A stretch of DNA of 64,000 nucleotides from Mariprofundus aestuarium (GTDB lineage Bacteria > Pseudomonadota > Zetaproteobacteria > Mariprofundales > Mariprofundaceae): NCBI RefSeq assembly GCF_002795805.1, contig NZ_CP018799.1, forward strand, positions 1,667,001 through 1,731,000, in the 5' to 3' direction. The translations under genes were made by a program, and so were the position numbers. How positions within the stretch are numbered: the stretch's first letter is position 1; each line of letters begins with the position of its first letter. The notes under the pieces are model-generated. The model saw nothing but the letters and a program-made list of their open reading frames with translations. It was not told the origin of the DNA and did no database searches. Below are positions 1 to 64,000 of the stretch, one piece after another.

Positions 1-1
1 T

Positions 2-2050
2 ATAGAATCAGCCAGCAAGGCACTGACTAAAAGTAACATTTACAAGGGTAAAATCACCAAGGTAGAGGCAAGCCTGCAGGCAGCTTTTGTCGAATACGGC
101 TCTGCCCGTCAGGGTTTCCTGTCACTGAACGAGATCCACCCTGATTACTGGAAGGATGGCGTTGATAAAAATGCCAATCCACGGAACCTCTCGATTCAGG
201 ACATACTGCAACCGAAACAGGAGATCCTGGTTCAGGTGGTCAAAGAAGAGCGGGGCAATAAAGGCGCTGCACTAACCACCCAGATTTCACTGGCCGGCCG
301 CTATCTGGTACTGAGCCCTAACACCACACGCGGCGGCATTTCCCGCAAACTATCTGATGAAGATCGCCGCTCAATGAAAGAGATTCTATCACAACTGGAA
401 GTTCCAGATAATATGGGGCTTATCATCCGCACCGCTGGCAAGGATCAGAACCTTGAGGCTCTGCAGCGTGACTACTCTTACCTGCGCCGATTGTGGGACG
501 AAATCCGCATCAAGAGCGAAACCACACCTTCCCCTGCCCTTATCTACCTCGAAGGTGATCTGGCCACCCGCGCTATTCGTGACCACTTTTCCGATGATGT
601 GCAGGAGATCTGGGTTGATAACCATGAAGTTTATACCCACACCAAAGCATTTGTGCATGCCGTACTCCCGGGTAAGGAGAAGCTGGTTAAACTCTATCGT
701 GGCAAGAAACCACTGTTCCGTAGCTACGGTATTGAACAGCAGTGCGAAGAGGTACATGAGCGCGAAATTCGTCTGCCAACTGGCGGCTCCATCGTACTCG
801 ACCCAACCGAAGCACTAACTGCGATCGACATCAACTCAGCACGTGCCACCAAAGGCAAACATATCGATGATACCGCACTTGCAATCAACCTGGAGGCTGC
901 AGAAGAGATTGCCCGCCAACTGCGCATCCGCGATATTGGTGGCCTGATCGTGATTGACTTTATCGACATGGCCAGCCGCAAACACGGCCAGCAGGTTGAA
1001 GAGACACTGCGCAAGGCATGCAAGGGAGATAAGGCCCGCATCCAGTTTGCCCGCATCTCCCGCTTTGGGCTTCTCGAGATGTCACGTCAGCGACTGCATC
1101 CGTCGGTGCGTGAGTCGACCACCGAGCCCTGCCCTCGCTGTCAGGGGCGCGGCTCGATCCGTGTTGTCGAATCAATGGCATTACAGATGCTTACACGCAT
1201 GGAAGATTGGGCCGAAGTGGGTAAGAAACCGACGCTGATCGTACAGGTACCATCGGACACCGGCGAATACCTGATGAACAACAAGCGGGCCAATATCGCA
1301 CGCATTGAAGAGGTGTATGAGGTTCAGATCACCCTTCAGATCCGTCCGGACTTGGATATTCCGCATTACCGCATCGAGCGTCAGTGGAGTGAAAATAACC
1401 AGCAGCGCGTTGAGGTGCTTGAAGACACAACCAAGCGTATCAAGCCACCGCGCTCCGGTCGCAAGCTCAAGCCTGTGAAACCAGTTGTGGGCATCCCTAC
1501 TCCGCCTCCACCTGAGCCGGAAGAGAAGAAGGATGGGCCGCTTAAGACATTAATCAATATGCTCACCGGCGCAAAGCGCAAGGAGAAGCTGCAGAAACAG
1601 GCTGAAGAGGAAGAGCTTCGCCTGAAAAAGGAAGCTGAAAGTACACGCAGGCGCCGTGGTGGCAGTGGTGGTGGCAGAAACCGTCGTCGCCCTTCGCCTG
1701 ACAAGAGCAATGAAGAGAGCACTTCAGCCCAAAGCGGCCAGCAGAAAGGTGAAGCCCAGAAGCCGAAACGCAAACGCACGCCTAAACCCAAGACAGAAAA
1801 ACCTGAAGCCGAAAAAATTACGGCCAGTGATGGCGGTGAGGCTACTGAGGGCAAACCACGCAGGCGCAGGCGCAGGCGTAGGCGTCCTGCCGGAAGTGAA
1901 GGTGGGGCAACACAAAACCAGGGGCAAGATTCTGGTGCAACTGCACAGCCTTCTCAGTCCAATGAACAGAGCTCCACCCCAGCTAAAGAACAGAGACCTG
2001 CAAACATTCAGGAAAAAAAACCTGAATCCGTTTCATCTCAAGGCGAGTGA
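2..2050 (+). CDS. rne: Ribonuclease E/G (5' partial)
   Basis: Endoribonuclease of RNA decay and rRNA/tRNA processing. The frame is open from base 2, so the start codon and roughly the first 25-30 residues lie outside the window; a GTG at 236 is only an internal codon. The visible part opens with the S1 RNA-binding domain (NIYKGKI, FVEYGSARQGFL). The catalytic DNase-like part carries the two metal aspartates in AIDINSARAT and VIDFIDM, followed by the zinc-link motif CPRCQGRG. The C-terminal ~200 residues are a Lys/Arg/Pro/Gln-rich low-complexity tail with a run of arginines, as expected for an RNA-binding degradosome-scaffold region. The stop overlaps the next start (GTGA), suggesting translational coupling to rluD. 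I cannot separate RNase E from a long RNase G, but the tail favours E. Confidence 0.93.
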   Translation: MESASKALTKSNIYKGKITKVEASLQAAFVEYGSARQGFLSLNEIHPDYWKDGVDKNANPRNLSIQDILQPKQEILVQVVKEERGNKGAALTTQISLAGRYLVLSPNTTRGGISRKLSDEDRRSMKEILSQLEVPDNMGLIIRTAGKDQNLEALQRDYSYLRRLWDEIRIKSETTPSPALIYLEGDLATRAIRDHFSDDVQEIWVDNHEVYTHTKAFVHAVLPGKEKLVKLYRGKKPLFRSYGIEQQCEEVHEREIRLPTGGSIVLDPTEALTAIDINSARATKGKHIDDTALAINLEAAEEIARQLRIRDIGGLIVIDFIDMASRKHGQQVEETLRKACKGDKARIQFARISRFGLLEMSRQRLHPSVRESTTEPCPRCQGRGSIRVVESMALQMLTRMEDWAEVGKKPTLIVQVPSDTGEYLMNNKRANIARIEEVYEVQITLQIRPDLDIPHYRIERQWSENNQQRVEVLEDTTKRIKPPRSGRKLKPVKPVVGIPTPPPPEPEEKKDGPLKTLINMLTGAKRKEKLQKQAEEEELRLKKEAESTRRRRGGSGGGRNRRRPSPDKSNEESTSAQSGQQKGEAQKPKRKRTPKPKTEKPEAEKITASDGGEATEGKPRRRRRRRRRPAGSEGGATQNQGQDSGATAQPSQSNEQSSTPAKEQRPANIQEKKPESVSSQGE

Positions 2051-3021
2051 GCAAGAGTGATTCACCCGATCCCATGATCATCTGCGCAAGCAGTGATCAG
2101 GATGGTAAGCGAGCAGATGCGGTTCTGGCTTCAGGCAGTGGCCTGAGCCGGAACCATATCCAGCAACTACTTAAGGATAATCATATTCTTGATAGCAATG
2201 GGGAGCCATTCACACAGCCCTCCAGACGCGTTCATGAGGGCGATGTTTTTACCATAAAGCTGCCGCCCATCCAGTCGCTTGAAATGTGTGGTGAAGATAT
2301 TCCCTTGGATGTCCTGTTTGAGGATGAACATCTTCTGGTGATTAATAAACCGGCAGGAATGGTCGTTCACCCTTCGCACGGCCACGACAAGGGAACCTTG
2401 GTTCATGCCCTTCTCCATCACTGCCCCAACCTTCCCGGTATAAACGGCAAGGAGAGGCCGGGTATTGTGCACAGGCTGGACAAGGATACCTCCGGCAGCC
2501 TGCTGGTTGCCAAAACCGAAATCAGCCATCGCAGACTCACTGAAATGTTTGCCACTCACGATCTGGATCGGCAGTACGTCGCTTGGTGCCGAGGCACGGT
2601 AAACTGGCGGGTAAAACGCATTGACCTTCCGCTTGGCAGGCATCCCCAGCAACGACAAAAGATGGCGGTAGTTCCCGGCGGCCGAGAGGCAATCACTGAT
2701 GCATGCGTCGAACATACTTATGGGCCATTCAGCCAGATGCGTCTGAAGCTGCATACAGGACGCACCCATCAGATTCGTGTTCATCTCACACATGAAAAAC
2801 TACCGATTCTCGGCGACCCGGTTTATGGACGAAGCTATAATCCCGGTTCCAATATCCCTGAACCATCGCGCAGCCTGATCCGGTCACTGACCAGACAGGC
2901 TCTGCATGCTGAGATATTGGCGTTCACGCATCCGGTCACAGGAGAAGCGCTGCATTTTAGTGCACCGCTACCCGATGACCTGCGCAAGCTCTCTCTCGCC
3001 CTAAAACAGAATTATGGCTGA
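2047..3021 (+). CDS. rluD: 23S rRNA pseudouridine synthase, RluD family
   Basis: Converts uridine to pseudouridine in large-subunit rRNA (E. coli RluD acts on helix 69). An N-terminal S4 domain (about residues 15-75, LSRNHIQQLLKD) precedes the RluA-type catalytic domain with the signature HRLDKDTSG, whose Asp is the nucleophile. The motif GRTHQIRVH lies near residue 240. At 324 residues it has typical length. It starts at GTG 2047, overlapping the rne stop by 4 bases, and its 3' end overlaps pgeF by 8 bases, so the genes are probably co-translated. RluC is an alternative, but the rluD-pgeF-bamD neighbourhood is the usual RluD context. Confidence 0.88.
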   Translation: MSKSDSPDPMIICASSDQDGKRADAVLASGSGLSRNHIQQLLKDNHILDSNGEPFTQPSRRVHEGDVFTIKLPPIQSLEMCGEDIPLDVLFEDEHLLVINKPAGMVVHPSHGHDKGTLVHALLHHCPNLPGINGKERPGIVHRLDKDTSGSLLVAKTEISHRRLTEMFATHDLDRQYVAWCRGTVNWRVKRIDLPLGRHPQQRQKMAVVPGGREAITDACVEHTYGPFSQMRLKLHTGRTHQIRVHLTHEKLPILGDPVYGRSYNPGSNIPEPSRSLIRSLTRQALHAEILAFTHPVTGEALHFSAPLPDDLRKLSLALKQNYG

Positions 3022-3778
3022 AGAGGCACTGCTACGCTCCAGACTGTTTGAGCAGCACAACATCATCGGACTGTTCACACAACGGTCTGGCGGGGTCAGC
3101 CCTCAACCTTTTGACAGTTTCAACTTCGGTAGCGGGCTCGGTGATTCGGAATGTAATATCGAGAAAAACCTGAAGGTACTTGTAGAAATCTGCGGGCTCC
3201 CCAACCGCCCCCATCAGGCAAAACAGGTTCATGGTACAAACAGTCAGCTGTTTGTCGGCCCTGGCTGCATACACCCTGATGAAGCGGATATCCTGATAAG
3301 CAATCAGCAGGGAACAGCTCTGGGCGCCCGCACAGCAGACTGCCTGCCGGTTTTGCTGGCAGATCCTGAGGCTGGCATCATTGCTGCAGTCCATGCCGGC
3401 TGGCGCGGCACAGCAGCTTCTGTCGTCTGCCGTGGCGTGGCGGAGATGATCAAACTGGGAGCGAGTAAGGGAAAGATTATTGCCTCACTCGGCCCATGTA
3501 TTGGTCCATGCTGTTTTAAGGTTGGAGAGGAAGCAGCAGATCAACTCTCCAACTGCTGCAAAGGTGCTGAAACCTGTATTTCACGCAGTAGTGATCTGCA
3601 TGCAGATATTAGGTCCATTAACCGACTGCAATTGCTCCAGTGCGGACTACATGAGTCTCACATTGAGAGCTTTGATGCATGTACGGCATGCCATCCGAAA
3701 CATTATTATTCCTATCGCAGAGACGGTGACAAAAGTGGCAGGCATCTGGGCGTTGTCGCACTGCCCGCGAATACGTAA
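3014..3778 (+). CDS. pgeF: Peptidoglycan editing factor / laccase-domain protein (YfiH)
   Basis: Member of the multicopper-polyphenol-oxidase-like YfiH/PgeF family. E. coli PgeF helps keep wrong amino acids out of the peptidoglycan stem; other members act as purine nucleoside phosphorylases. Visible family motifs are VHAGWRGTA, with the metal-binding His, the Cys in RTADCLPV, and the late DACTACHPKHYYSYRRDG segment with further Cys and His ligands. It has 254 residues and spans the whole domain. ATG at 3014 lies inside the end of rluD (8-base overlap), a conserved pairing. bamD follows after 11 bases. Confidence 0.88.
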   Translation: MAEEALLRSRLFEQHNIIGLFTQRSGGVSPQPFDSFNFGSGLGDSECNIEKNLKVLVEICGLPNRPHQAKQVHGTNSQLFVGPGCIHPDEADILISNQQGTALGARTADCLPVLLADPEAGIIAAVHAGWRGTAASVVCRGVAEMIKLGASKGKIIASLGPCIGPCCFKVGEEAADQLSNCCKGAETCISRSSDLHADIRSINRLQLLQCGLHESHIESFDACTACHPKHYYSYRRDGDKSGRHLGVVALPANT

Positions 3779-3789
3779 ACTCCGCAACT

Positions 3790-4524
3790 ATGAAGATTCC
3801 CTTCCTCCTCCACTTATCCATGCTCTCCATCCTGGCGCTCCTTTCCTCCTGCGCCTCCGACGATGTCAAATATACCGAGGCAAAAGATGAGTACGCAGCA
3901 GCCAAAGAACAGGTTAACAAAGGGAATTATAATGAGGCCGCTGCCGATCTTGATAAGTTCAGTGCTAACTTTCCTTACAGCAGTTATGCGACCAAAGGAG
4001 AGCTGCTTCGAATCTTCGCCTCATACAAGGGAAAGGAGTTCATTCTTACCGAAACATTGAGCAATAGCTTTGTCGAGCGGCACCCGACACACGTCCATGT
4101 TGACTACGCCAAGTATATGCTGGCTATGAGCCACTACATGCAGAAAGGATCCGAGGAGCATGATCCGACACATAATAAACTGGCCATTGAGGGCTTTGAA
4201 CAGCTGATCAAAGAGCACCCGGGAAGCCAGTATGCCAAAGATGGAAAATCCCGACTGCAAAAGCTCTACAATACGGTTGCCGAACACGAATTAGTCGTCG
4301 GTAAATACTATTTTGACCGCGAACGATATGTGGCAGCTGCCAACCGCTTCCAGAAGGTTGTTAAAGAGTACCAGACCACATCGGCCATCGAAGAGTCGCT
4401 CTACTACCTTGCCGCCAGTTATGCGGAAATGGGCATGTCAAAAGATGCCAGGCAGATGGCCATACTGCTCAGGCACAATTACCCGAAAAGCGACTGGAGC
4501 AGCAAGGTGAAAGAGTTCCTCTGA
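3790..4524 (+). CDS. bamD: Outer-membrane protein assembly factor BamD (lipoprotein)
   Basis: Lipoprotein of the BAM complex that folds beta-barrel proteins into the outer membrane. The N-terminal signal ends in the lipobox LSSC (Cys about residue 21). The rest is tetratricopeptide-like helical repeats, with family hallmarks NYNEAAADLDKFSANFPYS and HPTHVHVDYAKYMLAMSHY. The 244-residue length matches BamD/ComL. There is no strong Shine-Dalgarno before ATG 3790, so translation may depend on coupling to pgeF 11 bases upstream. Confidence 0.9.
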   Translation: MKIPFLLHLSMLSILALLSSCASDDVKYTEAKDEYAAAKEQVNKGNYNEAAADLDKFSANFPYSSYATKGELLRIFASYKGKEFILTETLSNSFVERHPTHVHVDYAKYMLAMSHYMQKGSEEHDPTHNKLAIEGFEQLIKEHPGSQYAKDGKSRLQKLYNTVAEHELVVGKYYFDRERYVAAANRFQKVVKEYQTTSAIEESLYYLAASYAEMGMSKDARQMAILLRHNYPKSDWSSKVKEFL

Positions 4525-4543
4525 TCTCGAAAGAGACTTTTCA

Positions 4544-4960
4544 TTGCTAAATTACCTGAAGAAACTGCCAGTTTCGATCATACTGCTTATCACCCTCATA
4601 CTCGCCTCCTGCAGTAGTGAAAAACAGGAGATTCATGAGGTTCTTGATGCACGTGATATTGCGTTCACTGCCCATGACACTGCCGCCTACAGTGCCCTTC
4701 TTCACCCGAATTACAACCACCTGAAGCAAAACAGTTCTGATGTTATCGAAAGGGTTAAACAGCTGTTTTCACAATTTGATATGATGGAGATGCATTCCAG
4801 AGATCGAACTATCTATTTTGTCGATGACACCCATGCCCAGTGCGAGCAGAGCTACAGGCTCAGGGTAAAGGCCGATAACAGGTGGCGAGAGATTAACCGG
4901 CGTGAACGCATCGAACTGACCAAGTCACCTGATGGCTGGAAAATCAGTGGCGGACTCTAA
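4544..4960 (+). CDS. Small lipoprotein with NTF2/SnoaL-like fold (predicted)
   Basis: A 138-residue protein of unknown function. It has a lipoprotein signal with lipobox LASC (Cys about residue 23). The mature part (HEVLDARDIAFTAHDTAAYSALLHPNYN and onward) has the pattern of NTF2-like or DUF4440 domains: an N-terminal helix, then strands with alternating charged residues (TIYFVDDTHAQCEQSYRLRV). The likely start is TTG 4544 after AAGAGA, since no in-frame ATG precedes the signal. It is last in the rne-rluD-pgeF-bamD series and meets fadE tail to tail with a 4-base overlap of stops. Confidence 0.65.
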   Translation: MLNYLKKLPVSIILLITLILASCSSEKQEIHEVLDARDIAFTAHDTAAYSALLHPNYNHLKQNSSDVIERVKQLFSQFDMMEMHSRDRTIYFVDDTHAQCEQSYRLRVKADNRWREINRRERIELTKSPDGWKISGGL

Positions 4961-7401
4961 ATAATATTGTTCTCTGACTTATTGGTCCACATATCGACCG
5001 GGAAGTCATCGACCATGATTGCACTCCTAACCGCCTCTTTTGAGGCAATGAGCAGGTCAGCCTCTTCCCTGTTGATCTCCTGATCCTTCACAAGCATATC
5101 AAGCCACTCGCTATAGGAGTGATCGGGTGTGTAAATGAATCCACTCTTGCGAAGTTTCGCTTCAACCGGTTCGACTTGAATGGTGAGATTCATGGCATAA
5201 TGAAGTCGTCCGGTCAGGTCCTCTTTGTCATCGGAGCTATAGATTCCATCCACAAGCCGTTCACGCGTTTGCGATGGCTCAATCAACAACTTGGCTATCT
5301 GGTGTGACAGGCGATCACCCGGAAGGCTCCGATGTTTGCCAAGCGGAAATGCCCAAGCCCGCATCTTCCATGCCACAGGGCGAATCGGGAAATTACGTAT
5401 CACACCATCAAGTGCCTGTTGAACCTGATAAAGCGCGAACTGGCATGACCAGTGCACCAGTGGAAGATCCTCTTCCATACGCCCCTCATCCTCAAATCGT
5501 TTGAGTACAGCAGAGGTCAGATAGAGATAGGCCAACGCATCGGCAAAACGTCCGGAAATTGCCTCCTTGCGTTTCAGCGCTCCGCCCAGCGTCAGCAAAG
5601 CCAGATCTGCCATTGCCGACATTGCAGCACTATAACGTCCAACCTGACGATAATAGGTTGCTGTAGCCCCGGATACCGGGGAGTGAGCCGCCAACCCACC
5701 TGTTAACCCATAGAGCACAGCTCTCGCCGCATTGGATATGGTGTAACCGACATGAGACATCAGCGCCTCATCAAAGCGAATAAGCGCCTCATCCGCATCT
5801 TCCAGTGAGGCTGCTTCGATCTCCTGCTGCAGATAGGGGTGGCAGCGCATTGCGCCCTGTCCGAAGACCATCATGCTGCGGGTCAGGATATTGGCTCCCT
5901 CCACCGTGATGGCTACCGGAATCGACTGGTAGGTGCGGCCAAGGTAGTTGGATGGACCGAGGCAGATACCACGCCCCCCATGTACATCCATCGCATCGTT
6001 GATCACCTGTCGCATGCTTTCAGTTAGGTAGCGCTTGGCGATTGCAGTAAGCACCGCCGGCTTCTCACCCTGATCAAGTGCTGATGTGGTCAGCCGTACC
6101 GTGGCGTCCATCATATAGGTAAGGCCACCAATCCGCCCCAATGCCTCTTCCACCCCTTCGAAACGCCCGATGGAGGTCCTGAACTGCTTACGCAAGCGGG
6201 CATATGCTCCGGTGGTATCACTGGCCATTTTTCCTGCTGCAGCACTGAGCGAAGGAAGCGAGATGCCCCGTCCGATGGAGAGGCGTTCCACCAGCATGCG
6301 CCACCCCTTGCCAATCATCTTCTCTCCACCGATGACCCACTCAAGCGGGATAAACACATCCACACCGCTATTCGGACCATTGAGAAATGCAATGTTCAGC
6401 GGATCATGACGTGCACCGATCTCCACACCTGGAAAATTGGTCGGCACCAGTGCACAGGTAATACCGAGGTCCTCTTTGTCACCCAGAAGGTGGTCGGGAT
6501 CGTAGGCGTGAAATGCCAGCCCCAACACCGTCGCGATTGGGCCAAGGGTGATATAGCGCTTCTCCCAGTTCAGCCTGAGTCCCAGCACCTCTTTGCCTTC
6601 AAACTCAACTTTACAGACAATACCGGTATCGGATATCGCCCCCGCATCGGAGCCTGCATCAGGGCCAGTGAGGGCAAAGCAGGGAACCTCTTCACCGCTT
6701 GCCAGGCGTGGTAGATAGTGGTCTTTCTGCTCTTCAGTTCCGTAGGCCAGCAGCAGTTCTGCAGGGCCAAGTGAGTTGGGTACCATCACAGTCACCGCAG
6801 CAGTAACACTACGGCTGGCTATCTTCTGAATCACACAGGCATGTGCATAGGCTGAGAACTCCAGACCACCGTAGGATTTCGGAATGATCATCGCGAAGAA
6901 ACCTTTGCCCCGGATATAGTTCCACACCTCTGGCGGCAGGTCGCGCAGTTCATGGTTAATCTGCCAGTCATCAAGCATGGAACAGAGCTCATTTACAGGC
7001 CCATCGAGAAAAGCCCGCTCCTCCTCACTGAGTTCCGGCTTCGGTGTTTTAAGCAGAATGTCCCAACTGGGATTACCCTGAAAAAGCTGTGCGTCCCACC
7101 AGACTGTTCCAGCTTCGACAGCATCACGCTCAGTCTGTGACATCGGTGGCAGTGCCCTGCGAATATATTCGAGAATCGGACTGCTTACCCTTTTTCTTCG
7201 GTTGTCATCAAGTCCAAGGGCCAGAAAAGTGACACCAATCAGAAACAGGAAAAGCGCCCCGATGGTAAAATCCATACCTGCGCCAATCAGCAGAAAGTCG
7301 ACAATGACAAGCAGAGCCAGCCAGATATGCAGGGAAAGTTTTGTGTGCACCAGAAGGAGAAGAACACCGAAGAACAGGGCCAAAAGCAGTATCCAGAACA
7401 T
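4957..7401 (-). CDS. fadE: Acyl-CoA dehydrogenase, FadE type
   Basis: Membrane-associated flavoenzyme catalysing the first step of fatty-acid beta-oxidation. Length is 814 residues, the same as E. coli FadE. The first ~60 residues form two to three hydrophobic segments. The dehydrogenase core follows, with ALTGPDAGSDAG, WEKRYITLGP, RLSIGRGISLP and DVHGGRGICLGPSNYLGR, the last being the FAD-binding part. A C-terminal DUF1974-like region closes the protein. ATG 7401 is preceded by AGGAGG at ideal spacing. Together with fadL upstream in the same direction it implies use of exogenous or recycled long-chain fatty acids. A terminator lies between the two, so fadE may have its own promoter. Confidence 0.93.
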   Translation of the reverse strand: MFWILLLALFFGVLLLLVHTKLSLHIWLALLVIVDFLLIGAGMDFTIGALFLFLIGVTFLALGLDDNRRKRVSSPILEYIRRALPPMSQTERDAVEAGTVWWDAQLFQGNPSWDILLKTPKPELSEEERAFLDGPVNELCSMLDDWQINHELRDLPPEVWNYIRGKGFFAMIIPKSYGGLEFSAYAHACVIQKIASRSVTAAVTVMVPNSLGPAELLLAYGTEEQKDHYLPRLASGEEVPCFALTGPDAGSDAGAISDTGIVCKVEFEGKEVLGLRLNWEKRYITLGPIATVLGLAFHAYDPDHLLGDKEDLGITCALVPTNFPGVEIGARHDPLNIAFLNGPNSGVDVFIPLEWVIGGEKMIGKGWRMLVERLSIGRGISLPSLSAAAGKMASDTTGAYARLRKQFRTSIGRFEGVEEALGRIGGLTYMMDATVRLTTSALDQGEKPAVLTAIAKRYLTESMRQVINDAMDVHGGRGICLGPSNYLGRTYQSIPVAITVEGANILTRSMMVFGQGAMRCHPYLQQEIEAASLEDADEALIRFDEALMSHVGYTISNAARAVLYGLTGGLAAHSPVSGATATYYRQVGRYSAAMSAMADLALLTLGGALKRKEAISGRFADALAYLYLTSAVLKRFEDEGRMEEDLPLVHWSCQFALYQVQQALDGVIRNFPIRPVAWKMRAWAFPLGKHRSLPGDRLSHQIAKLLIEPSQTRERLVDGIYSSDDKEDLTGRLHYAMNLTIQVEPVEAKLRKSGFIYTPDHSYSEWLDMLVKDQEINREEADLLIASKEAVRSAIMVDDFPVDMWTNKSENNII

Positions 7402-7475
7402 ACTAACCTCCTAGGGGTTATCAAATGGAATCAAAGCATTTGATTCTAGTATAGCCGTGAATCTTTCATTCCCCC

Positions 7476-7507
7476 AATAAAAAGGGGGGGGCCCAGAGGC
7501 CCCCCTT
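7476..7507 (-). terminator. Rho-independent terminator after fadL
   Basis: Perfect 8-bp GC stem (7486-7493 with 7498-7505) around a 4-base loop. On the minus strand it is followed by TTTTTATT. It lies 22 bases past the fadL stop and before fadE. Confidence 0.88.
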
Positions 7508-7528
7508 CCAAGCTGGTTATGAAACAAA

Positions 7529-8782
7529 TTAGAAACTGTGATTGATCGATGCCATAAGAATATGGGCATTTCCTTTATAGGTGCCGTTTTTCAAAGCATT
7601 TGTTCCGCCAGTTGACTGTGTCTGCTCTCTCTTGTTGATATGAACATAGGCGTAAGCGAGATCAAGTGTTGTATCAGGTGTGAAGTCGTAGCCATGGCCG
7701 ATCGATACAATATGACGGTCATTTCCTGGAATGGAAGGTGAGAAATCAACATCCTTGATCGGTGTAGGTGAAAAGATGTAGCCAAAACGGGCGCGCATAT
7801 TGGGCAGGTACTTCCATTCCGCACCCACCCTGAGATCGACGGTTGCCTTCCAGTTTTCAGGAATCGTATTCACATTGGTTCCGCCAGTCAGAACAGTCGA
7901 CAATGTAGAAGGAGTATACTGGATACGAATCTCTTTAAACGTCTTCCAGTTCACCCAATCGGCATCAAAACTCAACGTCCACTGTTCGTTCGGCATGAAG
8001 GCAAAACCAACATTCACCTGATCAGGAAGGGTAAGGGAGGTGTTACCTGTAGTCGTTGCACCAACCAGCAATGGACCAATAACAGGAACAGCAGCCAGAG
8101 CAGGCCCGCCAGTAATTAATCCATTTTTAATATCAACCTTGATCCTGCTGCGGTAAGTAACGCCGAAGTTGAAACCGTCACCTTTATAGAAGATGGATGC
8201 ATTGCCACCCCAACCATCGCCTTTGCCGCTCAGAAGCTGTGCAGTATTATTCAAATCTACTTTATTTACATAGGCGTAATCTACGCCTGCTGCAAAAGAG
8301 AGTCTGTCCGATGCCTTGAAAATAACACTCGGATTGACCATCACCATATTGATTCGTGAAAAGGTATTCTTGCTCGAAAAAACGGCTGTAGAGGGCCAAC
8401 TTGTCTCCAGTCCAAATGGGGAGTTAATACTCAGGGAGGCTCCAAGGCTCGACCCCTCATCCCAGTAGGTGAAGTAGGCATGAGGAACAAAGAATGTCCC
8501 ATTCTTTGCTTTCGTTGCCGCGGGATGTAACGGATTGGATGTATTGGTGGTAAAGTCATTGCTGGTAAGGATCACATTACTGCCAAGCATCAACTGTTTT
8601 CCCGTTGTGAACGCTACACCTGCCGGGTTATGCCATGCTGCAGATGCATCATCCGCCACGGCTGTAAATGCACTGGCCATACCTGTTGCCCGGGAAGACA
8701 TCTCGCCAACCATATAACCACCAGCCTGAGCAGTTGAGATGCCGGCAAACAGCATCGAAACCAATAGTATATTTCGCTTCAT
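7529..8782 (-). CDS. fadL: Outer-membrane long-chain fatty acid transporter, FadL/OmpP1 family
   Basis: Outer-membrane beta-barrel that takes up long-chain fatty acids or other hydrophobics. A signal peptide ends at AQAGG. The mature N-terminus (GYMVGEMSSRATGMASAFTA, then DDASAAWHNPAG) is the family's hatch/NPA signature. The C-terminus ends in Phe, as outer-membrane barrels do, and barrel strands with alternating hydrophobics run throughout. I chose ATG 8782: GGAGGAGGGA sits 6 bases upstream, while the upstream GTG (8788) would leave no spacing. Substrate is inferred from the family and from neighbouring fadE; aromatic-hydrocarbon channels (TodX) are the alternative. Confidence 0.88.
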   Translation of the reverse strand: MKRNILLVSMLFAGISTAQAGGYMVGEMSSRATGMASAFTAVADDASAAWHNPAGVAFTTGKQLMLGSNVILTSNDFTTNTSNPLHPAATKAKNGTFFVPHAYFTYWDEGSSLGASLSINSPFGLETSWPSTAVFSSKNTFSRINMVMVNPSVIFKASDRLSFAAGVDYAYVNKVDLNNTAQLLSGKGDGWGGNASIFYKGDGFNFGVTYRSRIKVDIKNGLITGGPALAAVPVIGPLLVGATTTGNTSLTLPDQVNVGFAFMPNEQWTLSFDADWVNWKTFKEIRIQYTPSTLSTVLTGGTNVNTIPENWKATVDLRVGAEWKYLPNMRARFGYIFSPTPIKDVDFSPSIPGNDRHIVSIGHGYDFTPDTTLDLAYAYVHINKREQTQSTGGTNALKNGTYKGNAHILMASINHSF

Positions 8783-8868
8783 GAACACTCCCTCCTCCTA
8801 GAAATCGTGTAAGTGCATAGAGGATAGACACTATTTCTATGGCTTGCAAACCGGATCTCGAGGGAGCG

Positions 8869-10290
8869 TCAAAATTCCATCAATAGTCTGACCAGTCGCC
8901 TGACCGTACTGGAAAATAGTTTGTCGCTGTAAAAACTTCCGGCAATACGTTTGTTGGCTTCGGCAAGGGTTGGATAAGGAGCAATCATCGAAGCCATAGC
9001 CCCGACCTTCATCTTCTGGCTTATCGCCAGCACCCAAGGCTGAATCAACTCACCGGCATGAGGGCCGACAATACTTGCACCAAGTATCAACCCTTTCGGT
9101 GTTGTGATCACCTTGATCATCCCTTCGGTGCGCCTTTCCGCCTGCGCACGATCATTTTCGGAAAAACTCCAGCGAAGCACGCGAACTACCTTTCCTTCCT
9201 TGGTCGCATCGGCCTCACTCACACCTACGTGAGCCAACTCAGGATCACTGTAGGTCACCCAGGGAACCGCTGAGTAATCCACCTTGGCCGGCAACTTGAA
9301 CAGCATGTTGCGAAGCACAACACCTGCCTGATAAGACGCCATGTGGGTAAACTGATAAGGACCTGCAACATCGCCGATAGCAAACACCCGTCTGTTGCTC
9401 GTCCGTAGACGCGCATCTACTTCAACACCATGAGGCGTGTATGAAATGGCTGCAGCTTCAAGGTTCAGCCCGTTAACATTTGCCCGGCGGCCCGTAGCTA
9501 TCAACAGATGAGAACCAGTAGCGCACTGCGCTCCCGCATCGGTTTCACAGTGAATAGCGACCTGACCCTCCTGGGTTCTGCCGAGCTTCAGGTTGCGCCC
9601 ACCCTCATAAAATAGCACGCCTTCTTCACTGAGCCTGTCAATCACGACCCGGGCCAACTCTGGATCATCTTTCACCAGCAGTCTCGCCATCTCCACAACT
9701 GTGACTTTAGCACCCAGACGACGAAATGCCTGGGCCATCTCAATCCCTATGGGGCCACCACCAACTACAATCAGATGCTCAACAGCATCCCTGTTTTCGA
9801 AGATGTTTTCATTGGTGAAGTAAGAGACCTGATCCAACCCATCGATTGGAGGCACAAACGGTGAAGAGCCGGTTGCCAGTACAAAGTATTTCGCACGAAT
9901 CAACTGATCGCCCGCACGCACAGTCTGCTCATCTTCAAATGAGGCCGTCGCACGAATCACGTTGACCCCCAACCCTTCAAAGCGCTCCTGCGAATCATTC
10001 GGAGCAATTGCGTCGATCACCTCATGGAGGTGACGATGGACATCCTGCCAGTCTGTAGAAGGCTCACCCGCCTTCAGACCAAACTGACCGGCTTCACGAA
10101 TAGTCTGCGCCGCATGCGCAGCGGCAAGTAGTGCCTTGGAAGGAACACAGCCTGTGTTCAGGCAATCTCCCCCCATCTCACCCTTCTCGATGAGCACGAC
10201 ATTTGCCCCCATTTGGGATGCGCCGGCGGCAACACTCAGGCCACCGGAACCGGCTCCAATGACACAGATATCAACCTTGATTAGATCCAT
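8869..10290 (-). CDS. FAD-dependent pyridine nucleotide-disulfide oxidoreductase (dihydrolipoamide dehydrogenase/mercuric reductase-like)
   Basis: Class I flavin disulfide reductase of 473 residues. It has an FAD site GAGSGGLSVAAGA near residue 12, a redox-active CLNTGC in GGDCLNTGCVPSK, an NAD(P) site VVGGGPIGIEMAQ, the second FAD motif FAIGDVAG, and a C-terminal dimerisation domain. The C-terminal end lacks the HxxxxE catalytic pair in its usual lipoamide dehydrogenase form (HPTLAE); the sequence reads APYPTLAEA, so His is replaced by Tyr and the acceptor is uncertain. It is coupled to the TVP38 gene upstream (TAATG, 1-base overlap). This pairing recurs in many bacteria and its role is not settled. 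No MerA-type HMA domain or C-terminal Cys pair is seen. Confidence 0.85.
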   Translation of the reverse strand: MDLIKVDICVIGAGSGGLSVAAGASQMGANVVLIEKGEMGGDCLNTGCVPSKALLAAAHAAQTIREAGQFGLKAGEPSTDWQDVHRHLHEVIDAIAPNDSQERFEGLGVNVIRATASFEDEQTVRAGDQLIRAKYFVLATGSSPFVPPIDGLDQVSYFTNENIFENRDAVEHLIVVGGGPIGIEMAQAFRRLGAKVTVVEMARLLVKDDPELARVVIDRLSEEGVLFYEGGRNLKLGRTQEGQVAIHCETDAGAQCATGSHLLIATGRRANVNGLNLEAAAISYTPHGVEVDARLRTSNRRVFAIGDVAGPYQFTHMASYQAGVVLRNMLFKLPAKVDYSAVPWVTYSDPELAHVGVSEADATKEGKVVRVLRWSFSENDRAQAERRTEGMIKVITTPKGLILGASIVGPHAGELIQPWVLAISQKMKVGAMASMIAPYPTLAEANKRIAGSFYSDKLFSSTVRRLVRLLMEF

Positions 10291-11027
10291 TACTGAATCT
10301 CCTCAATTGCCGGCTTACGAAAATGTTTATAGATAACTGGAGTCAGACTCAACAGTGCCAATCCAAGCAGGGCGCCCACAACCTCCGGTGTCATCACACC
10401 TCGCATCGTGATCCCCTCCCCCCGGTCAAGCACACTTCCGAGCCCCGATCCGGCCAGCGCATAGACAAATGTCGCTGGTATGATGCCGAAGAAGGTAGCA
10501 ATGAAATAAACTCGCAGTGGCACACCAAGAAAGGCCGGAACGAGATTGACCAGAAAAAACGGGAAGATCGGAACCAGCCTTAAGACAAACATATAGCTCA
10601 ATGCATTCTCTGCAAAACCCGCCTGCATTTTTTTTACGCTTTGGCCTGCTCTGGCCAGCAGATAATCACCAATCGAGGTTTTGGCGACCAGAAAAAGTGC
10701 CACCGCCCCAATCGTCGCTCCGGTCACTGAATACAGACCTCCGGGAAGTGCTCCAAAGAGAAATCCACCACTAACTGTCATCACCAAACCACCAGGCAGT
10801 GAAAAAGCGACAACAGCAATGTAGGCAAGGATGAAGATCAGAGGGGCTGCTACTGCATAGGCCGACACCCACTCCAGCAACAGCGCACGATGCTCACTTA
10901 AAACATCAAAGCTGAGGTGTCGGCCCAGATCGAAATAGAGGGACAATGCCAGCACTACGCCAATAGCCAACAGGGGAAATATACGTCTCAGCAAATCACT
11001 CTCTCTCTTCTTCATATCTATTTTCAT
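10290..11027 (-). CDS. TVP38/TMEM64 family (DedA-like, SNARE-associated) membrane protein
   Basis: Inner-membrane protein of the VTT/DedA superfamily, members of which are lipid scramblases or flippases in several organisms. It shows about five hydrophobic segments plus the family core [18 protein letters not shown] and the late [20 protein letters not shown] segment. The frame is open further upstream, but that part overlaps the prfC promoter and is not protein-like. Starts at ATG 11030, 11027 or 11015 are possible; AAGAGG lies just upstream. It is translationally coupled to the downstream FAD oxidoreductase and faces prfC divergently. Confidence 0.82.
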
Positions 11028-11082
11028 CATCCTCTTGGTCGAACAAACACGTCCGAGATTACACATAAATCGAAACAGATAT

Positions 11083-11111
11083 TCCACAAGCTGTAACGAG
11101 TTCGCTACACT
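11083..11111 (+). promoter_or_regulatory. Candidate sigma70-type promoter of prfC
   Basis: TCCACA (11083-11088), a 17-base spacer and TACACT (11106-11111). Transcription would start near 11118, leaving a short leader with AGGAG before ATG 11137. The same CGCTACACT block recurs before darP. Confidence 0.45.
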
Positions 11112-11136
11112 GCGCCCCTTTGCAGGAGTAGCCCAC

Positions 11137-12729
11137 ATGAGTTTGCAGTCAGAAATCGAGAAACGTCGCACCTTCGGTATCATTTCACACCCGGATGCCG
11201 GTAAAACCACGCTGACTGAAAAGCTGCTGATGTTCGGTGGCGCGATTCAGATGGCCGGTGCCGTCAAAGCCCGTAAAGCCACTCGCCATGCCACCTCAGA
11301 CTGGATGAAGATTGAGCAGGAGCGTGGCATCTCGGTCGCCTCTTCCGTTATGAAGTTCAATTATAAGATCGATAAAAAAGACTTTGAGATCAATCTGCTT
11401 GATACGCCGGGCCATCAGGATTTTTCCGAGGATACCTATCGTGTTCTCACCGCTGTTGATTCAGCCATGATGGTGATCGATTCAGGTAAGGGCGTAGAAC
11501 CACAGACTGAAAAGCTGATGGAGGTGTGCCGCATGCGTAACACCCCTATCGTCACCTTTATCAACAAACTCGACCGCGAAGGTCTGGAGCCACTCGATAT
11601 CCTCGCCGATATTGAGGAGAAGCTGCAGATCGAGTGCGCCCCGATGACCTGGCCCATTGGCATGGGGAAATCATTCAAGGGGGTTTATAACCTCTATAAG
11701 AAGGAGCTGAACCTCTTCAAGGCTGGTTCTGAAACCGCTGATATCAAGGTGGTTCATATCGAAGACCTGAACGACCCCAAGCTAGATGAACTACTAGGGC
11801 CTCAGGCTGATGAACTGCGCGACAACATTGAACTGCTTGAAGGGGCTGCCGACCCATTTGATCTCGAACACTTTCTGGCTGGCAGTCAGTCACCGGTATT
11901 CTTCGGCTCTGCCGTTAACAACTTCGGTGTTAAAGAGCTGCTCGATGCCTTCTGTGAATTTGCCCCCCACCCTGGCCCGCGCAAGGCGGTGGAACGAGCC
12001 GTGAATCCTGATGAAAAGGATTTCTCCGGCTTCTGCTTTAAGATTCAGGCAAACATGGATCCGGCGCATCGCGACCGCATCGCATTCTTCCGAATCTGCT
12101 CCGGAAAATTCGAGAAAGGCATGAGCGTGCGTCACCATCGCATTAATAAGGATGTCAAAATCGCCAATGCAGTGATCTTCATGTCACAGGATCGCGCTCA
12201 TGTCGAAGAGGCATATGCAGGTGACATCATCGGCATTCACAACCACGGCACGATCAAGATTGGTGATACCTTCACCACGAAGGAGCAACTGAAATTTACC
12301 GGCATTCCGAATTTTGCACCGGAACTGTTCCGTCGCGTGCGCCTGAAAGATCCGATGAAGCGCAAGCAGCTGCACAAGGGGTTGATCCAGCTTTCCGAAG
12401 AGGGTGCCGTGCAGGTATTCAAAACCAATCTTGGTGGCGACTACATCTTAGGCGCTGTAGGCGTACTGCAGTTCGATGTGACCGTTGCACGGCTGAATGC
12501 GGAATATAAGGTGGATGCCGATTATGTCGGCACCGATTTCCAGATCGCGCGCTGGATCACCTGTGATGACGAGAAGAAACTAGCCGAATTCACCCGACTG
12601 TTTGACTCAGCATTGGCAGAAGATGCAGATGGCTTCCTCGCCTATCTGGCACCAAGTGCTTGGAAACTCAACTACACCGAAGAGCAGTGGCCTGAGATCA
12701 CCTTCCATAAGACGCGAGAGCACATATAA
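11137..12729 (+). CDS. prfC: Peptide chain release factor 3 (RF3)
   Basis: GTPase that recycles RF1/RF2 from the ribosome after termination. The 530-residue length matches E. coli RF3 (529). G1 is [14 protein letters not shown]3 is [13 protein letters not shown]4 is NKLD. The RF3-specific stretch [25 protein letters not shown] and later [19 protein letters not shown] are present. I chose ATG 11137 with CAGGAG 8 bases upstream, although the frame is open from 11035. It is a single gene with its own promoter, divergent from the TVP38 operon. Confidence 0.96.
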
Positions 12730-12732
12730 ATC

Positions 12733-12897
12733 AGACACTGATGGACGCAGATATTCGCAGATAGAAACTTTGAAAACAGTGGGTATCGTTCACTGATCTT
12801 CCCTGCATTTCTTATGCTTATCTTTATCTATGCCCGCAAGGTGAATTGCGCTTGCGCAAGAGAGGTTGCCCTGGGGGATCGGCGTAAATCAGTGTCT
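12733..12897. repeat. 165-bp segment bounded by 16-bp imperfect inverted repeats (MITE-like)
   Basis: AGACACTGATGGACGC (12733-12748) and GCGTAAATCAGTGTCT (12882-12897) pair at 14 of 16 positions. The space between holds no gene. It contains a short direct repeat CGCAGATATTCGCAGAT and GC-rich palindromes (TTGCGCTTGCGCAA). It sits between prfC and the darP promoter. No transposase is present and no target-site duplication is obvious. Confidence 0.4.
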
Positions 12898-12909
12898 AAA
12901 AAATTGCAT

Positions 12910-12938
12910 AGGACAGCTTGGAACAGGCTCGCTACACT
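12910..12938 (+). promoter_or_regulatory. Candidate promoter of darP, placed for a leaderless transcript
   Basis: AGGACA (12910-12915), 17 bases, TACACT (12933-12938). The predicted transcription start, about 7 bases on, coincides with ATG 12945, and no Shine-Dalgarno precedes that ATG. Confidence 0.45.
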
Positions 12939-12944
12939 TGCCGC

Positions 12945-13454
12945 ATGTATGATACATATGATGAAGAACACGAAAACATCGGGCGGCTGAACAAGACCCA
13001 GCAAAAGCGCGAAATTGCAGAACTTCATGATCTGGCCAAGAGCCTCTCCAAGCTGGATCCTGTAGCTCTTGAAAAAATGGATCTGCCTAAAGAGCTGCTC
13101 CAGGCTCTGATTGCGGTGCAAGGCATGAAACACACCGCTGAAAAGCGGCAGTTCAAGTTTATTGTTAAACTTCTACGCCAGATTGAAACCGAATCATTCC
13201 ATGAAACCATTGCAGAACTTGATGCAAAGAAAGAGGAGCAGGATAAAAACTTTCACCGCACCGAACGATGGCGCGATCGTCTGATCGCAGAGGGTCAGGG
13301 TGCAATGACTGAGTTTATGGATATCTACCCGCAAGCTGATGCTAGCCAGATCAGGCAGTTGGTTCGCAATATCAACAAAGAGATCGCGCAGAACAAACCG
13401 CATAAATCTTCCCGCGTTCTCTTCCGGCTTCTTCGCGATGTTATCTGCCAATAA
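12945..13454 (+). CDS. darP: Ribosome-associated protein DarP/YjgA (DUF615)
   Basis: Factor bound to late 50S assembly intermediates in E. coli. At 169 residues it has family length. It is highly charged and helical, with an acidic N-terminus (DEEHEN) as in YjgA. Core features QFKFIVKLLRQ, RWRDRLIAEG and the C-terminal NKPHKSSRVLFRLLRD match the family pattern. An upstream TTG (12918) in the same frame would lie on the promoter, so ATG 12945 is preferred even though no ribosome site is visible. It is a single-gene unit; a short gap separates it from the cytochrome gene. Confidence 0.85.
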   Translation: MYDTYDEEHENIGRLNKTQQKREIAELHDLAKSLSKLDPVALEKMDLPKELLQALIAVQGMKHTAEKRQFKFIVKLLRQIETESFHETIAELDAKKEEQDKNFHRTERWRDRLIAEGQGAMTEFMDIYPQADASQIRQLVRNINKEIAQNKPHKSSRVLFRLLRDVICQ

Positions 13455-13528
13455 CAGGGTAGTATAACATTCATTTATTTGCGCCATTTGTGTTAGAATA
13501 ATCACCATTCAACCATGAGAGGTTCATC

Positions 13529-13912
13529 ATGAAACGCATCCTCACTCCGGCACTATCCATTTTTCTAGCTATTGGACTCATCTCCTGTGGCGATAGTGGC
13601 GATGGCATTGTCGGCAAAACAATGCAGAACATTGCAAATGAGTCTCTTCCCGGGGCCGATATTGTCCGCACGGAGTGCGGTTCATGTCATTACCTCGACA
13701 AAACTGTCCGCAAGGTCGGCCCATCACTCATGGGTATCTATGGTCAAGCTCCCAGAACCAAGGGCATCCCCTTTGAAAAATGGGATGAGGCTTCACTGGA
13801 TGCATGGATTGAAAACCCGACTGCTGTACACCCTGAAACACGCATGAAGATCCCTGGCATCAAGGATGCAGAAAAACGTGCACTTATCATCGAGTACCTG
13901 AAACAGATTTAA
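13529..13912 (+). CDS. Lipoprotein c-type cytochrome (class I, monohaem)
   Basis: A 127-residue periplasmic electron carrier anchored by lipid: the signal ends in lipobox LISC (Cys about residue 20). The haem c motif CGSCH is near residue 50, followed by the KVGPSLMGIYG loop typical of mitochondrial-type cytochromes c. A late TRMKIPG supplies the probable axial Met. AGAGG sits 6 bases before ATG 13529. A membrane-tethered cytochrome c is a natural donor to the aa3 oxidase encoded further on, but that link is inference. It is convergent with the membrane protein gene at 13925. Confidence 0.85.
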   Translation: MKRILTPALSIFLAIGLISCGDSGDGIVGKTMQNIANESLPGADIVRTECGSCHYLDKTVRKVGPSLMGIYGQAPRTKGIPFEKWDEASLDAWIENPTAVHPETRMKIPGIKDAEKRALIIEYLKQI

Positions 13913-13924
13913 GGCTTCTGCTTT

Positions 13925-14332
13925 TCAATCGATCGCTGATGAGAGGCCTTCAATCATAATAAACAACATCATCCTGAATTTAACATAGAGCACCGTGATC
14001 AGCGTGGCGCTTATGGCCGTGATCGACAACGGATGCATCGTTGAATTTTTCATTACCAGTCGTGGCATCAGTATTGCGCCACCCATAACGCCGGAACCGA
14101 TCGACTGTAAAATCACCAGAAAAACTTTAATGGCAGGTATTGATGGCACTGCATCCAGGCTACCGAATATCACCAGCGTCAGTGCCACAAACCCCACCCA
14201 CGGTAGATAGATAAAAAGGTATTCGATAAAGCTGATCTGCACATCTTTACGTCGTCCCAGAAAGATGATCGCAATGGCGATCAAGTTGGCTGGCACCAGA
14301 TAGAAAAGAAAAGAGACAAGATAATCGTTCAT
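13925..14332 (-). CDS. Hypothetical four-helix membrane protein
   Basis: 135 residues, about four transmembrane helices separated by short loops (RRKDVQIS, then a KNSTMH loop). I recognise no family motif. GGAGGG lies 11 bases before ATG 14332. It lies between a cytochrome c gene and a sco gene, facing both, so a role around respiratory assembly is possible but unsupported. Confidence 0.6.
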   Translation of the reverse strand: MNDYLVSFLFYLVPANLIAIAIIFLGRRKDVQISFIEYLFIYLPWVGFVALTLVIFGSLDAVPSIPAIKVFLVILQSIGSGVMGGAILMPRLVMKNSTMHPLSITAISATLITVLYVKFRMMLFIMIEGLSSAID

Positions 14333-14429
14333 GCAGGCAAGCTCCCTCCTGTATTGACCTGTTTGCTGATGCTATGCTTCGAAGCCAGTAAACGGAAACT
14401 TATAAAGTAGTGTGTGGAGAACCCATCTG

Positions 14430-15026
14430 ATGATCAAAAAATTCGGTCTATTTCCGATCTTTCTTCTGATTGCAGCAATAGGCATGGTTGCGTTCGGTGC
14501 TTATAACCTGAACAAGATGCCGGAAACGAAGTACCCAATGTTCAATGCCGAATTCTCGCTGCACAGTGGCAGTGGTTCGGTCTCATTCAATGATCTTGCC
14601 GGCAAGGTCAGCGTGGTATTCTTCGGTTACACCCACTGCCCCGATGTCTGCCCAGCCACACTGGTCAATTTCGGCCATGCATTGAAGATGCTGGGTGATG
14701 AGGAGCGCAGCAAGGTGCGTGCAGTTTTCATCTCGCTGGATCACGAGCGTGATACGCCTGAAATGGTTTCAAAATACACCCGCTTCTTTCATCCTGAGAT
14801 CATCGGCCTGACCGGTAACGAAGCAGAGGTTGCCGCTGCAGCCAAAGCATTCATGGTTCCCAGCGAAAAGAATGCACCAAATGCCAAGGGTAACTACACC
14901 ATGAACCACGGCACCTATCTCTACGTGGTCCGCCCTGACGGCAAACTGGGTGAGTTAGCCAGCCACCAGGACAGCGCGGAAAAGATCGTGGCCTCCCTGC
15001 GCAAATGGATCAAGTGGGCTGAATAA
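14430..15026 (+). CDS. SCO1/SenC family copper chaperone (first of three)
   Basis: Thioredoxin-fold protein that delivers copper to or reduces the CuA site of cytochrome oxidase. It has an N-terminal membrane anchor, then FFGYTHCPDVCPATL with the CxxxC copper motif, SLDHERDTPE, and the third ligand His in MNHGTYLYVV. Length is 198 residues from ATG 14430, which has GGAGA 9 bases upstream; a GTG 18 bases earlier is less likely. It lies 30 kb from the oxidase operon, unlike the sco genes at 43.3 and 47.4 kb. Confidence 0.9.
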   Translation: MIKKFGLFPIFLLIAAIGMVAFGAYNLNKMPETKYPMFNAEFSLHSGSGSVSFNDLAGKVSVVFFGYTHCPDVCPATLVNFGHALKMLGDEERSKVRAVFISLDHERDTPEMVSKYTRFFHPEIIGLTGNEAEVAAAAKAFMVPSEKNAPNAKGNYTMNHGTYLYVVRPDGKLGELASHQDSAEKIVASLRKWIKWAE

Positions 15027-15085
15027 TCTCTGGGAGTTAACCTGCTTCTTTTGAAGCCTTATATCTTCAAGAGGCATACCCCTCG

Positions 15086-15107
15086 CCGCTTCCGGCGGTG
15101 GTCTCAA
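15086..15107 (-). repeat. REP-like palindromic repeat, copy A
   Basis: On the minus strand this reads TTGAGAC then CACCGCCGGAAGCGG. It matches copy B (34520-34541) at 20 of 22 bases. It sits inside a larger hairpin (CCCCT...AGGGG, about 15079-15111) between the convergent sco and ribD genes. Confidence 0.5.
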
Positions 15108-15155
15108 GGGGTGGTGCAGTCATTCAGGTTGGCAAGAAAGTAGCGGGGATCTTGT

Positions 15156-16283
15156 TCAATCGGGGTAGATCACATTACCTCGAATCATCACATCATTACC
15201 CAGCTTACGATATTTGATATCTGCCAGTCGAAGCGCATGATCCAGCGTCTCCACCCCTGTACCATTCCAGAGTGAAACTGCATCACGGCCGCCGATCAGG
15301 ATTGGCGCCTGATAGAGCACCACCTCACTGGTGAAATGAGCGTCGAAAAATGAGGCGTGCAAACAACCACCACCCTCCAGAAGCAGGTGAAGATATCCGT
15401 CCTGAGCCAGATGTTTGAGGATTGCGTCGAGCGAATTCAACTTCTCGATCTGGACGCCCGCCTCTCGCCATTTTTCGGTATGTTCGTTGAAACTGCGCAC
15501 ATAAAAACGTGTTGGGGCATCATCAGAGAGCAGTTTACTCTCCTGAGAAAAATGCGGCGTCTCAAAGCAGAGCACCACCCTGAGAGGGACACTCCCCTTC
15601 ACCTCGACATCGCGCACCGTCAGTGAAGGGTTGTCAAAATGGAGTGTTCCAGCGCCAACAACAATCGCATCAACCTGAGCTCTTATTGCCTGCGCATGCA
15701 GGCGTGACTCTGGCCCACTGATCCACTGCGAATGCTGGCTGTGCGTGGCAAGCTTACCATCTAGCGAAATGGCGGCCTTGGCTGTCACATAGGGACGCCC
15801 TGTCTTCATATAATGGAAAAATGGCAGATTCAGCTTGTCAGCCTCATCCTTCATAAAGCCGCCGATCACATTGATACGGGCAGCGACTAACACCTTGGCT
15901 CCTCCCGCCATTTTCGGGTTTGGATCAGATGATGCGTATATAACATCTGTTATGCCGGAGCTTCGGATGGCATCGGTACAGGCGGGGGTCCGGCCATGGG
16001 CAGCACAAGGCTCCAGTGTCACATAGAGTGTCGCACCCTGCGCATTTTCACCGGCCTTCTCAATCGCCATCGCTTCGGCATGCAATCCGCCCGGATATGC
16101 GTGCCATCCCTCGCCCACAACCTCGCCGCTTTTGCCTACCACCACAGCACCCACGCGCGGATTCGGATGCGTCGAACCAATGCCTCGCTTGGCGAGCTCA
16201 ATGGCACGCTGCATAAAGGGTTCGTGATGTTTCCGCTCAGGCTCAGTCAACATGCGATCAGCATGGCGGTTTCCATTTTCCAA
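15156..16283 (-). CDS. ribD: Bifunctional riboflavin biosynthesis deaminase/reductase
   Basis: Catalyses the second and third steps of riboflavin synthesis. The N-terminal cytidine-deaminase-like domain has the zinc site HAEAMAIEKAG plus PCAAHGRTPAC. The C-terminal reductase domain starts about residue 160 (RPYVTAKAAISLDGKLAT) and has the LLEGGG motif. The 375 residues match bacterial RibD. The start is uncertain: ATG 16283 has only a weak upstream GATTTGG, and ATG 16253 also fits. No FMN riboswitch is visible and no other rib genes adjoin. It is divergent from yaaA. Confidence 0.93.
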   Translation of the reverse strand: MENGNRHADRMLTEPERKHHEPFMQRAIELAKRGIGSTHPNPRVGAVVVGKSGEVVGEGWHAYPGGLHAEAMAIEKAGENAQGATLYVTLEPCAAHGRTPACTDAIRSSGITDVIYASSDPNPKMAGGAKVLVAARINVIGGFMKDEADKLNLPFFHYMKTGRPYVTAKAAISLDGKLATHSQHSQWISGPESRLHAQAIRAQVDAIVVGAGTLHFDNPSLTVRDVEVKGSVPLRVVLCFETPHFSQESKLLSDDAPTRFYVRSFNEHTEKWREAGVQIEKLNSLDAILKHLAQDGYLHLLLEGGGCLHASFFDAHFTSEVVLYQAPILIGGRDAVSLWNGTGVETLDHALRLADIKYRKLGNDVMIRGNVIYPD

Positions 16284-16349
16284 ATCAAGTCGAAAAACCT
16301 CTGGTTGAGAGGGGATGCAACAATTTCCAATAGTGCTTAGGTTTCCCCC

Positions 16350-17114
16350 ATGCTGATCGTTATTTCACCTGCCAAAAAACTCGATTTCAAAGCGCCTGCG
16401 CCCGTTGCCGATTTCACCCAGCCGGATCTCCTGATCCATGCTGCCGAGCTGATTACTCTCATGCAGGAGAAGGACAGCTTTGAGATTGGCGACTTGATGA
16501 AGCTCTCAATGAATCTAGCCGACCTGAATATGGAGCGGTTTCAACAGTGGCATACCCCGTTCACATCAGAGAACGCCAAACAGGCGATCTTTGCCTTCAG
16601 CGGCGATGTCTACCAGGGACTGGATGCAAGCTCTCTGGACGCTGAGGCAGTTGCATTCATGCAGCAGCACCTGCGCATCCTCTCGGGGCTCTACGGCACG
16701 TTGCGCCCGCTTGACTTGATGCAACCCTACCGCCTTGAGATGGGCACAAGGCTTGCCAATGATCGCGGTCGCAATCTTTACGAGTTCTGGGGCGACATCA
16801 TCACCGACAGCGTGAACAGCGCGCTGGCTGAACAGGGTGATGATATCCTGATCAACCTCGCCTCCAGCGAATATTTCAGCTCGATCAAAACAGCCAACAT
16901 CAACGGGACCATCATCACACCTGTGTTCAAAGAGCTGCGCAAAGGTGCATACCGTATCATCAGCTTCAACGCCAAAAAGGCGCGCGGCTATATGAGCAGG
17001 TATATGATTGAAAACAGGCTAACAAACCCCGAGGAGCTCAAGGCATTCGATGTCGCTGATTATGCCTTCAATGCCGACCTCTCATCATCCAGCGAGTTTG
17101 TCTTTACGCGCTGA
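16350..17114 (+). CDS. yaaA: Peroxide stress protein YaaA (DUF328)
   Basis: Family protein that lowers free iron during peroxide stress in E. coli and binds DNA. It begins with the hallmark MLIVISPAKKLDF, then FSGDVYQGLDA, LSGLYGTLRPLDLMQPYRLEMGT, and near the end FNAKKARGYMSRYMI. 254 residues, full length. For an organism with heavy iron and oxygen traffic this role is plausible; the function is from family knowledge only. Confidence 0.93.
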   Translation: MLIVISPAKKLDFKAPAPVADFTQPDLLIHAAELITLMQEKDSFEIGDLMKLSMNLADLNMERFQQWHTPFTSENAKQAIFAFSGDVYQGLDASSLDAEAVAFMQQHLRILSGLYGTLRPLDLMQPYRLEMGTRLANDRGRNLYEFWGDIITDSVNSALAEQGDDILINLASSEYFSSIKTANINGTIITPVFKELRKGAYRIISFNAKKARGYMSRYMIENRLTNPEELKAFDVADYAFNADLSSSSEFVFTR

Positions 17115-17207
17115 TAGCTGCCTAGCCATAGAAGCAAACTGGAATTTGAGATGCTTCCATGGATGTGTATATATAGTTGGTTCTCTCTCCTTTCTTGCAT
17201 GCCCCTC

Positions 17208-17236
17208 ATAAAAAAGGGCGCAGCTTTCGCCACACC
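17208..17236 (-). terminator. Rho-independent terminator after metY
   Basis: On the minus strand, an 8-bp stem with three G-U pairs (17217-17224 with 17229-17236) closes a GAAA tetraloop and is followed by CTTTTTT. Confidence 0.7.
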
Positions 17237-17262
17237 CTCTGTTTTAATGCTCACACGGCTAC

Positions 17263-18537
17263 TTATGCAGTAGCTGCTGCCAGCGCCTGATCGATATCGG
17301 CAAGAATGTCGTCGATATGTTCAATGCCGATGCAAAGGCGAATCATATCTGGCGTTACACCTGCCGTAACCAACTCCTCTTCGGTCAGCTGACGGTGCGT
17401 GGTTGAAGCGGGATGCGCAGCCAGCGATTTTGTGTCACCGATATTGACCAGCCGTTTGAACAGACCCAGCGCATCGTAGAATTTCTCAGCCACTTCAAAA
17501 CCACCTTTGACACCAAAGGTGAGCAGACCGGACGGGCGGCCGTCGCAGTATTTCTTTGCCAGATCATAATAGGGTGAATCAGGTAACCCACCATACTGCA
17601 CCCACGCCACTGCCGGATGGCTTTGAAGATGTTTGGCGACGGCAATCGCATTGTCGCAGTGGCGTTCCATACGCAACGTCAACGTCTCGATACCCTGCAG
17701 AATCAGGAATGAGTTAAACGGACTGATTGCTGAGCCGGTATTACGCAGTGGTACGGTGCGGGCACGGCCAATAAATGCAGCCTCTCCCAGCGCCTCGGTA
17801 TAAACAACACCGTGATAAGCAGCTTCAGGCTGGTTCAACATCGGAAAGCGATCTGCATGTTCAGCCCATGGAAATTTACCGGAATCGACAATCATGCCGC
17901 CGAGCGAGTTGCCATGTCCGCCCATATATTTGGTCAGTGAATAGACAACAATAGATGCGCCATGATCAATCGGGCGAATCAGTGACGGTGCAACCGTATT
18001 ATCGACAATCACCGGAATACCGTGGCGTGCCGCCATGGCACAGATACCCTCAAGATCAACAATGTTTCCAGCCGGATTACCAATCGACTCGCAGTAGATG
18101 GCTGAGGTTTTGTCATCAATCAGGGCTTCCAGTGCCGCAGGCGTGTCATTCTCGGCAAAGCGCACATCAACGCCCTGACTAGGCAGCATATGCGCAAACA
18201 GTGTGTAGGTGCCACCATAAAGCATTGGCACAGTCACAATATTGTTGCCCATCGTAGCAATGGTTTGAATCGCATAGGTGATCGCAGCGCTGCCTGAGCT
18301 GACGGCAAGGCCGGCGATGCCGCCATCCAGAGCTGCACAGCGTTTTTCCAGCACATCAGCGGTAGGATTCATAATACGGGTGTAGATATTGCCAGGTACG
18401 GCAAGGTTAAACAGGTCCGCGCCATGCTGGGCATTATCAAATTCGTAGGCCACGGTCTGATAGATCGGCACAGCCACCGATTTGGTGGTCGGGTCGGTTT
18501 CGTAACCGGCATGGATGGCAATAGTCTCTGTTTTCAT
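17263..18537 (-). CDS. metY: O-acetylhomoserine sulfhydrylase (PLP enzyme)
   Basis: Makes homocysteine (or methionine precursors) from O-acylhomoserine and sulfide. It is a Cys/Met-metabolism PLP enzyme of 424 residues. The pyridoxal lysine is in VYSLTKYMGGHGNS near residue 205. The N-terminus TETIAIHAGYETDPTTKSVAVPIYQTVAYEF and the KSLAAHPASTTHRQ loop are typical of MetY rather than MetB or MetZ. AAGGAG lies 7 bases before ATG 18537. It follows metA by 28 bases, forming a metA-metY operon for direct sulfhydrylation. Confidence 0.93.
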   Translation of the reverse strand: MKTETIAIHAGYETDPTTKSVAVPIYQTVAYEFDNAQHGADLFNLAVPGNIYTRIMNPTADVLEKRCAALDGGIAGLAVSSGSAAITYAIQTIATMGNNIVTVPMLYGGTYTLFAHMLPSQGVDVRFAENDTPAALEALIDDKTSAIYCESIGNPAGNIVDLEGICAMAARHGIPVIVDNTVAPSLIRPIDHGASIVVYSLTKYMGGHGNSLGGMIVDSGKFPWAEHADRFPMLNQPEAAYHGVVYTEALGEAAFIGRARTVPLRNTGSAISPFNSFLILQGIETLTLRMERHCDNAIAVAKHLQSHPAVAWVQYGGLPDSPYYDLAKKYCDGRPSGLLTFGVKGGFEVAEKFYDALGLFKRLVNIGDTKSLAAHPASTTHRQLTEEELVTAGVTPDMIRLCIGIEHIDDILADIDQALAAATA

Positions 18538-18565
18538 CGTACTCTCCTTGTAATGTTTGCCTGAA

Positions 18566-19606
18566 TCAGGTGGATCTGTTTTGCGAGCGATCTCGCTCGA
18601 AATTCGTTTTTTCGTAAACCAGACCCAGCCAGTTATTGACGATGGACTTGGCTGTATCGCGCCAGGTGTTATCCAGTAGCGGCTCGATATGGGACTCCGG
18701 AAAGGCAGGTATCTCGGCGCCCTGCTTCATGGCTTCAAGTACGGCCTGCTTGTGCTGTTTGGCAATGGCGGCTGCATCAGCGCAAAAGTAATGCTGCGGC
18801 AGTGGCGGGTAATCCTCCCGCACACCTATAGTGAAACGGCACACCTCACGCTTGTACTCCTTTAGCAGGCTGTTGGTATCGTATTCGGGGTGGCCTTGAA
18901 AATAGACGAGGCTGTACTGATCGGGGCTGACCGCCATATGCACACCCGCAACATCGCTTTCGATCAGGATGGTAAGTCCGGCACGCTCCATCGGCTCCCG
19001 GTGCACTGCGTTGAATCGAGAATGCGGCACATCAAAACGCGTGTTGATATCGCGCAGCAGCGGGTGCTCCTGGTGAACAATACGATGGGGATAAACGCCC
19101 CACAGCTTGGCAGGCATCGGTTCGCGCTCAATATGATAGAGCTGTTTGACCAGCGCGTGAGTGGCCAGGCAGGAACAGAGTACCGAGGTGACATTCTCCT
19201 GCGCCCATCCGATTACTTCCTTAAGCGGTTCCCAGAATGGTTCCTGATCAAGGGACGGATTGGAGACATTGGCACCAGTAACAATCAGCGCATCCAGCCC
19301 CATCACCTTGATCTCTTCAAAGTTCTGGTAGTAGTGATCGATATAATCCTGGGTTTCAGCACTTCTGGGCAACCCCTCAACAGTGAAAGGGTGGACGAAA
19401 AACTGGGCAATCTGATTGCAACTGCCGACCAGCCGCATGAACTGTATTTCGGTGGCGATCAGGGCGGCATCCGGCATCATATTCAACAACCCTACATGCA
19501 GCTCGCGAATATCCTGATGCAGCGCCTGCTTCAGCGTCAGCACCTTTTCGCCGCGCTGACGCAGCTTCTCGAATGCAGGTAACGATGTATGCGCGACCAG
19601 TGGCAT
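18566..19606 (-). CDS. metA: Homoserine O-acyltransferase, MetA family
   Basis: Activates homoserine as its O-acyl ester, the first committed step to methionine. It is a glutamine-amidotransferase-like fold of 346 residues. The nucleophile is most likely the second Cys of LCSCLATHALV, with His and Glu in FQGHPEYD. The residue that separates succinyl (Gly) from acetyl (Glu) users in classical MetA appears to be Ser here (TGANVSNPSLDQE), so the acyl donor cannot be read off. The downstream MetY suggests acetyl-homoserine. I see no known SAM riboswitch in the 146-base leader. Confidence 0.9.
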   Translation of the reverse strand: MPLVAHTSLPAFEKLRQRGEKVLTLKQALHQDIRELHVGLLNMMPDAALIATEIQFMRLVGSCNQIAQFFVHPFTVEGLPRSAETQDYIDHYYQNFEEIKVMGLDALIVTGANVSNPSLDQEPFWEPLKEVIGWAQENVTSVLCSCLATHALVKQLYHIEREPMPAKLWGVYPHRIVHQEHPLLRDINTRFDVPHSRFNAVHREPMERAGLTILIESDVAGVHMAVSPDQYSLVYFQGHPEYDTNSLLKEYKREVCRFTIGVREDYPPLPQHYFCADAAAIAKQHKQAVLEAMKQGAEIPAFPESHIEPLLDNTWRDTAKSIVNNWLGLVYEKTNFERDRSQNRST

Positions 19607-19752
19607 AAACCTGAAGCCCCCCTGTTCTCCCGCAACTGAGGAAAAACAACATGACAGCCTAGATTTTTTTACCTTTGTTGGAAAGCGGTGCGCAAGCAGG
19701 CAAGCCTCTACTTCGGAAAGACAGTTTCTAATTCAACACAGGGTAAGTGGAT

Positions 19753-20355
19753 TTAGCCTGTAGTTTTATTCATACCGATCAACTGGAACAGCTCAAGGCG
19801 CGAGGATGGGTTGTTCATGAATGCACCCGTCAGCTTGGAGGTGGTCGTCCAAGAGTTGGGTTTGTGAATACCGCGATGGCACATGCAGAAGTGCTGGCAC
19901 TGGATGATAACGGCTACGCCCTTCGGGTCCAGCACCTCTTCAATGGCATTGGCGATCTGCATGGTGAGCTTCTCCTGCACCTGCAGTCGCTTGGCATAAC
20001 CATCGACCACGCGTGCAAGCTTGGATAGCCCTACGACACGACCGCGCGGAATATAAGCGACATGCGCTTTGCCAACGAATGGTACCATGTGGTGCTCACA
20101 GTGGCTGTGTACATCAATATCGGAGACCAGAACCACCTCGTCGTAACCTTCAACCTCTTCAAAGGTTTTCTCCAAGTGATCGCGTGGATCTTCTTTGTAA
20201 CCGGAAAAATGCTCATGCATCGCCGCCAGCACACGTGCCGGGGTCTCCTGCAGCCCCTCACGATTCACATCTTCGCCGATGTAATCGAGAAGGCCACGCA
20301 CATGTTTCATGCCTTCAACATTATTGGGATCATTCAGGTCGAAATCATCGCTCAC
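19753..20355 (-). CDS. folE: GTP cyclohydrolase I
   Basis: First enzyme of tetrahydrofolate/pterin synthesis, GTP to dihydroneopterin triphosphate. Zinc ligands are in [10 protein letters not shown] and MCHRGIH; the substrate motif [20 protein letters not shown] is present. 200 residues, full length. It starts at GTG 20355 with GGAAGGA 6 bases upstream. It is upstream of metA in the same direction with a 146-base gap. Confidence 0.95.
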
Positions 20356-20462
20356 AGCACATCCTTCCTTTTCTCTTTCTGAGGGGCACCATAGCGCATT
20401 ATGAACTGAAGAAACACCTGTAATGGAATTCAGGTTATTAGGGTATGGTTAAGGAAGAGAAG

Positions 20463-21053
20463 ATGCTAACGATGGATCTGCTGCGCCACGGGGCGCTCGA
20501 AGGCGGCATAAAATACAGAGGCCAGGTGGATGATCCACTAACCAGCGCTGGCCGGATGGATATGGATCGTGTCTGGTCAATGGTCGCAGGAGATGTCGAT
20601 ACCATCGTCACCTCCCCCCTTTCACGCTGCGCAGAGCCAGCCTCTGCATGGGCAAAAGAGGTAGGTATTGAGTGCATCATCGAGCCGCGCGTAGCTGAGA
20701 TTCACTACGGCAAATGGGAGGGCAAAACCATCCCCGAGATCCAGGCTGAATATCCCGGCCTGCTTGAGAGGTGGCGGAAAAACCCCGAAGGCATGCGCCC
20801 ACCAGGTGGCGAATCGCCGGAGGAGCACCGGGCACGACTGAATAACTGGTGGCAGGAGGTCTGCGAAAGCCATCAAAACAGACACCTGTTGTTGGTCACC
20901 CACTCAGGAAGTATGCGCATGCTGCTTGCCCATACCCTAAGCGCCCCGATCGCCAGCACCCGTAATCTGTCGATGCCCTACGGTTGCTGGAGCCGCATAT
21001 CTTATCAGAACAGCAGCTCGCAACTGCTCTTCCACAACAGGGAGCCACGCTGA
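20463..21053 (+). CDS. Histidine phosphatase family protein (CobC/GpmB-like)
   Basis: Phosphoglycerate-mutase-fold phosphatase. The phospho-His motif DLLRHG follows right after the start; the second Arg/Glu site (RVAEIHYGKWEG) and the late VTHSGSMRMLL His are present. 196 residues. ATG 20463, with AAGGA 7 bases before it, fits better than ATG 20445. The usual third residue after RHG is Ala, not Glu (RHGALEGG). Alpha-ribazole phosphatase (CobC) is possible, but no cobalamin genes adjoin, so the substrate is open. Confidence 0.8.
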   Translation: MLTMDLLRHGALEGGIKYRGQVDDPLTSAGRMDMDRVWSMVAGDVDTIVTSPLSRCAEPASAWAKEVGIECIIEPRVAEIHYGKWEGKTIPEIQAEYPGLLERWRKNPEGMRPPGGESPEEHRARLNNWWQEVCESHQNRHLLLVTHSGSMRMLLAHTLSAPIASTRNLSMPYGCWSRISYQNSSSQLLFHNREPR

Positions 21054-21166
21054 CAACGTGACCCGCAACACGGAAGTCACCCCTTAAAACAGCACTATTT
21101 CGCACTATATGATGAACTCGGTGTTCCTGCCCTGAAAGCAGAAGAACGCCGGCCGGAGTGTGAAAT

Positions 21167-22570
21167 ATGAACAGATTACTGTATCGAATGATTCCAGCCC
21201 TGCTGAGCCTCACCCTGCCTTTTAGCCTGCTGGCAGCCGAAGCGGCTCCTACCGACATGCAGGAGCCTGCAGCCATGACACAGGCTGTGCCGGAAAGCAC
21301 TGAAAACAGTGCATCGATATCCGAAGCTGCCGCTGATGAGACTGCTTCGACAGATACTCCAGTAACAGAAGAGAGCCAGCCGGCCACTGATGTGCCACAA
21401 AACGAAGTAGTGGTAGCACCAGCAGCTGAAAACGAGGCTGCTGCTGTTGTAGAAGAAGCGAAAAACGATGGCACCTTCAGCATCGCAACATATGAGATCG
21501 AAGGTAACCTGCTGGTTCCAACCGAGACGATTGAGAAAAAACTGCAGCAATATATTGGTGAAAATAAAAGCCGTAATGACCTGTTCAGAATCAGGAATGC
21601 GGTTATCAAAATCTATCGTAAAGCCAGGCTGAAGGGGGTTTCGGTCTCTATACCCACCGCTGCTGAAGGGGGCGTGGTTCTTGTGAAGATCTTCGAGGAT
21701 GATATTCCCGGCGTCTATCCCCAGCAGAGCAAAAAACCTGCAAAGGTGGATCCTGCAACTGCAGGCTCGGCAGATGTAGCGCTAGACTCCACAACCGCTC
21801 CTGCTCAGGCACCAGAAAGCGCTTCTCTCGAAGCTGAGGCGCAACTGCCTGAGATTGCAAAAACGGAAGTCGCAGAGGAGGCCCCAGCAAAGACAGTCGC
21901 TGTGCAAGCGCCTGATGTCGCAACCACCTTGCAACAGGACGAAACGGCAGAAGCAACTGCTCAAACTGAAAGCAAGCCTATTCAGCCCGAAACTGTTGCA
22001 AGCAATACAGAGTCCGCCACAGCGGAAGCGCCCGTCCGGAAGGCAGCAGAGCAGAAACCAACAACCCCTGTCGCGCCTAAGAAGGCAGAAAAACGCATCA
22101 AAAAAGCAGCCAAACCAACAGTGAAAGAAGCAGCAGTCGCGACCAAAAAGCCAACCATTGCGAAAGTTACTGCGAAAGAAAAGAAATCTGTTGCCAAAAA
22201 ACATGCTGAGCAGGCATCAGCAAAACATGTGAGCCCCCCCAAGAAGGCTGTAAAGGCCAAACAGAAGGCGCCAGTTGAAACGGCAAAGGCATCTGCCTCT
22301 ACTCAAGCTATAGATACAACAGAAGGAGCGTTTAATATCGAAAGCTTTGAGGTATACGGCAACTCTCTGGTCACAACAGCGGAGATCCAGAAGCTGCTCG
22401 CTGCCTATACCGGAAGCGATAAATCCTACGCCGACCTGATCAGCGCCAAACAGGGCATTACAAAGCTCTATCGTGCCAAAGGATACAAAATGGTGGCTGT
22501 TGGCATGCCTGCCAGAGTCTTCGGAGAGACAATCCCCGTGCGCATCTACGAGGCGAAGGGAAAGCGTTAA
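21167..22570 (+). CDS. Secreted protein with two POTRA-like domains joined by a long Ala/Lys/Pro linker
   Basis: 467 residues. A signal peptide (cleavage near LLAAEA) is followed by a ~70-residue acidic Ala/Thr/Glu-rich stretch. A first POTRA_2/ShlB-type domain spans residues ~100-178 (IATYEIEGNLLVPTETIEKK ... IYRKARLKGVSV). A ~205-residue low-complexity linker is first acidic and then Lys/Ala/Pro-rich like histone H1. A second domain at ~387-467 (IESFEVYGNSLVTTAEIQKL ... LYRAKGYKMVAVGMP) ends the protein. No beta-barrel follows, unlike TpsB/FhaC transporters. The two domains are recognisably related, suggesting internal duplication. Function unknown; periplasmic or cell-envelope binding is a guess. 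Confidence 0.75.
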   Translation: MNRLLYRMIPALLSLTLPFSLLAAEAAPTDMQEPAAMTQAVPESTENSASISEAAADETASTDTPVTEESQPATDVPQNEVVVAPAAENEAAAVVEEAKNDGTFSIATYEIEGNLLVPTETIEKKLQQYIGENKSRNDLFRIRNAVIKIYRKARLKGVSVSIPTAAEGGVVLVKIFEDDIPGVYPQQSKKPAKVDPATAGSADVALDSTTAPAQAPESASLEAEAQLPEIAKTEVAEEAPAKTVAVQAPDVATTLQQDETAEATAQTESKPIQPETVASNTESATAEAPVRKAAEQKPTTPVAPKKAEKRIKKAAKPTVKEAAVATKKPTIAKVTAKEKKSVAKKHAEQASAKHVSPPKKAVKAKQKAPVETAKASASTQAIDTTEGAFNIESFEVYGNSLVTTAEIQKLLAAYTGSDKSYADLISAKQGITKLYRAKGYKMVAVGMPARVFGETIPVRIYEAKGKR

Positions 22571-22594
22571 ACGTTCCGCCTTCCGGCGAAAAAA

Positions 22595-23137
22595 TTAATC
22601 GATCAGTTTACCAGCGATCTCTGCCAGATGCGCACCGTAGCTGCGCGCTGCAGCAAGTGCTCCCTCGGAGACCGAGCCCGGCATACCCTCGTGATTACCA
22701 CTACGCCCGTATGGCCCCCACTGCAGTCCACCATCGGCATAACCGGGCAGTGACTTGGGGAATCCGACCGTAACAAGCCCCTGCTCAAGAAAATGCGAAT
22801 GCAGAGAAATCATCGTGGTTTCAACGCCGCCACCTGCGCCACCAAAACCGCCGCCGGTCGCAAAAACGCCGCCCACCTTGCCTTCCAGACCACCCTCCAT
22901 CCAGAGTTTTCCGGCCTGGTCGATCAGCTGTTTCATCTGCCATGCCATCGACCCCATGTGCACAGGTGTGCCGAACACGATCACATCAGCAGCAAGCAGA
23001 TCATCCAGTGATGTGTTTTCCGCCACCTGCAATTTTACTGAAACAGCAGGGTTGGCAACCTTCAAACCTGCGGCGATGGCATCAGCCATCTTTTTCGTAT
23101 TCCCGTAATCGGAATGATAGGCAATCAGTACGTCCAC
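22595..23137 (-). CDS. Flavodoxin-fold NAD(P)H:quinone oxidoreductase-like protein (WrbA family)
   Basis: 180-residue flavoprotein. The FMN phosphate loop is YHSDYGNTKKMADAI at the N-terminus. GTPVHMGSMAWQMKQLIDQAG and GGFGGAGGGVETTM, followed by YGRSGNHEG, correspond to the WrbA-type FMN ring and quinone segments. The reading frame is open far upstream across the acnA promoter, but that part is a shadow. GTG 23137 with GGAGG 5 bases upstream is the best start; ATG 23152 is possible. It is divergent from acnA. Confidence 0.85.
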   Translation of the reverse strand: MDVLIAYHSDYGNTKKMADAIAAGLKVANPAVSVKLQVAENTSLDDLLAADVIVFGTPVHMGSMAWQMKQLIDQAGKLWMEGGLEGKVGGVFATGGGFGGAGGGVETTMISLHSHFLEQGLVTVGFPKSLPGYADGGLQWGPYGRSGNHEGMPGSVSEGALAAARSYGAHLAEIAGKLID

Positions 23138-23201
23138 GCTCCCCTCCAGCATCTCTGCGATGCGGGCATTGTCACCGATTGCAGCGAAAATACCAATCCA
23201 C

Positions 23202-23230
23202 TTTAGAAATTGGTCAACTAAGGCTATATT
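23202..23230 (+). promoter_or_regulatory. Candidate acnA promoter
   Basis: TTTAGA (23202-23207), 17 bases, TATATT (23225-23230), about 45 bases before the acnA GTG. Confidence 0.5.
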
Positions 23231-23275
23231 GCGCCCTCTTTTTCGAGTGACGCGATCAACCTTCAGGAGAGCCCC

Positions 23276-25927
<2,652 letters not shown>

Positions 25928-25952
25928 TTCGAAACAGCAACCTAGACTGAGC

Positions 25953-25985
25953 AAGAACCCTGCTGAAAAGCGGGGTTCTTTTGTT
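25953..25985 (+). terminator. Rho-independent terminator after acnA
   Basis: AAGAACCC-TGC stem, TGAAAA loop, matching GC-GGGGTTCTT, then TTTTGTTT. It lies 26 bases after the acnA stop. Confidence 0.85.
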
Positions 25986-26043
25986 TGTGGCTCTATCGCC
26001 ATCAGCAGGCCTCTGCTCCGGACCGGCAGAACAGCGATCTAAA

Positions 26044-26072
26044 TTGTATCTTCCTGAATAACCATCTATATT
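26044..26072 (+). promoter_or_regulatory. Promoter of the FecR-OmpA-CHASE2/HD-GYP operon
   Basis: TTGTAT (26044-26049), exactly 17 bases, TATATT (26067-26072), 55 bases before the first ATG. Its -10 box overlaps a dyad (26071-26111). Confidence 0.6.
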
Positions 26073-26111
26073 AAGAACATGGTCGCGTAATGCTTGGGGA
26101 AACGTTCTTAA
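26071..26111. promoter_or_regulatory. Inverted repeat over the transcription start (operator or leader hairpin)
   Basis: TTAAGAAC (26071-26078) and GTTCTTAA (26104-26111) are perfect complements, extended to 10 bp with one G-T pair, 25 bases apart. The left half touches the -10 box and the right half ends 4 bases before the GGAGG ribosome site. Confidence 0.45.
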
Positions 26112-26126
26112 GCTTGGAGGGGCAGC

Positions 26127-26570
26127 ATGGTAAAAAACGGAATAATGGGATTAATGATGGCAATCATCAGTTTTTCCTGCACTGCAATTGCTCAGGATAC
26201 CCATGTAGCCATTATCAAAAATGTTTCAGGCAGTGTTGACGTATTGCGCAAAGATGAAAAACTTTCGGCCATCCCCGGCATGCAGCTGGTGCGCTCGGAC
26301 AAAATCATTTCAGGTCAGGAGTCTCAGGCTGGTATCGTCTTTATAGACGGGACACTGATCACTGTTGGTTCATCCACTGAAATAGAGGTCAGGAAATATC
26401 TGTTTGAGCCCAAAAAGGCGAAATATGATTTCGCACTTTATGTTAAGAAGGGAGAGGCAATCTACTCTTCCGGAAAGCTTGGCAAACTGGCACCGGATGC
26501 AGTGAACCTGGAAACCCCCAGAGCAACCGTTGGAATCCGAGGCACCCGTTTCATCGTTAAGGTGGATTAA
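26127..26570 (+). CDS. Secreted FecR-domain protein
   Basis: 147 residues with a signal peptide (cleavage near AIAQD). The whole mature part is a FecR domain: VSGSVDVLRKDEKL, the SDKIISGQESQAGIVFIDGTLITVGSSTEIEV core, and the terminal TPRATVGIRGTRF. Unlike the FecR sigma regulator it has no cytoplasmic tail or transmembrane segment, so it is a free periplasmic sensor or ligand-binding protein. The next gene follows after 2 bases. In many proteobacteria such FecR proteins are encoded next to CHASE2-domain signalling enzymes, exactly as here. Confidence 0.85.
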   Translation: MVKNGIMGLMMAIISFSCTAIAQDTHVAIIKNVSGSVDVLRKDEKLSAIPGMQLVRSDKIISGQESQAGIVFIDGTLITVGSSTEIEVRKYLFEPKKAKYDFALYVKKGEAIYSSGKLGKLAPDAVNLETPRATVGIRGTRFIVKVD

Positions 26571-26572
26571 TT

Positions 26573-27424
26573 ATGGGTACCTGTTTAAGAGCTCTGGTCG
26601 CAATGGCTTCCCTGATGCTGGTAGCCTGTGCCTCTTCGCCGCTTTCAGTTGAAGATGACAAATTCTCTGCAGCACGAACTGCCATAGAACAGGCCAGGAT
26701 GGCCAAGGCCGAGCGGTGTGCGCCGAAGCTTTTAGCGATGGCCGAGTCCAGACTGTACTGGGCGGCCCACGAACTGAGGGAACCTCAGATTAACCGTAGT
26801 CATCAGGCTGAGGTTGCCGCCCTGACAGCTCAGGCAGAGGATTATGCTAGGCAGGCTCGGGAACTGGCTTTTGAGAATTGCAGAGAGATAACAACTGTGA
26901 TCTTAATACCGGATGAAGATGGAAACGTAGGGGCTATCTCGGTAAATGCAGGCGGCAAATCACAAACCGTCGATCAGGCTTTTCACGCCAGCTCAGTGAT
27001 GGGCAGCGGATCAGCGCCCGGGCCGGTCATGGCTATGGATGAAGAACAGGTGAAAAAACAGTTTTCGGCGATCCTCAAGGCACAGCCACCAAAGCCTGCT
27101 CGCTTTATCCTCTATTTCGTTTCCGGAACCAGTGAGCTGACTGAAGAGTCCATAGCCCTGATTCCGCAGGTGCTCAAAGCATCAAAAGAGCGCGAGCCTG
27201 CTGAGGTAAGTATAGTCGGCCACTCGGACTCCACAGGTTCGGAAAAATTAAACTTGCGAATCTCATCAGCACGGGCAAAGGCTGTGGAGGCGCTGTTAAG
27301 GGCGTCCGACTCAGCTCCTGGTTCGATCTATCTGAGATTTCACGGTGAGAATGATCCGCTTATCCCTACCCCTGATAATGTTCCGGAGCCCAGAAACCGA
27401 CGGGTCGAGATCATGGTTCTCTAG
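26573..27424 (+). CDS. Lipoprotein with C-terminal OmpA-like peptidoglycan-binding domain
   Basis: 283 residues. Lipobox LVAC gives a lipidated Cys near residue 19. A helical N-terminal region (~30-115; AARTAIEQARMAKAERC, AAHELREP) resembles SLR-type DUF4398 repeats. The C-terminal OmpA domain (~175-283) has STELTEESIALIPQVL-like start, the VGHSDSTGSEKLNLRISSARA core and the NRRVEIMV end. AAGGTGG lies 7 bases before ATG. It is the middle gene of the FecR operon and probably sits on the outer membrane, contacting peptidoglycan. Confidence 0.85.
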   Translation: MGTCLRALVAMASLMLVACASSPLSVEDDKFSAARTAIEQARMAKAERCAPKLLAMAESRLYWAAHELREPQINRSHQAEVAALTAQAEDYARQARELAFENCREITTVILIPDEDGNVGAISVNAGGKSQTVDQAFHASSVMGSGSAPGPVMAMDEEQVKKQFSAILKAQPPKPARFILYFVSGTSELTEESIALIPQVLKASKEREPAEVSIVGHSDSTGSEKLNLRISSARAKAVEALLRASDSAPGSIYLRFHGENDPLIPTPDNVPEPRNRRVEIMVL

Positions 27425-27439
27425 GTTACGGGCAAAGCT

Positions 27440-29443
27440 TTGCACGCACTCTCCTTTATAAACAAGCTCTCGATAAAATGGATAGCCCTGATTCTGCTGA
27501 CCGGGATTTTGGTCTCATCCGCAATAGGCGCTCTTGGCTATTCAGGCTTCTCGATCATCAATCATGTTAACAACATGTTTTATGATGCCTATCAGAAAAA
27601 CTCAAGCTCGGGCGCGGCATCATCAAAAACAGTTATTGTTGATATCGATGATGTCAGTCTGGAGGCTGTCGGGCAGTGGCCATGGCCCCGCTACAGGGTG
27701 GCTTCACTAATCCATGCCGTTGCCCAAATGCAACCTGCGGCGATTGGCTTGGATATCATCTTCGCCGAGCCTGATCGAACGGCTTTAATAAACATCCAGA
27801 AAGCCTTTATGGATGACTTCAATCTGGACATCAGCCTTGCCGGCGTGCCTGCCGCGCTGACCGACAACGATGGGTACCTTGGCTCTGTCCTGTCGGAAAC
27901 AGGTGTGGTCGGGGCGAAATATTTTTATTTTGATCATAGCAGCAGCGTTGAGATATCCGGCAGCTCTGCATTTGAGATCATCGGAAAGACCGATCTGTTA
28001 ACACTGCACGATGCGCCAGGCATGCTGGACAACACATACAAAATAGCCTCGCAGTTGAAATATGCAGGTTTCCTCAACAATCAGCCTGACAATGACGGCA
28101 TGCTAAGAAAGCTGCCCCTTTTGATTCAGTATAAAGGCATCATCTACCCCCACCTGTCGCTGGCTACATTTATGCGGTCGCAGGGAGAAAACAGCGCAAC
28201 TATTGAAGAGGGTGAATACGGCCCGGTGATCCGAGTCGGGAGGCATTACATCCCTGTTTCAAAAAAAGGGTTTGCGCAGTTGCGATTTAACGGGCCATCC
28301 CACCTCTATCATTCTGTTTCTGCCGTAGATATTTTAAACGGCACGGTCAGCGAAGATAACATTCGTGATAAGGTGGTCTTTGTAGGTTCATCGGCAGCGG
28401 GGCTGAAGGACCTCTACCATACGGTTTTTGATGCCCAGTTTCCCGGTGTAAAAACGCATGCTGTGATGGTCGAAAACATCAATGATGGCAATGTCATCAT
28501 CGATCCGACATGGGGCAGAACCACTATCTTTGCCCTCTGCGTATTGACAGGTATTTTCATCTCTCTGCTGTTTATTTTCGTGCACAGCGCTTTTCTTGTC
28601 TTTGCCATTACGACGCTGTGGATTGCCTTTATGCTGATCGGAAGTTTTATCGCATTTGAATATACCGGCATATTTCTGGCTACCGGCACCCCTGCTGCTA
28701 TTGCACTCATACTCTTCTCGATATTTGTGATCACACGCTTTGCGATTGAAAAAAGGCACTCCCACATCTGGTTCCGGCAGCTGGCTAATGCTCGGCAGGT
28801 AACCATGGAGTCCATGGCCGCAGTAGCAGAGTCACGCGACCCCGAGACCGGAGCACATATCAAACGCACACAGCATTATGTTAAGGCCATTGCCGATGAG
28901 CTAGTGCAGTCCGGTTTTTTCTCGGAAACCCTGACGCCTGACTTTATTGACCTTCTTTTTGTTTCCGCACCGCTGCATGACCTTGGCAAGGTTGGTGTCC
29001 CTGATAACATCCTGATGAAAGCGGGCAAACTGACCGATGAAGAGTTTGTGTTGATGAAAAAACATGCGGAGTACGGCAAAAAGATTATTTACAGCACGGC
29101 AGAAAAGATTGAAGGCAATAATTTCCTCATGCTTGCAGGAGAGATTGCTTCAACGCATCATGAAAAATGGGATGGCAGCGGTTACCCTAATGGACTGGCC
29201 GCTGAAGATATTCCGCTCTCAGGCAGGATCATGGCTGTTGCCGATGTATACGATGCCCTGATCAGCAAACGCTGCTACAAACCCCCTTTCTCACATGAGA
29301 AAGCATGCGGAATTTTGCGCGAGGGAAGAGGTAGCTCCTTTGATACCGTTGTACTCGATGCATTTTTCAACATAGAGGAGCGTATCAAAGAGATCGCTGC
29401 CAGCTTTTCCGATGATAATGAAATGGTACTTGGTGACAGGTGA
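27440..29443 (+). CDS. CHASE2 sensor with cytoplasmic HD-GYP c-di-GMP phosphodiesterase
   Basis: 667 residues. One N-terminal transmembrane helix is followed by an extracytoplasmic CHASE2 domain (~40-350; VIVDIDDVSLEAVGQWPWPR, then VVFVGSSAAGLKD). Three transmembrane helices (~360-440) lead into an HD-GYP domain (~445-655). Catalytic residues are intact: HDLGKVGVPDNIL (HD ~514), STHHEKWDGSGYPNGL (GYP ~581) and MAVADVYDAL. It should degrade c-di-GMP in response to a periplasmic cue, plausibly via the FecR and OmpA-lipoprotein partners. The start appears to be TTG 27440 with a weak ribosome site; no in-frame ATG is near. Confidence 0.88.
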   Translation: MHALSFINKLSIKWIALILLTGILVSSAIGALGYSGFSIINHVNNMFYDAYQKNSSSGAASSKTVIVDIDDVSLEAVGQWPWPRYRVASLIHAVAQMQPAAIGLDIIFAEPDRTALINIQKAFMDDFNLDISLAGVPAALTDNDGYLGSVLSETGVVGAKYFYFDHSSSVEISGSSAFEIIGKTDLLTLHDAPGMLDNTYKIASQLKYAGFLNNQPDNDGMLRKLPLLIQYKGIIYPHLSLATFMRSQGENSATIEEGEYGPVIRVGRHYIPVSKKGFAQLRFNGPSHLYHSVSAVDILNGTVSEDNIRDKVVFVGSSAAGLKDLYHTVFDAQFPGVKTHAVMVENINDGNVIIDPTWGRTTIFALCVLTGIFISLLFIFVHSAFLVFAITTLWIAFMLIGSFIAFEYTGIFLATGTPAAIALILFSIFVITRFAIEKRHSHIWFRQLANARQVTMESMAAVAESRDPETGAHIKRTQHYVKAIADELVQSGFFSETLTPDFIDLLFVSAPLHDLGKVGVPDNILMKAGKLTDEEFVLMKKHAEYGKKIIYSTAEKIEGNNFLMLAGEIASTHHEKWDGSGYPNGLAAEDIPLSGRIMAVADVYDALISKRCYKPPFSHEKACGILREGRGSSFDTVVLDAFFNIEERIKEIAASFSDDNEMVLGDR

Positions 29444-29512
29444 TGGATGCTCGGGGAAGGTTATAAGCAAAACACAAATTGACCGTAGCAATTTGAAAGG
29501 CAGGCTGTGTGG

Positions 29513-32260
29513 ATGCCCCATTTAGTTCTGATCGACGGACCCAATTACGTATTCCGCGCCTTTCATGCGGTGCGCCATAACCTTACCAACTCCAAAGGTG
29601 AACCGACCAATGCCGTATTCGGTTATGTGCAGATGCTGCGCAGCATCCTTAAGGACCTTGGCCCCACCCATGTAGCGGTCGCTTTCGACCCCAAGGGCGG
29701 CACCTTCCGCAATGAGATGTACAAGGAGTACAAAGCACACCGGCCACCGATGCCTGAGGAACTGGCCTCTCAATGGCCGTGGGTTCACGATGTTACCGAT
29801 GCCTTCAAACTTAACCGTATCTGCATCCAGAATTACGAGGCGGATGATGTGATTGCCACGCTGGCCAAACAGGCGGAGACCAGAGGCTGGGATGTCACCA
29901 TTGTATCCACAGACAAGGATCTGATGCAGCTGGTCAGCGATAAGGTGTGGATGCTTGATACCATGAAGCGGGTGGAGTACGGCGCTGATGAGGTGAAGGA
30001 GAAATGGGGCGTTGGCCCTGATCGCATTCAGGACCTGCTGGCACTGGCCGGTGACTCGGCAGATAACATTCCGGGCATTCCGGGCATAGGCCCGAAAACA
30101 GCAGTGCAACTGCTGGAAGCATACGGGGACCTGGAAGGTGTGCTCACCCATGCGCCTGAAATAAAACAGAACAAACGTCGTGAAAACCTGATCGAATTTG
30201 CAGAGGATGCGCGTCTCTCTTACCGGCTGGTCGCACTCGATTATGAAACACCAGTTGGCGTGGAGCTGGATGACCTGGAAGTGGATGGGCCTGATCGAGA
30301 ACGCCTTAATGAGCTATTCACCCGACTTGAATTCCGCCGCCTTATCGCTGAATTCAGTGATGATGAACAGGCACCTGCTGCCACAGCGCCACAAGCTGCA
30401 GCTGTGGAAGAGGCAAGACCGGAAGTCGACAACAGTCCGCGCGAAGATCGTCTGGTTAATGACGAGGCATCCCTGACTGCGCTGTTAGAGGCACTGAACA
30501 GTGCCAAATTGATCGCCATGGACACAGAAACCACATCCCTTGCCACCCACGATGCCGAACTTGTCGGCCTCTCGTTTGCCGTCAGAGCAGGGGAAGCGTG
30601 GTATCTGCCGGTCGGCCACCGTGCAGCAGACCTGCTGGAGCCGGCACCGGTCCAGCTGTCACTGGATCTGGCACTTAAAACCCTGAGGCCGATTCTTGAG
30701 GATGCCAGCAAAGCCAAATGCGGCCATAACCTGAAATACGACGCGCAGGTGCTGCGCCGGGCAGGCATTGAGCTGGCTGGCATCAAGGCCGATTCGATGC
30801 TGCTCGCCTACTGCCTCTACCCTGCCAAATACCCGCCGAAGATGGATAGTGTCGCAGAGGATTATCTGGGACACACCTGTATCAGTTACGCGGATGTTGT
30901 AGGAAAAGGAGCCAAACAGGTCTGCTTTGATCAGGTGCCATTGGCAACAGCCATTCCCTATGCCTGCGAAGATGCCGAGATCGCATTCAGGCTAACCGGG
31001 CTACTGAGAGAGCGGCTGGAAAAAGAGTCGCGCCTGAACCGACATGATGAGATTGAATTGCCGCTCTCGTTTGCGCTGGCAGATATGGAGTGGCGTGGCA
31101 CACGCATCGATGCGGTCAAACTTGCCGAACTCTCGACCCGTTTCGGAGATCGCATCAACGAACTGCAAACTGAAATCCATGCCGCTGCAGGCGAGGAATT
31201 CAACATCCAGTCACCCAAACAGCTGGGTGAACTTCTGTTCGACAAACTCGGCATTGCCGGTGGCAAGAAAACCAAGTCGGGCCAGTGGGCCACAGGTCAG
31301 GAGGTGCTGGAAGGACTTGCTGACGAACATGAGGTGCCGCGCCTGATTCTTGAAGTGCGCCAGCTCTCCAAACTCAAATCGACTTACTCCGATGCCCTGC
31401 CAAAACTGATACATCGTGATACGGGCCGTGTTCACACCTCATTTAATCAGGCGATCACTACCACAGGCCGCCTCTCCTCTTCCGATCCGAATCTACAGAA
31501 TATCCCCATCCGCAGTAGTGAGGGGCGTGAAATTCGCAAAGCCTTTATTGCTGAGGCTGGCAACGTGCTGATTGCGGCCGACTACTCACAGATCGAACTC
31601 AGGCTGATGGCCCACTACTCCGAAGATGTAGCCCTGTGCCAAGCTTTTGAAAACGGCGAAGATATCCATGCAGCAACCGCAGCTGCTGTGAATGGTGTTG
31701 ATCTGGATGAGGTAACCGGTGAGATGCGCAGGCGCGCCAAGGTGATCAACTTCGGTATCCTCTATGGCATGAGCGCCTTTGGCCTGGCTAAACAGCTTGG
31801 CATCAGCCGTAGCGAGTCCCAAGCCTTCATTGAAACCTATTTTGAGCGTTACCCAACCGTACGTGCCTTTATGGATAACACATTGGAGCGGGCACGTGAG
31901 CTGGGCTATGTCGAGACGCTGCTCGGCCACCGTGTCTATGTGCCTGAAATTACGAGCAAAAATGGCATGCGTCGTGCCTATGCGGAACGCACAGCGATCA
32001 ATGCACCACTGCAGGGCTCGGCCGCTGACATTATCAAGGTAGCGATGATTCACCTGCATCGGCGCCTGCATGAAGAGCTGCCGCAAGCAACGATTACGCT
32101 GCAGGTTCATGATGAGTTGATTGTTGAGGCACCAGCTGCGCAGGCTGAAAAAGCGGCGATAATCATGAAAGAGACAATGGAGTCTGCCGTCCAGCTGCAT
32201 GTGCCGCTGATTGTGGATATTGGCATGGGCAGCAACTGGTTCGATGCCCATCAACTTTAA
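29513..32260 (+). CDS. polA: DNA polymerase I
   Basis: Repair and Okazaki-fragment polymerase, 915 residues. The N-terminal 5'-3' exonuclease domain has VLIDGPNYVFRAFHA, DKDLMQLVSD and GDSADNIPGIPGIGPKTA. The 3'-5' proofreading domain looks active: DTET near 336, GHNLKYDAQVL and YACEDAE (ExoI-III). The polymerase domain has ADYSQIELRLMAH, RRRAKVINFGILYGMS and LQVHDELIVEAP. I chose ATG 29513 with AGG 8 bases upstream; GTG 29507 is also possible. The downstream gene begins 11 bases after the stop. Confidence 0.97.
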   Translation: MPHLVLIDGPNYVFRAFHAVRHNLTNSKGEPTNAVFGYVQMLRSILKDLGPTHVAVAFDPKGGTFRNEMYKEYKAHRPPMPEELASQWPWVHDVTDAFKLNRICIQNYEADDVIATLAKQAETRGWDVTIVSTDKDLMQLVSDKVWMLDTMKRVEYGADEVKEKWGVGPDRIQDLLALAGDSADNIPGIPGIGPKTAVQLLEAYGDLEGVLTHAPEIKQNKRRENLIEFAEDARLSYRLVALDYETPVGVELDDLEVDGPDRERLNELFTRLEFRRLIAEFSDDEQAPAATAPQAAAVEEARPEVDNSPREDRLVNDEASLTALLEALNSAKLIAMDTETTSLATHDAELVGLSFAVRAGEAWYLPVGHRAADLLEPAPVQLSLDLALKTLRPILEDASKAKCGHNLKYDAQVLRRAGIELAGIKADSMLLAYCLYPAKYPPKMDSVAEDYLGHTCISYADVVGKGAKQVCFDQVPLATAIPYACEDAEIAFRLTGLLRERLEKESRLNRHDEIELPLSFALADMEWRGTRIDAVKLAELSTRFGDRINELQTEIHAAAGEEFNIQSPKQLGELLFDKLGIAGGKKTKSGQWATGQEVLEGLADEHEVPRLILEVRQLSKLKSTYSDALPKLIHRDTGRVHTSFNQAITTTGRLSSSDPNLQNIPIRSSEGREIRKAFIAEAGNVLIAADYSQIELRLMAHYSEDVALCQAFENGEDIHAATAAAVNGVDLDEVTGEMRRRAKVINFGILYGMSAFGLAKQLGISRSESQAFIETYFERYPTVRAFMDNTLERARELGYVETLLGHRVYVPEITSKNGMRRAYAERTAINAPLQGSAADIIKVAMIHLHRRLHEELPQATITLQVHDELIVEAPAAQAEKAAIIMKETMESAVQLHVPLIVDIGMGSNWFDAHQL

Positions 32261-32271
32261 GGAGTGATATT

Positions 32272-32910
32272 TTGCTAAGCCCTCTAGCCTGGATCGCCAT
32301 CATCCTCACGCTGATTGTCGCCGTCGTGGTGATCAAACTACTGGAAAAGCGGCGCAAAGTGGCACCCCAGGATGAACAGCCCATCATTCAGCCTACCGTG
32401 GTTCAGCTCAGCATTGTTGAACAGTGCTGTCTGCAGACCCTGCAGCAGGTGGCAGGAGCCGAGTTTGATATCCGTAATAAGGTTGCGCTTAACAGACTCT
32501 CAAGCAGTGATGCAGGAAACAGCAATCAGGTATTGGATTTTGCCCTGTTCAGCAAAAAGAGCGGCAAACCAGCATGCGTGATTCAACTCAAATCGCCTGC
32601 AGGTAATGAAGCAAGCGCCATGGAGCAGGCTCTTGAACAGGCCAATATCGCTCTGTACCGGCTACCACGCAGAAGCAGCTACTCCATTACCGACATGCGT
32701 GACCTACTTCATGCACACATTGAAGCACCACCGCCATCGCCAGACGAAATGCTTGCCACGCTCTCAATGAGAGCCTTCCGCCTGTGTAAGAAGTGCCATT
32801 CAGAAATGGCACTGAAACGGGCCAACAACGGCCCGCACAAGGGGATGCTATTCTGGGTGTGTGAGGGGTATCCCGATAAATGCTCCGGTGTCGAGCTCTA
32901 CAGCGAGTAA
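32272..32910 (+). CDS. Membrane-anchored DUF2726-like protein with C-terminal zinc ribbon
   Basis: 212 residues. There is an N-terminal transmembrane helix (~5-22). A ~110-residue domain resembles DUF2726/PD-(D/E)xK restriction-like folds (VLDFALFSKKSGKPACVIQLKSP), where the usual ExK appears as QLK. A C-terminal four-Cys ribbon of topoisomerase type follows (CKKCHSEM ... WVCEGYPDKC). The start is TTG 32272 with AAGGAG 7 bases upstream. Its position 11 bases behind polA suggests co-expression with DNA repair. Catalytic activity is uncertain because of the Glu-to-Gln change. Confidence 0.7.
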   Translation: MLSPLAWIAIILTLIVAVVVIKLLEKRRKVAPQDEQPIIQPTVVQLSIVEQCCLQTLQQVAGAEFDIRNKVALNRLSSSDAGNSNQVLDFALFSKKSGKPACVIQLKSPAGNEASAMEQALEQANIALYRLPRRSSYSITDMRDLLHAHIEAPPPSPDEMLATLSMRAFRLCKKCHSEMALKRANNGPHKGMLFWVCEGYPDKCSGVELYSE

Positions 32911-32914
32911 CGTA

Positions 32915-33259
32915 ATGAGAAGGGACAACATCTTTTCGACCATTCCTACCGGACTTACCGGGGAGCTAACCGAGCTCATCGCCCATAACAGAAGCGTTCG
33001 AATCGAGCGCATCATTTCAAAGGGGCACAAGTCCGCAGATGGATTCTGGTACGATCAGAACGAAGATGAGTGGGTGACCATTCTCAAAGGGGCAGCACGG
33101 CTGCAGCTTGAGAATAATGCCGAAGAGGTAGCCCTATCACCCGGCGATCACATGCTGATCCCGGCACACACAAAGCACCGTGTCCGCTGGACCGCCCCCG
33201 ATGAGGAGACAATCTGGCTGGCCATCTTTTCATCAGAACCGCTATCCGATGGGGAGTAG
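32915..33259 (+). CDS. Cupin-domain protein
   Basis: 114-residue single-domain cupin. Metal-type motifs are degenerate: DEWVTILKGAARLQLEN, then LSPGDHMLIPAHTKHRVRWT, with His residues in the second box and mainly acidic residues in the first. ATG 32915 follows the previous stop by 4 bases, so it is probably in the polA transcript. An upstream in-frame ATG (32861) would overlap the preceding gene by 50 bases and is not favoured. Substrate unknown. Confidence 0.8.
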   Translation: MRRDNIFSTIPTGLTGELTELIAHNRSVRIERIISKGHKSADGFWYDQNEDEWVTILKGAARLQLENNAEEVALSPGDHMLIPAHTKHRVRWTAPDEETIWLAIFSSEPLSDGE

Positions 33260-33346
33260 TGAGGAAAATTTGCACTTTTTTTGCAGAGCTGGTTTCAGCA
33301 GGGTAACCTTACTGAAAAAGTAACGACGGCAGATTGAGGAGAACCG

Positions 33347-34036
33347 ATGATTTCCAGAATAGCTATCATGATTGTGCTTATCAGCAGCCTCTTCTCCATT
33401 CCGGCTTATGCCGGGGATTTCTCTCCGCTGAATATCTATTTCGCCCGCCACGGTGAAACGCTGGGTAATCTCACCCACAAACACACCCACTTCAATGACC
33501 GCACATTCTCTGATGATGGGGTCCGGCAGGTTGAAGAGCTGACCGCCAAGCTAGGTGAGATCAAGTTCGATCATATTCTGGTTAGCCCGGTATACCGGGC
33601 CATGAACACTGTTTTTCCCTATCTCAGAAAGCACAATCTGAAAGCGGAGATCTGGCCCGAACTGGCCGAATGCTGCTGGCAGAAAGAGCGGAACGGCAAG
33701 GCATCACACCTCTCCAGAGGAAGCAGCATCAAGGTGGAGGCGGATATGCAGCCCTACTTCATCTTTGCTGACAAATCTGACTCTCGTGAGTTCAAGGCAC
33801 GCGATTATGCCGATGGTATATTTATGGTCACCACTGCCTTTGAACGGGTTGTAAAAAATTACAGCGGTAGCGGTAAAGCCATCCTGATAGTCGGCCACTA
33901 CCACTCCGGCGGACGCCTGATTGAGCTATTGCAGCGCCTCTATCCAGAAGGGAACAACAAATTATCGAACGGAAAAATCACCCAGCTTCAGGAAAACCCG
34001 GATGGCAGCTTCAACCTGATCGCCAGCAATTACTGA
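33347..34036 (+). CDS. Periplasmic histidine phosphatase (Ais/SixA-like branch)
   Basis: 229 residues with a signal peptide (cleavage near AYAG). Phospho-His motif FARHGETLGN, VSPVYRAMNT with the second Arg, and VGHYHSGGR with the second His. Export separates it from the metabolic phosphatase at 20463. GAGGAG lies 6 bases before ATG 33347. Secreted members of this superfamily act on LPS core phosphates (Ais) or phytate; the substrate here is unknown. Confidence 0.8.
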   Translation: MISRIAIMIVLISSLFSIPAYAGDFSPLNIYFARHGETLGNLTHKHTHFNDRTFSDDGVRQVEELTAKLGEIKFDHILVSPVYRAMNTVFPYLRKHNLKAEIWPELAECCWQKERNGKASHLSRGSSIKVEADMQPYFIFADKSDSREFKARDYADGIFMVTTAFERVVKNYSGSGKAILIVGHYHSGGRLIELLQRLYPEGNNKLSNGKITQLQENPDGSFNLIASNY

Positions 34037-34043
34037 GTCAGTC

Positions 34044-34151
34044 ATGGGTGAAGCCACAGCGCTAAAACTGCTGCTAGCCTGCAGCATCTGTCTGGGTTTA
34101 ATTACCGGCGCTGTTTTTTTATTCCAGTGGCTCGCTCGACTGGCACGATAG
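34044..34151 (+). CDS. Possible 35-residue single-helix membrane protein
   Basis: ATG 34044 to TAG 34151. One hydrophobic stretch (LLLACSICLGLITGAVFLF) follows a short N-terminus and is capped by positively charged LARLAR. It begins 7 bases after the phosphatase stop. There is no clear ribosome site, so it may be chance. Confidence 0.3.
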   Translation: MGEATALKLLLACSICLGLITGAVFLFQWLARLAR

Positions 34152-34171
34152 GAATTCAAGCCACCGTTACG

Positions 34172-34471
34172 CTAAATCTCTCGGCAGATGGTCGAGGGTG
34201 GACGGTCTAAGCGAGATGCAATCCAGCGCATCGATTGCTTGGCAGCAATGCCTCTAGATATTTCTTCTCGTTCAGAAAGGCTTAGAGCTATAGTTGCTCG
34301 TCGCCGTGGTGTAGGTCGAATACCGCCTGTCGGTGACAGTTGCCCATAAATTGAGGAAGAGCCTCTATCAAAGACTTGGCCGATAGCTTTTAATGACTCC
34401 CCACGCTTCCAGCGATCCCATATCTCGGACTTCTGTTCAGGGGTATATTTTATTCTGGTTCTGTAACTCAT
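34172..34471 (-). pseudogene. IS30-family transposase remnant (N-terminal part only)
   Basis: About 100 residues. The N-terminal helix-turn-helix (YRTRIKYTPEQKSEIWDRWKRGESLKAIGQVF) is followed by the GGIRPTPRRRA link and the second HTH, ending SRLDRPPSTICREI. Full IS30 transposases continue with the DDE domain (~200 more residues), which is absent: a stop follows REI and unrelated sequence begins. Upstream (34503-34520) GGTGGATGCAACACTTAG is a plausible terminal inverted repeat; its partner is missing. It is a deletion relic between the phosphatase gene and yajR. Confidence 0.75.
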
Positions 34472-34519
34472 ATCCAACACTCCATCTGTTCATTCTAGAC
34501 TAAGTGTTGCATCCACCGG

Positions 34520-34541
34520 TTGAGATCACCGCCGGAGGCGG
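34520..34541 (+). repeat. REP-like palindromic repeat, copy B
   Basis: Reads TTGAGAT then CACCGCCGGAGGCGG. It matches copy A (15086-15107, minus strand) at 20 of 22 positions, and its core CCGCC-GGA-GGCGG is a hairpin. It is adjacent to the outer end of the IS30 remnant and 20 bases past the yajR stop. Confidence 0.5.
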
Positions 34542-34561
34542 ACATTCGAAATCTGGTATTA

Positions 34562-35923
34562 TTAGTTAGATCCCCCTCCAACTAAGGCCATCAACTGCTG
34601 TTGATCGAACTTCTTTTTATCCACTTTAAGGTAGGCCACGCCATCTTCCAGAATCACTTTGGCTTCGTGTACGCCATCGAGCTGTTTGATCTTCTCTGCA
34701 AGCTGATCTGCTTCAGCTTCATCAGCCACATTCACCTGCATCATGAATGAGGAGAGGTAGGCAGGAACCTTCATACCCAGTGAAAGCAGCAGCCAGCCAA
34801 GGGCCGCGATAGCGCAGGCGTAAAATACGGCCTGAATACCGAATTCGCCGGAGAGCCAGCCACCCCCTGCCCCGCCGACAAAAGCACCGAGGAATTGGGA
34901 GGTTGAGTAGACACCCATGGCTGTACCCTTACTCTCTACAGGAGCCATGCGCGAGATCAGGGAGGGTAGGCTCGCCTCCAGCACATTGAAGGCGATGAAG
35001 AAGAGCAGCAGGCCAATACCCACTGCTATAAGCGAACGCTGATCAGTTCCCAGCATCACCTCGGAAACCATCATCAGAAGAATTGAACCGATGAATACCT
35101 GCTTCATCTTCTGCTTCTTCTCGGCAATCATCACCAGTGGTGCCATGCCAAGCACGGATAACATCAATACAGGCAGATAGAACCACGCATGCTCATCCGT
35201 CGGCAGTCCAAGCTTGTCCCTGAGAACGAAGGGAAGTGCGCTGAACATCGCCATCATGATGCCGTGTTGAATCAAAATTCCGACATCGAGCCGGAACAGC
35301 TGGGCATCGAAAAATATCTGTTTGAGCTGGGCGGGAACGGTCTCCACCTCGCGGTGAAAATTCAGGTGTAGAGGGTCGGGAACGAGAAGATAGAGGATAG
35401 CAATACCGGCTGCTGCCAGCACAGCTGTCATCCAGAAGATGCCATCGACACCAATGCCGGCGTTGAGAAGCGGACCGATCATCAGTGCCAGCGTGAACGA
35501 CATGCCGATGGAGACACCCATGATAGCCATCGCCTTGGTGCGCTCCTCCTCCTTAGTCAGGTCAGCCATCAGCGCCATCATTGCCGCGGCGATGGCACCT
35601 GAGCCCTGAATGGCTCGGCCGATGATCACGCCCCATATTGAGTCTGACATCGCAGCAATCACACTGCCGATGGCAAACAGTAACAATCCAAGGGTAATGA
35701 TCGGCTTGCGACCAAAACGATCGGAGAGCATGCCGAAGGGAATCTGGAAGATCGCCATGGTCAGCCCGTAAACACCAAGGGCCAGACCAATCAGCATCGG
35801 GGTTACCCCTTCCAGTCCTTCCGCATATAGCGAAAAAACCGGCAGGATCATAAACAGTCCCAGCATGCGCAGGCCATAGATACCTGCCAGCGAAAAAACG
35901 CTGCGACGCTCGAAGCTATTCAT
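34562..35923 (-). CDS. yajR: MFS transporter with C-terminal ferredoxin-like domain (YajR-like)
   Basis: 453 residues, close to E. coli YajR (454). Twelve hydrophobic segments with the MFS motif A (FGMLSDRFGRKPI) between helices 2 and 3 and GRAIQGSGAIAAAMMALMAD. A C-terminal ~70-residue beta-alpha domain (MQVNVADEAEADQLAEKIKQLDGVHEAKV) matches the YAM domain of YajR. Substrate unknown. It is last in the operon HCO-like subunit I / ctaA / yajR, 18 bases behind ctaA, which hints at a link to copper or haem handling. Confidence 0.85.
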   Translation of the reverse strand: MNSFERRSVFSLAGIYGLRMLGLFMILPVFSLYAEGLEGVTPMLIGLALGVYGLTMAIFQIPFGMLSDRFGRKPIITLGLLLFAIGSVIAAMSDSIWGVIIGRAIQGSGAIAAAMMALMADLTKEEERTKAMAIMGVSIGMSFTLALMIGPLLNAGIGVDGIFWMTAVLAAAGIAILYLLVPDPLHLNFHREVETVPAQLKQIFFDAQLFRLDVGILIQHGIMMAMFSALPFVLRDKLGLPTDEHAWFYLPVLMLSVLGMAPLVMIAEKKQKMKQVFIGSILLMMVSEVMLGTDQRSLIAVGIGLLLFFIAFNVLEASLPSLISRMAPVESKGTAMGVYSTSQFLGAFVGGAGGGWLSGEFGIQAVFYACAIAALGWLLLSLGMKVPAYLSSFMMQVNVADEAEADQLAEKIKQLDGVHEAKVILEDGVAYLKVDKKKFDQQQLMALVGGGSN

Positions 35924-35941
35924 GAACAGGGCTGGCTGAAG

Positions 35942-36985
35942 CTATTTGTTTTCAGTGGTCTGCAGCATTCGCAGGGTAAACAGCGTGAAGGCGAAGAGCA
36001 GCATCGCACCACCCTGATGTGCAACACCGAGATGCAGCTGTACCACGGAAAGCAAGGTTGCCACACCGAGGCAGAACTGGATCACAACCATGCCCAGCAT
36101 CAGGTGCATGCCAAGCTTCGCAGGCCCGACCAGCTCAAACCTTCTGGAGTAGAGAAATGTACCGATCACCAGCAGCAGTACTGTTTCAGCCAGCATACGG
36201 TGGTTGAACTGAACCGCTGCAATATTCTCAAACCAGTTCAGGTAATAGGGCTGCAACATGCCGTAACCTTCAGGTATAAAGCTACCGCCCATCAATGGGA
36301 AGGTGTTGTAGGCAAAACCAGCCTTCAGGCCCGCCACAAAGCCTCCTGCAGCCACTGTAATGGCAATCAGCAGGGTAATCCCAGCTACAATCTTAAATAG
36401 CGGTCTAACGTCATATAGCGAAGGTTCACGCTTGGGAAAGAGGAGCCCCGCAGCCACCCAGAGGATATAGGCAAAGATCGCGAATGCCGCCATCAGATGC
36501 GCAGTCAGGCGATACTGGCTCACATGCGTCTGATCGAAACCACTGCTCACCATGTACCAGCCCAGCACGCCCTGCATACCACCAAGCAGGAACATGATGA
36601 CCAGTTGCGGGCGAAGCGGTTTGCTGATCTTTCCTGCAAACAGGAAGTAGAGGAATGGCAACAGGAAGAAGATGCCGATCATCCGGCCCCATACACGGTG
36701 GATGTACTCAAGCATGAAGATGCCCTTATATCCTTCCAGATCCATATCCGGATTCAGTTCGGTAAACTCAGGGATAAGCTTGTAGTGCTTGAACGACTCC
36801 AGCCAGGCGGATTCGCTCATCGGTGGAATCCAGCCCATCAGTGGATCCCATGTCATCATGGAGAGCCCAGAGTGGGTCAATCTTGTTGCACCACCAATCA
36901 CCAGCATAATGAAAATCGCAGCGCAGACGAAAAGTAGCCAGTAGGCGATCTGTCTGTCGTACTTTACCTGATCGACTGTACTCAT
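35942..36985 (-). CDS. ctaA: Heme A synthase (COX15/CtaA)
   Basis: Oxidises haem O to haem A for aa3 oxidase. 347 residues, eight hydrophobic segments. Conserved elements are GGATRLTHSGLSM, EYIHRVWGR (haem ligand His), SQYRLTAHLMAAF, QFNHRMLAE and LGVAHQGGAMLL, giving four His at the expected places. It is long-type (proteobacterial/mitochondrial, no Cys pair). The start overlaps the upstream subunit I-like stop (ATGA). Its partner ctaB is at 43933, so the haem A pathway is complete in the window. Confidence 0.95.
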   Translation of the reverse strand: MSTVDQVKYDRQIAYWLLFVCAAIFIMLVIGGATRLTHSGLSMMTWDPLMGWIPPMSESAWLESFKHYKLIPEFTELNPDMDLEGYKGIFMLEYIHRVWGRMIGIFFLLPFLYFLFAGKISKPLRPQLVIMFLLGGMQGVLGWYMVSSGFDQTHVSQYRLTAHLMAAFAIFAYILWVAAGLLFPKREPSLYDVRPLFKIVAGITLLIAITVAAGGFVAGLKAGFAYNTFPLMGGSFIPEGYGMLQPYYLNWFENIAAVQFNHRMLAETVLLLVIGTFLYSRRFELVGPAKLGMHLMLGMVVIQFCLGVATLLSVVQLHLGVAHQGGAMLLFAFTLFTLRMLQTTENK

Positions 36986-38358
36986 GACTGCTCCGCTCCA
37001 TTAACAAGTTTATTGCGCCCTTTGAGCATCACAGGCAGCACAACGATGGCAAACAGAAGGCCACTAAGAACAGCAATCACGCCACCAATACCCACCAGAT
37101 CCTGTGGCGTAATCATAGTCTGCAAGCCGATATCCTGAGTGGTTCCAACCACCTTACGTTTCATGCCGTGACCACCCCCCCAGGCAAGGCCGACGATATG
37201 CATGATCTGACCCACAGCATAGGCATAAACCTGAATTCGGGCCCATTTCAGGTTTGGCGTAGCAAAACCAAATTGCGGCAGCCAGTAATAGGTCATCGCC
37301 ATAAAGGCCATGGTTACAGCCACAATGGAACCATGGTAATGCGCGGTAATCAGGGTGCTGCTTTCACCAATAAAAAGCCCCAGCACACCACCCATGCCAA
37401 ACAGGATGATAGAGAAGATAAGTGCAGCATAGAGGTGGCGTGACTCCTTATCCGCAGCAGGCTGGGTAAGCAGTGCCCAGACTACAGGCAGACCGATCAG
37501 TAGTGGCGCAACACCATTACCATCACGCATCAGCCATACATACCAGTTCATGAATTCCGGGCCACCGACATCAAAACTCAAAAAAGGCCAGGGCATCATC
37601 AATACCGGAGCAATACCGACAGCAAATGCAGCCATAAGATAGGCTGGTTTAGCATTGATCTTCAGTCCACAGGCCTGAGCGACCCAGAGCCAGCTTACGC
37701 AAAGCAGTGCGGTATGGGCAAACTGAAGAACATGGCCGCCTGCCCAGTAGAGACTCTCGTAATAAGAGCGACCACCACTGGTAAGCGGACTGTCAAGAAA
37801 AGTCCAGACCAGTGCAATCAGTGCAATCAGGGTGGCAATTGCTGCGGTAAGCGTACCGAAACGAATTGTACCTTCTCCAGTTGCCTGTCGCGATTTAGTA
37901 CATTCAAGCGACCAGAGGCTGCGCAGCACCAGCAGAAGAACACCACCACCAAAAACTATCATTCCCTTGATAAACATACGATTTTCAAGCATCGGAACAT
38001 AGTTGTTGGTTAAAGGATTGGCATCACCGGTCAGCGGAGAGACCCCAATCACAATACCACCAAATACAACCAGGATCAGAGAGAGCCAACCGGTCATGAC
38101 CTGTCTGTTACTGGTGTTTAACGTCCAGAAGACACCGGCAATGGCAATCAGCCACCACAACACGGTGAAATCCACATGCAGCACCAGTGCAGTATAAAAG
38201 AAGTCCTTCCAGGGCATCTCATAGGTGGTCCTAGCCAGCGCCAGAAGCAGCGGATAGATGCCGGATGCCAGTAGAAAACCAACCGCAACATAGAGCCAGC
38301 CAACGGCCAGCTTACTCTGGTCAGATTCAGTAATGGGAAGGGAGAACTTAGTCGTCAT
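36982..38358 (-). CDS. Heme-copper oxidase subunit I homologue lacking the CuB site
   Basis: 458 residues, 12 or so hydrophobic helices. Helix II has the low-spin haem His (LVLHVDF, H61). Helix X has both haem ligands in TAHYHGSIVAVTM (H340 and H342), followed by YYWLP as in B-type oxidases. Helix VI keeps one CuB-type His (WAGGHVLQF, H209), but the position of the cross-linked Tyr is Phe213. Helix VII, where oxidases have His-His, reads WPFLSFDVGG (L260, S261). It therefore should bind haems but not a normal CuB. AGGA precedes ATG 38358. It is the first gene of an operon with ctaA. It could be an electron-transfer or sensing relative, or a divergent NO reductase; none is shown. Confidence 0.8.
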   Translation of the reverse strand: MTTKFSLPITESDQSKLAVGWLYVAVGFLLASGIYPLLLALARTTYEMPWKDFFYTALVLHVDFTVLWWLIAIAGVFWTLNTSNRQVMTGWLSLILVVFGGIVIGVSPLTGDANPLTNNYVPMLENRMFIKGMIVFGGGVLLLVLRSLWSLECTKSRQATGEGTIRFGTLTAAIATLIALIALVWTFLDSPLTSGGRSYYESLYWAGGHVLQFAHTALLCVSWLWVAQACGLKINAKPAYLMAAFAVGIAPVLMMPWPFLSFDVGGPEFMNWYVWLMRDGNGVAPLLIGLPVVWALLTQPAADKESRHLYAALIFSIILFGMGGVLGLFIGESSTLITAHYHGSIVAVTMAFMAMTYYWLPQFGFATPNLKWARIQVYAYAVGQIMHIVGLAWGGGHGMKRKVVGTTQDIGLQTMITPQDLVGIGGVIAVLSGLLFAIVVLPVMLKGRNKLVNGAEQS

Positions 38359-38514
38359 TGGGAATCCTGTTCAACTTTATTGACTACAGTACATTTTTGG
38401 GCGCGGATCCTAACACTGGGGGCCATCGGGCGCAGCAGATTTATCGGTTCATGGCGAAGTAAAACCACATTATTTATCGCTTTGCAATTGTCCCGGATAA
38501 TGTAAAGAGTTGGG

Positions 38515-39102
38515 ATGATGAAACATGAAAAAAGCATACGTATTATCCACCTTCTCCTGATGTTCACCGTGCTTGGCCAGCTACTGACTGAGCAGTTCAT
38601 GAAGGTTCCAAAACCGGGGGAACAGTTTGAAGCATTTGCCCTCTTTCTTTTCTCAATTCATCAGCTTATTGGCTTTGCTGTCATGATTATAGCCATCACC
38701 TACCTGATGGTGGTTATGGACAATCTGGCACACCGGAATCGTCTATTCCCGTGGCTGGACGGGACATTGCGAGCCTCCCTGATATCAGAGGCCAAACGGG
38801 ATATCCCGGGGTGGTTCAAAGGCAATCTCCCGCCCCCTGACCAGGCTCACCTGATTGCCGGTACAGTGCATGGGCTGGGGCTGATGCTGGCGACAGGAAT
38901 GGGAATGACCGGCGTGATCATCTATCTCGGCATGAAACATGATGGAAGCATGGGTGCAGGGATTCACACCCTCAGGGAGATCCACGAACTTCTCGGAACA
39001 GTGATGTGGATATTTGTCATCGGCCATATTCTCATGGCAATCATGCACCAGACCAAAGGCCACCGTGTTCTGCAGGATATGTTTACCAGCAGCAGAGAAT
39101 AA
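38515..39102 (+). CDS. Cytochrome b561-type membrane protein
   Basis: 195 residues, four transmembrane helices. Bis-His haem b candidates are H12 in helix 1 (IRIIHLLLMF), H49 in helix 2 (FSIHQLIGF), and His in TVHGLGLML and IFVIGHILMAIMH. The architecture is that of bacterial b561/Ni-Fe-hydrogenase cytochrome b subunits. It normally passes electrons between quinol and another redox partner. It is divergent from the subunit I-like operon, with a 156-base shared upstream region. Two adjacent ATGs (38515, 38518) are both possible. Confidence 0.8.
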   Translation: MMKHEKSIRIIHLLLMFTVLGQLLTEQFMKVPKPGEQFEAFALFLFSIHQLIGFAVMIIAITYLMVVMDNLAHRNRLFPWLDGTLRASLISEAKRDIPGWFKGNLPPPDQAHLIAGTVHGLGLMLATGMGMTGVIIYLGMKHDGSMGAGIHTLREIHELLGTVMWIFVIGHILMAIMHQTKGHRVLQDMFTSSRE

Positions 39103-39158
39103 AGCCCGGTTAACTTTTGACTCTTTGAAAGCTATCATGCATTGATAAAGGAGCATCA

Positions 39159-40199
39159 ATGAGAAAACTATTTTCCAACTGGATGAATCTGGGCAGCCAT
39201 GCAGGAGCCATGCTGATGGCTCCCTCTATTCTGGCCATTGGCATCATGGCCTTCAGTTATTTCTCATGGAACAGGCAGATGATTGAAGAGGCACCCATGC
39301 TTGATGTGGTCATGGAGATCAAGGTGGAGCTGGAACGCACCCATATGCATCTTCATGAATTCGAACGTGGCCTGATCATCATGCGTGACATCAAAGATCC
39401 GGTTGCCCTTGATGAAGTCCATGACCAGGTCATTTTCAATGTTGACCACACCATCGAATCACTAGGTAACCTGAACACCCATATTGGCCAGCTGCTTTCT
39501 GGCACAAGCAGCATGGGTGATGTGACCCTCAGCCACCTCCAGGTGAAAAAGAGTAGCGATGCAGAACTGAATTGGCGCCTTGAAGCCCTGCAGGCAGCGA
39601 TTATAACACTTAGCGATTATATGCTTCCCAGAATAAAAGGTGATAACTACCAGACGTTCATCTATGACTCGGAAAACGACATGATGTTTGATGTTGCTCT
39701 GGAGTTTGCGCAAGCCGCTGATGACCGCGTGCATGAAATCATTGGGGAAAGACTGACGATGCAGCGCAGGGTTTTCCTGCTCTCTATGGTTTTCTTTGCC
39801 CTGATGACCGTATTCTTCTTTACGAAATGGAAAAAACTGAAAGACAGACATAACAGCTCATTGGCCAACCTCTACCTGACACTGCAAGCCACCGAACAAT
39901 CAGATGATGTCGTCATTATTGCCGATTCCAATGGCGTAATCGACTATGTAAACCAGCGTTTTGTTGAAATAACAGGGTATAGCAGTGATGAAATCATGTC
40001 ACAAAAGCTATCTGTGCTGGATGATGGGACCATAATGGGTGATGGCCTGCCAGATATTCAGCTGAAGAAAAAGTGGCAACGTGAGATCAGTTGCAAAGAC
40101 AAGCATGGCAAGAACTACCGTTCACTCACGACAATTTCTGCGATTGTGGATCGCTCTGACAACGTTGCATTCTGTGAAGTCAGGCAGAAGGTTCTTTAA
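39159..40199 (+). CDS. Membrane PAS receptor without an output domain
   Basis: 346 residues: transmembrane helix (~17-36), a ~165-residue periplasmic helical domain of four-helix-bundle character, transmembrane helix (~203-220), then a cytoplasmic PAS domain (~240-346; VVIIADSNGVIDYVNQRFVEITGYSSDEI). No kinase, GGDEF, EAL or methyl-accepting part follows; the stop comes right after the PAS. AAGGAG lies 6 bases before ATG. It meets the cNMP-domain gene tail to tail with a 4-base overlap. The Met/His-rich periplasmic segment (HMHLHEFERG) could bind metal, which is speculation. Confidence 0.75.
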   Translation: MRKLFSNWMNLGSHAGAMLMAPSILAIGIMAFSYFSWNRQMIEEAPMLDVVMEIKVELERTHMHLHEFERGLIIMRDIKDPVALDEVHDQVIFNVDHTIESLGNLNTHIGQLLSGTSSMGDVTLSHLQVKKSSDAELNWRLEALQAAIITLSDYMLPRIKGDNYQTFIYDSENDMMFDVALEFAQAADDRVHEIIGERLTMQRRVFLLSMVFFALMTVFFFTKWKKLKDRHNSSLANLYLTLQATEQSDDVVIIADSNGVIDYVNQRFVEITGYSSDEIMSQKLSVLDDGTIMGDGLPDIQLKKKWQREISCKDKHGKNYRSLTTISAIVDRSDNVAFCEVRQKVL

Positions 40200-40984
40200 T
40201 CTTCCTTTTCATACTTGCTGGCGATCTGCATACCGATTTCACGCAGCTGCTCGGCAAACTTCGGGTATGCCTCAGCCGTTTCTGAAATCAAATCAATCGG
40301 AAAAGCAAAAGCCAGCACATCACTTTTTGCAATCACATCGGCAACGGGCAGGCTTAAACCAGCAGCAGACACCTCACCAAAGATATTGCCTGCCTGTAGC
40401 TTTTCGATGAATTCACCATTCCTGATCACTTCCACTTCACCCTTGGCCAGAAGAAACAGGTAGTAGTTAAACTCGCCATGTTTAATCAATGCAGCTCCGG
40501 GTTCGACCTCCATGACAACCGACTTCTCAGCCAGATGTATCCGAGCCTCCTCAGGCAGTGAATGGAAAAACGTATGTCCTGAAACAAGCTTATGCAGTTC
40601 ATCCATAGAGGTTTCAGCCCGAACAATCCTCATCCATTTTGTGTCTTCAAAGCGCACAAGAGAAGCGCTGTGGGTTGCCCCCTCCATAATAAGGAATACG
40701 GCTACAGCAAGGTATAGTGAGTCAATTAACGTACCGAACAGCAGCGCGAATACAAAAATACTAATCCAGCGCAGAATATTGGAATCGGCCTCGTGCTTCA
40801 GGTAGGTGAAAAACATGCCGCCAGCCGGAATGAAAATAAGGGCTGCAAATGCCAGCTCCAAATTATAACCGAGGTCATAGGCACCGAGCGCGGTAAAAGC
40901 TCCGCTCAAGACCAGCTTGATAAACAGCTTCCAGTCATGCTTGGAGGCACCTGATACATGTTCCTTTGAAAGTAGATCCATCAT
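40196..40984 (-). CDS. Membrane protein with cyclic-nucleotide-binding-like domain
   Basis: 262 residues. Three or four hydrophobic segments occupy ~20-105. A cNMP-binding beta-roll covers ~130-250 (FFHSLPEEARIHLAEKSVVMEVEPGAALIKHGEFNYYLFLLAKGEVEV). The phosphate-binding cassette reads NIFGEVSAAGLSLPVADVIA: the Glu is present, but the Arg that holds the cyclic phosphate is replaced, so binding may be lost or altered. No DNA-binding domain is present. Function unknown. Confidence 0.72.
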   Translation of the reverse strand: MMDLLSKEHVSGASKHDWKLFIKLVLSGAFTALGAYDLGYNLELAFAALIFIPAGGMFFTYLKHEADSNILRWISIFVFALLFGTLIDSLYLAVAVFLIMEGATHSASLVRFEDTKWMRIVRAETSMDELHKLVSGHTFFHSLPEEARIHLAEKSVVMEVEPGAALIKHGEFNYYLFLLAKGEVEVIRNGEFIEKLQAGNIFGEVSAAGLSLPVADVIAKSDVLAFAFPIDLISETAEAYPKFAEQLREIGMQIASKYEKED

Positions 40985-41039
40985 GGCAACCTAACCTCGC
41001 CTGATACAACTGTCATGACAGTGAGCCCTAGCACAACCA

Positions 41040-41594
41040 TTACTGGCCGGGATGAACTGGCACAGCGGGGACTGGAGTATCAACGACAATGATTTTTCCT
41101 ATCATGGATGCATGTCCACTGCCGCAGAACTCTCCGCAGAGCAGATCAAATGTACCCGCCTTAATTGGCGCGAATTCGATGGTCTTGAATTCACCGACCT
41201 TGATCCTGTTCATCAATTTCAGTTCACGAACGACGATTGCATGACGCATATCCAACGTGGCCAGGTGCAGGCGATAGGTAACCCCCTTATCAAGCTCCAG
41301 GGTGAACTTGCCCCAATCATAATTCTGGGCCAACAGGTAGATATCTGAGTCTGCCGGTGGATGAACCACAGGCAACTCACCTTCAACACGCACGGTGTAC
41401 TTCTCCACCATCTGTTTTACCTTGTCCTGAAAGCCGACCAGATCTTCACGGGTGATCTTCTCTTTGGTGACCTTAATGTCCGGCTGCTGGGCCTTCATGT
41501 TCATAAATACCGGAACAACAATTGCCACAGCAAATACAACCGTCACCAACAGCAGCTTATAATTAAGACCTTTCTTTACGGGTTGCTCGCTCAT
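41040..41594 (-). CDS. Short cytochrome oxidase subunit II-like protein with CuA site
   Basis: 184 residues: one transmembrane helix (~13-31), then a periplasmic cupredoxin domain. A full CuA set is visible: H118 (LDMRHAIV), C153, E155, C157, H161 and M164 in CGEFCGSGHASMIG. Only one helix and a short length resemble B-type (ba3) or sNOR subunit II rather than the 260-residue ctaC at 46655. AAGGA precedes ATG 41594 by 6 bases. It may pair with the subunit I homologue at 36982; the gene is 2.7 kb away in the same direction. Confidence 0.82.
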   Translation of the reverse strand: MSEQPVKKGLNYKLLLVTVVFAVAIVVPVFMNMKAQQPDIKVTKEKITREDLVGFQDKVKQMVEKYTVRVEGELPVVHPPADSDIYLLAQNYDWGKFTLELDKGVTYRLHLATLDMRHAIVVRELKLMNRIKVGEFKTIEFAPIKAGTFDLLCGEFCGSGHASMIGKIIVVDTPVPAVPVHPGQ

Positions 41595-41636
41595 TAAAAA
41601 TCCTTTCGAAATCGCCCATATGGACTATTTAAAACA

Positions 41637-41699
41637 GTTATGTGATGTAAGAGAAGTACAAACCGATGATTCTTTACCGATGCGTACTTCCTACATAAC
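41637..41699. promoter_or_regulatory. Dyad in the divergent CuA / GyrI-like promoter region
   Basis: The right arm GTACTTCCTACATAAC (41684-41699) is complementary to the left arm, which reads GTTATGT (41637-41643) and AAGTAC (41654-41659) with a 10-base insertion. The arms flank two direct ACCGATG copies. The site lies between the divergent starts at 41594 and 41752, so one regulator might serve both. Confidence 0.3.
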
Positions 41700-41751
41700 A
41701 TACGCAACTCTACAGTGTCTGACCCATATTCAAAACAGGACGTGACTTCGC

Positions 41752-42315
41752 ATGGCAGAAACAACCCAGAACTCTCAAATATCCCCTAAGATGCTGATTC
41801 TGGCATTGATTGCCCTGGTAATCACTCTGGGCGGTGGCGCTTCTGTCATGCTCTACCTCGGTGCATTTAAAGACCCTGAAGTCTATCGCTCAGTAACGCA
41901 GGAATATCACTTCGCATACATCAACCATAAAGGAGCCTACACCAATATCGACCCAATCCTAGAAGAGGTAGCCAGGAACCTGAAAGAAGCAAACATCGAG
42001 ACTGTAACTGCATGCGCCCTTTTCATGGATAGTGTGTCGGAGGTTGAGGAGGCCGATCGTCAGAGTAAAATCGGTTATCTGATCAAACGTAATGATTACA
42101 TCCCCGCGCCTCTGGAACAGATGACTATCCCCTCTCGCGAGGTTGTCGTGGCCACATTTGAAGGTGGAACACTGCTTGGGTCGCATAAGGCATACTCAGC
42201 CATGCGGGATTGGTCGCGGGCCAACGGCTATCAGCTCTCACTTCCTGCCTTTGAAATCTACCACCCCGACAGCAAAGTGGAATATCAGCTGCCGATTCAC
42301 AAGAAGCAGTACTAA
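41752..42315 (+). CDS. Membrane-anchored GyrI-like (SOUL/effector-binding) domain protein
   Basis: 187 residues: short cytoplasmic N-terminus, one transmembrane helix (~14-36), then a GyrI-like domain (YHFAYINHKGAYTNIDPILEEVARNLKEANI ... VVVATFEGGTLLGSHKAYSAMRDWSRANGYQL). Such domains bind small ligands (the SOUL relatives bind haem). It stands opposite the CuA gene. No activity can be assigned. Confidence 0.78.
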   Translation: MAETTQNSQISPKMLILALIALVITLGGGASVMLYLGAFKDPEVYRSVTQEYHFAYINHKGAYTNIDPILEEVARNLKEANIETVTACALFMDSVSEVEEADRQSKIGYLIKRNDYIPAPLEQMTIPSREVVVATFEGGTLLGSHKAYSAMRDWSRANGYQLSLPAFEIYHPDSKVEYQLPIHKKQY

Positions 42316-42513
42316 CTGCTCCCTTATACCCTCATATAAACATCAATCTTGCGTGCAGAGAAGTTCTGCCTCTGCTGAGTCAAAGCTACTCTCATTGACC
42401 CACCATCCTCGCCTGTAAGGCACATGAAGAGGTAATTATAGCATCTGATTAGCCAGCACAGGAATCAGCACATAGGAGCCCAGACTGCCTATGTGCGCAT
42501 GAATTCTCTGCAA

Positions 42514-42636
42514 TCAACCCGGAATATGGGAAATCAGATAGTAGAGGAACCAGCCGAAAACCACAGCTGTCAGTAACAGGCCAGTCAATACCTTCTTCTT
42601 CTCTTTGGCCTTCTCTTCTTTACTCAGGTCGTTCAT
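42514..42636 (-). CDS. 40-residue single-helix membrane protein (oxidase accessory candidate)
   Basis: ATG 42636 to TGA 42514. AGGAG lies 8 bases upstream, an excellent ribosome site. The N-terminus is highly charged (NDLSKEEKAKEKKKV), then one hydrophobic helix (LTGLLLTAVVFGWFLYYLI), ending SHIPG. This layout is like small subunits of cytochrome oxidases (CtaF/CcoQ or CtaG-linked type). It lies between the two oxidase gene sets in the same direction as the minus-strand genes. Confidence 0.65.
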   Translation of the reverse strand: MNDLSKEEKAKEKKKVLTGLLLTAVVFGWFLYYLISHIPG

Positions 42637-42677
42637 TTTCAAATCTCCTATAAATCACATCATCCTGAAATGGTTAC

Positions 42678-43238
42678 TCAGTGAAGCTGTATGCGTTCAA
42701 TCTTCATATCATGCGGTATTTTACTGTACAACTCTTGGGAAAGCAGCTTTGCATCACCAATTTCATCCGTTGTCAGGCGGGGTGATACCGCCCTCAGGCG
42801 CTTCTCTGCATAGCGTTCACCCAGCGTGGTTGCGACCCAGAACCATGCCATCGCTTTAACATGGTCAACTGCAACCCCATCACCATGAACATACATCTCG
42901 CCAAGGTGATACATCGCCTTAGGGTGTCCACCCATGGAGGCTTTTTCCAGCCACTCAAAAGACTTGCCGAAATCCTGTGCCACACCACCTTCGCCGCGTG
43001 CGTAATACAGACCAATAAAATATTGAGCAGGCCTGTTTCCCTGTTCAGCAGCCTGCAAGAACAGCTCAGCTGCTTTACTGTGGTCACCAGTGCTTGCCAA
43101 TTGAAGAGCCTTATCAGCGACGATCTCTGCAGGGTCGCTTATGCCTGTCACTGGCAGGGGTGAATTGCTCGATGGGGCATCAGATCCACATGAAATAAGT
43201 CCCACACAGACAAACATGAGTGCAATCTTTTTTAACAT
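42678..43238 (-). CDS. Sel1-repeat lipoprotein
   Basis: 186 residues. Lipobox LISC (Cys ~17). Two to three Sel1-like repeats follow: AAELFLQAAEQGNRPAQYFIGLYYARGEG, SFEWLEKASMGGHPKAMYHLGEMYVHGDG, then AMAWFWVATTLGE. Sel1 proteins are protein-interaction scaffolds. GGAG is 5 bases before ATG 43238. It is downstream of the sco gene (37 bases) in the same direction, so an assembly-scaffold role is conceivable. Confidence 0.83.
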   Translation of the reverse strand: MLKKIALMFVCVGLISCGSDAPSSNSPLPVTGISDPAEIVADKALQLASTGDHSKAAELFLQAAEQGNRPAQYFIGLYYARGEGGVAQDFGKSFEWLEKASMGGHPKAMYHLGEMYVHGDGVAVDHVKAMAWFWVATTLGERYAEKRLRAVSPRLTTDEIGDAKLLSQELYSKIPHDMKIERIQLH

Positions 43239-43275
43239 AATTTCTCCATGGATCGGTGCAAGATGTCAGAAGCAG

Positions 43276-43863
43276 TTAATGGGCTACGTCAGAATTAAGC
43301 CACTTACGAAGGGCAATAGCAATATCATCAGGCGCAGTATGGTGGCTCATGATATCAAGAAGCTCACCTTCGCTGTTAATCATAAACAGCATACTGGTAT
43401 GAATCACTTCATAGCGACCAGTCTCAGCATCTCCACCCTGCTTAAAGAACTCCGCATCATAAGCCGCTGTGGTCTGCTTAATCTGGTCAGATGTTCCGGT
43501 GAGGCCGATGATGCTGGGATGAAAGAAGGCCACATATTTAGCCAGATGTTCGGCTGTATCTCGATCCGGGTCTACCGTGACAAACAGAACCTGAATTTGA
43601 TCAGACAGAGAGCCGAGTGACTTCAGAGCCATAGCTACATTGTTCATTGTAGCAGGACAGATATCAGGACAGTGCGTATAGCCGAAGAAGAGCAGCACAG
43701 TTTTACCCTTGAAATCATGTAGAGATACAGGGCCAAGTACCGACTGAAGTGTAAAATCTTTCGCATTATGTGGCTCTGAACTACACGAAGAGAGCAGCAT
43801 CAACATAAATAGAAAAGCAGTAAGAAGAGCTGTTGGTCGCTTAAAAATCAGTAAATTATCCAC
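43276..43863 (-). CDS. SCO1/SenC lipoprotein (second of three)
   Basis: 195 residues. Lipobox LSSC (Cys ~27). The Sco core FFGYTHCPDICPATM with CxxxC, VDPDRDTAEHL, and the third ligand His in VIHTSMLFMI are intact. The apparent start is GTG 43863 with no ribosome site. It lies 70 bases behind ctaB in the same direction and most likely serves the aa3 oxidase. Confidence 0.9.
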   Translation of the reverse strand: MDNLLIFKRPTALLTAFLFMLMLLSSCSSEPHNAKDFTLQSVLGPVSLHDFKGKTVLLFFGYTHCPDICPATMNNVAMALKSLGSLSDQIQVLFVTVDPDRDTAEHLAKYVAFFHPSIIGLTGTSDQIKQTTAAYDAEFFKQGGDAETGRYEVIHTSMLFMINSEGELLDIMSHHTAPDDIAIALRKWLNSDVAH

Positions 43864-43932
43864 GCAGAAAATACTATCACAACAGGATTAGAGTGGGAGA
43901 GGTTTATGAAACCTCCGTCAGGACAATTCTAG

Positions 43933-44823
43933 TCAGATAGAGTCGAATATCATGATTCCGAAAAGTAGAATCAGATAAACAATAGAAAAGGCGAAAACGC
44001 GCATGTCACAATCCCGATCAGAGCGGTAGAAGCGGACGGCCATAAACAGGAAAATAGCGCTGAGAACAACTGAAGCGGCCAGGTAAATAGAACCAGAGAT
44101 ATCAAACAGCCACGGCATCATCGCAACAGGAACCAGTGCAATCGTATAAAGAAGAATCCGCAGCTTGGTGGCTTGAACTCCGCAGGCAACCGGAATTACA
44201 GGTACGTTAGCACGCGCATAATCTTCGCGGTATTTCAGTGCCAGAGCCAGAGCGTGTGGCTGCTGCCATACAACCATGATAGCAAATAGGATCCAGGCGG
44301 CTGCGCCAAGTTCATTGGTGACAGCGGCATAACCAACCATCGGAGGCACAGCACCAGCGATACCACCAAACTGGTTGGCCCATGGCGTCCTGCGCTTCAT
44401 CCACATGGTGTAAACACCAACATAACCCACCACTCCGACGCTTGTGACAATAGCAGTCAGTGGGTTAACAACCCATGCCATCAGAGCCAGAGAAGGTATT
44501 GTAAGAAGAAGTGAAACAATGAGCACACGATTCGCAGAAACAGCACCAGCAGCAAGGGCGCGATTACTAGTCCGCTTCATCAACTGATCAATATCGCGAT
44601 CGTAATGGTTATTGAGCATGCAGGAGCCCGCTGTGGCCAGCCCCAGAGTCAGGAAGGTCCAGCCAATCAGATGCCAGTGCGGCATAATACCATGGTTACC
44701 AAAATAGATGCCGGTCAGGGCAGCTACCAGCGTAAGACCAACGATGCCCGGTTTGGACAGCGCAATGTAATCCGAAATAACGGAACGGGCGGAGACCTGC
44801 TGTTCTGCTAATGAATGACTCAT
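43933..44823 (-). CDS. ctaB: Protoheme IX farnesyltransferase (heme O synthase)
   Basis: Adds the hydroxyethylfarnesyl tail to haem B. UbiA-family membrane protein of 296 residues with about nine helices. The first Asp motif NNHYDRDIDQLMKRTSNRAL and the second loop KYREDYARANVPVIPV are intact. It lies after the ctaD terminator and upstream of sco. It supplies substrate to CtaA (35942). Confidence 0.95.
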   Translation of the reverse strand: MSHSLAEQQVSARSVISDYIALSKPGIVGLTLVAALTGIYFGNHGIMPHWHLIGWTFLTLGLATAGSCMLNNHYDRDIDQLMKRTSNRALAAGAVSANRVLIVSLLLTIPSLALMAWVVNPLTAIVTSVGVVGYVGVYTMWMKRRTPWANQFGGIAGAVPPMVGYAAVTNELGAAAWILFAIMVVWQQPHALALALKYREDYARANVPVIPVACGVQATKLRILLYTIALVPVAMMPWLFDISGSIYLAASVVLSAIFLFMAVRFYRSDRDCDMRVFAFSIVYLILLFGIMIFDSI

Positions 44824-44898
44824 TGGTATTTAAACCCTCTCTACGTCTGTTTAAACCTGATAAGCAAGCCGTTGCCGACGAGCTTACCGCGTTTAAGC

Positions 44899-44929
44899 AA
44901 ATGAAAAGTGGCCTCCCGAAGGAGGCCAC
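44899..44929 (-). terminator. Rho-independent terminator of the ctaE-sco-ctaC-ctaD operon
   Basis: Perfect 9-bp stem GTGGCCTCC (44908-44916) with GGAGGCCAC (44921-44929), TTCG loop on the minus strand, then TTTTCATTT. It lies 16 bases past the ctaD stop. Confidence 0.9.
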
Positions 44930-44944
44930 CGCTCATCTTTCTAC

Positions 44945-46627
44945 TTAGTGATGCCCACCAGTATGGCCAGGATGCGGCTCAAACTCAGGCTTAGGATTGT
45001 CGATGAAGTTGTATGGATGCCAACCTTCAGGACAAATCACAGGAGTCGGGAAGTTACCCTGACCTGGAATAATTGCAGTAGCAGTGAATTCCAGAGACTC
45101 TGAACCCCATGGGTTCGCATTGGTGCACTTCTCGCCAGCAATTGCACCATGCAGCCATACCACGATCATCAGCAGTGCGCTTACGAAGGTGATGTAGAGG
45201 CCGATGGTAGACCAGTGCTGTGCAGAAACGATGGTCGCATTATCAGCAAACATCTGGTAGTCCATGTAACGACGTGGCATGCCTTCCATACCTGCGAAGT
45301 ACAGTGGACCCATCACGATGTTCATGCCGATGAAGAAGCCAACAGCAGTCAGCTTAGTCATGAAGGTGTTGCACATACGTCCGGTCAGTTTAGGGAACCA
45401 GAAGAATACGCCAGCGAAGATCGCCATACCGCCGGATACTGCCATCACATAGTGGAAGTGAGACATGATCACGTAGGAATCGGAGATACCATAATCGATA
45501 GCAGAGAGTGCGTTTGGAATACCGGTCAATGCGCCGATGATCAGCATGAAGAATGCGCCAACTGCCCAGTACATTGGACCAGTGTAGCGGATTGCGCCAC
45601 GGTACATGGTACCAGTCAGTGACAGCATCAACAGGCCGAATGGCAGTGAAATCAGCAGTGTGGTGAACGTCTGCAGCAGACGAAGCCAGTCAGGAAGACC
45701 TGCAACGTACGCGTGATGTACCCAAACGTCAGAAGATACTGGAATGAACGCGATAACGGACCAAACAGTAGCTTTGTAGTTGAATACGTCGTTACGAGCA
45801 GATACTGCGAAGATTTCAAACAGAATACCCATGAACGGCAGCAGAATCACGTATACAGCTGGATGTGAGTAGAACCAGAAAAGGTTCTGATACAGCAGTA
45901 CGTCGCCACCAACTTCAGGATTGTAGAAACCAAAGCCGAGGTATTTGTCCAAGCTCAGAAGCAGTACAGATGCAGCCAGTACTGGTACGAAGATCAGCTG
46001 AATAACGTTTGCAGTGAATACACACCATACAGTCAAAGGCATCTGGAACCAGCCCATGCCCTTGCAGCGCATGAATGCAACAGTACAAGCCAGGTTAACA
46101 GCACCGAATACAGAAGACATACCGAGGATAACAACTACTGAAGAGTACAGTGCAGTGTTACCAACAGCGTCAGTCAGTGAGTAAGGCGGGTAGCCTGTCC
46201 ACATACCGTTATATGAATCTGGAATCACCAGGTTCATCAGTGCAAGCAGGATACCAGACCACAGCAGCCATACTGACATTGCGTTAACACGTGGGAACGC
46301 CATGTCCTTGCCGCCAACCATGATAGGCACAGCCCAGTTAGCTACGAAGCCCAACAGGGCAGGAATCTGGAAGCCCAGAATCATTACGGCACCGTGCATT
46401 GTCAGCCACAGGTTGTAGATATCACCATTGTCGGTGATGTCCGGACCTACGGAGCCAAGCTCGAGACGCATTGCGGATGCAGCAAGACCTGCTACAACGA
46501 ATGATGCAATCGCACCAATCAGGTACCATACACCGATGACCTTATGGTCAAGGGTGAACACCCATTCTTTTACTGTTTTTGGCTGACCCGGTTTACCGTC
46601 CGGCTCATGTCCCATAAAACCACTCAT
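44945..46627 (-). CDS. ctaD: Cytochrome c oxidase subunit I, A2 type
   Basis: Catalytic subunit, 560 residues, 12 helices. Ligands: H78 (haem a), H255, H304 and H305 (CuB), H390 and H392 (haem a3 and a). Helix VI reads FWFYSHPAVYV: the Glu of the A1 D-channel is Ala and the Tyr-Ser pair (Y253, S254) precedes the His, the signature of A2-type oxidases; the cross-link Tyr259 is present. The D-channel entry Asp (KDMAFPR) is retained. GAGGAGG precedes ATG 46627. It is last in the operon ctaE-sco-ctaC-ctaD. Confidence 0.97.
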   Translation of the reverse strand: MSGFMGHEPDGKPGQPKTVKEWVFTLDHKVIGVWYLIGAIASFVVAGLAASAMRLELGSVGPDITDNGDIYNLWLTMHGAVMILGFQIPALLGFVANWAVPIMVGGKDMAFPRVNAMSVWLLWSGILLALMNLVIPDSYNGMWTGYPPYSLTDAVGNTALYSSVVVILGMSSVFGAVNLACTVAFMRCKGMGWFQMPLTVWCVFTANVIQLIFVPVLAASVLLLSLDKYLGFGFYNPEVGGDVLLYQNLFWFYSHPAVYVILLPFMGILFEIFAVSARNDVFNYKATVWSVIAFIPVSSDVWVHHAYVAGLPDWLRLLQTFTTLLISLPFGLLMLSLTGTMYRGAIRYTGPMYWAVGAFFMLIIGALTGIPNALSAIDYGISDSYVIMSHFHYVMAVSGGMAIFAGVFFWFPKLTGRMCNTFMTKLTAVGFFIGMNIVMGPLYFAGMEGMPRRYMDYQMFADNATIVSAQHWSTIGLYITFVSALLMIVVWLHGAIAGEKCTNANPWGSESLEFTATAIIPGQGNFPTPVICPEGWHPYNFIDNPKPEFEPHPGHTGGHH

Positions 46628-46654
46628 AAGTTTTCCTCCTCTATTATTTTAAAA

Positions 46655-47437
46655 TTAAATCTTGTCAGCGGTAGTAGCAGCTGATGCAACACCGGTTACA
46701 GATGGTACAGATGCAGCCTGCTCAGCTACGTACGCGTCGTAGTCAGCTTCAGAAAGCGCTTTAACTGTGCCATACATGCCTGAGTGCATGGTACCGCAGT
46801 ACTCACGACAGGTAACAACAGACTCGCCCTCTTCATTAGGCATGAACCACTCCCAGGTAATACGACCTGGCATCAGATCCTCTGTTACACGGTAACGGTT
46901 CATGTAGTGAGAGTGCAGTACATCGTCAGAAACCATGCGCAGTACGACAGGGGTACCAACCTTAACAACCAGTTCGTTGTCAGTGTCGATGCCATTGGCG
47001 TCTACATAGTTCCAGTTCCACATAGAACCAGTAACCTTCACTTCCACAGCGTTGGTTGGAACATTGCGCATGTGGTTGTGCAGGTCAAAACCCTTCACGT
47101 AGAGGAAGAGGTCATCGCCCAGGAACAGCATACAAGGGATAACAACCCAGCCGAGTTTAGCCTGAGGGCTGAGCTGAGGCAGTTTGCCGCGCTCGCCGTG
47201 GCCTTTGCGTACATAGATAACCATGAATGCAATAGTAATAATAGCGAAGACAACACCGAGAATGGTGATATCCCACATGGTTTCATGCCAAACTTCGTCC
47301 CAGTGCTCGTGCGGAGTCCAGCCGTTGTAGTCAGCACGTGTTGCTGGTGCTGCTTGGAATGCATGCGCGAGTGACGGAATCAAAGGCAGTGCAAGCATTG
47401 CCCCCATCACTTTGTGCATAAGTGATTTAACTTTCAT
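46655..47437 (-). CDS. ctaC: Cytochrome c oxidase subunit II
   Basis: CuA-bearing electron entry subunit, 260 residues. Signal peptide (AHAF), two transmembrane helices (~55-76 and ~96-115), then the cupredoxin domain. CuA ligands are H175 in DVLHSHY, C210, E212, C214, H218 and M221 in CREYCGTMHSGMYG; the Trp-rich patch MWNWNY is present. No C-terminal cytochrome c domain, so not caa3. AGGAGGG precedes ATG 47437; its start overlaps the end of the upstream sco by 11 bases. Confidence 0.95.
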   Translation of the reverse strand: MKVKSLMHKVMGAMLALPLIPSLAHAFQAAPATRADYNGWTPHEHWDEVWHETMWDITILGVVFAIITIAFMVIYVRKGHGERGKLPQLSPQAKLGWVVIPCMLFLGDDLFLYVKGFDLHNHMRNVPTNAVEVKVTGSMWNWNYVDANGIDTDNELVVKVGTPVVLRMVSDDVLHSHYMNRYRVTEDLMPGRITWEWFMPNEEGESVVTCREYCGTMHSGMYGTVKALSEADYDAYVAEQAASVPSVTGVASAATTADKI

Positions 47438-48302
47438 GTTTTACCCTCCTAAATTTCATATACGAAAAACTTCCAACAATCAGTGTCAGCCCGAAGATCA
47501 GTGCGCCAGCGGCGACGAAGAGCGGAATGTTGATTGAGTATTTACCATCTTTATAGTTATAGCTGTAACAGGCACCAACAACGAAATCGATCACGTTGGC
47601 GGCAGCGATCTCGCCACCCTTTGCCTTGGTAATGGCCAGCTCCATATCCGTCGGAGTAATCGTACCGCCATACAGGTAACGTGTTACCCGTCCTTTCGGT
47701 GACAGCATGATATATACATTCGGATGCAGGAACATGGCATCACGCGGCGACCAGAAGAACTTAAAACCCATGGAACCCGTAAGCTTCAGGATATCTTCCT
47801 TTTTCAGCATGGTGGTCATCTTCCAACCGTCTGGCAAACCATCAGCAAACCCGGCCTCTTTCATGAAGTTCGCAAGTGTTGCAGGCGTATCGTTCTGGTC
47901 GAAGGAAACGGTAAGAACATTGTAGTCCTGACCAATCTTCCAGCGCTCCACACCCTTCAGTGTCTCGGCAAGATTTTTATTAATTACCGAACAGGCTCCG
48001 TCGCAGGTGTAGTAGCTGAATGCCAACACCAGCGGCTTACCCGTCATCGAACCAAGCTTAAAGTCTGCTCCGGTCTCATCCTGCAGGACAAAATCGTAAT
48101 CAGCCTTTTCACCCAAGTATTTCATCTCTTCAATCTTGAGTATGCTTGGATCAACCACTGAGGTCTTGGTGACATTACCGTAAGCGGCATGCGCACCATT
48201 TGCGAACCCCAACATCACAACAGCGGAAACCGCCATGGCTGCAGCCAGCTTGCGCAGACTGGACCATGACGATTTCACTGAGTGTGAGGAGGTTTGTTTC
48301 AA
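47427..48302 (-). CDS. SCO1/SenC family protein with C-terminal membrane helix (third of three)
   Basis: 291 residues. N-terminal signal, then a Sco domain with SYYTCDGACSVINKN (CxxxC), VSFDQNDTPATL and His in FLHPNVYIML. Unusually, a further ~60 residues end in a transmembrane helix (IPLFVAAGALIFGLTLIVG), giving tail anchoring. The start is uncertain: TTG 48302 gives the longest signal sequence. It is embedded in the oxidase operon between subunits III and II, so it is the likely dedicated CuA chaperone. Confidence 0.85.
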   Translation of the reverse strand: MKQTSSHSVKSSWSSLRKLAAAMAVSAVVMLGFANGAHAAYGNVTKTSVVDPSILKIEEMKYLGEKADYDFVLQDETGADFKLGSMTGKPLVLAFSYYTCDGACSVINKNLAETLKGVERWKIGQDYNVLTVSFDQNDTPATLANFMKEAGFADGLPDGWKMTTMLKKEDILKLTGSMGFKFFWSPRDAMFLHPNVYIMLSPKGRVTRYLYGGTITPTDMELAITKAKGGEIAAANVIDFVVGACYSYNYKDGKYSINIPLFVAAGALIFGLTLIVGSFSYMKFRRVKHES

Positions 48303-48329
48303 TTTATTACAGCCTATATCTACGCGTGC

Positions 48330-49088
48330 TTACCAGAAATAAACCTGGAGCAGCACCCATACGCCAAGAACGTTCACGAAGTGAACATACATGGACATCG
48401 CACGGGTGTATGAGAAGCTCAGGCGGCCTTTAAAGGCAGATGGAACACAGGTCAGCATGACCAGGATACCCATCACCAGATGTGCAAAGTGAATACCGGT
48501 AAAACCGTACAGTGCAGTTGCGAATGCATTTACGCCAATGGTAAAGCCCTGAGCCTGAAGTTCAGACCAGCCAGCAATAGTCATATACATAAATACAACC
48601 CAGATCGCAACGGAGATCAGAGTAAACGTTGCGAAGCCGGAAGCATCACCGTTGAGCTCTTTCTTACGAGCAATACCAATTGTAAAGCTGGACAGGATCA
48701 GGATCAGTGTAGAAATCACCGCTCCGTTCGCACCCAGATCAGCAGGTGTACCTTCTGGTGGCCAAACAGGTGCGCCCAGACGGGCAACCCAGTAACCAGC
48801 AAGAACGCCACCGATAGTCATGATTTCAGTACCGATGAACATGAACATGGCCGATGGTGACCAGTTTTCGTCGTCAATTACGCCGATGGTTTCAGCTGCC
48901 CAGCCAAGACCACCCATAATGGTCATGCCGGCACCTACTGCCAGGACAACTAGTGCAACAGTTTGCATTTCATAAACAAACTGCGCCATAAACGCCAATG
49001 GTAAGAACAGACCTGCACCGAAACCTACAAGTAACGGATTAGGACTGGTATGCCAATGGGCCGTATAATGTTTTATTTCTTCACTCAT
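48330..49088 (-). CDS. ctaE: Cytochrome c oxidase subunit III
   Basis: 252 residues, seven hydrophobic helices. Conserved parts include FMFIGTEIMTIGG, FAHLVMGILVML and the C-terminal AMSMYVHFVNVLGVWVLLQVYF, with the Glu and His of the family. AGGAGGG is 5 bases before ATG 49088. It is first in the operon, an order (III-sco-II-I) that differs from the usual II-I-III. The ~250 bases upstream are AT-rich and should hold the operon promoter; I cannot fix its boxes. Confidence 0.93.
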   Translation of the reverse strand: MSEEIKHYTAHWHTSPNPLLVGFGAGLFLPLAFMAQFVYEMQTVALVVLAVGAGMTIMGGLGWAAETIGVIDDENWSPSAMFMFIGTEIMTIGGVLAGYWVARLGAPVWPPEGTPADLGANGAVISTLILILSSFTIGIARKKELNGDASGFATFTLISVAIWVVFMYMTIAGWSELQAQGFTIGVNAFATALYGFTGIHFAHLVMGILVMLTCVPSAFKGRLSFSYTRAMSMYVHFVNVLGVWVLLQVYFW

Positions 49089-49441
49089 TTATACCCTCCT
49101 CGTGTTGTTAAGCCAAAGCTTAAGTTACATGCCTCACATAATAGTCGTAACATAAGTGGTCGGCATTCTGCATATCTGAAATGGGCATATCAAGCACAAT
49201 TTTAAATAAAATTTAATCTTAATTAATGTTGACTTCATCAGAAAAAATCGCCATGCAACCCGCATTTCCAGGATGAACGCAATAAACATGTGGGAATCCA
49301 GACAGTTACCGAAATCGCCTCACTCACAGAGCAACGGCTAAGATAGCAACTGGAGCGCTGCACAGCGCAGTGAATGATAATTAGTGAACGAAATTTAACT
49401 CCGCAACTGCGCGTTTTGCGCACAAAGAAACCACCTCGGAC

Positions 49442-49819
49442 TCAGCAGGAGGCTCCCATAGCTCTGAGTTTTCTACCAATAGCCTCACTGTCATATGGCT
49501 TTATAATGTACTCATCAGCTCCCTCTGCCAGCATTTTCAACATGGAGGGCATATCAGCCTCTTTACCGACAGCCACCACCTTTGGAGCGGTCGAATCCGG
49601 ATACATCGCTTTTACTTCAGCAATAAAACCACAGCCATTCACAACTGACTTTCTAGATCTGAGCATCACCAAACCGATACCGGGCCTTTTGCCGATCATC
49701 TGAAGCGCATGTTCAGCACTGATCGCTTCAACAGGAGTACATCCAAAATGCGCAATGATTCTGGCTAACGAAACCCTTGATTTTTCGAGGTCATCTATAA
49801 TCAACACTTCCATACTCAT
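49442..49819 (-). CDS. Receiver-domain protein lacking the phospho-acceptor Asp
   Basis: 125 residues, a single CheY-like domain. The acidic pair IIDD near the N-terminus and the Lys in YIIKPYD are present, but the phosphorylation site reads GLVMLRSRKSVVNG: the Asp position, 8 before the conserved Gly, is Arg. The Thr/Ser switch position is also Gly (VVAVGKEAD). It should be unable to accept phosphate and is a pseudo-receiver. Start ATG 49819 has GGGAG 5 bases upstream. Isolated gene, no kinase beside it. Confidence 0.8.
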   Translation of the reverse strand: MSMEVLIIDDLEKSRVSLARIIAHFGCTPVEAISAEHALQMIGKRPGIGLVMLRSRKSVVNGCGFIAEVKAMYPDSTAPKVVAVGKEADMPSMLKMLAEGADEYIIKPYDSEAIGRKLRAMGASC

Positions 49820-49935
49820 CCATCTCCCATACCCCTTCATCTCCATCAATTCAGAAAGAGATTTATGGCAAAAAACTGAATCACACTATCCACCTGGCCA
49901 TCAGACAATCCCTTGCAGCCACCGGGCACGAGCAG

Positions 49936-50457
49936 TCAAAGGTTGTCTATTTCGATAATCGGCACGACTGCCATGGGCCGGATAGGGGTGTCTGAGAGCG
50001 TCTTCTCAACAGCAATCTCATCACAGTCGGCAAAACGGGCGCAGTGCACACATACCGTCCATACCTTATGAGGCAAGCTCTCCTTGGAAACAATGCGGTA
50101 TCCGAGCTTCTGAAAAAAACCGGTGACATAGGTCAACGCAAACAGTTTGGCCACACCGAGACTTGCCGCCCACTGCTCACAACCTTCCACCAGAAGGCGT
50201 CCTACCCCGTGCTTCTGGTATTCAGGGGAAACCACCAGCGAACGCACCTCCGCAAGGTTTTCACCATAGATGTGCACACAGACTACACCGGCCAGATCCT
50301 CATCGTATTCGGCCACGAGGAACTCCTGCAGATGCTGAAAAACATTATCTTTGTCGCGCTCCAGAATAATGTTCTTTTCAGCAAACGGTTTGAGTAAGCG
50401 GAGAATCGCCTCGACATCCCCTGCAGCAGCACTGCGCACGCGGACAGTGTGACTCAT
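49936..50457 (-). CDS. GNAT N-acetyltransferase (short ArgA-like N-acetylglutamate synthase)
   Basis: 173 residues. The acetyl-CoA loop is VRSLVVSPEYQKHGVGRLLVEGCEQWA; KLFALTYVTGFFQKLGYRIV and LPHKVWTVCVHCARFADCDEIAV match the GNAT part of ArgA and the free-standing short N-acetylglutamate synthases. No amino-acid kinase domain is attached. The start overlaps the recN stop (ATGA). Confidence 0.8.
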   Translation of the reverse strand: MSHTVRVRSAAAGDVEAILRLLKPFAEKNIILERDKDNVFQHLQEFLVAEYDEDLAGVVCVHIYGENLAEVRSLVVSPEYQKHGVGRLLVEGCEQWAASLGVAKLFALTYVTGFFQKLGYRIVSKESLPHKVWTVCVHCARFADCDEIAVEKTLSDTPIRPMAVVPIIEIDNL

Positions 50458-52124
50458 TGAGACCTTACCACCCTGCCGCGATCAAGCATGGTTTCAGCAT
50501 GACGGCATGACTCTTCATCCAGCCCTCCCAGCATGCGGGCAATCTCCTGCATCCGCTGATCAGCATTCACCTGATTCAGCGTGGTTAATGTCCGCCCTTC
50601 GTGCTCGTATTTGCTGATCACAACCTGATGATCCGCACAGGAAGCAACCTGTGGCAGGTGAGATATGACCAGCACCTGCCTTTCGCCCCCCATTAACGCC
50701 AGCAACTCACCCACACACCATGCTGTTTCGCCACCGATTCCGGTATCAACTTCATCAAACACTGCGATATGGGGCATTTGTGACAGGGCCCCACACCCTT
50801 TCAATGCCAGAACAAGTCTGGAAAGCTCACCACCGGAAGCAACAACCGAGAGTTCACGCCATGGTTCGCCCGGATTGGACATCACCTGCATAGTCACACT
50901 ATCCCAGCCATTGGCACCCCATGCGGTCTGGTCTTGCCTTTCAGAAACATCAAAACGAATCTGCATACCACCAAGGGACAACCGGTCCATAAATGGTCTC
51001 AGCGCACCACTAAGTTCCTCACCACACTTCTTTCGAGCTTCTGTTAACCTGCCGGCAACCTCAGAGAATCGACCTTCCGCCGCTTCCAGAGCCTTGGCTA
51101 ACGACGCCTCATCCCAGCCAGCCGTGTCGAGGGCAGACAACCGCTCTGCCCACTCATCAATAAGCAGAAGCAATCCATCTTCATCCCTGTCATGACGGCG
51201 CATAGCATCATGTAGCTGTATCAGGCGCTCTTCTTGAAAACGCAACAGCTGCTCATCAAACGGCTCTTCCAGCACGGTGCGCAACTCAGGTGTCAACTCA
51301 CCCAGCAAGGCATCCATCTGCTCGATTAACTCACCACTCGCTTTCAAGCCATCATGGTAGGATGATGCCACCCCAATAATATGGCCGGCTCTGGCAATCA
51401 ACTCACGCGCACTGGGCTCTGCCTCATCCAGCAGCATCAGCGCTTCTGAGGCTGACTGCTGGATCTGGGCATGGTGACGCCCCGACTCCACTTCAGCCTG
51501 TAGCAGATCAGACAACCCCGGTTCAACATCCAGGGACTGTAAGCGAGCCAGCTCCTCACGCATCCACGTTGCCTGCTGCTCAGTCTCACCACGTTCGGAT
51601 TTCAGGGCATCAAGGGATCCCCTGACCTGTCGCCACTGCCTAAACGCCTCGCCGACAGCACTCCTGTCCTCAATATTGATCCGTGCGTCCAGCAGCGCAC
51701 ACTGAAATCCCGGCTGCATCAATATTTGATGCTCATGCTGCCCGTGCAGATCAAGGCAGATTTGTCCTAATTTTTGCAGCACCTTTAAAGCGACAGGAGT
51801 TCCATTGATATATGCACGCGATCGGCCATCCTGCCCGATCACCCTTCTCAGGATTAACTCATCCTCAAGCTCAATATCCTGTTCAGTAAGCAGCCCTGCG
51901 ATTCTTGAATCGTCACCATCCCAGATGGCGACCACCTCCGCCCGTTCGGCGCCGTGACGTACCCATTCAGCACTGGCCCGTGCGCCAAAAGCCGCTCCAA
52001 GCGCATCCACCAGCATCGACTTTCCCGCACCTGTCTCACCGGTAAAAACAGTCATGCCAGGTGCCAGCTCAAGCTGGGCCTTCTCAATCAATGCAAATTG
52101 TTTAACCGTTAGCGATGTGAGCAT
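50454..52124 (-). CDS. recN: DNA repair protein RecN
   Basis: SMC-like ATPase of double-strand-break repair, 556 residues. Walker A is GETGAGKSMLVDAL, the ABC signature is VASGGELSRLVLALK, Walker B is IAVFDEVDTGIGG. Coiled-coil heptads flank a central hinge. The true start is ATG 52124, overlapping the nadK stop by one base (TGATG); the frame upstream is nadK's shadow. Confidence 0.95.
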   Translation of the reverse strand: MLTSLTVKQFALIEKAQLELAPGMTVFTGETGAGKSMLVDALGAAFGARASAEWVRHGAERAEVVAIWDGDDSRIAGLLTEQDIELEDELILRRVIGQDGRSRAYINGTPVALKVLQKLGQICLDLHGQHEHQILMQPGFQCALLDARINIEDRSAVGEAFRQWRQVRGSLDALKSERGETEQQATWMREELARLQSLDVEPGLSDLLQAEVESGRHHAQIQQSASEALMLLDEAEPSARELIARAGHIIGVASSYHDGLKASGELIEQMDALLGELTPELRTVLEEPFDEQLLRFQEERLIQLHDAMRRHDRDEDGLLLLIDEWAERLSALDTAGWDEASLAKALEAAEGRFSEVAGRLTEARKKCGEELSGALRPFMDRLSLGGMQIRFDVSERQDQTAWGANGWDSVTMQVMSNPGEPWRELSVVASGGELSRLVLALKGCGALSQMPHIAVFDEVDTGIGGETAWCVGELLALMGGERQVLVISHLPQVASCADHQVVISKYEHEGRTLTTLNQVNADQRMQEIARMLGGLDEESCRHAETMLDRGRVVRSQ

Positions 52125-52993
52125 CAGGTAGCTTCGACCTGCCCGGCCCATTTTAGTTTGGTTCTAAGTACTTCGTAGTAGTGACGATCCGGGAGGTAGA
52201 CCAGTGAGATGGATCCGTTCTTCCTCACCACTACACGGTCACCCTGCTCCAACTGCAGAAGCTCTATACCATCAAGGTTAAGTAAGGCCCCACCCTCCGA
52301 AGATTCAACTAGACGCAACTCGATCTGCTCATCGGCAGGAATCACTACAGGGCGATTGGAGAGCGTATGCGGACAGACAGGCACCACACTGATCGCATCT
52401 ACCGCAGGATGTAGAATCGGCCCGCCAGCAGAAAGCGCATAGGCAGTTGATCCCGCAGGCGTGGCAAGAATCAACCCATCACCACGCATTTTGAACACGA
52501 AACGATCATGGATATACATCTCAAACCCGATCATTTTACCTCTGCGCTCAAGCACGACATCGTTCATGGCGCAGCCACCGGCCAGCCTCTCCTCACCCCG
52601 CCACACCTCAGCATCAAGGCTAAAGTGACGCTTAGTCTTCAGGTTACCGGCAAGAATGTTCTCCACCACATTAAACATGTTACCAACGGGAGTGTCGGTC
52701 AGGAAACCGAGCCGCCCCAAGTTGATGCCGAGAATAGGTGTATCCGATCCAATGAAATCGCGTGCGGCATGCAACAGAGTTCCGTCACCGCCAAGCACAA
52801 TCATCAGCTCCACTTTCTCAGCCATTTCAGAAACCGGCAACCGTTCACAACCGCTGGGGCACCCCATGCAGGACTCCAGCTTATGATCCACATAAACCGT
52901 GCATTGACGTTCGATCAGCCAGCCCTGCAGCTCGCAGAGAAGTGCACAAGCACGTGCATCATTGGGCTTGATGCTGATGCCTATACGATTCAC
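52124..52993 (-). CDS. nadK: NAD kinase
   Basis: Makes NADP from NAD. 289 residues; GGDGTLLHAARD near residue 68, NDVVLERRGKM, and TPAGSTAYALSAGGPI are the family motifs. GTG start at 52993 overlaps the upstream cytochrome stop (GTGA). An unusual Cys cluster, SCMGCPSGCERL, sits near residue 42 ahead of GGDGT. The nadK-recN pair is widely conserved. Confidence 0.95.
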   Translation of the reverse strand: MNRIGISIKPNDARACALLCELQGWLIERQCTVYVDHKLESCMGCPSGCERLPVSEMAEKVELMIVLGGDGTLLHAARDFIGSDTPILGINLGRLGFLTDTPVGNMFNVVENILAGNLKTKRHFSLDAEVWRGEERLAGGCAMNDVVLERRGKMIGFEMYIHDRFVFKMRGDGLILATPAGSTAYALSAGGPILHPAVDAISVVPVCPHTLSNRPVVIPADEQIELRLVESSEGGALLNLDGIELLQLEQGDRVVVRKNGSISLVYLPDRHYYEVLRTKLKWAGQVEAT

Positions 52994-53274
52994 TTAGGCG
53001 CCGCCCCACTCCAGCCATCTGGTTGAAGGTGGCACTGGAAGCACTGGCCGCTCTGGATGTGCCCTTTCGGCTGGGGGCGCACCCCCTCCTGTCCGTGGCA
53101 AGTCAAACACTGCGCCTTTGAAGAAGACGTCCGATGTGTCGAATCACTCGGAACAGGTGTGGTTTTGCGTTCGCCACTGCCCAACACCAGCGTCAAGACC
53201 ACTGCAGCCACGACACCGAGAAACAGCATGTCTCTTTTACCAGGTTTCCAAGCATTCTTTTGCTGATTCGCCAT
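52990..53274 (-). CDS. Small membrane-anchored dihaem c-type cytochrome
   Basis: 94 residues. An uncleaved transmembrane helix (~16-33; MLFLGVVAAVVLTLVLG) anchors a short periplasmic part with two haem motifs, CLTCH and CFQCH, 20 residues apart, with a further His (GHIQSG) between. The sequence resembles NapB-like or small multihaem domains, but no nap genes adjoin. ATG 53274 has GGGAG 5 bases upstream. Its stop overlaps nadK's GTG, making it the promoter-proximal gene of a nadK-recN operon. Confidence 0.82.
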   Translation of the reverse strand: MANQQKNAWKPGKRDMLFLGVVAAVVLTLVLGSGERKTTPVPSDSTHRTSSSKAQCLTCHGQEGVRPQPKGHIQSGQCFQCHLQPDGWSGAAPK

Positions 53275-53536
53275 TCCAACTCCCTGTGGAAGCACCGATT
53301 TGTACTGTGTTAGACGCTAAGGCAACACGATAGCAATACTTAACCATCTGCAACAGCGATTCCACCAACAATTTTACCCCGTCACAACCAGTTCGATCCC
53401 CGAGCTCAATCGCCGCAAAATTGAAAGGGACAAAAAAACAGTAGCATCAACTTTTTATTTATAGCCCATACTGCTAGGCTATCGCATATAGTGCACGTTA
53501 ATGCACAGACCAAAGTTTTTAAGTAGAGGATATGAC

Positions 53537-53710
53537 ATGAACGTTGATCAACATTTGAAAGTCGCACAGTGGCACATCGAACAGGCCCGTCTGCACGCTA
53601 CATCACAGCATAGCTGTGGCTGCCCTGCCAACGAGCACTACCAGAAAATCATCGATGAAGTTGAAAATGGCAAGGTTGAAGAGGAACTGGTCTGCTCGAC
53701 TGAAAAGTAA
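53537..53710 (+). CDS. Small Cys/His-containing protein of unknown function
   Basis: 57 residues from ATG 53537, with AGAGGA 7 bases upstream. Helical N-terminus (VDQHLKVAQWHIEQARLHA), then SQHSCGCPANEHYQKII and a late Cys (LVCSTEK), leaving three Cys and several His that could hold a metal. It is a monocistron with a good terminator and an AT-rich upstream region, so it is probably well expressed. No family recognised. Confidence 0.7.
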   Translation: MNVDQHLKVAQWHIEQARLHATSQHSCGCPANEHYQKIIDEVENGKVEEELVCSTEK

Positions 53711-53733
53711 CCCGTCATTTCTAGAGTATCGAA

Positions 53734-53761
53734 AAGCCGCCTGAAAAGGCGGCTTTTTTTT
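53734..53761 (+). terminator. Rho-independent terminator of the small Cys protein
   Basis: AAGCCGCC (53734-53741), TGAAAA loop, GGCGGCTT, continuing into an eight-T run to 53761. Confidence 0.93.
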
Positions 53762-53891
53762 GCCTTGGCAACAGGATGAAAACAAACCCGCACTTTCCAT
53801 GTTGATTACCCGAGTAAAACAATCGGGTATTGTTCGTGTCTCATGTCAATTATTTTAGTTAACTGGCATACCACTATCCTCTGGAGATCAA

Positions 53892-54473
53892 ATGAAAATC
53901 TTACAAAACCACAAATTAACCATCATTGCAGGTGTGCTTCTCACCCTCATTCTGGTGGCTATCGGCATCAAGAGTACGATTGCTGGCGGCGGCGCATATG
54001 ATGGCCTAGATCCATTCGGCTTGGCCCGATACGGTCATATTTTGGCTGGCATCACCTGGATCGGACTGCTCTATTATTTCAATTTTGTACAAGTACCCTC
54101 ACTGGGTGCTGTTACTGCAGAAACAAAGACGGAGCTGTTCAAACAGGGAAGTATCGTTCGACGTGCGCTGTGGTGGTTCCGTTGGAGCGCGCTGTTCACC
54201 GTTCTCTTCGGACTTGCACTGTATCACAACCTTGGTACGGCCGCCGGATGGGATATCCGCATCGGCGCAGCCTTCGGCATCATCATGTGGTTCAATGTCT
54301 GGTTCATTATCTGGCCTGCCCAGAAAAAGGTGATCGGCATCGTCAACGCAGATCCCGATGAAAAAGTAGCGGCTGGTAAACGTGCCCTGATCGCATCGCG
54401 CATCAATACAATGTTTTCCCTTCCCATGCTCTTCTTTATGACATCGAGCGCCCACTTCCCGATCTTCAACTGA
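53892..54473 (+). CDS. Urate-oxidase N-terminal-domain (PuuD-like) membrane protein
   Basis: 193 residues, four to five hydrophobic helices. The family stretch RYGHILAGITWIGLLYYFNFVQVPSLG and later MWFNVWFIIWPAQKKVIG are typical of PF06181, first seen fused to PuuD urate hydroxylase. Here it stands alone without a cytochrome c tail. Conserved His (H49 region and LYHNLGT) suggest haem b. GGAG lies 8 bases before ATG. Uric-acid metabolism is unlikely from context; a redox membrane role is more plausible. Confidence 0.78.
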   Translation: MKILQNHKLTIIAGVLLTLILVAIGIKSTIAGGGAYDGLDPFGLARYGHILAGITWIGLLYYFNFVQVPSLGAVTAETKTELFKQGSIVRRALWWFRWSALFTVLFGLALYHNLGTAAGWDIRIGAAFGIIMWFNVWFIIWPAQKKVIGIVNADPDEKVAAGKRALIASRINTMFSLPMLFFMTSSAHFPIFN

Positions 54474-54493
54474 TCGGATACGCTACAACTAGC

Positions 54494-54527
54494 AAGAGCC
54501 TCTGATTTATCAGAGGCTCTTTTTTTG
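54494..54527 (+). terminator. Rho-independent terminator of the PuuD-like gene
   Basis: Perfect 11-bp stem AGAGCCTCTGA / TCAGAGGCTCT (54495-54505 with 54510-54520), TTTA loop, seven T. Confidence 0.93.
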
Positions 54528-54823
54528 TAATTACGGTGCAACTGCACCATAGCCTCCAGCTCCAAAATAGAGATCACGGATAAATATCACTGCCAGCTTG
54601 AGGCCCCTCGCCCTGCATATGGCTGATCAAAATCACCTCTTCAAACCATTCCCGGTCGCCTTGTTATTCCGCGAACATGGGTTAAACTAGTAAAAGTTCA
54701 TACTCTATGTTTCCAATATATTGCTGAGTCGATATGACCTGCTCAAGAATCAGCAACACCAACCGATAGTAAGGGTATCGATATGATTAACACCACAAGG
54801 CAAAGGAAGGAGTAACAGCCGGC
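54528..54823. other. Gene-free spacer before the PAS-GGDEF-EAL gene
   Basis: About 300 bases without a credible gene. It contains a perfect 6-bp dyad GGTGCA-AC-TGCACC (54535-54548) just after the terminator and an AT-rich stretch (54690-54730) that may hold the promoter. A 10-codon frame (ATG 54783) ends on the AAGGAGTAA that may serve as the next gene's ribosome site. Confidence 0.4.
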
Positions 54824-56473
54824 ATGAGCATTGATCACTCATCAATTTCAGGTGCTGTTATGGTCACCGACTCAGAGCAGCGAATTGTTCGCATCAATTC
54901 TGCATTCAGCGCCTTAACCGGTTATTCACATGAGAGTATATGCGGGCAACTCTCCAGTCAGCTGTATGCAAAGCCACAGCAAGTGACATTTATAGAGAGT
55001 TCAGAACTGGATATTATGGAGCATAAAGGTATCTGGACATCCCATATAAGCATCAAGAAAGAAAATGGTGATATAATCAAAGGCTTCCAGACCACAATTT
55101 CTGCTACAGACAATCAGGATAAAATCTCTCACTACATTCATATTGTGGAGCCACTGGAAACAGAGAAGGAAGCGAACTCCTACGATCAAAATACGCAACT
55201 GCCAAACCGCCATCTGTTTAAGGGAATTCTGGCGCAGGAGCAGGAGAATGCTAAAAGGAAGGGTTTCCAGCTGGGCGTGCTTTTGATCGACATCGATCAC
55301 TTCAAGCTCATCAATGACTCCTTGGGTTATACCAAAGGCGATGAGTTACTGCGCATGGTTGCTGAACGGCTGGAAAGCCAGCTGCGGGGCAACGATATGA
55401 TTGCCAGCTTTGGAAGCAATCAGTTTGCCGTACTGCTACCCGATCTGGCCCATCCGGAAGATGCAAGCATCGTCACCCTGAAACTGATGAGATCTCTCGA
55501 ACCCGCTTTCGATCTCGACGGCCAGGAGGTTTTCATTACAACCAGCACTGGAATTGTCATCTTCCCTGGCGATGGCGAGGACAGCGAATCACTGTTACAG
55601 AATGCAGAAAAATCGATGTACAACGTCAAGAGCGAGGGGCGAAATGGCTATCAGTTTTTCAAGCCATCGATCCAGAGCTCTGCCATCAACCGGTTAAGCA
55701 TGGAAAGTGAGATGAGGAAAGCGATCGAACGCGAAGAGTTCGTCCTCCACTACCAGCCACAGGTTGATACTGAAACGGGCAGAGTGCTTGGTATGGAGGC
55801 GCTGATCCGCTGGCAACATCCGGATAAAGGTATGGTACCACCCTTCCATTTCATTCCATTGGCCGAAGATACCGGCATGATTGGCCCGATAGGCGAATGG
55901 GTGATGCATGAAGCATGCCGCCAGAACAAGGCGTGGCAAGATACGGGACTAACCGGGCTGAAGGTTGCAGTCAATCTCTCGGCACGCCAGTTCTCCGATA
56001 GGCAGCTGCTCGGAAAAGTCGACAAGGTACTGGATCAAACCGGACTACACTCAAGTTTTCTAGAGATGGAAATCACCGAAAGCATTATCATGAATGATAT
56101 TGAAAGCACCATTAGCCAAATGGAACACCTTTCGGAGATGGGGCTGGATCTGGCTATTGATGACTTTGGCACTGGTTATTCATCGCTCAATTACTTGAAA
56201 CGTTTTCCTATTAATAAACTCAAAATTGACAAATCCTTTATCGATGATGTGATCAAAAGTACGAATGATGCAAAGATCGTTGCGGCCATTATCGGGTTGT
56301 CACATAACCTTAGCCTGAAGGTGATCTGTGAGGGTGTTGAAGATTCCGATCAGCACAACTGGCTGCGGAAACACAAGTGCAATGAAATTCAAGGGTACTA
56401 CTTCAGCAAACCTCTAGCTGCCGGTGAATTTGAGCGCTTTGTCCGCGAAAACACCTCTACCTTAAAGCTCTAA
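54824..56473 (+). CDS. PAS-GGDEF-EAL protein: c-di-GMP phosphodiesterase with degenerate GGDEF
   Basis: 549 residues, no membrane segment. PAS (~5-110; GAVMVTDSEQRIVRINSAFSALTGYS), GGDEF (~125-285), EAL (~295-545). The cyclase signature is FGSNQF instead of GGDEF, so synthesis is not expected; it may be an allosteric GTP site. The EAL domain is intact: EALIRWQHP, NLSARQF, ITESIIM, DDFGTGYSSL, KIDKSFI and EGVED. It should hydrolyse c-di-GMP. Its end overlaps the convergent STAS-like gene by 12 bases. Confidence 0.92.
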   Translation: MSIDHSSISGAVMVTDSEQRIVRINSAFSALTGYSHESICGQLSSQLYAKPQQVTFIESSELDIMEHKGIWTSHISIKKENGDIIKGFQTTISATDNQDKISHYIHIVEPLETEKEANSYDQNTQLPNRHLFKGILAQEQENAKRKGFQLGVLLIDIDHFKLINDSLGYTKGDELLRMVAERLESQLRGNDMIASFGSNQFAVLLPDLAHPEDASIVTLKLMRSLEPAFDLDGQEVFITTSTGIVIFPGDGEDSESLLQNAEKSMYNVKSEGRNGYQFFKPSIQSSAINRLSMESEMRKAIEREEFVLHYQPQVDTETGRVLGMEALIRWQHPDKGMVPPFHFIPLAEDTGMIGPIGEWVMHEACRQNKAWQDTGLTGLKVAVNLSARQFSDRQLLGKVDKVLDQTGLHSSFLEMEITESIIMNDIESTISQMEHLSEMGLDLAIDDFGTGYSSLNYLKRFPINKLKIDKSFIDDVIKSTNDAKIVAAIIGLSHNLSLKVICEGVEDSDQHNWLRKHKCNEIQGYYFSKPLAAGEFERFVRENTSTLKL

Positions 56474-56905
56474 CCCTCTGGTACGATAGGCTTCTTCACT
56501 GATCTCTGCCTGAATCTTGTCTTGAATCGGCTCAACCTCCATCCACTGCAAAGCTTCGCCCATGGAGTAAAAAACCCGTGAATCGTCCCTGATTCGGGAA
56601 GCAATAGCGGCATACATGCGGGCAAGGCCATATATATGCTCACTGGCAACAACTATCGCCCCCTTTCCATGAACCACTCTTGAGCTACCCTCTTCCAGTT
56701 CAGCACTTGTTAGCAAGCCTCGCCCAGAGAGTTCACTGACGTCGTTGATATAGCGACAGTCTGCCACTTCACGCACGCCCTCAATGCCACTGTATTCGCT
56801 ATTCATTTCAAGCACGTGATTGCTCAGCTCACTGTTGGTTAATTTTCCATAAATCAGTGTGAGCACAAAGTTCTGATCTTCAAAATAGATGCGTTCAATC
56901 GGCAT
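56462..56905 (-). CDS. STAS/SpoIIAA-like protein of unknown function
   Basis: 147 residues. The pattern VLTLIYGKLTNSELSNHVL, VREVADCRYINDVS, GAIVVASEHIYGLARMYAAIA and VFYSMGEALQWMEVEP matches the loosely defined SpoIIAA-like/STAS group found in many marine proteobacteria. No phosphorylatable Ser-Ser is obvious. GGGGAG precedes ATG 56905. It is convergent with the c-di-GMP phosphodiesterase gene. Confidence 0.6.
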   Translation of the reverse strand: MPIERIYFEDQNFVLTLIYGKLTNSELSNHVLEMNSEYSGIEGVREVADCRYINDVSELSGRGLLTSAELEEGSSRVVHGKGAIVVASEHIYGLARMYAAIASRIRDDSRVFYSMGEALQWMEVEPIQDKIQAEISEEAYRTRGLEL

Positions 56906-57141
56906 ACAGCTCCCCCGAAGTGATTACCCGGCAGAGACTTGGTTCGTTCCTTAGTCTCCTAGCGTTAGACTTGCTTATAGTTATTATAATAGCACTCATT
57001 GGAGAAAGGGACAGGTCGGAACATGTGTTTCCTTAACTCGACCTATTCTCAGCGTCGCCCCCTCCTAGTTCATACAGGAGTTCACTCTGCCATCAGGCTG
57101 ACCGAAGCTATCTATCCATCTTCCCCCTTTTATTCTCTTTG

Positions 57142-57164
57142 CAGTTCACTAAGATAGTGAACTG
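57142..57164. promoter_or_regulatory. Perfect 10-bp inverted repeat upstream of yihY
   Basis: CAGTTCACTA (57142-57151), AGA, TAGTGAACTG (57155-57164). It ends 10 bases before the AAGGAG ribosome site, so it is either an operator or a 5'-leader hairpin controlling the yihY-pepP operon. Confidence 0.5.
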
Positions 57165-57187
57165 AGCAGCAACGCCAAGGAGTGACT

Positions 57188-58564
57188 ATGGCCGGTTCCA
57201 AAAAACCGACAATCGCACAGCAGCTTTCCAAACTTCTGGAAATGGATGTGGCCGATATAGCCAGCCTTCCTTCACTCTATCGCCATGCCACCCACCTGTT
57301 TCGTTTCGCCTACCGGGTGGTCATGCGCTTTATAGATGATCGCTGCATCCAGAGAGCCTCGGCCCTCGCTTACGCATCCCTGCTGGCCATCGTACCAATG
57401 GTTGCGCTCGGCTTTTCCGTATTCACCAGCTTTCAGGCCTTTGATGCCATGGCTGGCAGTGTCAGTGACTCACTCCTGAGTTACCTGCTACCCACCAGCC
57501 AGAAGGCGGTACAGGATTATCTCGGCACTGTGGCTGACAAAACCACTGCCATCTCCGTATTCGGTGTCATCGGCCTGCTCTTCACCGCAACAGCGTTGCT
57601 GAACACTATTGAGGAGGCCTTTAACGACATCTGGCGCATCACGCGAGCACGTGCCTGGCTCTCCAAGTTCATCACCTTCTGGGCTACACTGACCCTTGCC
57701 CCGATTCTGATCGGTGCATCCATCACCATCACCTCCTACTTCACCGCACTACCGGTGATCAAAGAGGTGGCCGAGGGTGCATCCTACATCAGTGAGGCCC
57801 CATTCCTTGTGCCCTGGTTAATGTCCTCACTGGCTATGGCAACGTTGTATAGCGTACTGCCAAACACATCAGTTCCATTCCGTTATGCAGCAGTCGGCGG
57901 CTTGGTTGCAGGCGCTCTGTTTGAATGGGCCAAATTCGGCTTTGCCTTTTATGTTACCGAAGTGGCCAACTACGAACGCTTGTACGGAGCGCTTTCTACC
58001 CTGCCGATCTTCCTGATCTGGATCTACCTGATCTGGGTCATCGTATTGCTCGGCTCTGAAATTGCTTTCTGCATGCAGCACCCGGAGCAGTCACACAGGC
58101 AGACCAGCAGTTTTCAGAAGCCTGGCATCCGGCAATTCTATTCGCATCTGATATTACTGCGTTCAGCTCAGGCCCTGCATCAAGGAAATACGCTGAACAT
58201 GGATGACCTGATTGATGATACCGGTCTTCCCAGCAATATTCTGCAGGAGTGGCTTGACCAACTCTGCAATATCAAGCTGTTACGTTACACCGAGTCCAGC
58301 GATGAAGAGCCCGGCTGGGTTCCCGGTTTTGATGCCGAACAGATGAGCCTGTATGAAATATTCGTTCGCCTGAATGAAACACCAATGGAGGTCCCGGAAG
58401 AGTGGCAGGGAACCTCAATTGGAAGGCAGCTTGCAGGGCTCTACTTCCGCCTGGGGCGCGAACGTTCTGGCCTGCTTAAAAGCATGAACATCAGAGAGAT
58501 TATGGAGAAGGAGCAGGAAAGGGATGACGCCAGGGAAGAAGTTCTGAAAGAATACGACACATGA
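57188..58564 (+). CDS. YihY/BrkB-family inner-membrane protein with C-terminal winged-helix-like tail
   Basis: 458 residues. Six hydrophobic helices lie in the first ~290 residues with the family motifs RASALAYASLLAIVPM, FNDIWRI, NTSVPFRYAAVGGLVAG and YGALSTLPIFLIWIYLIWVIVLLGSE. A ~150-residue C-terminal soluble part has helix-turn-helix character (NMDDLIDDTGLPSNILQEWLDQL). Long known as RNase BN, the family is not a nuclease; its role is unsettled. ATG 57188 follows AAGGAG by 6 bases. It overlaps pepP by 4 bases. Confidence 0.9.
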   Translation: MAGSKKPTIAQQLSKLLEMDVADIASLPSLYRHATHLFRFAYRVVMRFIDDRCIQRASALAYASLLAIVPMVALGFSVFTSFQAFDAMAGSVSDSLLSYLLPTSQKAVQDYLGTVADKTTAISVFGVIGLLFTATALLNTIEEAFNDIWRITRARAWLSKFITFWATLTLAPILIGASITITSYFTALPVIKEVAEGASYISEAPFLVPWLMSSLAMATLYSVLPNTSVPFRYAAVGGLVAGALFEWAKFGFAFYVTEVANYERLYGALSTLPIFLIWIYLIWVIVLLGSEIAFCMQHPEQSHRQTSSFQKPGIRQFYSHLILLRSAQALHQGNTLNMDDLIDDTGLPSNILQEWLDQLCNIKLLRYTESSDEEPGWVPGFDAEQMSLYEIFVRLNETPMEVPEEWQGTSIGRQLAGLYFRLGRERSGLLKSMNIREIMEKEQERDDAREEVLKEYDT

Positions 58565-59688
58565 CTAAAGCCCGACTCATCATTGCAGATTCAGAACACA
58601 ATGCAGACATGCTCTATGCCAGCGGCATCTTCGTACCCGATGCATTTATAGCGATTGAGGTCAAAGGCACGTGGCATGGCCTCTTCTCCCCGCTTGAGGT
58701 GGATCGTGCTCGCAAAAACTCGAAGTTCGCCCATGTGCATCTCGACTCCCCGTTGAGAGCAGCAGCAGAAAATTCAGGCCGCAGTGGACTGGCTTCTGTA
58801 GCCGCCGCCTTTCTTGAAAACCGCGCCATCAAAAATGTAGAGGTGCCGGACCACTTCCCGTTTGCTTATGCCGAGCAACTTAAATCATGGGGTTTTGAAA
58901 TCAGCGCCAGCGAAGGAGCCTTCTTTCCGACACGAGTCATCAAAACAGAACAAGAGATTAAATACCTTGCCCATGCGGAGAAACTGACCAGACAAGCCAT
59001 GATACAGGCGGAAGGTTATCTGGCCGCATGCGATATCGGTGATGATGGTATCCTGCGTGATGGTAAATCCTGCAAAAAGGTAAAAGCAGCCGATGTGCGT
59101 CGTGCCATTGAAACCTTCCTGATTGGAAACGGTGCCATGCCCGCCCACACCATTGTCGCCTGCGGAAAAGAGGGGGCTGACCCCCACAACATCGGCAGCG
59201 GCCTCATCCGCGCCCATCAGCCGATCATTATTGATATCTTCCCGCGTGTACTTGCGACCGGCTACTGGGGTGATATGACGCGCACCTACGTCAAAGGTAA
59301 AGCCACAGCAGAGGTCAAAAAAATCTATAACACCGTGTCTGCAGGGCAGGATATCGGCCTTTCGATGGTCAAAGATGGAGCTGATGGCACACTCATTCAC
59401 CAGGCCATCACCCATCATTTTGAAAGCCAAGGTTACCCGACCAAAATGGTGCGTGGTAAGCAGACCGGATTCTTCCACGGTACCGGCCACGGCGTCGGCC
59501 TGCAGATTCACGAAGCCCCGGGCATCTCCACCCGACCAGTCATCTTAAAATCCGGACAGGTCGTTACAGTAGAACCCGGTCTCTACTACCCGGGACTGGG
59601 TGGTGTCCGCATCGAGGATATGGTTGTTGTCCGCGATAACGGCTGTGACAACCTCACCCGCCACAAGCGAAAACTCGAGATCGAATAA
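58561..59688 (+). CDS. M24-family Xaa-Pro aminopeptidase
   Basis: Metallopeptidase with pita-bread fold, 375 residues. The N-terminal creatinase-like domain (~1-125) is short. Metal ligands are Asp in IIDIFPR, Asp in GDMTRTYV, His in HGTGHGVGLQIHE, Glu in TVEPGLYYPG and Glu in VRIEDM. It probably removes N-terminal residues before proline in the cytoplasm. It is co-translated with yihY (ATGA). Confidence 0.88.
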   Translation: MTKARLIIADSEHNADMLYASGIFVPDAFIAIEVKGTWHGLFSPLEVDRARKNSKFAHVHLDSPLRAAAENSGRSGLASVAAAFLENRAIKNVEVPDHFPFAYAEQLKSWGFEISASEGAFFPTRVIKTEQEIKYLAHAEKLTRQAMIQAEGYLAACDIGDDGILRDGKSCKKVKAADVRRAIETFLIGNGAMPAHTIVACGKEGADPHNIGSGLIRAHQPIIIDIFPRVLATGYWGDMTRTYVKGKATAEVKKIYNTVSAGQDIGLSMVKDGADGTLIHQAITHHFESQGYPTKMVRGKQTGFFHGTGHGVGLQIHEAPGISTRPVILKSGQVVTVEPGLYYPGLGGVRIEDMVVVRDNGCDNLTRHKRKLEIE

Positions 59689-60014
59689 CCCATGTAGCGT
59701 TGCGACAACAGCAAAGAGTGGCCTTTCAAACACACCGTTTCACCCAAACCTTCGGCTCAGATTGAATCGATATATGACTACCCAGACACTCAATGTAACA
59801 GTGTTTAAGAAAATCAGGGCGATTCACCCAAAAACTTATTTTTAATCTATAATAGAACTGCAAGCATTCTCTAGTGATATCGTTAGCGATGTGGTTGGCT
59901 TCAAAAGATAAACTCTCAAGGAGGGTCGGCTATCAGAACAACAGGTATACATATCTGTTTTAATCACCCCGCCAGTGTGAGAAATACTCATCCCATAAGC
60001 TTCAGGAGAACGCA
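59689..60014. other. Leader/promoter region of the PilZ gene
   Basis: 325 bases without a credible gene. A consensus -10 TATAAT at 59848-59853 in an AT-rich context gives a leader of ~155 bases. It contains a small stem (ATCGTTAGCGAT, 59882-59893) and an AAGGAGG with no start codon behind it (59918-59924). I tested it against the c-di-GMP-I riboswitch pattern by eye and found no match. Confidence 0.4.
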
Positions 60015-60488
60015 ATGGGATTCCTGAACAGGCAGGCTTTCCTGCTGGGCAATCTGGTCGACGACCTTTTCCCTTCTGCCAAAAAGGCTGGTGCAAAAAT
60101 AGTTATCAGCCACAGTGGTGATACTGATGAATTTCCCCCGGATAGTGAGAGGCGCAAACATGTGCGTTTCCCGGTTTGCTTGGCGGTGCGCCATGGAAAG
60201 GAACAGCCGCAGATGATTCAGGACTTTGTGCTCAATGCTAGCGAAGGTGGCGTATTTATTCAGTGCGATGCCCCCTACCCACCAGAGACAATCATCACGC
60301 TCCACTTTTACGTTCCTCCGGATGAGAGGCTGCTTGCTAAATTCAGTGCTGAAGTCACTGACATAAGCGACGGATCGGAGTACGCGGTTGGCATGCATGT
60401 AAAGTTTTTCCATTACAGTGATGATGACATGGATCGTTTCATGTCCTTTCTGGAAGAGGGTCGACACCTACTGGATATTAAAACCTAA
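60015..60488 (+). CDS. PilZ-domain protein
   Basis: 157 residues. The PilZ c-di-GMP motif is ERRKHVRFPVCLAV (RxxxR) with NASEGGVFIQ (NxSxxG) ~30 residues later; both halves are intact, so binding is likely. A ~45-residue N-terminal extension precedes it. AGGAG lies 6 bases before ATG. It is the natural receptor for the nearby c-di-GMP enzymes; target unknown. Confidence 0.88.
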   Translation: MGFLNRQAFLLGNLVDDLFPSAKKAGAKIVISHSGDTDEFPPDSERRKHVRFPVCLAVRHGKEQPQMIQDFVLNASEGGVFIQCDAPYPPETIITLHFYVPPDERLLAKFSAEVTDISDGSEYAVGMHVKFFHYSDDDMDRFMSFLEEGRHLLDIKT

Positions 60489-60579
60489 TCTTCCAAAGAT
60501 CGCCAATTTGTAAGAAGCCCCCTGTTCCGCCAAACCCCTATGGGAAGCTGTAGCAGAATATGTGAGTGACAGTCATGGA

Positions 60580-61506
60580 TCAGAGTAAGCTTTGCGATTG
60601 ATTCTTTTGCAGGATTTTCGTGCCACCGAGCCGCCAGAGAACGATGCCACCGGGGATGGCTGCTATGATTAGAACAACCACCCAGAGCGCAGCCATCGCA
60701 CCTGCGGCTTCTGATGAAGCACCAAACCAGACGGCAATACCAACATAACCAGCCTCACGAATACCAAAGCCGTTAAATGAGAGCGGCAGAGCCGATGCCA
60801 GCGCAATCAGGCAAACCATGAAGCCGTAGACAAACCAGGAAAGCTCCAGCCCCACTGCAAGCCCTAGAAACACATGTGCCTGCACAACCAGCACCTGAAA
60901 AACCAACGACACTGGAAGGCTTTTCCACCATGCACTGGAGAATTCACCACTTGTTAGTGGCAATGATTTCCACCCTGAGAGTTTTCCCTGCCACGCTGAC
61001 TGCTGAAGTTTGGGCCACCACAGTTTGGTCGTAATTAAGACGATAAAACCGAACAGCAGGCCTGCATTCCAGAGCCACATCCACAACGAAGGCACATCAA
61101 GAAAAAACATGCAGAAGGAGACAACCAGCGCTAGGCCGGCAACACCGTTCAGGCGCTCAAGGATGACACTGGCGGCAGCAGGCCAGCCTGCATTCTCGCG
61201 CCCCTTTGCCAGCAGATAACCGCGCGCTACATCGCCGCCGATAATTGATGGCAGGAAGAGGCTTAAAAACATGCCGAGGAAATAGAGCTGAATCTTTCTG
61301 GAGATCAGTACTGAAAGCCCCAATCCACGGGCCAGCCATGCCCAGCGAATGGCGGAGAAAACTTGTCCGATGATCAGGCAGAGGCAGGCAGCAATCACCA
61401 GTGACCAGTCGGCCGTTTTAAGCAACTCACCGATGGCGGCAAGGTCGAGTGACCATACCAGATAAGCCAGCAACAAAGCCGAAAGGAGCAATTTAATCCA
61501 AAGCAT
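60580..61506 (-). CDS. UPF0104/lysylphosphatidylglycerol-synthase TM-region (flippase-like) protein
   Basis: 308 residues, about eight helices. Family markers are AIRWAWLARGLG, FLPSIIGGDVARGYLL, SVILERLNGVAGL, and PLSFNGFGIREAGY. Such proteins work with GT2/GT39 enzymes in moving or modifying polyprenyl- or lipid-linked sugars. A TTG 3 bases upstream of ATG 61506 is an alternative start. It is third in the GT39-GT2-UPF0104 operon. Confidence 0.88.
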   Translation of the reverse strand: MLWIKLLLSALLLAYLVWSLDLAAIGELLKTADWSLVIAACLCLIIGQVFSAIRWAWLARGLGLSVLISRKIQLYFLGMFLSLFLPSIIGGDVARGYLLAKGRENAGWPAAASVILERLNGVAGLALVVSFCMFFLDVPSLWMWLWNAGLLFGFIVLITTKLWWPKLQQSAWQGKLSGWKSLPLTSGEFSSAWWKSLPVSLVFQVLVVQAHVFLGLAVGLELSWFVYGFMVCLIALASALPLSFNGFGIREAGYVGIAVWFGASSEAAGAMAALWVVVLIIAAIPGGIVLWRLGGTKILQKNQSQSLL

Positions 61507-61538
61507 CAACTTATCGCCCGAAGTAGCTAAACAACCTG

Positions 61539-62486
61539 CTACTCGTCCTCGCTCCTAACGCTGTAATGACGACGTCCGGTTGCTTCGTAGTAGGTGCGCG
61601 CCTGCATCTCAAGCATCAGACCGATACCAAACAGCAGGATACCTGTAACAATCAGCAGTGACCCCAGTTGCAACATCGGCCTTGCCGCCAGATCAGCGCC
61701 GAAAATAATCTTATCCATGGTCAGCCAGAGATCGATAAACAGCCCGGATGCAAGTGAGATAAGGCCTGCCGGACCGAACAGCTGCAATGGTCTGTCGGTA
61801 AAACGCTGGAAAAATAGAATCAGCAGAAGATCCACCACCACGCGAACCGTGCGCCCGATGCCGTATTTACTCTCCCCAAACTGCCGTGGCCTGTGGGTCA
61901 CCACCTCTTCACCGAGCTTGGCACCATACTGGCTCGCCAGTGCTGGCAAAAAGCGGTGCTGTTCACCGTAAATGCGCAGGTTCTTTGCCACATCCACGCG
62001 CATCAGTTTCATCGGGCAACCGTAATCGTGCATGCGCACATTTGTGGAGCGTCGAATCAGCGCGTTGGCAATCTTGGACGGAAAATTACGCGATAGGCTG
62101 GCGTCCTGCCTGTCCTTGCGCCAACCATTGACCATATCTAGCTTGTCCATCTTCAGACGGGCCAGAAGCTTGGGGATATCGGCCGGGTCGGTCTGCAGAT
62201 CGCCATCCATGTAGACCACATACTGACCGCGAGCCCGCTCAAAGCCTGCGCTCATGGCGGCGGTCTGGCCGTAGTTGCGACGCAACTGCACCAGCACAAC
62301 ACGTTCATCCGTCGCACGTGCTTTTTTCACAGCTTCAACGGTACCGTCATCAGATCCATCATCGACCAGAATCAGCTCATAATCGAAATCGCAATCACTC
62401 AGCTTTGCAGCCACCTCGGCCACCAGCAGCGGAACATTATCCTCTTCGCGGTAAACCGGCACGACAATCGAAATCATTTCCGCCAT
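61539..62486 (-). CDS. Polyprenyl-phosphate glycosyltransferase, GT2 (DPM/ArnC-like)
   Basis: 315 residues. Nucleotide-sugar site: VVPVYREEDNVP, LILVDDGSDDGT, YMDGDLQTDPADIP. RPRQFGESKYGIGRT is the acceptor loop. Two C-terminal membrane helices (~235-255 and ~270-295). It should load a sugar onto undecaprenyl phosphate for use by the GT39 enzyme encoded next to it. GGAG is 5 bases before ATG 62486, inside the end of the GT39 gene (13-base overlap). Confidence 0.9.
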   Translation of the reverse strand: MAEMISIVVPVYREEDNVPLLVAEVAAKLSDCDFDYELILVDDGSDDGTVEAVKKARATDERVVLVQLRRNYGQTAAMSAGFERARGQYVVYMDGDLQTDPADIPKLLARLKMDKLDMVNGWRKDRQDASLSRNFPSKIANALIRRSTNVRMHDYGCPMKLMRVDVAKNLRIYGEQHRFLPALASQYGAKLGEEVVTHRPRQFGESKYGIGRTVRVVVDLLLILFFQRFTDRPLQLFGPAGLISLASGLFIDLWLTMDKIIFGADLAARPMLQLGSLLIVTGILLFGIGLMLEMQARTYYEATGRRHYSVRSEDE

Positions 62487-64000
62487 GGTATCTCCTCTCC
62501 TTCAACAACCGGCTCCAGACTCACCAGCAGCAGCCACCTGCGCGCATACATGCCGTAAAGGCGAGCATGCACGACAAGATAGGGCATAATCTCTTGTGGC
62601 AACAGTTCCAGTGCTTGTTGGGTCATCACAACCCCCCTGCCCCGGGTCAGCCATGCCCCGACTTCATCCACACTTGCCAGCACCGGCAGGCGACCGCCGT
62701 GATAGTAGAGCAGGGATGGCTGGAAATATTGGAATGTCGCCAGGCTCTCACCATCAAAACCCGCCGCATCAGCTTTGGCTGCCAATGTTTTACTGACCTT
62801 ATGATGTTCAATATTTGGCAGCGACCAGCCGGTGAGCAGCAGGATAGAGAACAGCATTGCAGCTGCCAGTGGCACCCACAGCTCGCCTCGCTTGTTAACA
62901 AGCCACCAGCCAGAGGCAAGCACAACCGGAAGCAGCGCCAAGGTATAATAACCCTCCCCTGGCCACATCTTCTCAAGCGCAACGCCACCGCCAACAACCA
63001 GAGCTAGCGCGATGGCCAACGCACCCCAGGCAAGCCAGAGGCGCGCCCGTTTGCGAAGCTTGTCTGAGGTTTCCGCCCAGCCAAAGGCCATCAGCATAGC
63101 TGCAGCGGGAAACAGTGGCAGTACATAGTTGGGCAGCTGGGTTCGTGCGATACTGAAAAAGAGAATATAGACGCCGATCCAGCAGAGCATAAAGAGGCGA
63201 ACCGGGTCCCTGCGCAGTGCCTCAATCCGCCACGTCCCAAATGCAATCATAGCGGCCAGCAAACCGCTCCACGGAAACCAACCAAGCAGAACTGTAAAAA
63301 CATAGAGCCCAGGGAAACCTTTATGCCCCTGCAGGGGATCGGTAAATCGCTCGATGTTGTGACGGAAGATAAAACCCTCCAGCCAGACACCATCAGTCAG
63401 CACGCCCACCGCAAGGTACCAGGGAGCAGCCACAAGCAGAGCCACTGCCACCCCTTTGAACGGGCGAAACAGATGCCAGTTTTTCCAATCATTCATCAGT
63501 GTCAGGAAGGAGGCCATGATCAGCAGCGGCATCAGCCCCGCAACCGGCCCCTTGGCTAGAATACCTAACCCGATCGCCACATAGGCCGCAATCAGCAGCT
63601 TTGGCATACCTGCAGCAGGATTCTGTTTCTGCTCAAGGTAAACGATCAGCAATGCCGGCAGCGTAAAGCCGAGGGAGAGCATCAACAGCGGATCGGGAAC
63701 GGCTGCGCGTGCGATAACAGAAATATGAAGCGCCGTTGCAAAGAATCCTGCTGCCATCAGCGGGATAATCTCGTGCTCGATCTTTCTGACATGGAAGCCT
63801 GCAGCCGTGATAAGCCTGCGGCTCATAAACCAGACCACCACCACCAGAGAGGTCATCGCCATGGCCGATGGCAGGCGCGCCGTCCACTCATTGACCCCAA
63901 ACAACGCATTAAGCGGAATCATCAGCCAGTAGATCAGGATCGGTTTATCAAAGCGGTAGTCGCCGTTGAACATCGGCACCCACCAGTTACCGTCCAGCCA
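62474..64000 (-). CDS. GT39 (ArnT-like) membrane glycosyltransferase, 5' partial
   Basis: The frame remains open to the window edge, so the true start is outside; the visible part is ~508 residues. Near its start WLVP-like and NGDYRFDKPILIYWLMIPL are the N-terminal GT39 loop, followed by about ten helices and RTQLPNYVLPLFPAAAMLMAF, the second conserved region. It probably transfers a sugar from undecaprenyl phosphate to lipid A or another envelope acceptor. It is upstream of and overlapping the GT2 gene. Confidence 0.88.
   Translation of the reverse strand, partial: WLDGNWWVPMFNGDYRFDKPILIYWLMIPLNALFGVNEWTARLPSAMAMTSLVVVVWFMSRRLITAAGFHVRKIEHEIIPLMAAGFFATALHISVIARAAVPDPLLMLSLGFTLPALLIVYLEQKQNPAAGMPKLLIAAYVAIGLGILAKGPVAGLMPLLIMASFLTLMNDWKNWHLFRPFKGVAVALLVAAPWYLAVGVLTDGVWLEGFIFRHNIERFTDPLQGHKGFPGLYVFTVLLGWFPWSGLLAAMIAFGTWRIEALRRDPVRLFMLCWIGVYILFFSIARTQLPNYVLPLFPAAAMLMAFGWAETSDKLRKRARLWLAWGALAIALALVVGGGVALEKMWPGEGYYTLALLPVVLASGWWLVNKRGELWVPLAAAMLFSILLLTGWSLPNIEHHKVSKTLAAKADAAGFDGESLATFQYFQPSLLYYHGGRLPVLASVDEVGAWLTRGRGVVMTQQALELLPQEIMPYLVVHARLYGMYARRWLLLVSLEPVVEGEEIPWRK

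Follow-up and report, generated by a model that had tools for sequence, protein, structure and literature searches.

An HCO subunit I homologue that lacks the CuB site and is encoded with haem A synthase in Mariprofundus aestuarium: a possible carrier of haem A

The route by which haem A passes from its synthase, CtaA, into oxidase subunit I is open in the literature (PMC9145763, PMC5249081). SURF1, whose loss of function is linked to Leigh syndrome, holds haem A and helps its insertion into subunit I (PMC9145763). The active-site criteria by which the HCO families are told apart, such as the helix VI Tyr of the A and B oxygen reductases, are tabulated in Table A4 of PMC8756737. In M. aestuarium, the published description of strain CP-5 reports an aa3 oxidase and the absence of a cbb3 oxidase (PMC5513912).

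Here, we describe a protein of M. aestuarium, P0001, that resembles several of these systems in part. With SURF1/Shy1 it shares only a proposed role, that of holding haem A and aiding its insertion into subunit I, together with a complementary genomic distribution; SURF1 spans the membrane twice and has an outer domain (PMC9145763), whereas P0001 has the 12-helix HCO fold. CtaA/Cox15, the haem A synthase, is the product of the paired gene and, like P0001, a multi-helix haem membrane protein, but it belongs to a separate family (PF02628, as against PF00115 for P0001). The closest relative in both profile comparison and tree is eNOR, which also has a related CuA subunit II and a Gln matched by one at the helix VI +3 position of P0001, and some eNOR-type genes likewise adjoin ctaA (L090). 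Unlike eNOR, P0001 has no helix VII His pair and no H(N/D)T motif, carries Phe in place of the diagnostic Gln, and is about 100 residues shorter. The HCO fold, the haem ligands and a short CuA subunit II are also found in ba3-type (B-family) cytochrome c oxidase, from which P0001 differs in the loss of the Tyr, of two CuB His and of the helix VIII Ser/Thr positions.

The window is the whole 64,000-nucleotide stretch of contig NZ_CP018799.1 that was analysed. Its relevant features are as follows:

34562..35923, minus strand: MFS transporter with an HxxxM motif, third gene of the conserved unit (PF07690; order kept in the named loci covering it)
35942..36985, minus strand: ctaA, haem A synthase (PF02628, 325 bits; adjoins in 13/13 full Zetaproteobacteria orthologues)
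36982..38358, minus strand: P0001, 458 aa, homologue of HCO subunit I that lacks the CuB site (PF00115, 68 bits; HCO fold; clade sister to eNOR-type)
37333..37341, minus strand: H340-Y341-H342 codons, helix X haem ligands (invariant in the clade)
37360..37365, minus strand: E332-S333, site of the clade-wide H(N/D)T deletion before helix X (alignment)
37582..37587, minus strand: P258-F259 codons, at the place of the helix VII His-His of HCOs (alignment)
37732..37734, minus strand: H209 codon, helix VI CuB-ligand position, followed by Q212 and F213, the latter at the Tyr position (alignment)
38176..38178, minus strand: H61 codon, at the place of the low-spin haem ligand of helix II (unchanged throughout the clade and in every HCO aligned)
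41040..41594, minus strand: CuA protein related to eNOR-type subunit II, likely subunit II relative for P0001 (Thermus match; tree; neighbourhood in 9/11 named loci)
43276..49088, minus strand: aa3 oxidase cluster of cox3, SCO-like, coxB, coxA, ctaB and SCO genes (Pfam; CtaB by similarity and order)

A sequence-only reading had placed an oxidase subunit I homologue at 36982-38358. The gene is indeed there, as an intact ORF on the minus strand; the plus strand of the same interval is interrupted by stops. P0001 matched PF00115 (COX1) with 68 bits (E 9.6e-19, cut-off 34.8), the only Pfam domain found in it, and only two PF00115 proteins are encoded in the genome, which is a single 2.54 Mb contig. 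The AlphaFold model (pLDDT 76, pTM 0.82) resembles the solved subunit I chains of aa3, bo3 and ba3 HCOs, with TM-scores of about 0.6-0.74 by query length. Direct sequence searches of the solved structures with P0001 or its profile gave no match. P0001 was not matched among viral contigs, and its matches among named plasmids were weak and confined to ordinary HCOs; two distant members of the clade matched no named plasmid. The bit score, the fold and the haem ligands in helices II and X place P0001 in PF00115. By descent P0001 belongs to the HCO fold family, while its residues place it outside the catalytic definition of that family. We found no published account of a CuB-less HCO clade; the main eNOR paper (PNAS 2024) was outside the search, and an earlier mention is possible.

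P0001 was aligned with A, B, C, NOR and eNOR-type proteins. Its His residues are at positions 61, 209, 215, 308, 340, 342, 387 and 397, and H61, H340 and H342 fall on the haem ligand positions of the HCOs compared, the only exception seen at the H342 position being a Lys in a Thermus eNOR-type protein. These are three of the four residues that had been read as haem-type His; the fourth, H209, aligns instead with the helix VI CuB/FeB ligand, so that one of the three CuB ligands is kept. Three His are expected at the CuB/FeB site, and P0001 has H209 alone. The helix VII pair is missing, as had been claimed, but its place is taken by P258-F259 and not by the Leu-Ser at 260-261. The alignment agrees with the proposal that Phe213 stands where the catalytic Tyr should be, and Q212 corresponds to the first Gln of the eNOR-type GHGAQQ motif. 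Upstream of helix X, a deletion of about eight residues between E332 and S333, common to the whole clade, has removed the H(N/D)T motif. Also altered are the helix VIII Ser/Thr positions, which belong to the B-family proton path. Throughout the clade the haem ligands are invariant, while the CuB, Tyr, H(N/D)T and helix VIII Ser/Thr positions have been lost. Many members outside the Zetaproteobacteria keep one helix VII His, and the loss of the CuB site within the clade therefore looks stepwise. The CoxA encoded in the window has canonical CuB motifs and a normal site.

We considered whether other His residues might supply the missing ligands. Most of the main group share H215 and H387, yet in the alignment neither residue coincides with a CuB ligand; among the basal members, L085 and L087 lack H387 and L087 also lacks H215. 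A metal site of another kind may still be present in the pocket. A frameshift or sequencing error hiding a canonical helix VII was rejected: none of the three frames of helix VII encodes a His pair, relatives of 62-91% identity carry the same helix VII change, and the dN/dS of the gene is 0.066-0.096. The HCO-like protein is encoded in 11 loci from named records, the aligned members are similar in length and motifs, and 41 columns are invariant among members that are 27-64% identical to P0001. The low dN/dS (0.07-0.10 when rounded) and the invariant columns both speak against a functionless passenger of the aa3 gene cluster. Several genomes do place the HCO-like gene near that cluster, which would fit such a relict, but in G068 and G075 it forms a tight unit with ctaA on contigs separate from coxA, and we regard a relict as very improbable.

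In profile comparison the clade was closest to the eNOR-type proteins (E 1.3e-30), followed by ba3 (3.5e-16) and A (3.7e-7), and gave no useful match to C, cNOR or Asn-bearing HCOs. The label “eNOR-type” rests here on the Gln criterion of PMC8756737. In the tree, in which long branches were flagged, the clade (100/100) joins the eNOR-type proteins (99/96) inside the B-family branch. F213 excludes P0001 from each of the catalytic groups: there is no helix VI Tyr as in the A and B oxygen reductases; no Gln at the active-site Tyr position as in eNOR, a Gln being present at +3 only; and no Asn, Asp or Glu at the active-site position as in sNOR, CuANOR (bNOR), gNOR, cNOR and qNOR. The earlier view that this could not be a normal oxidase or NO reductase thus held for the oxygen reductases and for every NOR family checked. 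Our best guess from these comparisons is that P0001 is a former eNOR-like subunit I that would no longer carry out HCO catalysis.

Some other HCOs met in these comparisons are worth recording. The GHGAQQ motif marks the Thermus plasmid protein L088 1960-3645, annotated as a cbb3-type oxidase, as eNOR-type; at the position of the helix X low-spin haem ligand His it has a Lys (HFKG). Two Zetaproteobacteria HCOs, L071 and L073, have Asn at the active-site Tyr position (GHVFIN) with the His pair intact, and are sNOR-like by that criterion. Finally, L076 4241-4777 (minus strand) encodes a protein of a type, 170-180 residues long, that covers only the last third of PF00115 (approximately 309-435) and has an HTH motif; such proteins lie near a COX1-family gene in many Zetaproteobacteria.

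The HCO-like gene had been proposed to open an operon with ctaA, and the arrangement fits: its stop overlaps the ctaA start by 4 nt (36982-36985), and the MFS gene follows 18 bp further downstream. The order HCO-like gene, ctaA, MFS gene was constant in the ten named loci measured, and the spacing of the HCO-like gene and ctaA ranged from −23 to +9 bp (ORF-finder calls). The HCO-like protein is present in 14 of 78 Zetaproteobacteria genomes, CtaA is present in the same 14, and ctaA adjoins the gene in 13/13 full orthologues, a tie to haem A much stronger than could be seen from the window. G044 and G075 each carry a second copy, which is divergent and lies beside a divergent CtaA gene, as does the single copy of G074. 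The divergent copy of G075 is clustered with genes for a COX1 protein, an SCO and two cytochrome b/iron-sulphur proteins, and in G044 the HCO that matches is eNOR-type (L072). Outside the Zetaproteobacteria, 12 of 37 members are within 300 bp of ctaA, and others have aa3 genes, SCO or an ABC transporter in their vicinity.

Several features of these neighbourhoods were noted in passing. The HxxxM motif of the MFS protein (34562-35923), conserved in the orthologues checked, has been described for CalT copper transporters (PMC10588857), and the protein might therefore import copper for the oxidase. Just downstream, a short ORF (34172-34480) resembles, by eye, the helix-turn-helix end of an IS30-type transposase. 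On the other side, a cytochrome b561 gene (38515-39102) is divergent from the HCO-like gene and has homologues alongside in L001, L002, L005, L006 and L010. The divergent HCO-like copies in L066 (1605-8861), L067 (1-5885) and L048 (7124-13592) occur with two large cytochrome b/4Fe-4S/FlpD proteins and an SCO, and the L066 and L067 clusters also encode a divergent CtaA and a 167-residue protein without a Pfam match.

SURF1 (PF02104) and Caa3_CtaG had no match in the M. aestuarium genome, and SURF1 and Cox11 were absent from all 78 Zetaproteobacteria. We therefore looked at a sample of 398 Pseudomonadota genomes, 275 of which were CtaA-positive. Among the latter, 216 had SURF1 only, 48 the HCO-like protein only and two both; seven had neither and two only a distant homologue. 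The main-type HCO-like protein was thus found in 50 of the 275. When the exceptions were rescanned with a broader profile, the seven “neither” genomes again gave no match; of these, G219 is only 57% complete. The pattern looks like replacement of one protein by the other. The carriers are concentrated in two class-level groups, which implies few independent events, and the Fisher P value for the SURF1 split cannot be taken at face value.

The gene at 41040-41594 is on the same strand as the HCO-like gene and two genes away. Its product is short, has an intact CuA ligand motif, is 35% identical to a Thermus B-family subunit II and is grouped by the tree with eNOR-type subunit II. Of the 11 named loci, 9 have the CuA gene near the HCO-like gene, and one of the remaining two is truncated at the contig start; in L011 the CuA protein was not found next to the HCO-like gene. 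The product is likely to be a subunit II relative for the HCO-like protein, and it may perhaps keep the haem reduced. The intact CuA protein is also the best argument for rivals in which electrons enter the complex and serve either CtaA or the reaction of a gas at the haem. The latter would be a two-subunit reductase without CuB, in which the CuA protein passes electrons from cytochrome c to a five-coordinate haem that reduces NO, O2 or H2O2. The eNOR-type derivation of both subunits, the intact CuA motif and the retention of every haem ligand are as such an enzyme would have them. However, two of the three CuB ligands, the Tyr/Gln position, H(N/D)T and the helix VIII Ser/Thr positions are gone, and neither the pairing with ctaA instead of coxA nor the SURF1 pattern is explained. 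We consider such an enzyme unlikely.

In the other rival, the CuA protein and the haems of P0001 move electrons between cytochrome c and CtaA during the conversion of haem O to haem A, with no storage or delivery of haem A. The pairing with ctaA and the intact CuA protein in the neighbourhood agree with this, as does the presence of cytochrome b or b561 genes close to several members. However, about 230 of the 275 CtaA-positive genomes sampled are without the protein or a close relative, which indicates that CtaA has no general need for it; no CuA protein was found next to the L011 locus, and the SURF1 pattern is again left unexplained. We hold this, too, to be unlikely, about as much as the reductase. 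The sequence-only reading had also listed a haem or gas sensor. A sensor reporting O2 or NO to the oxidase assembly genes could use the five-coordinate haem expected in P0001, and genes for a PAS protein and a cyclic-nucleotide-binding protein lie close by, but these neighbours are not conserved at all loci and P0001 has no output domain. We regard a sensor as improbable.

The explanation that we favour, tentatively and short of an even chance, is that P0001 is a non-respiratory protein of eNOR descent that takes over haem A from CtaA and delivers it to the aa3 oxidase in the place of SURF1. A haem A assembly factor was among the roles first suggested, and the genomic association with ctaA and the SURF1 pattern would now make it the best-supported of them. 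CtaA would dock on the HCO-like protein much as it would on apo-oxidase subunit I; the new haem A would be held by the kept axial His residues (H340, and H61 with H342), and would then be handed to apo-CoxA, the job otherwise done by SURF1. The aa3 oxidase encoded at 43276..49088 is the likely client. We infer that the haem bound is haem A and not haem B, that the HCO-like protein touches both CtaA and CoxA, and in which direction the haem moves; what the CuA protein does is likewise our inference. The pairing with ctaA (13/13 adjacency and identical 14/78 presence), the complementarity with SURF1, and the keeping of the haem ligands while the CuB site was lost all count for a carrier. Against it, the intact CuA protein nearby suggests an input of electrons that a pure carrier would not need, the SURF1 pattern may reflect very few evolutionary events, and the pairing with ctaA in the Zetaproteobacteria could in part be shared inheritance of one gene cluster. 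Furthermore, in seven CtaA-positive genomes both SURF1 and the HCO-like protein are missing, which means that neither can be indispensable, and two genomes carry both.

The same explanation can be put more widely: the whole HCO clade branching with eNOR would have lost its binuclear site and come to serve, together with CtaA and in place of SURF1, solely as a carrier or insertase of haem A, with a CuA protein of its own in the Zetaproteobacteria. We hold this wider version possible, with less confidence than we give to P0001 itself. A subunit I look-alike encoded with CtaA where SURF1 is absent would be a simple system in which to study the haem A delivery step. If P0001 is a carrier, the HCO fold can persist for haem handling alone; if it is an enzyme instead, it would be an HCO active in the absence of CuB.
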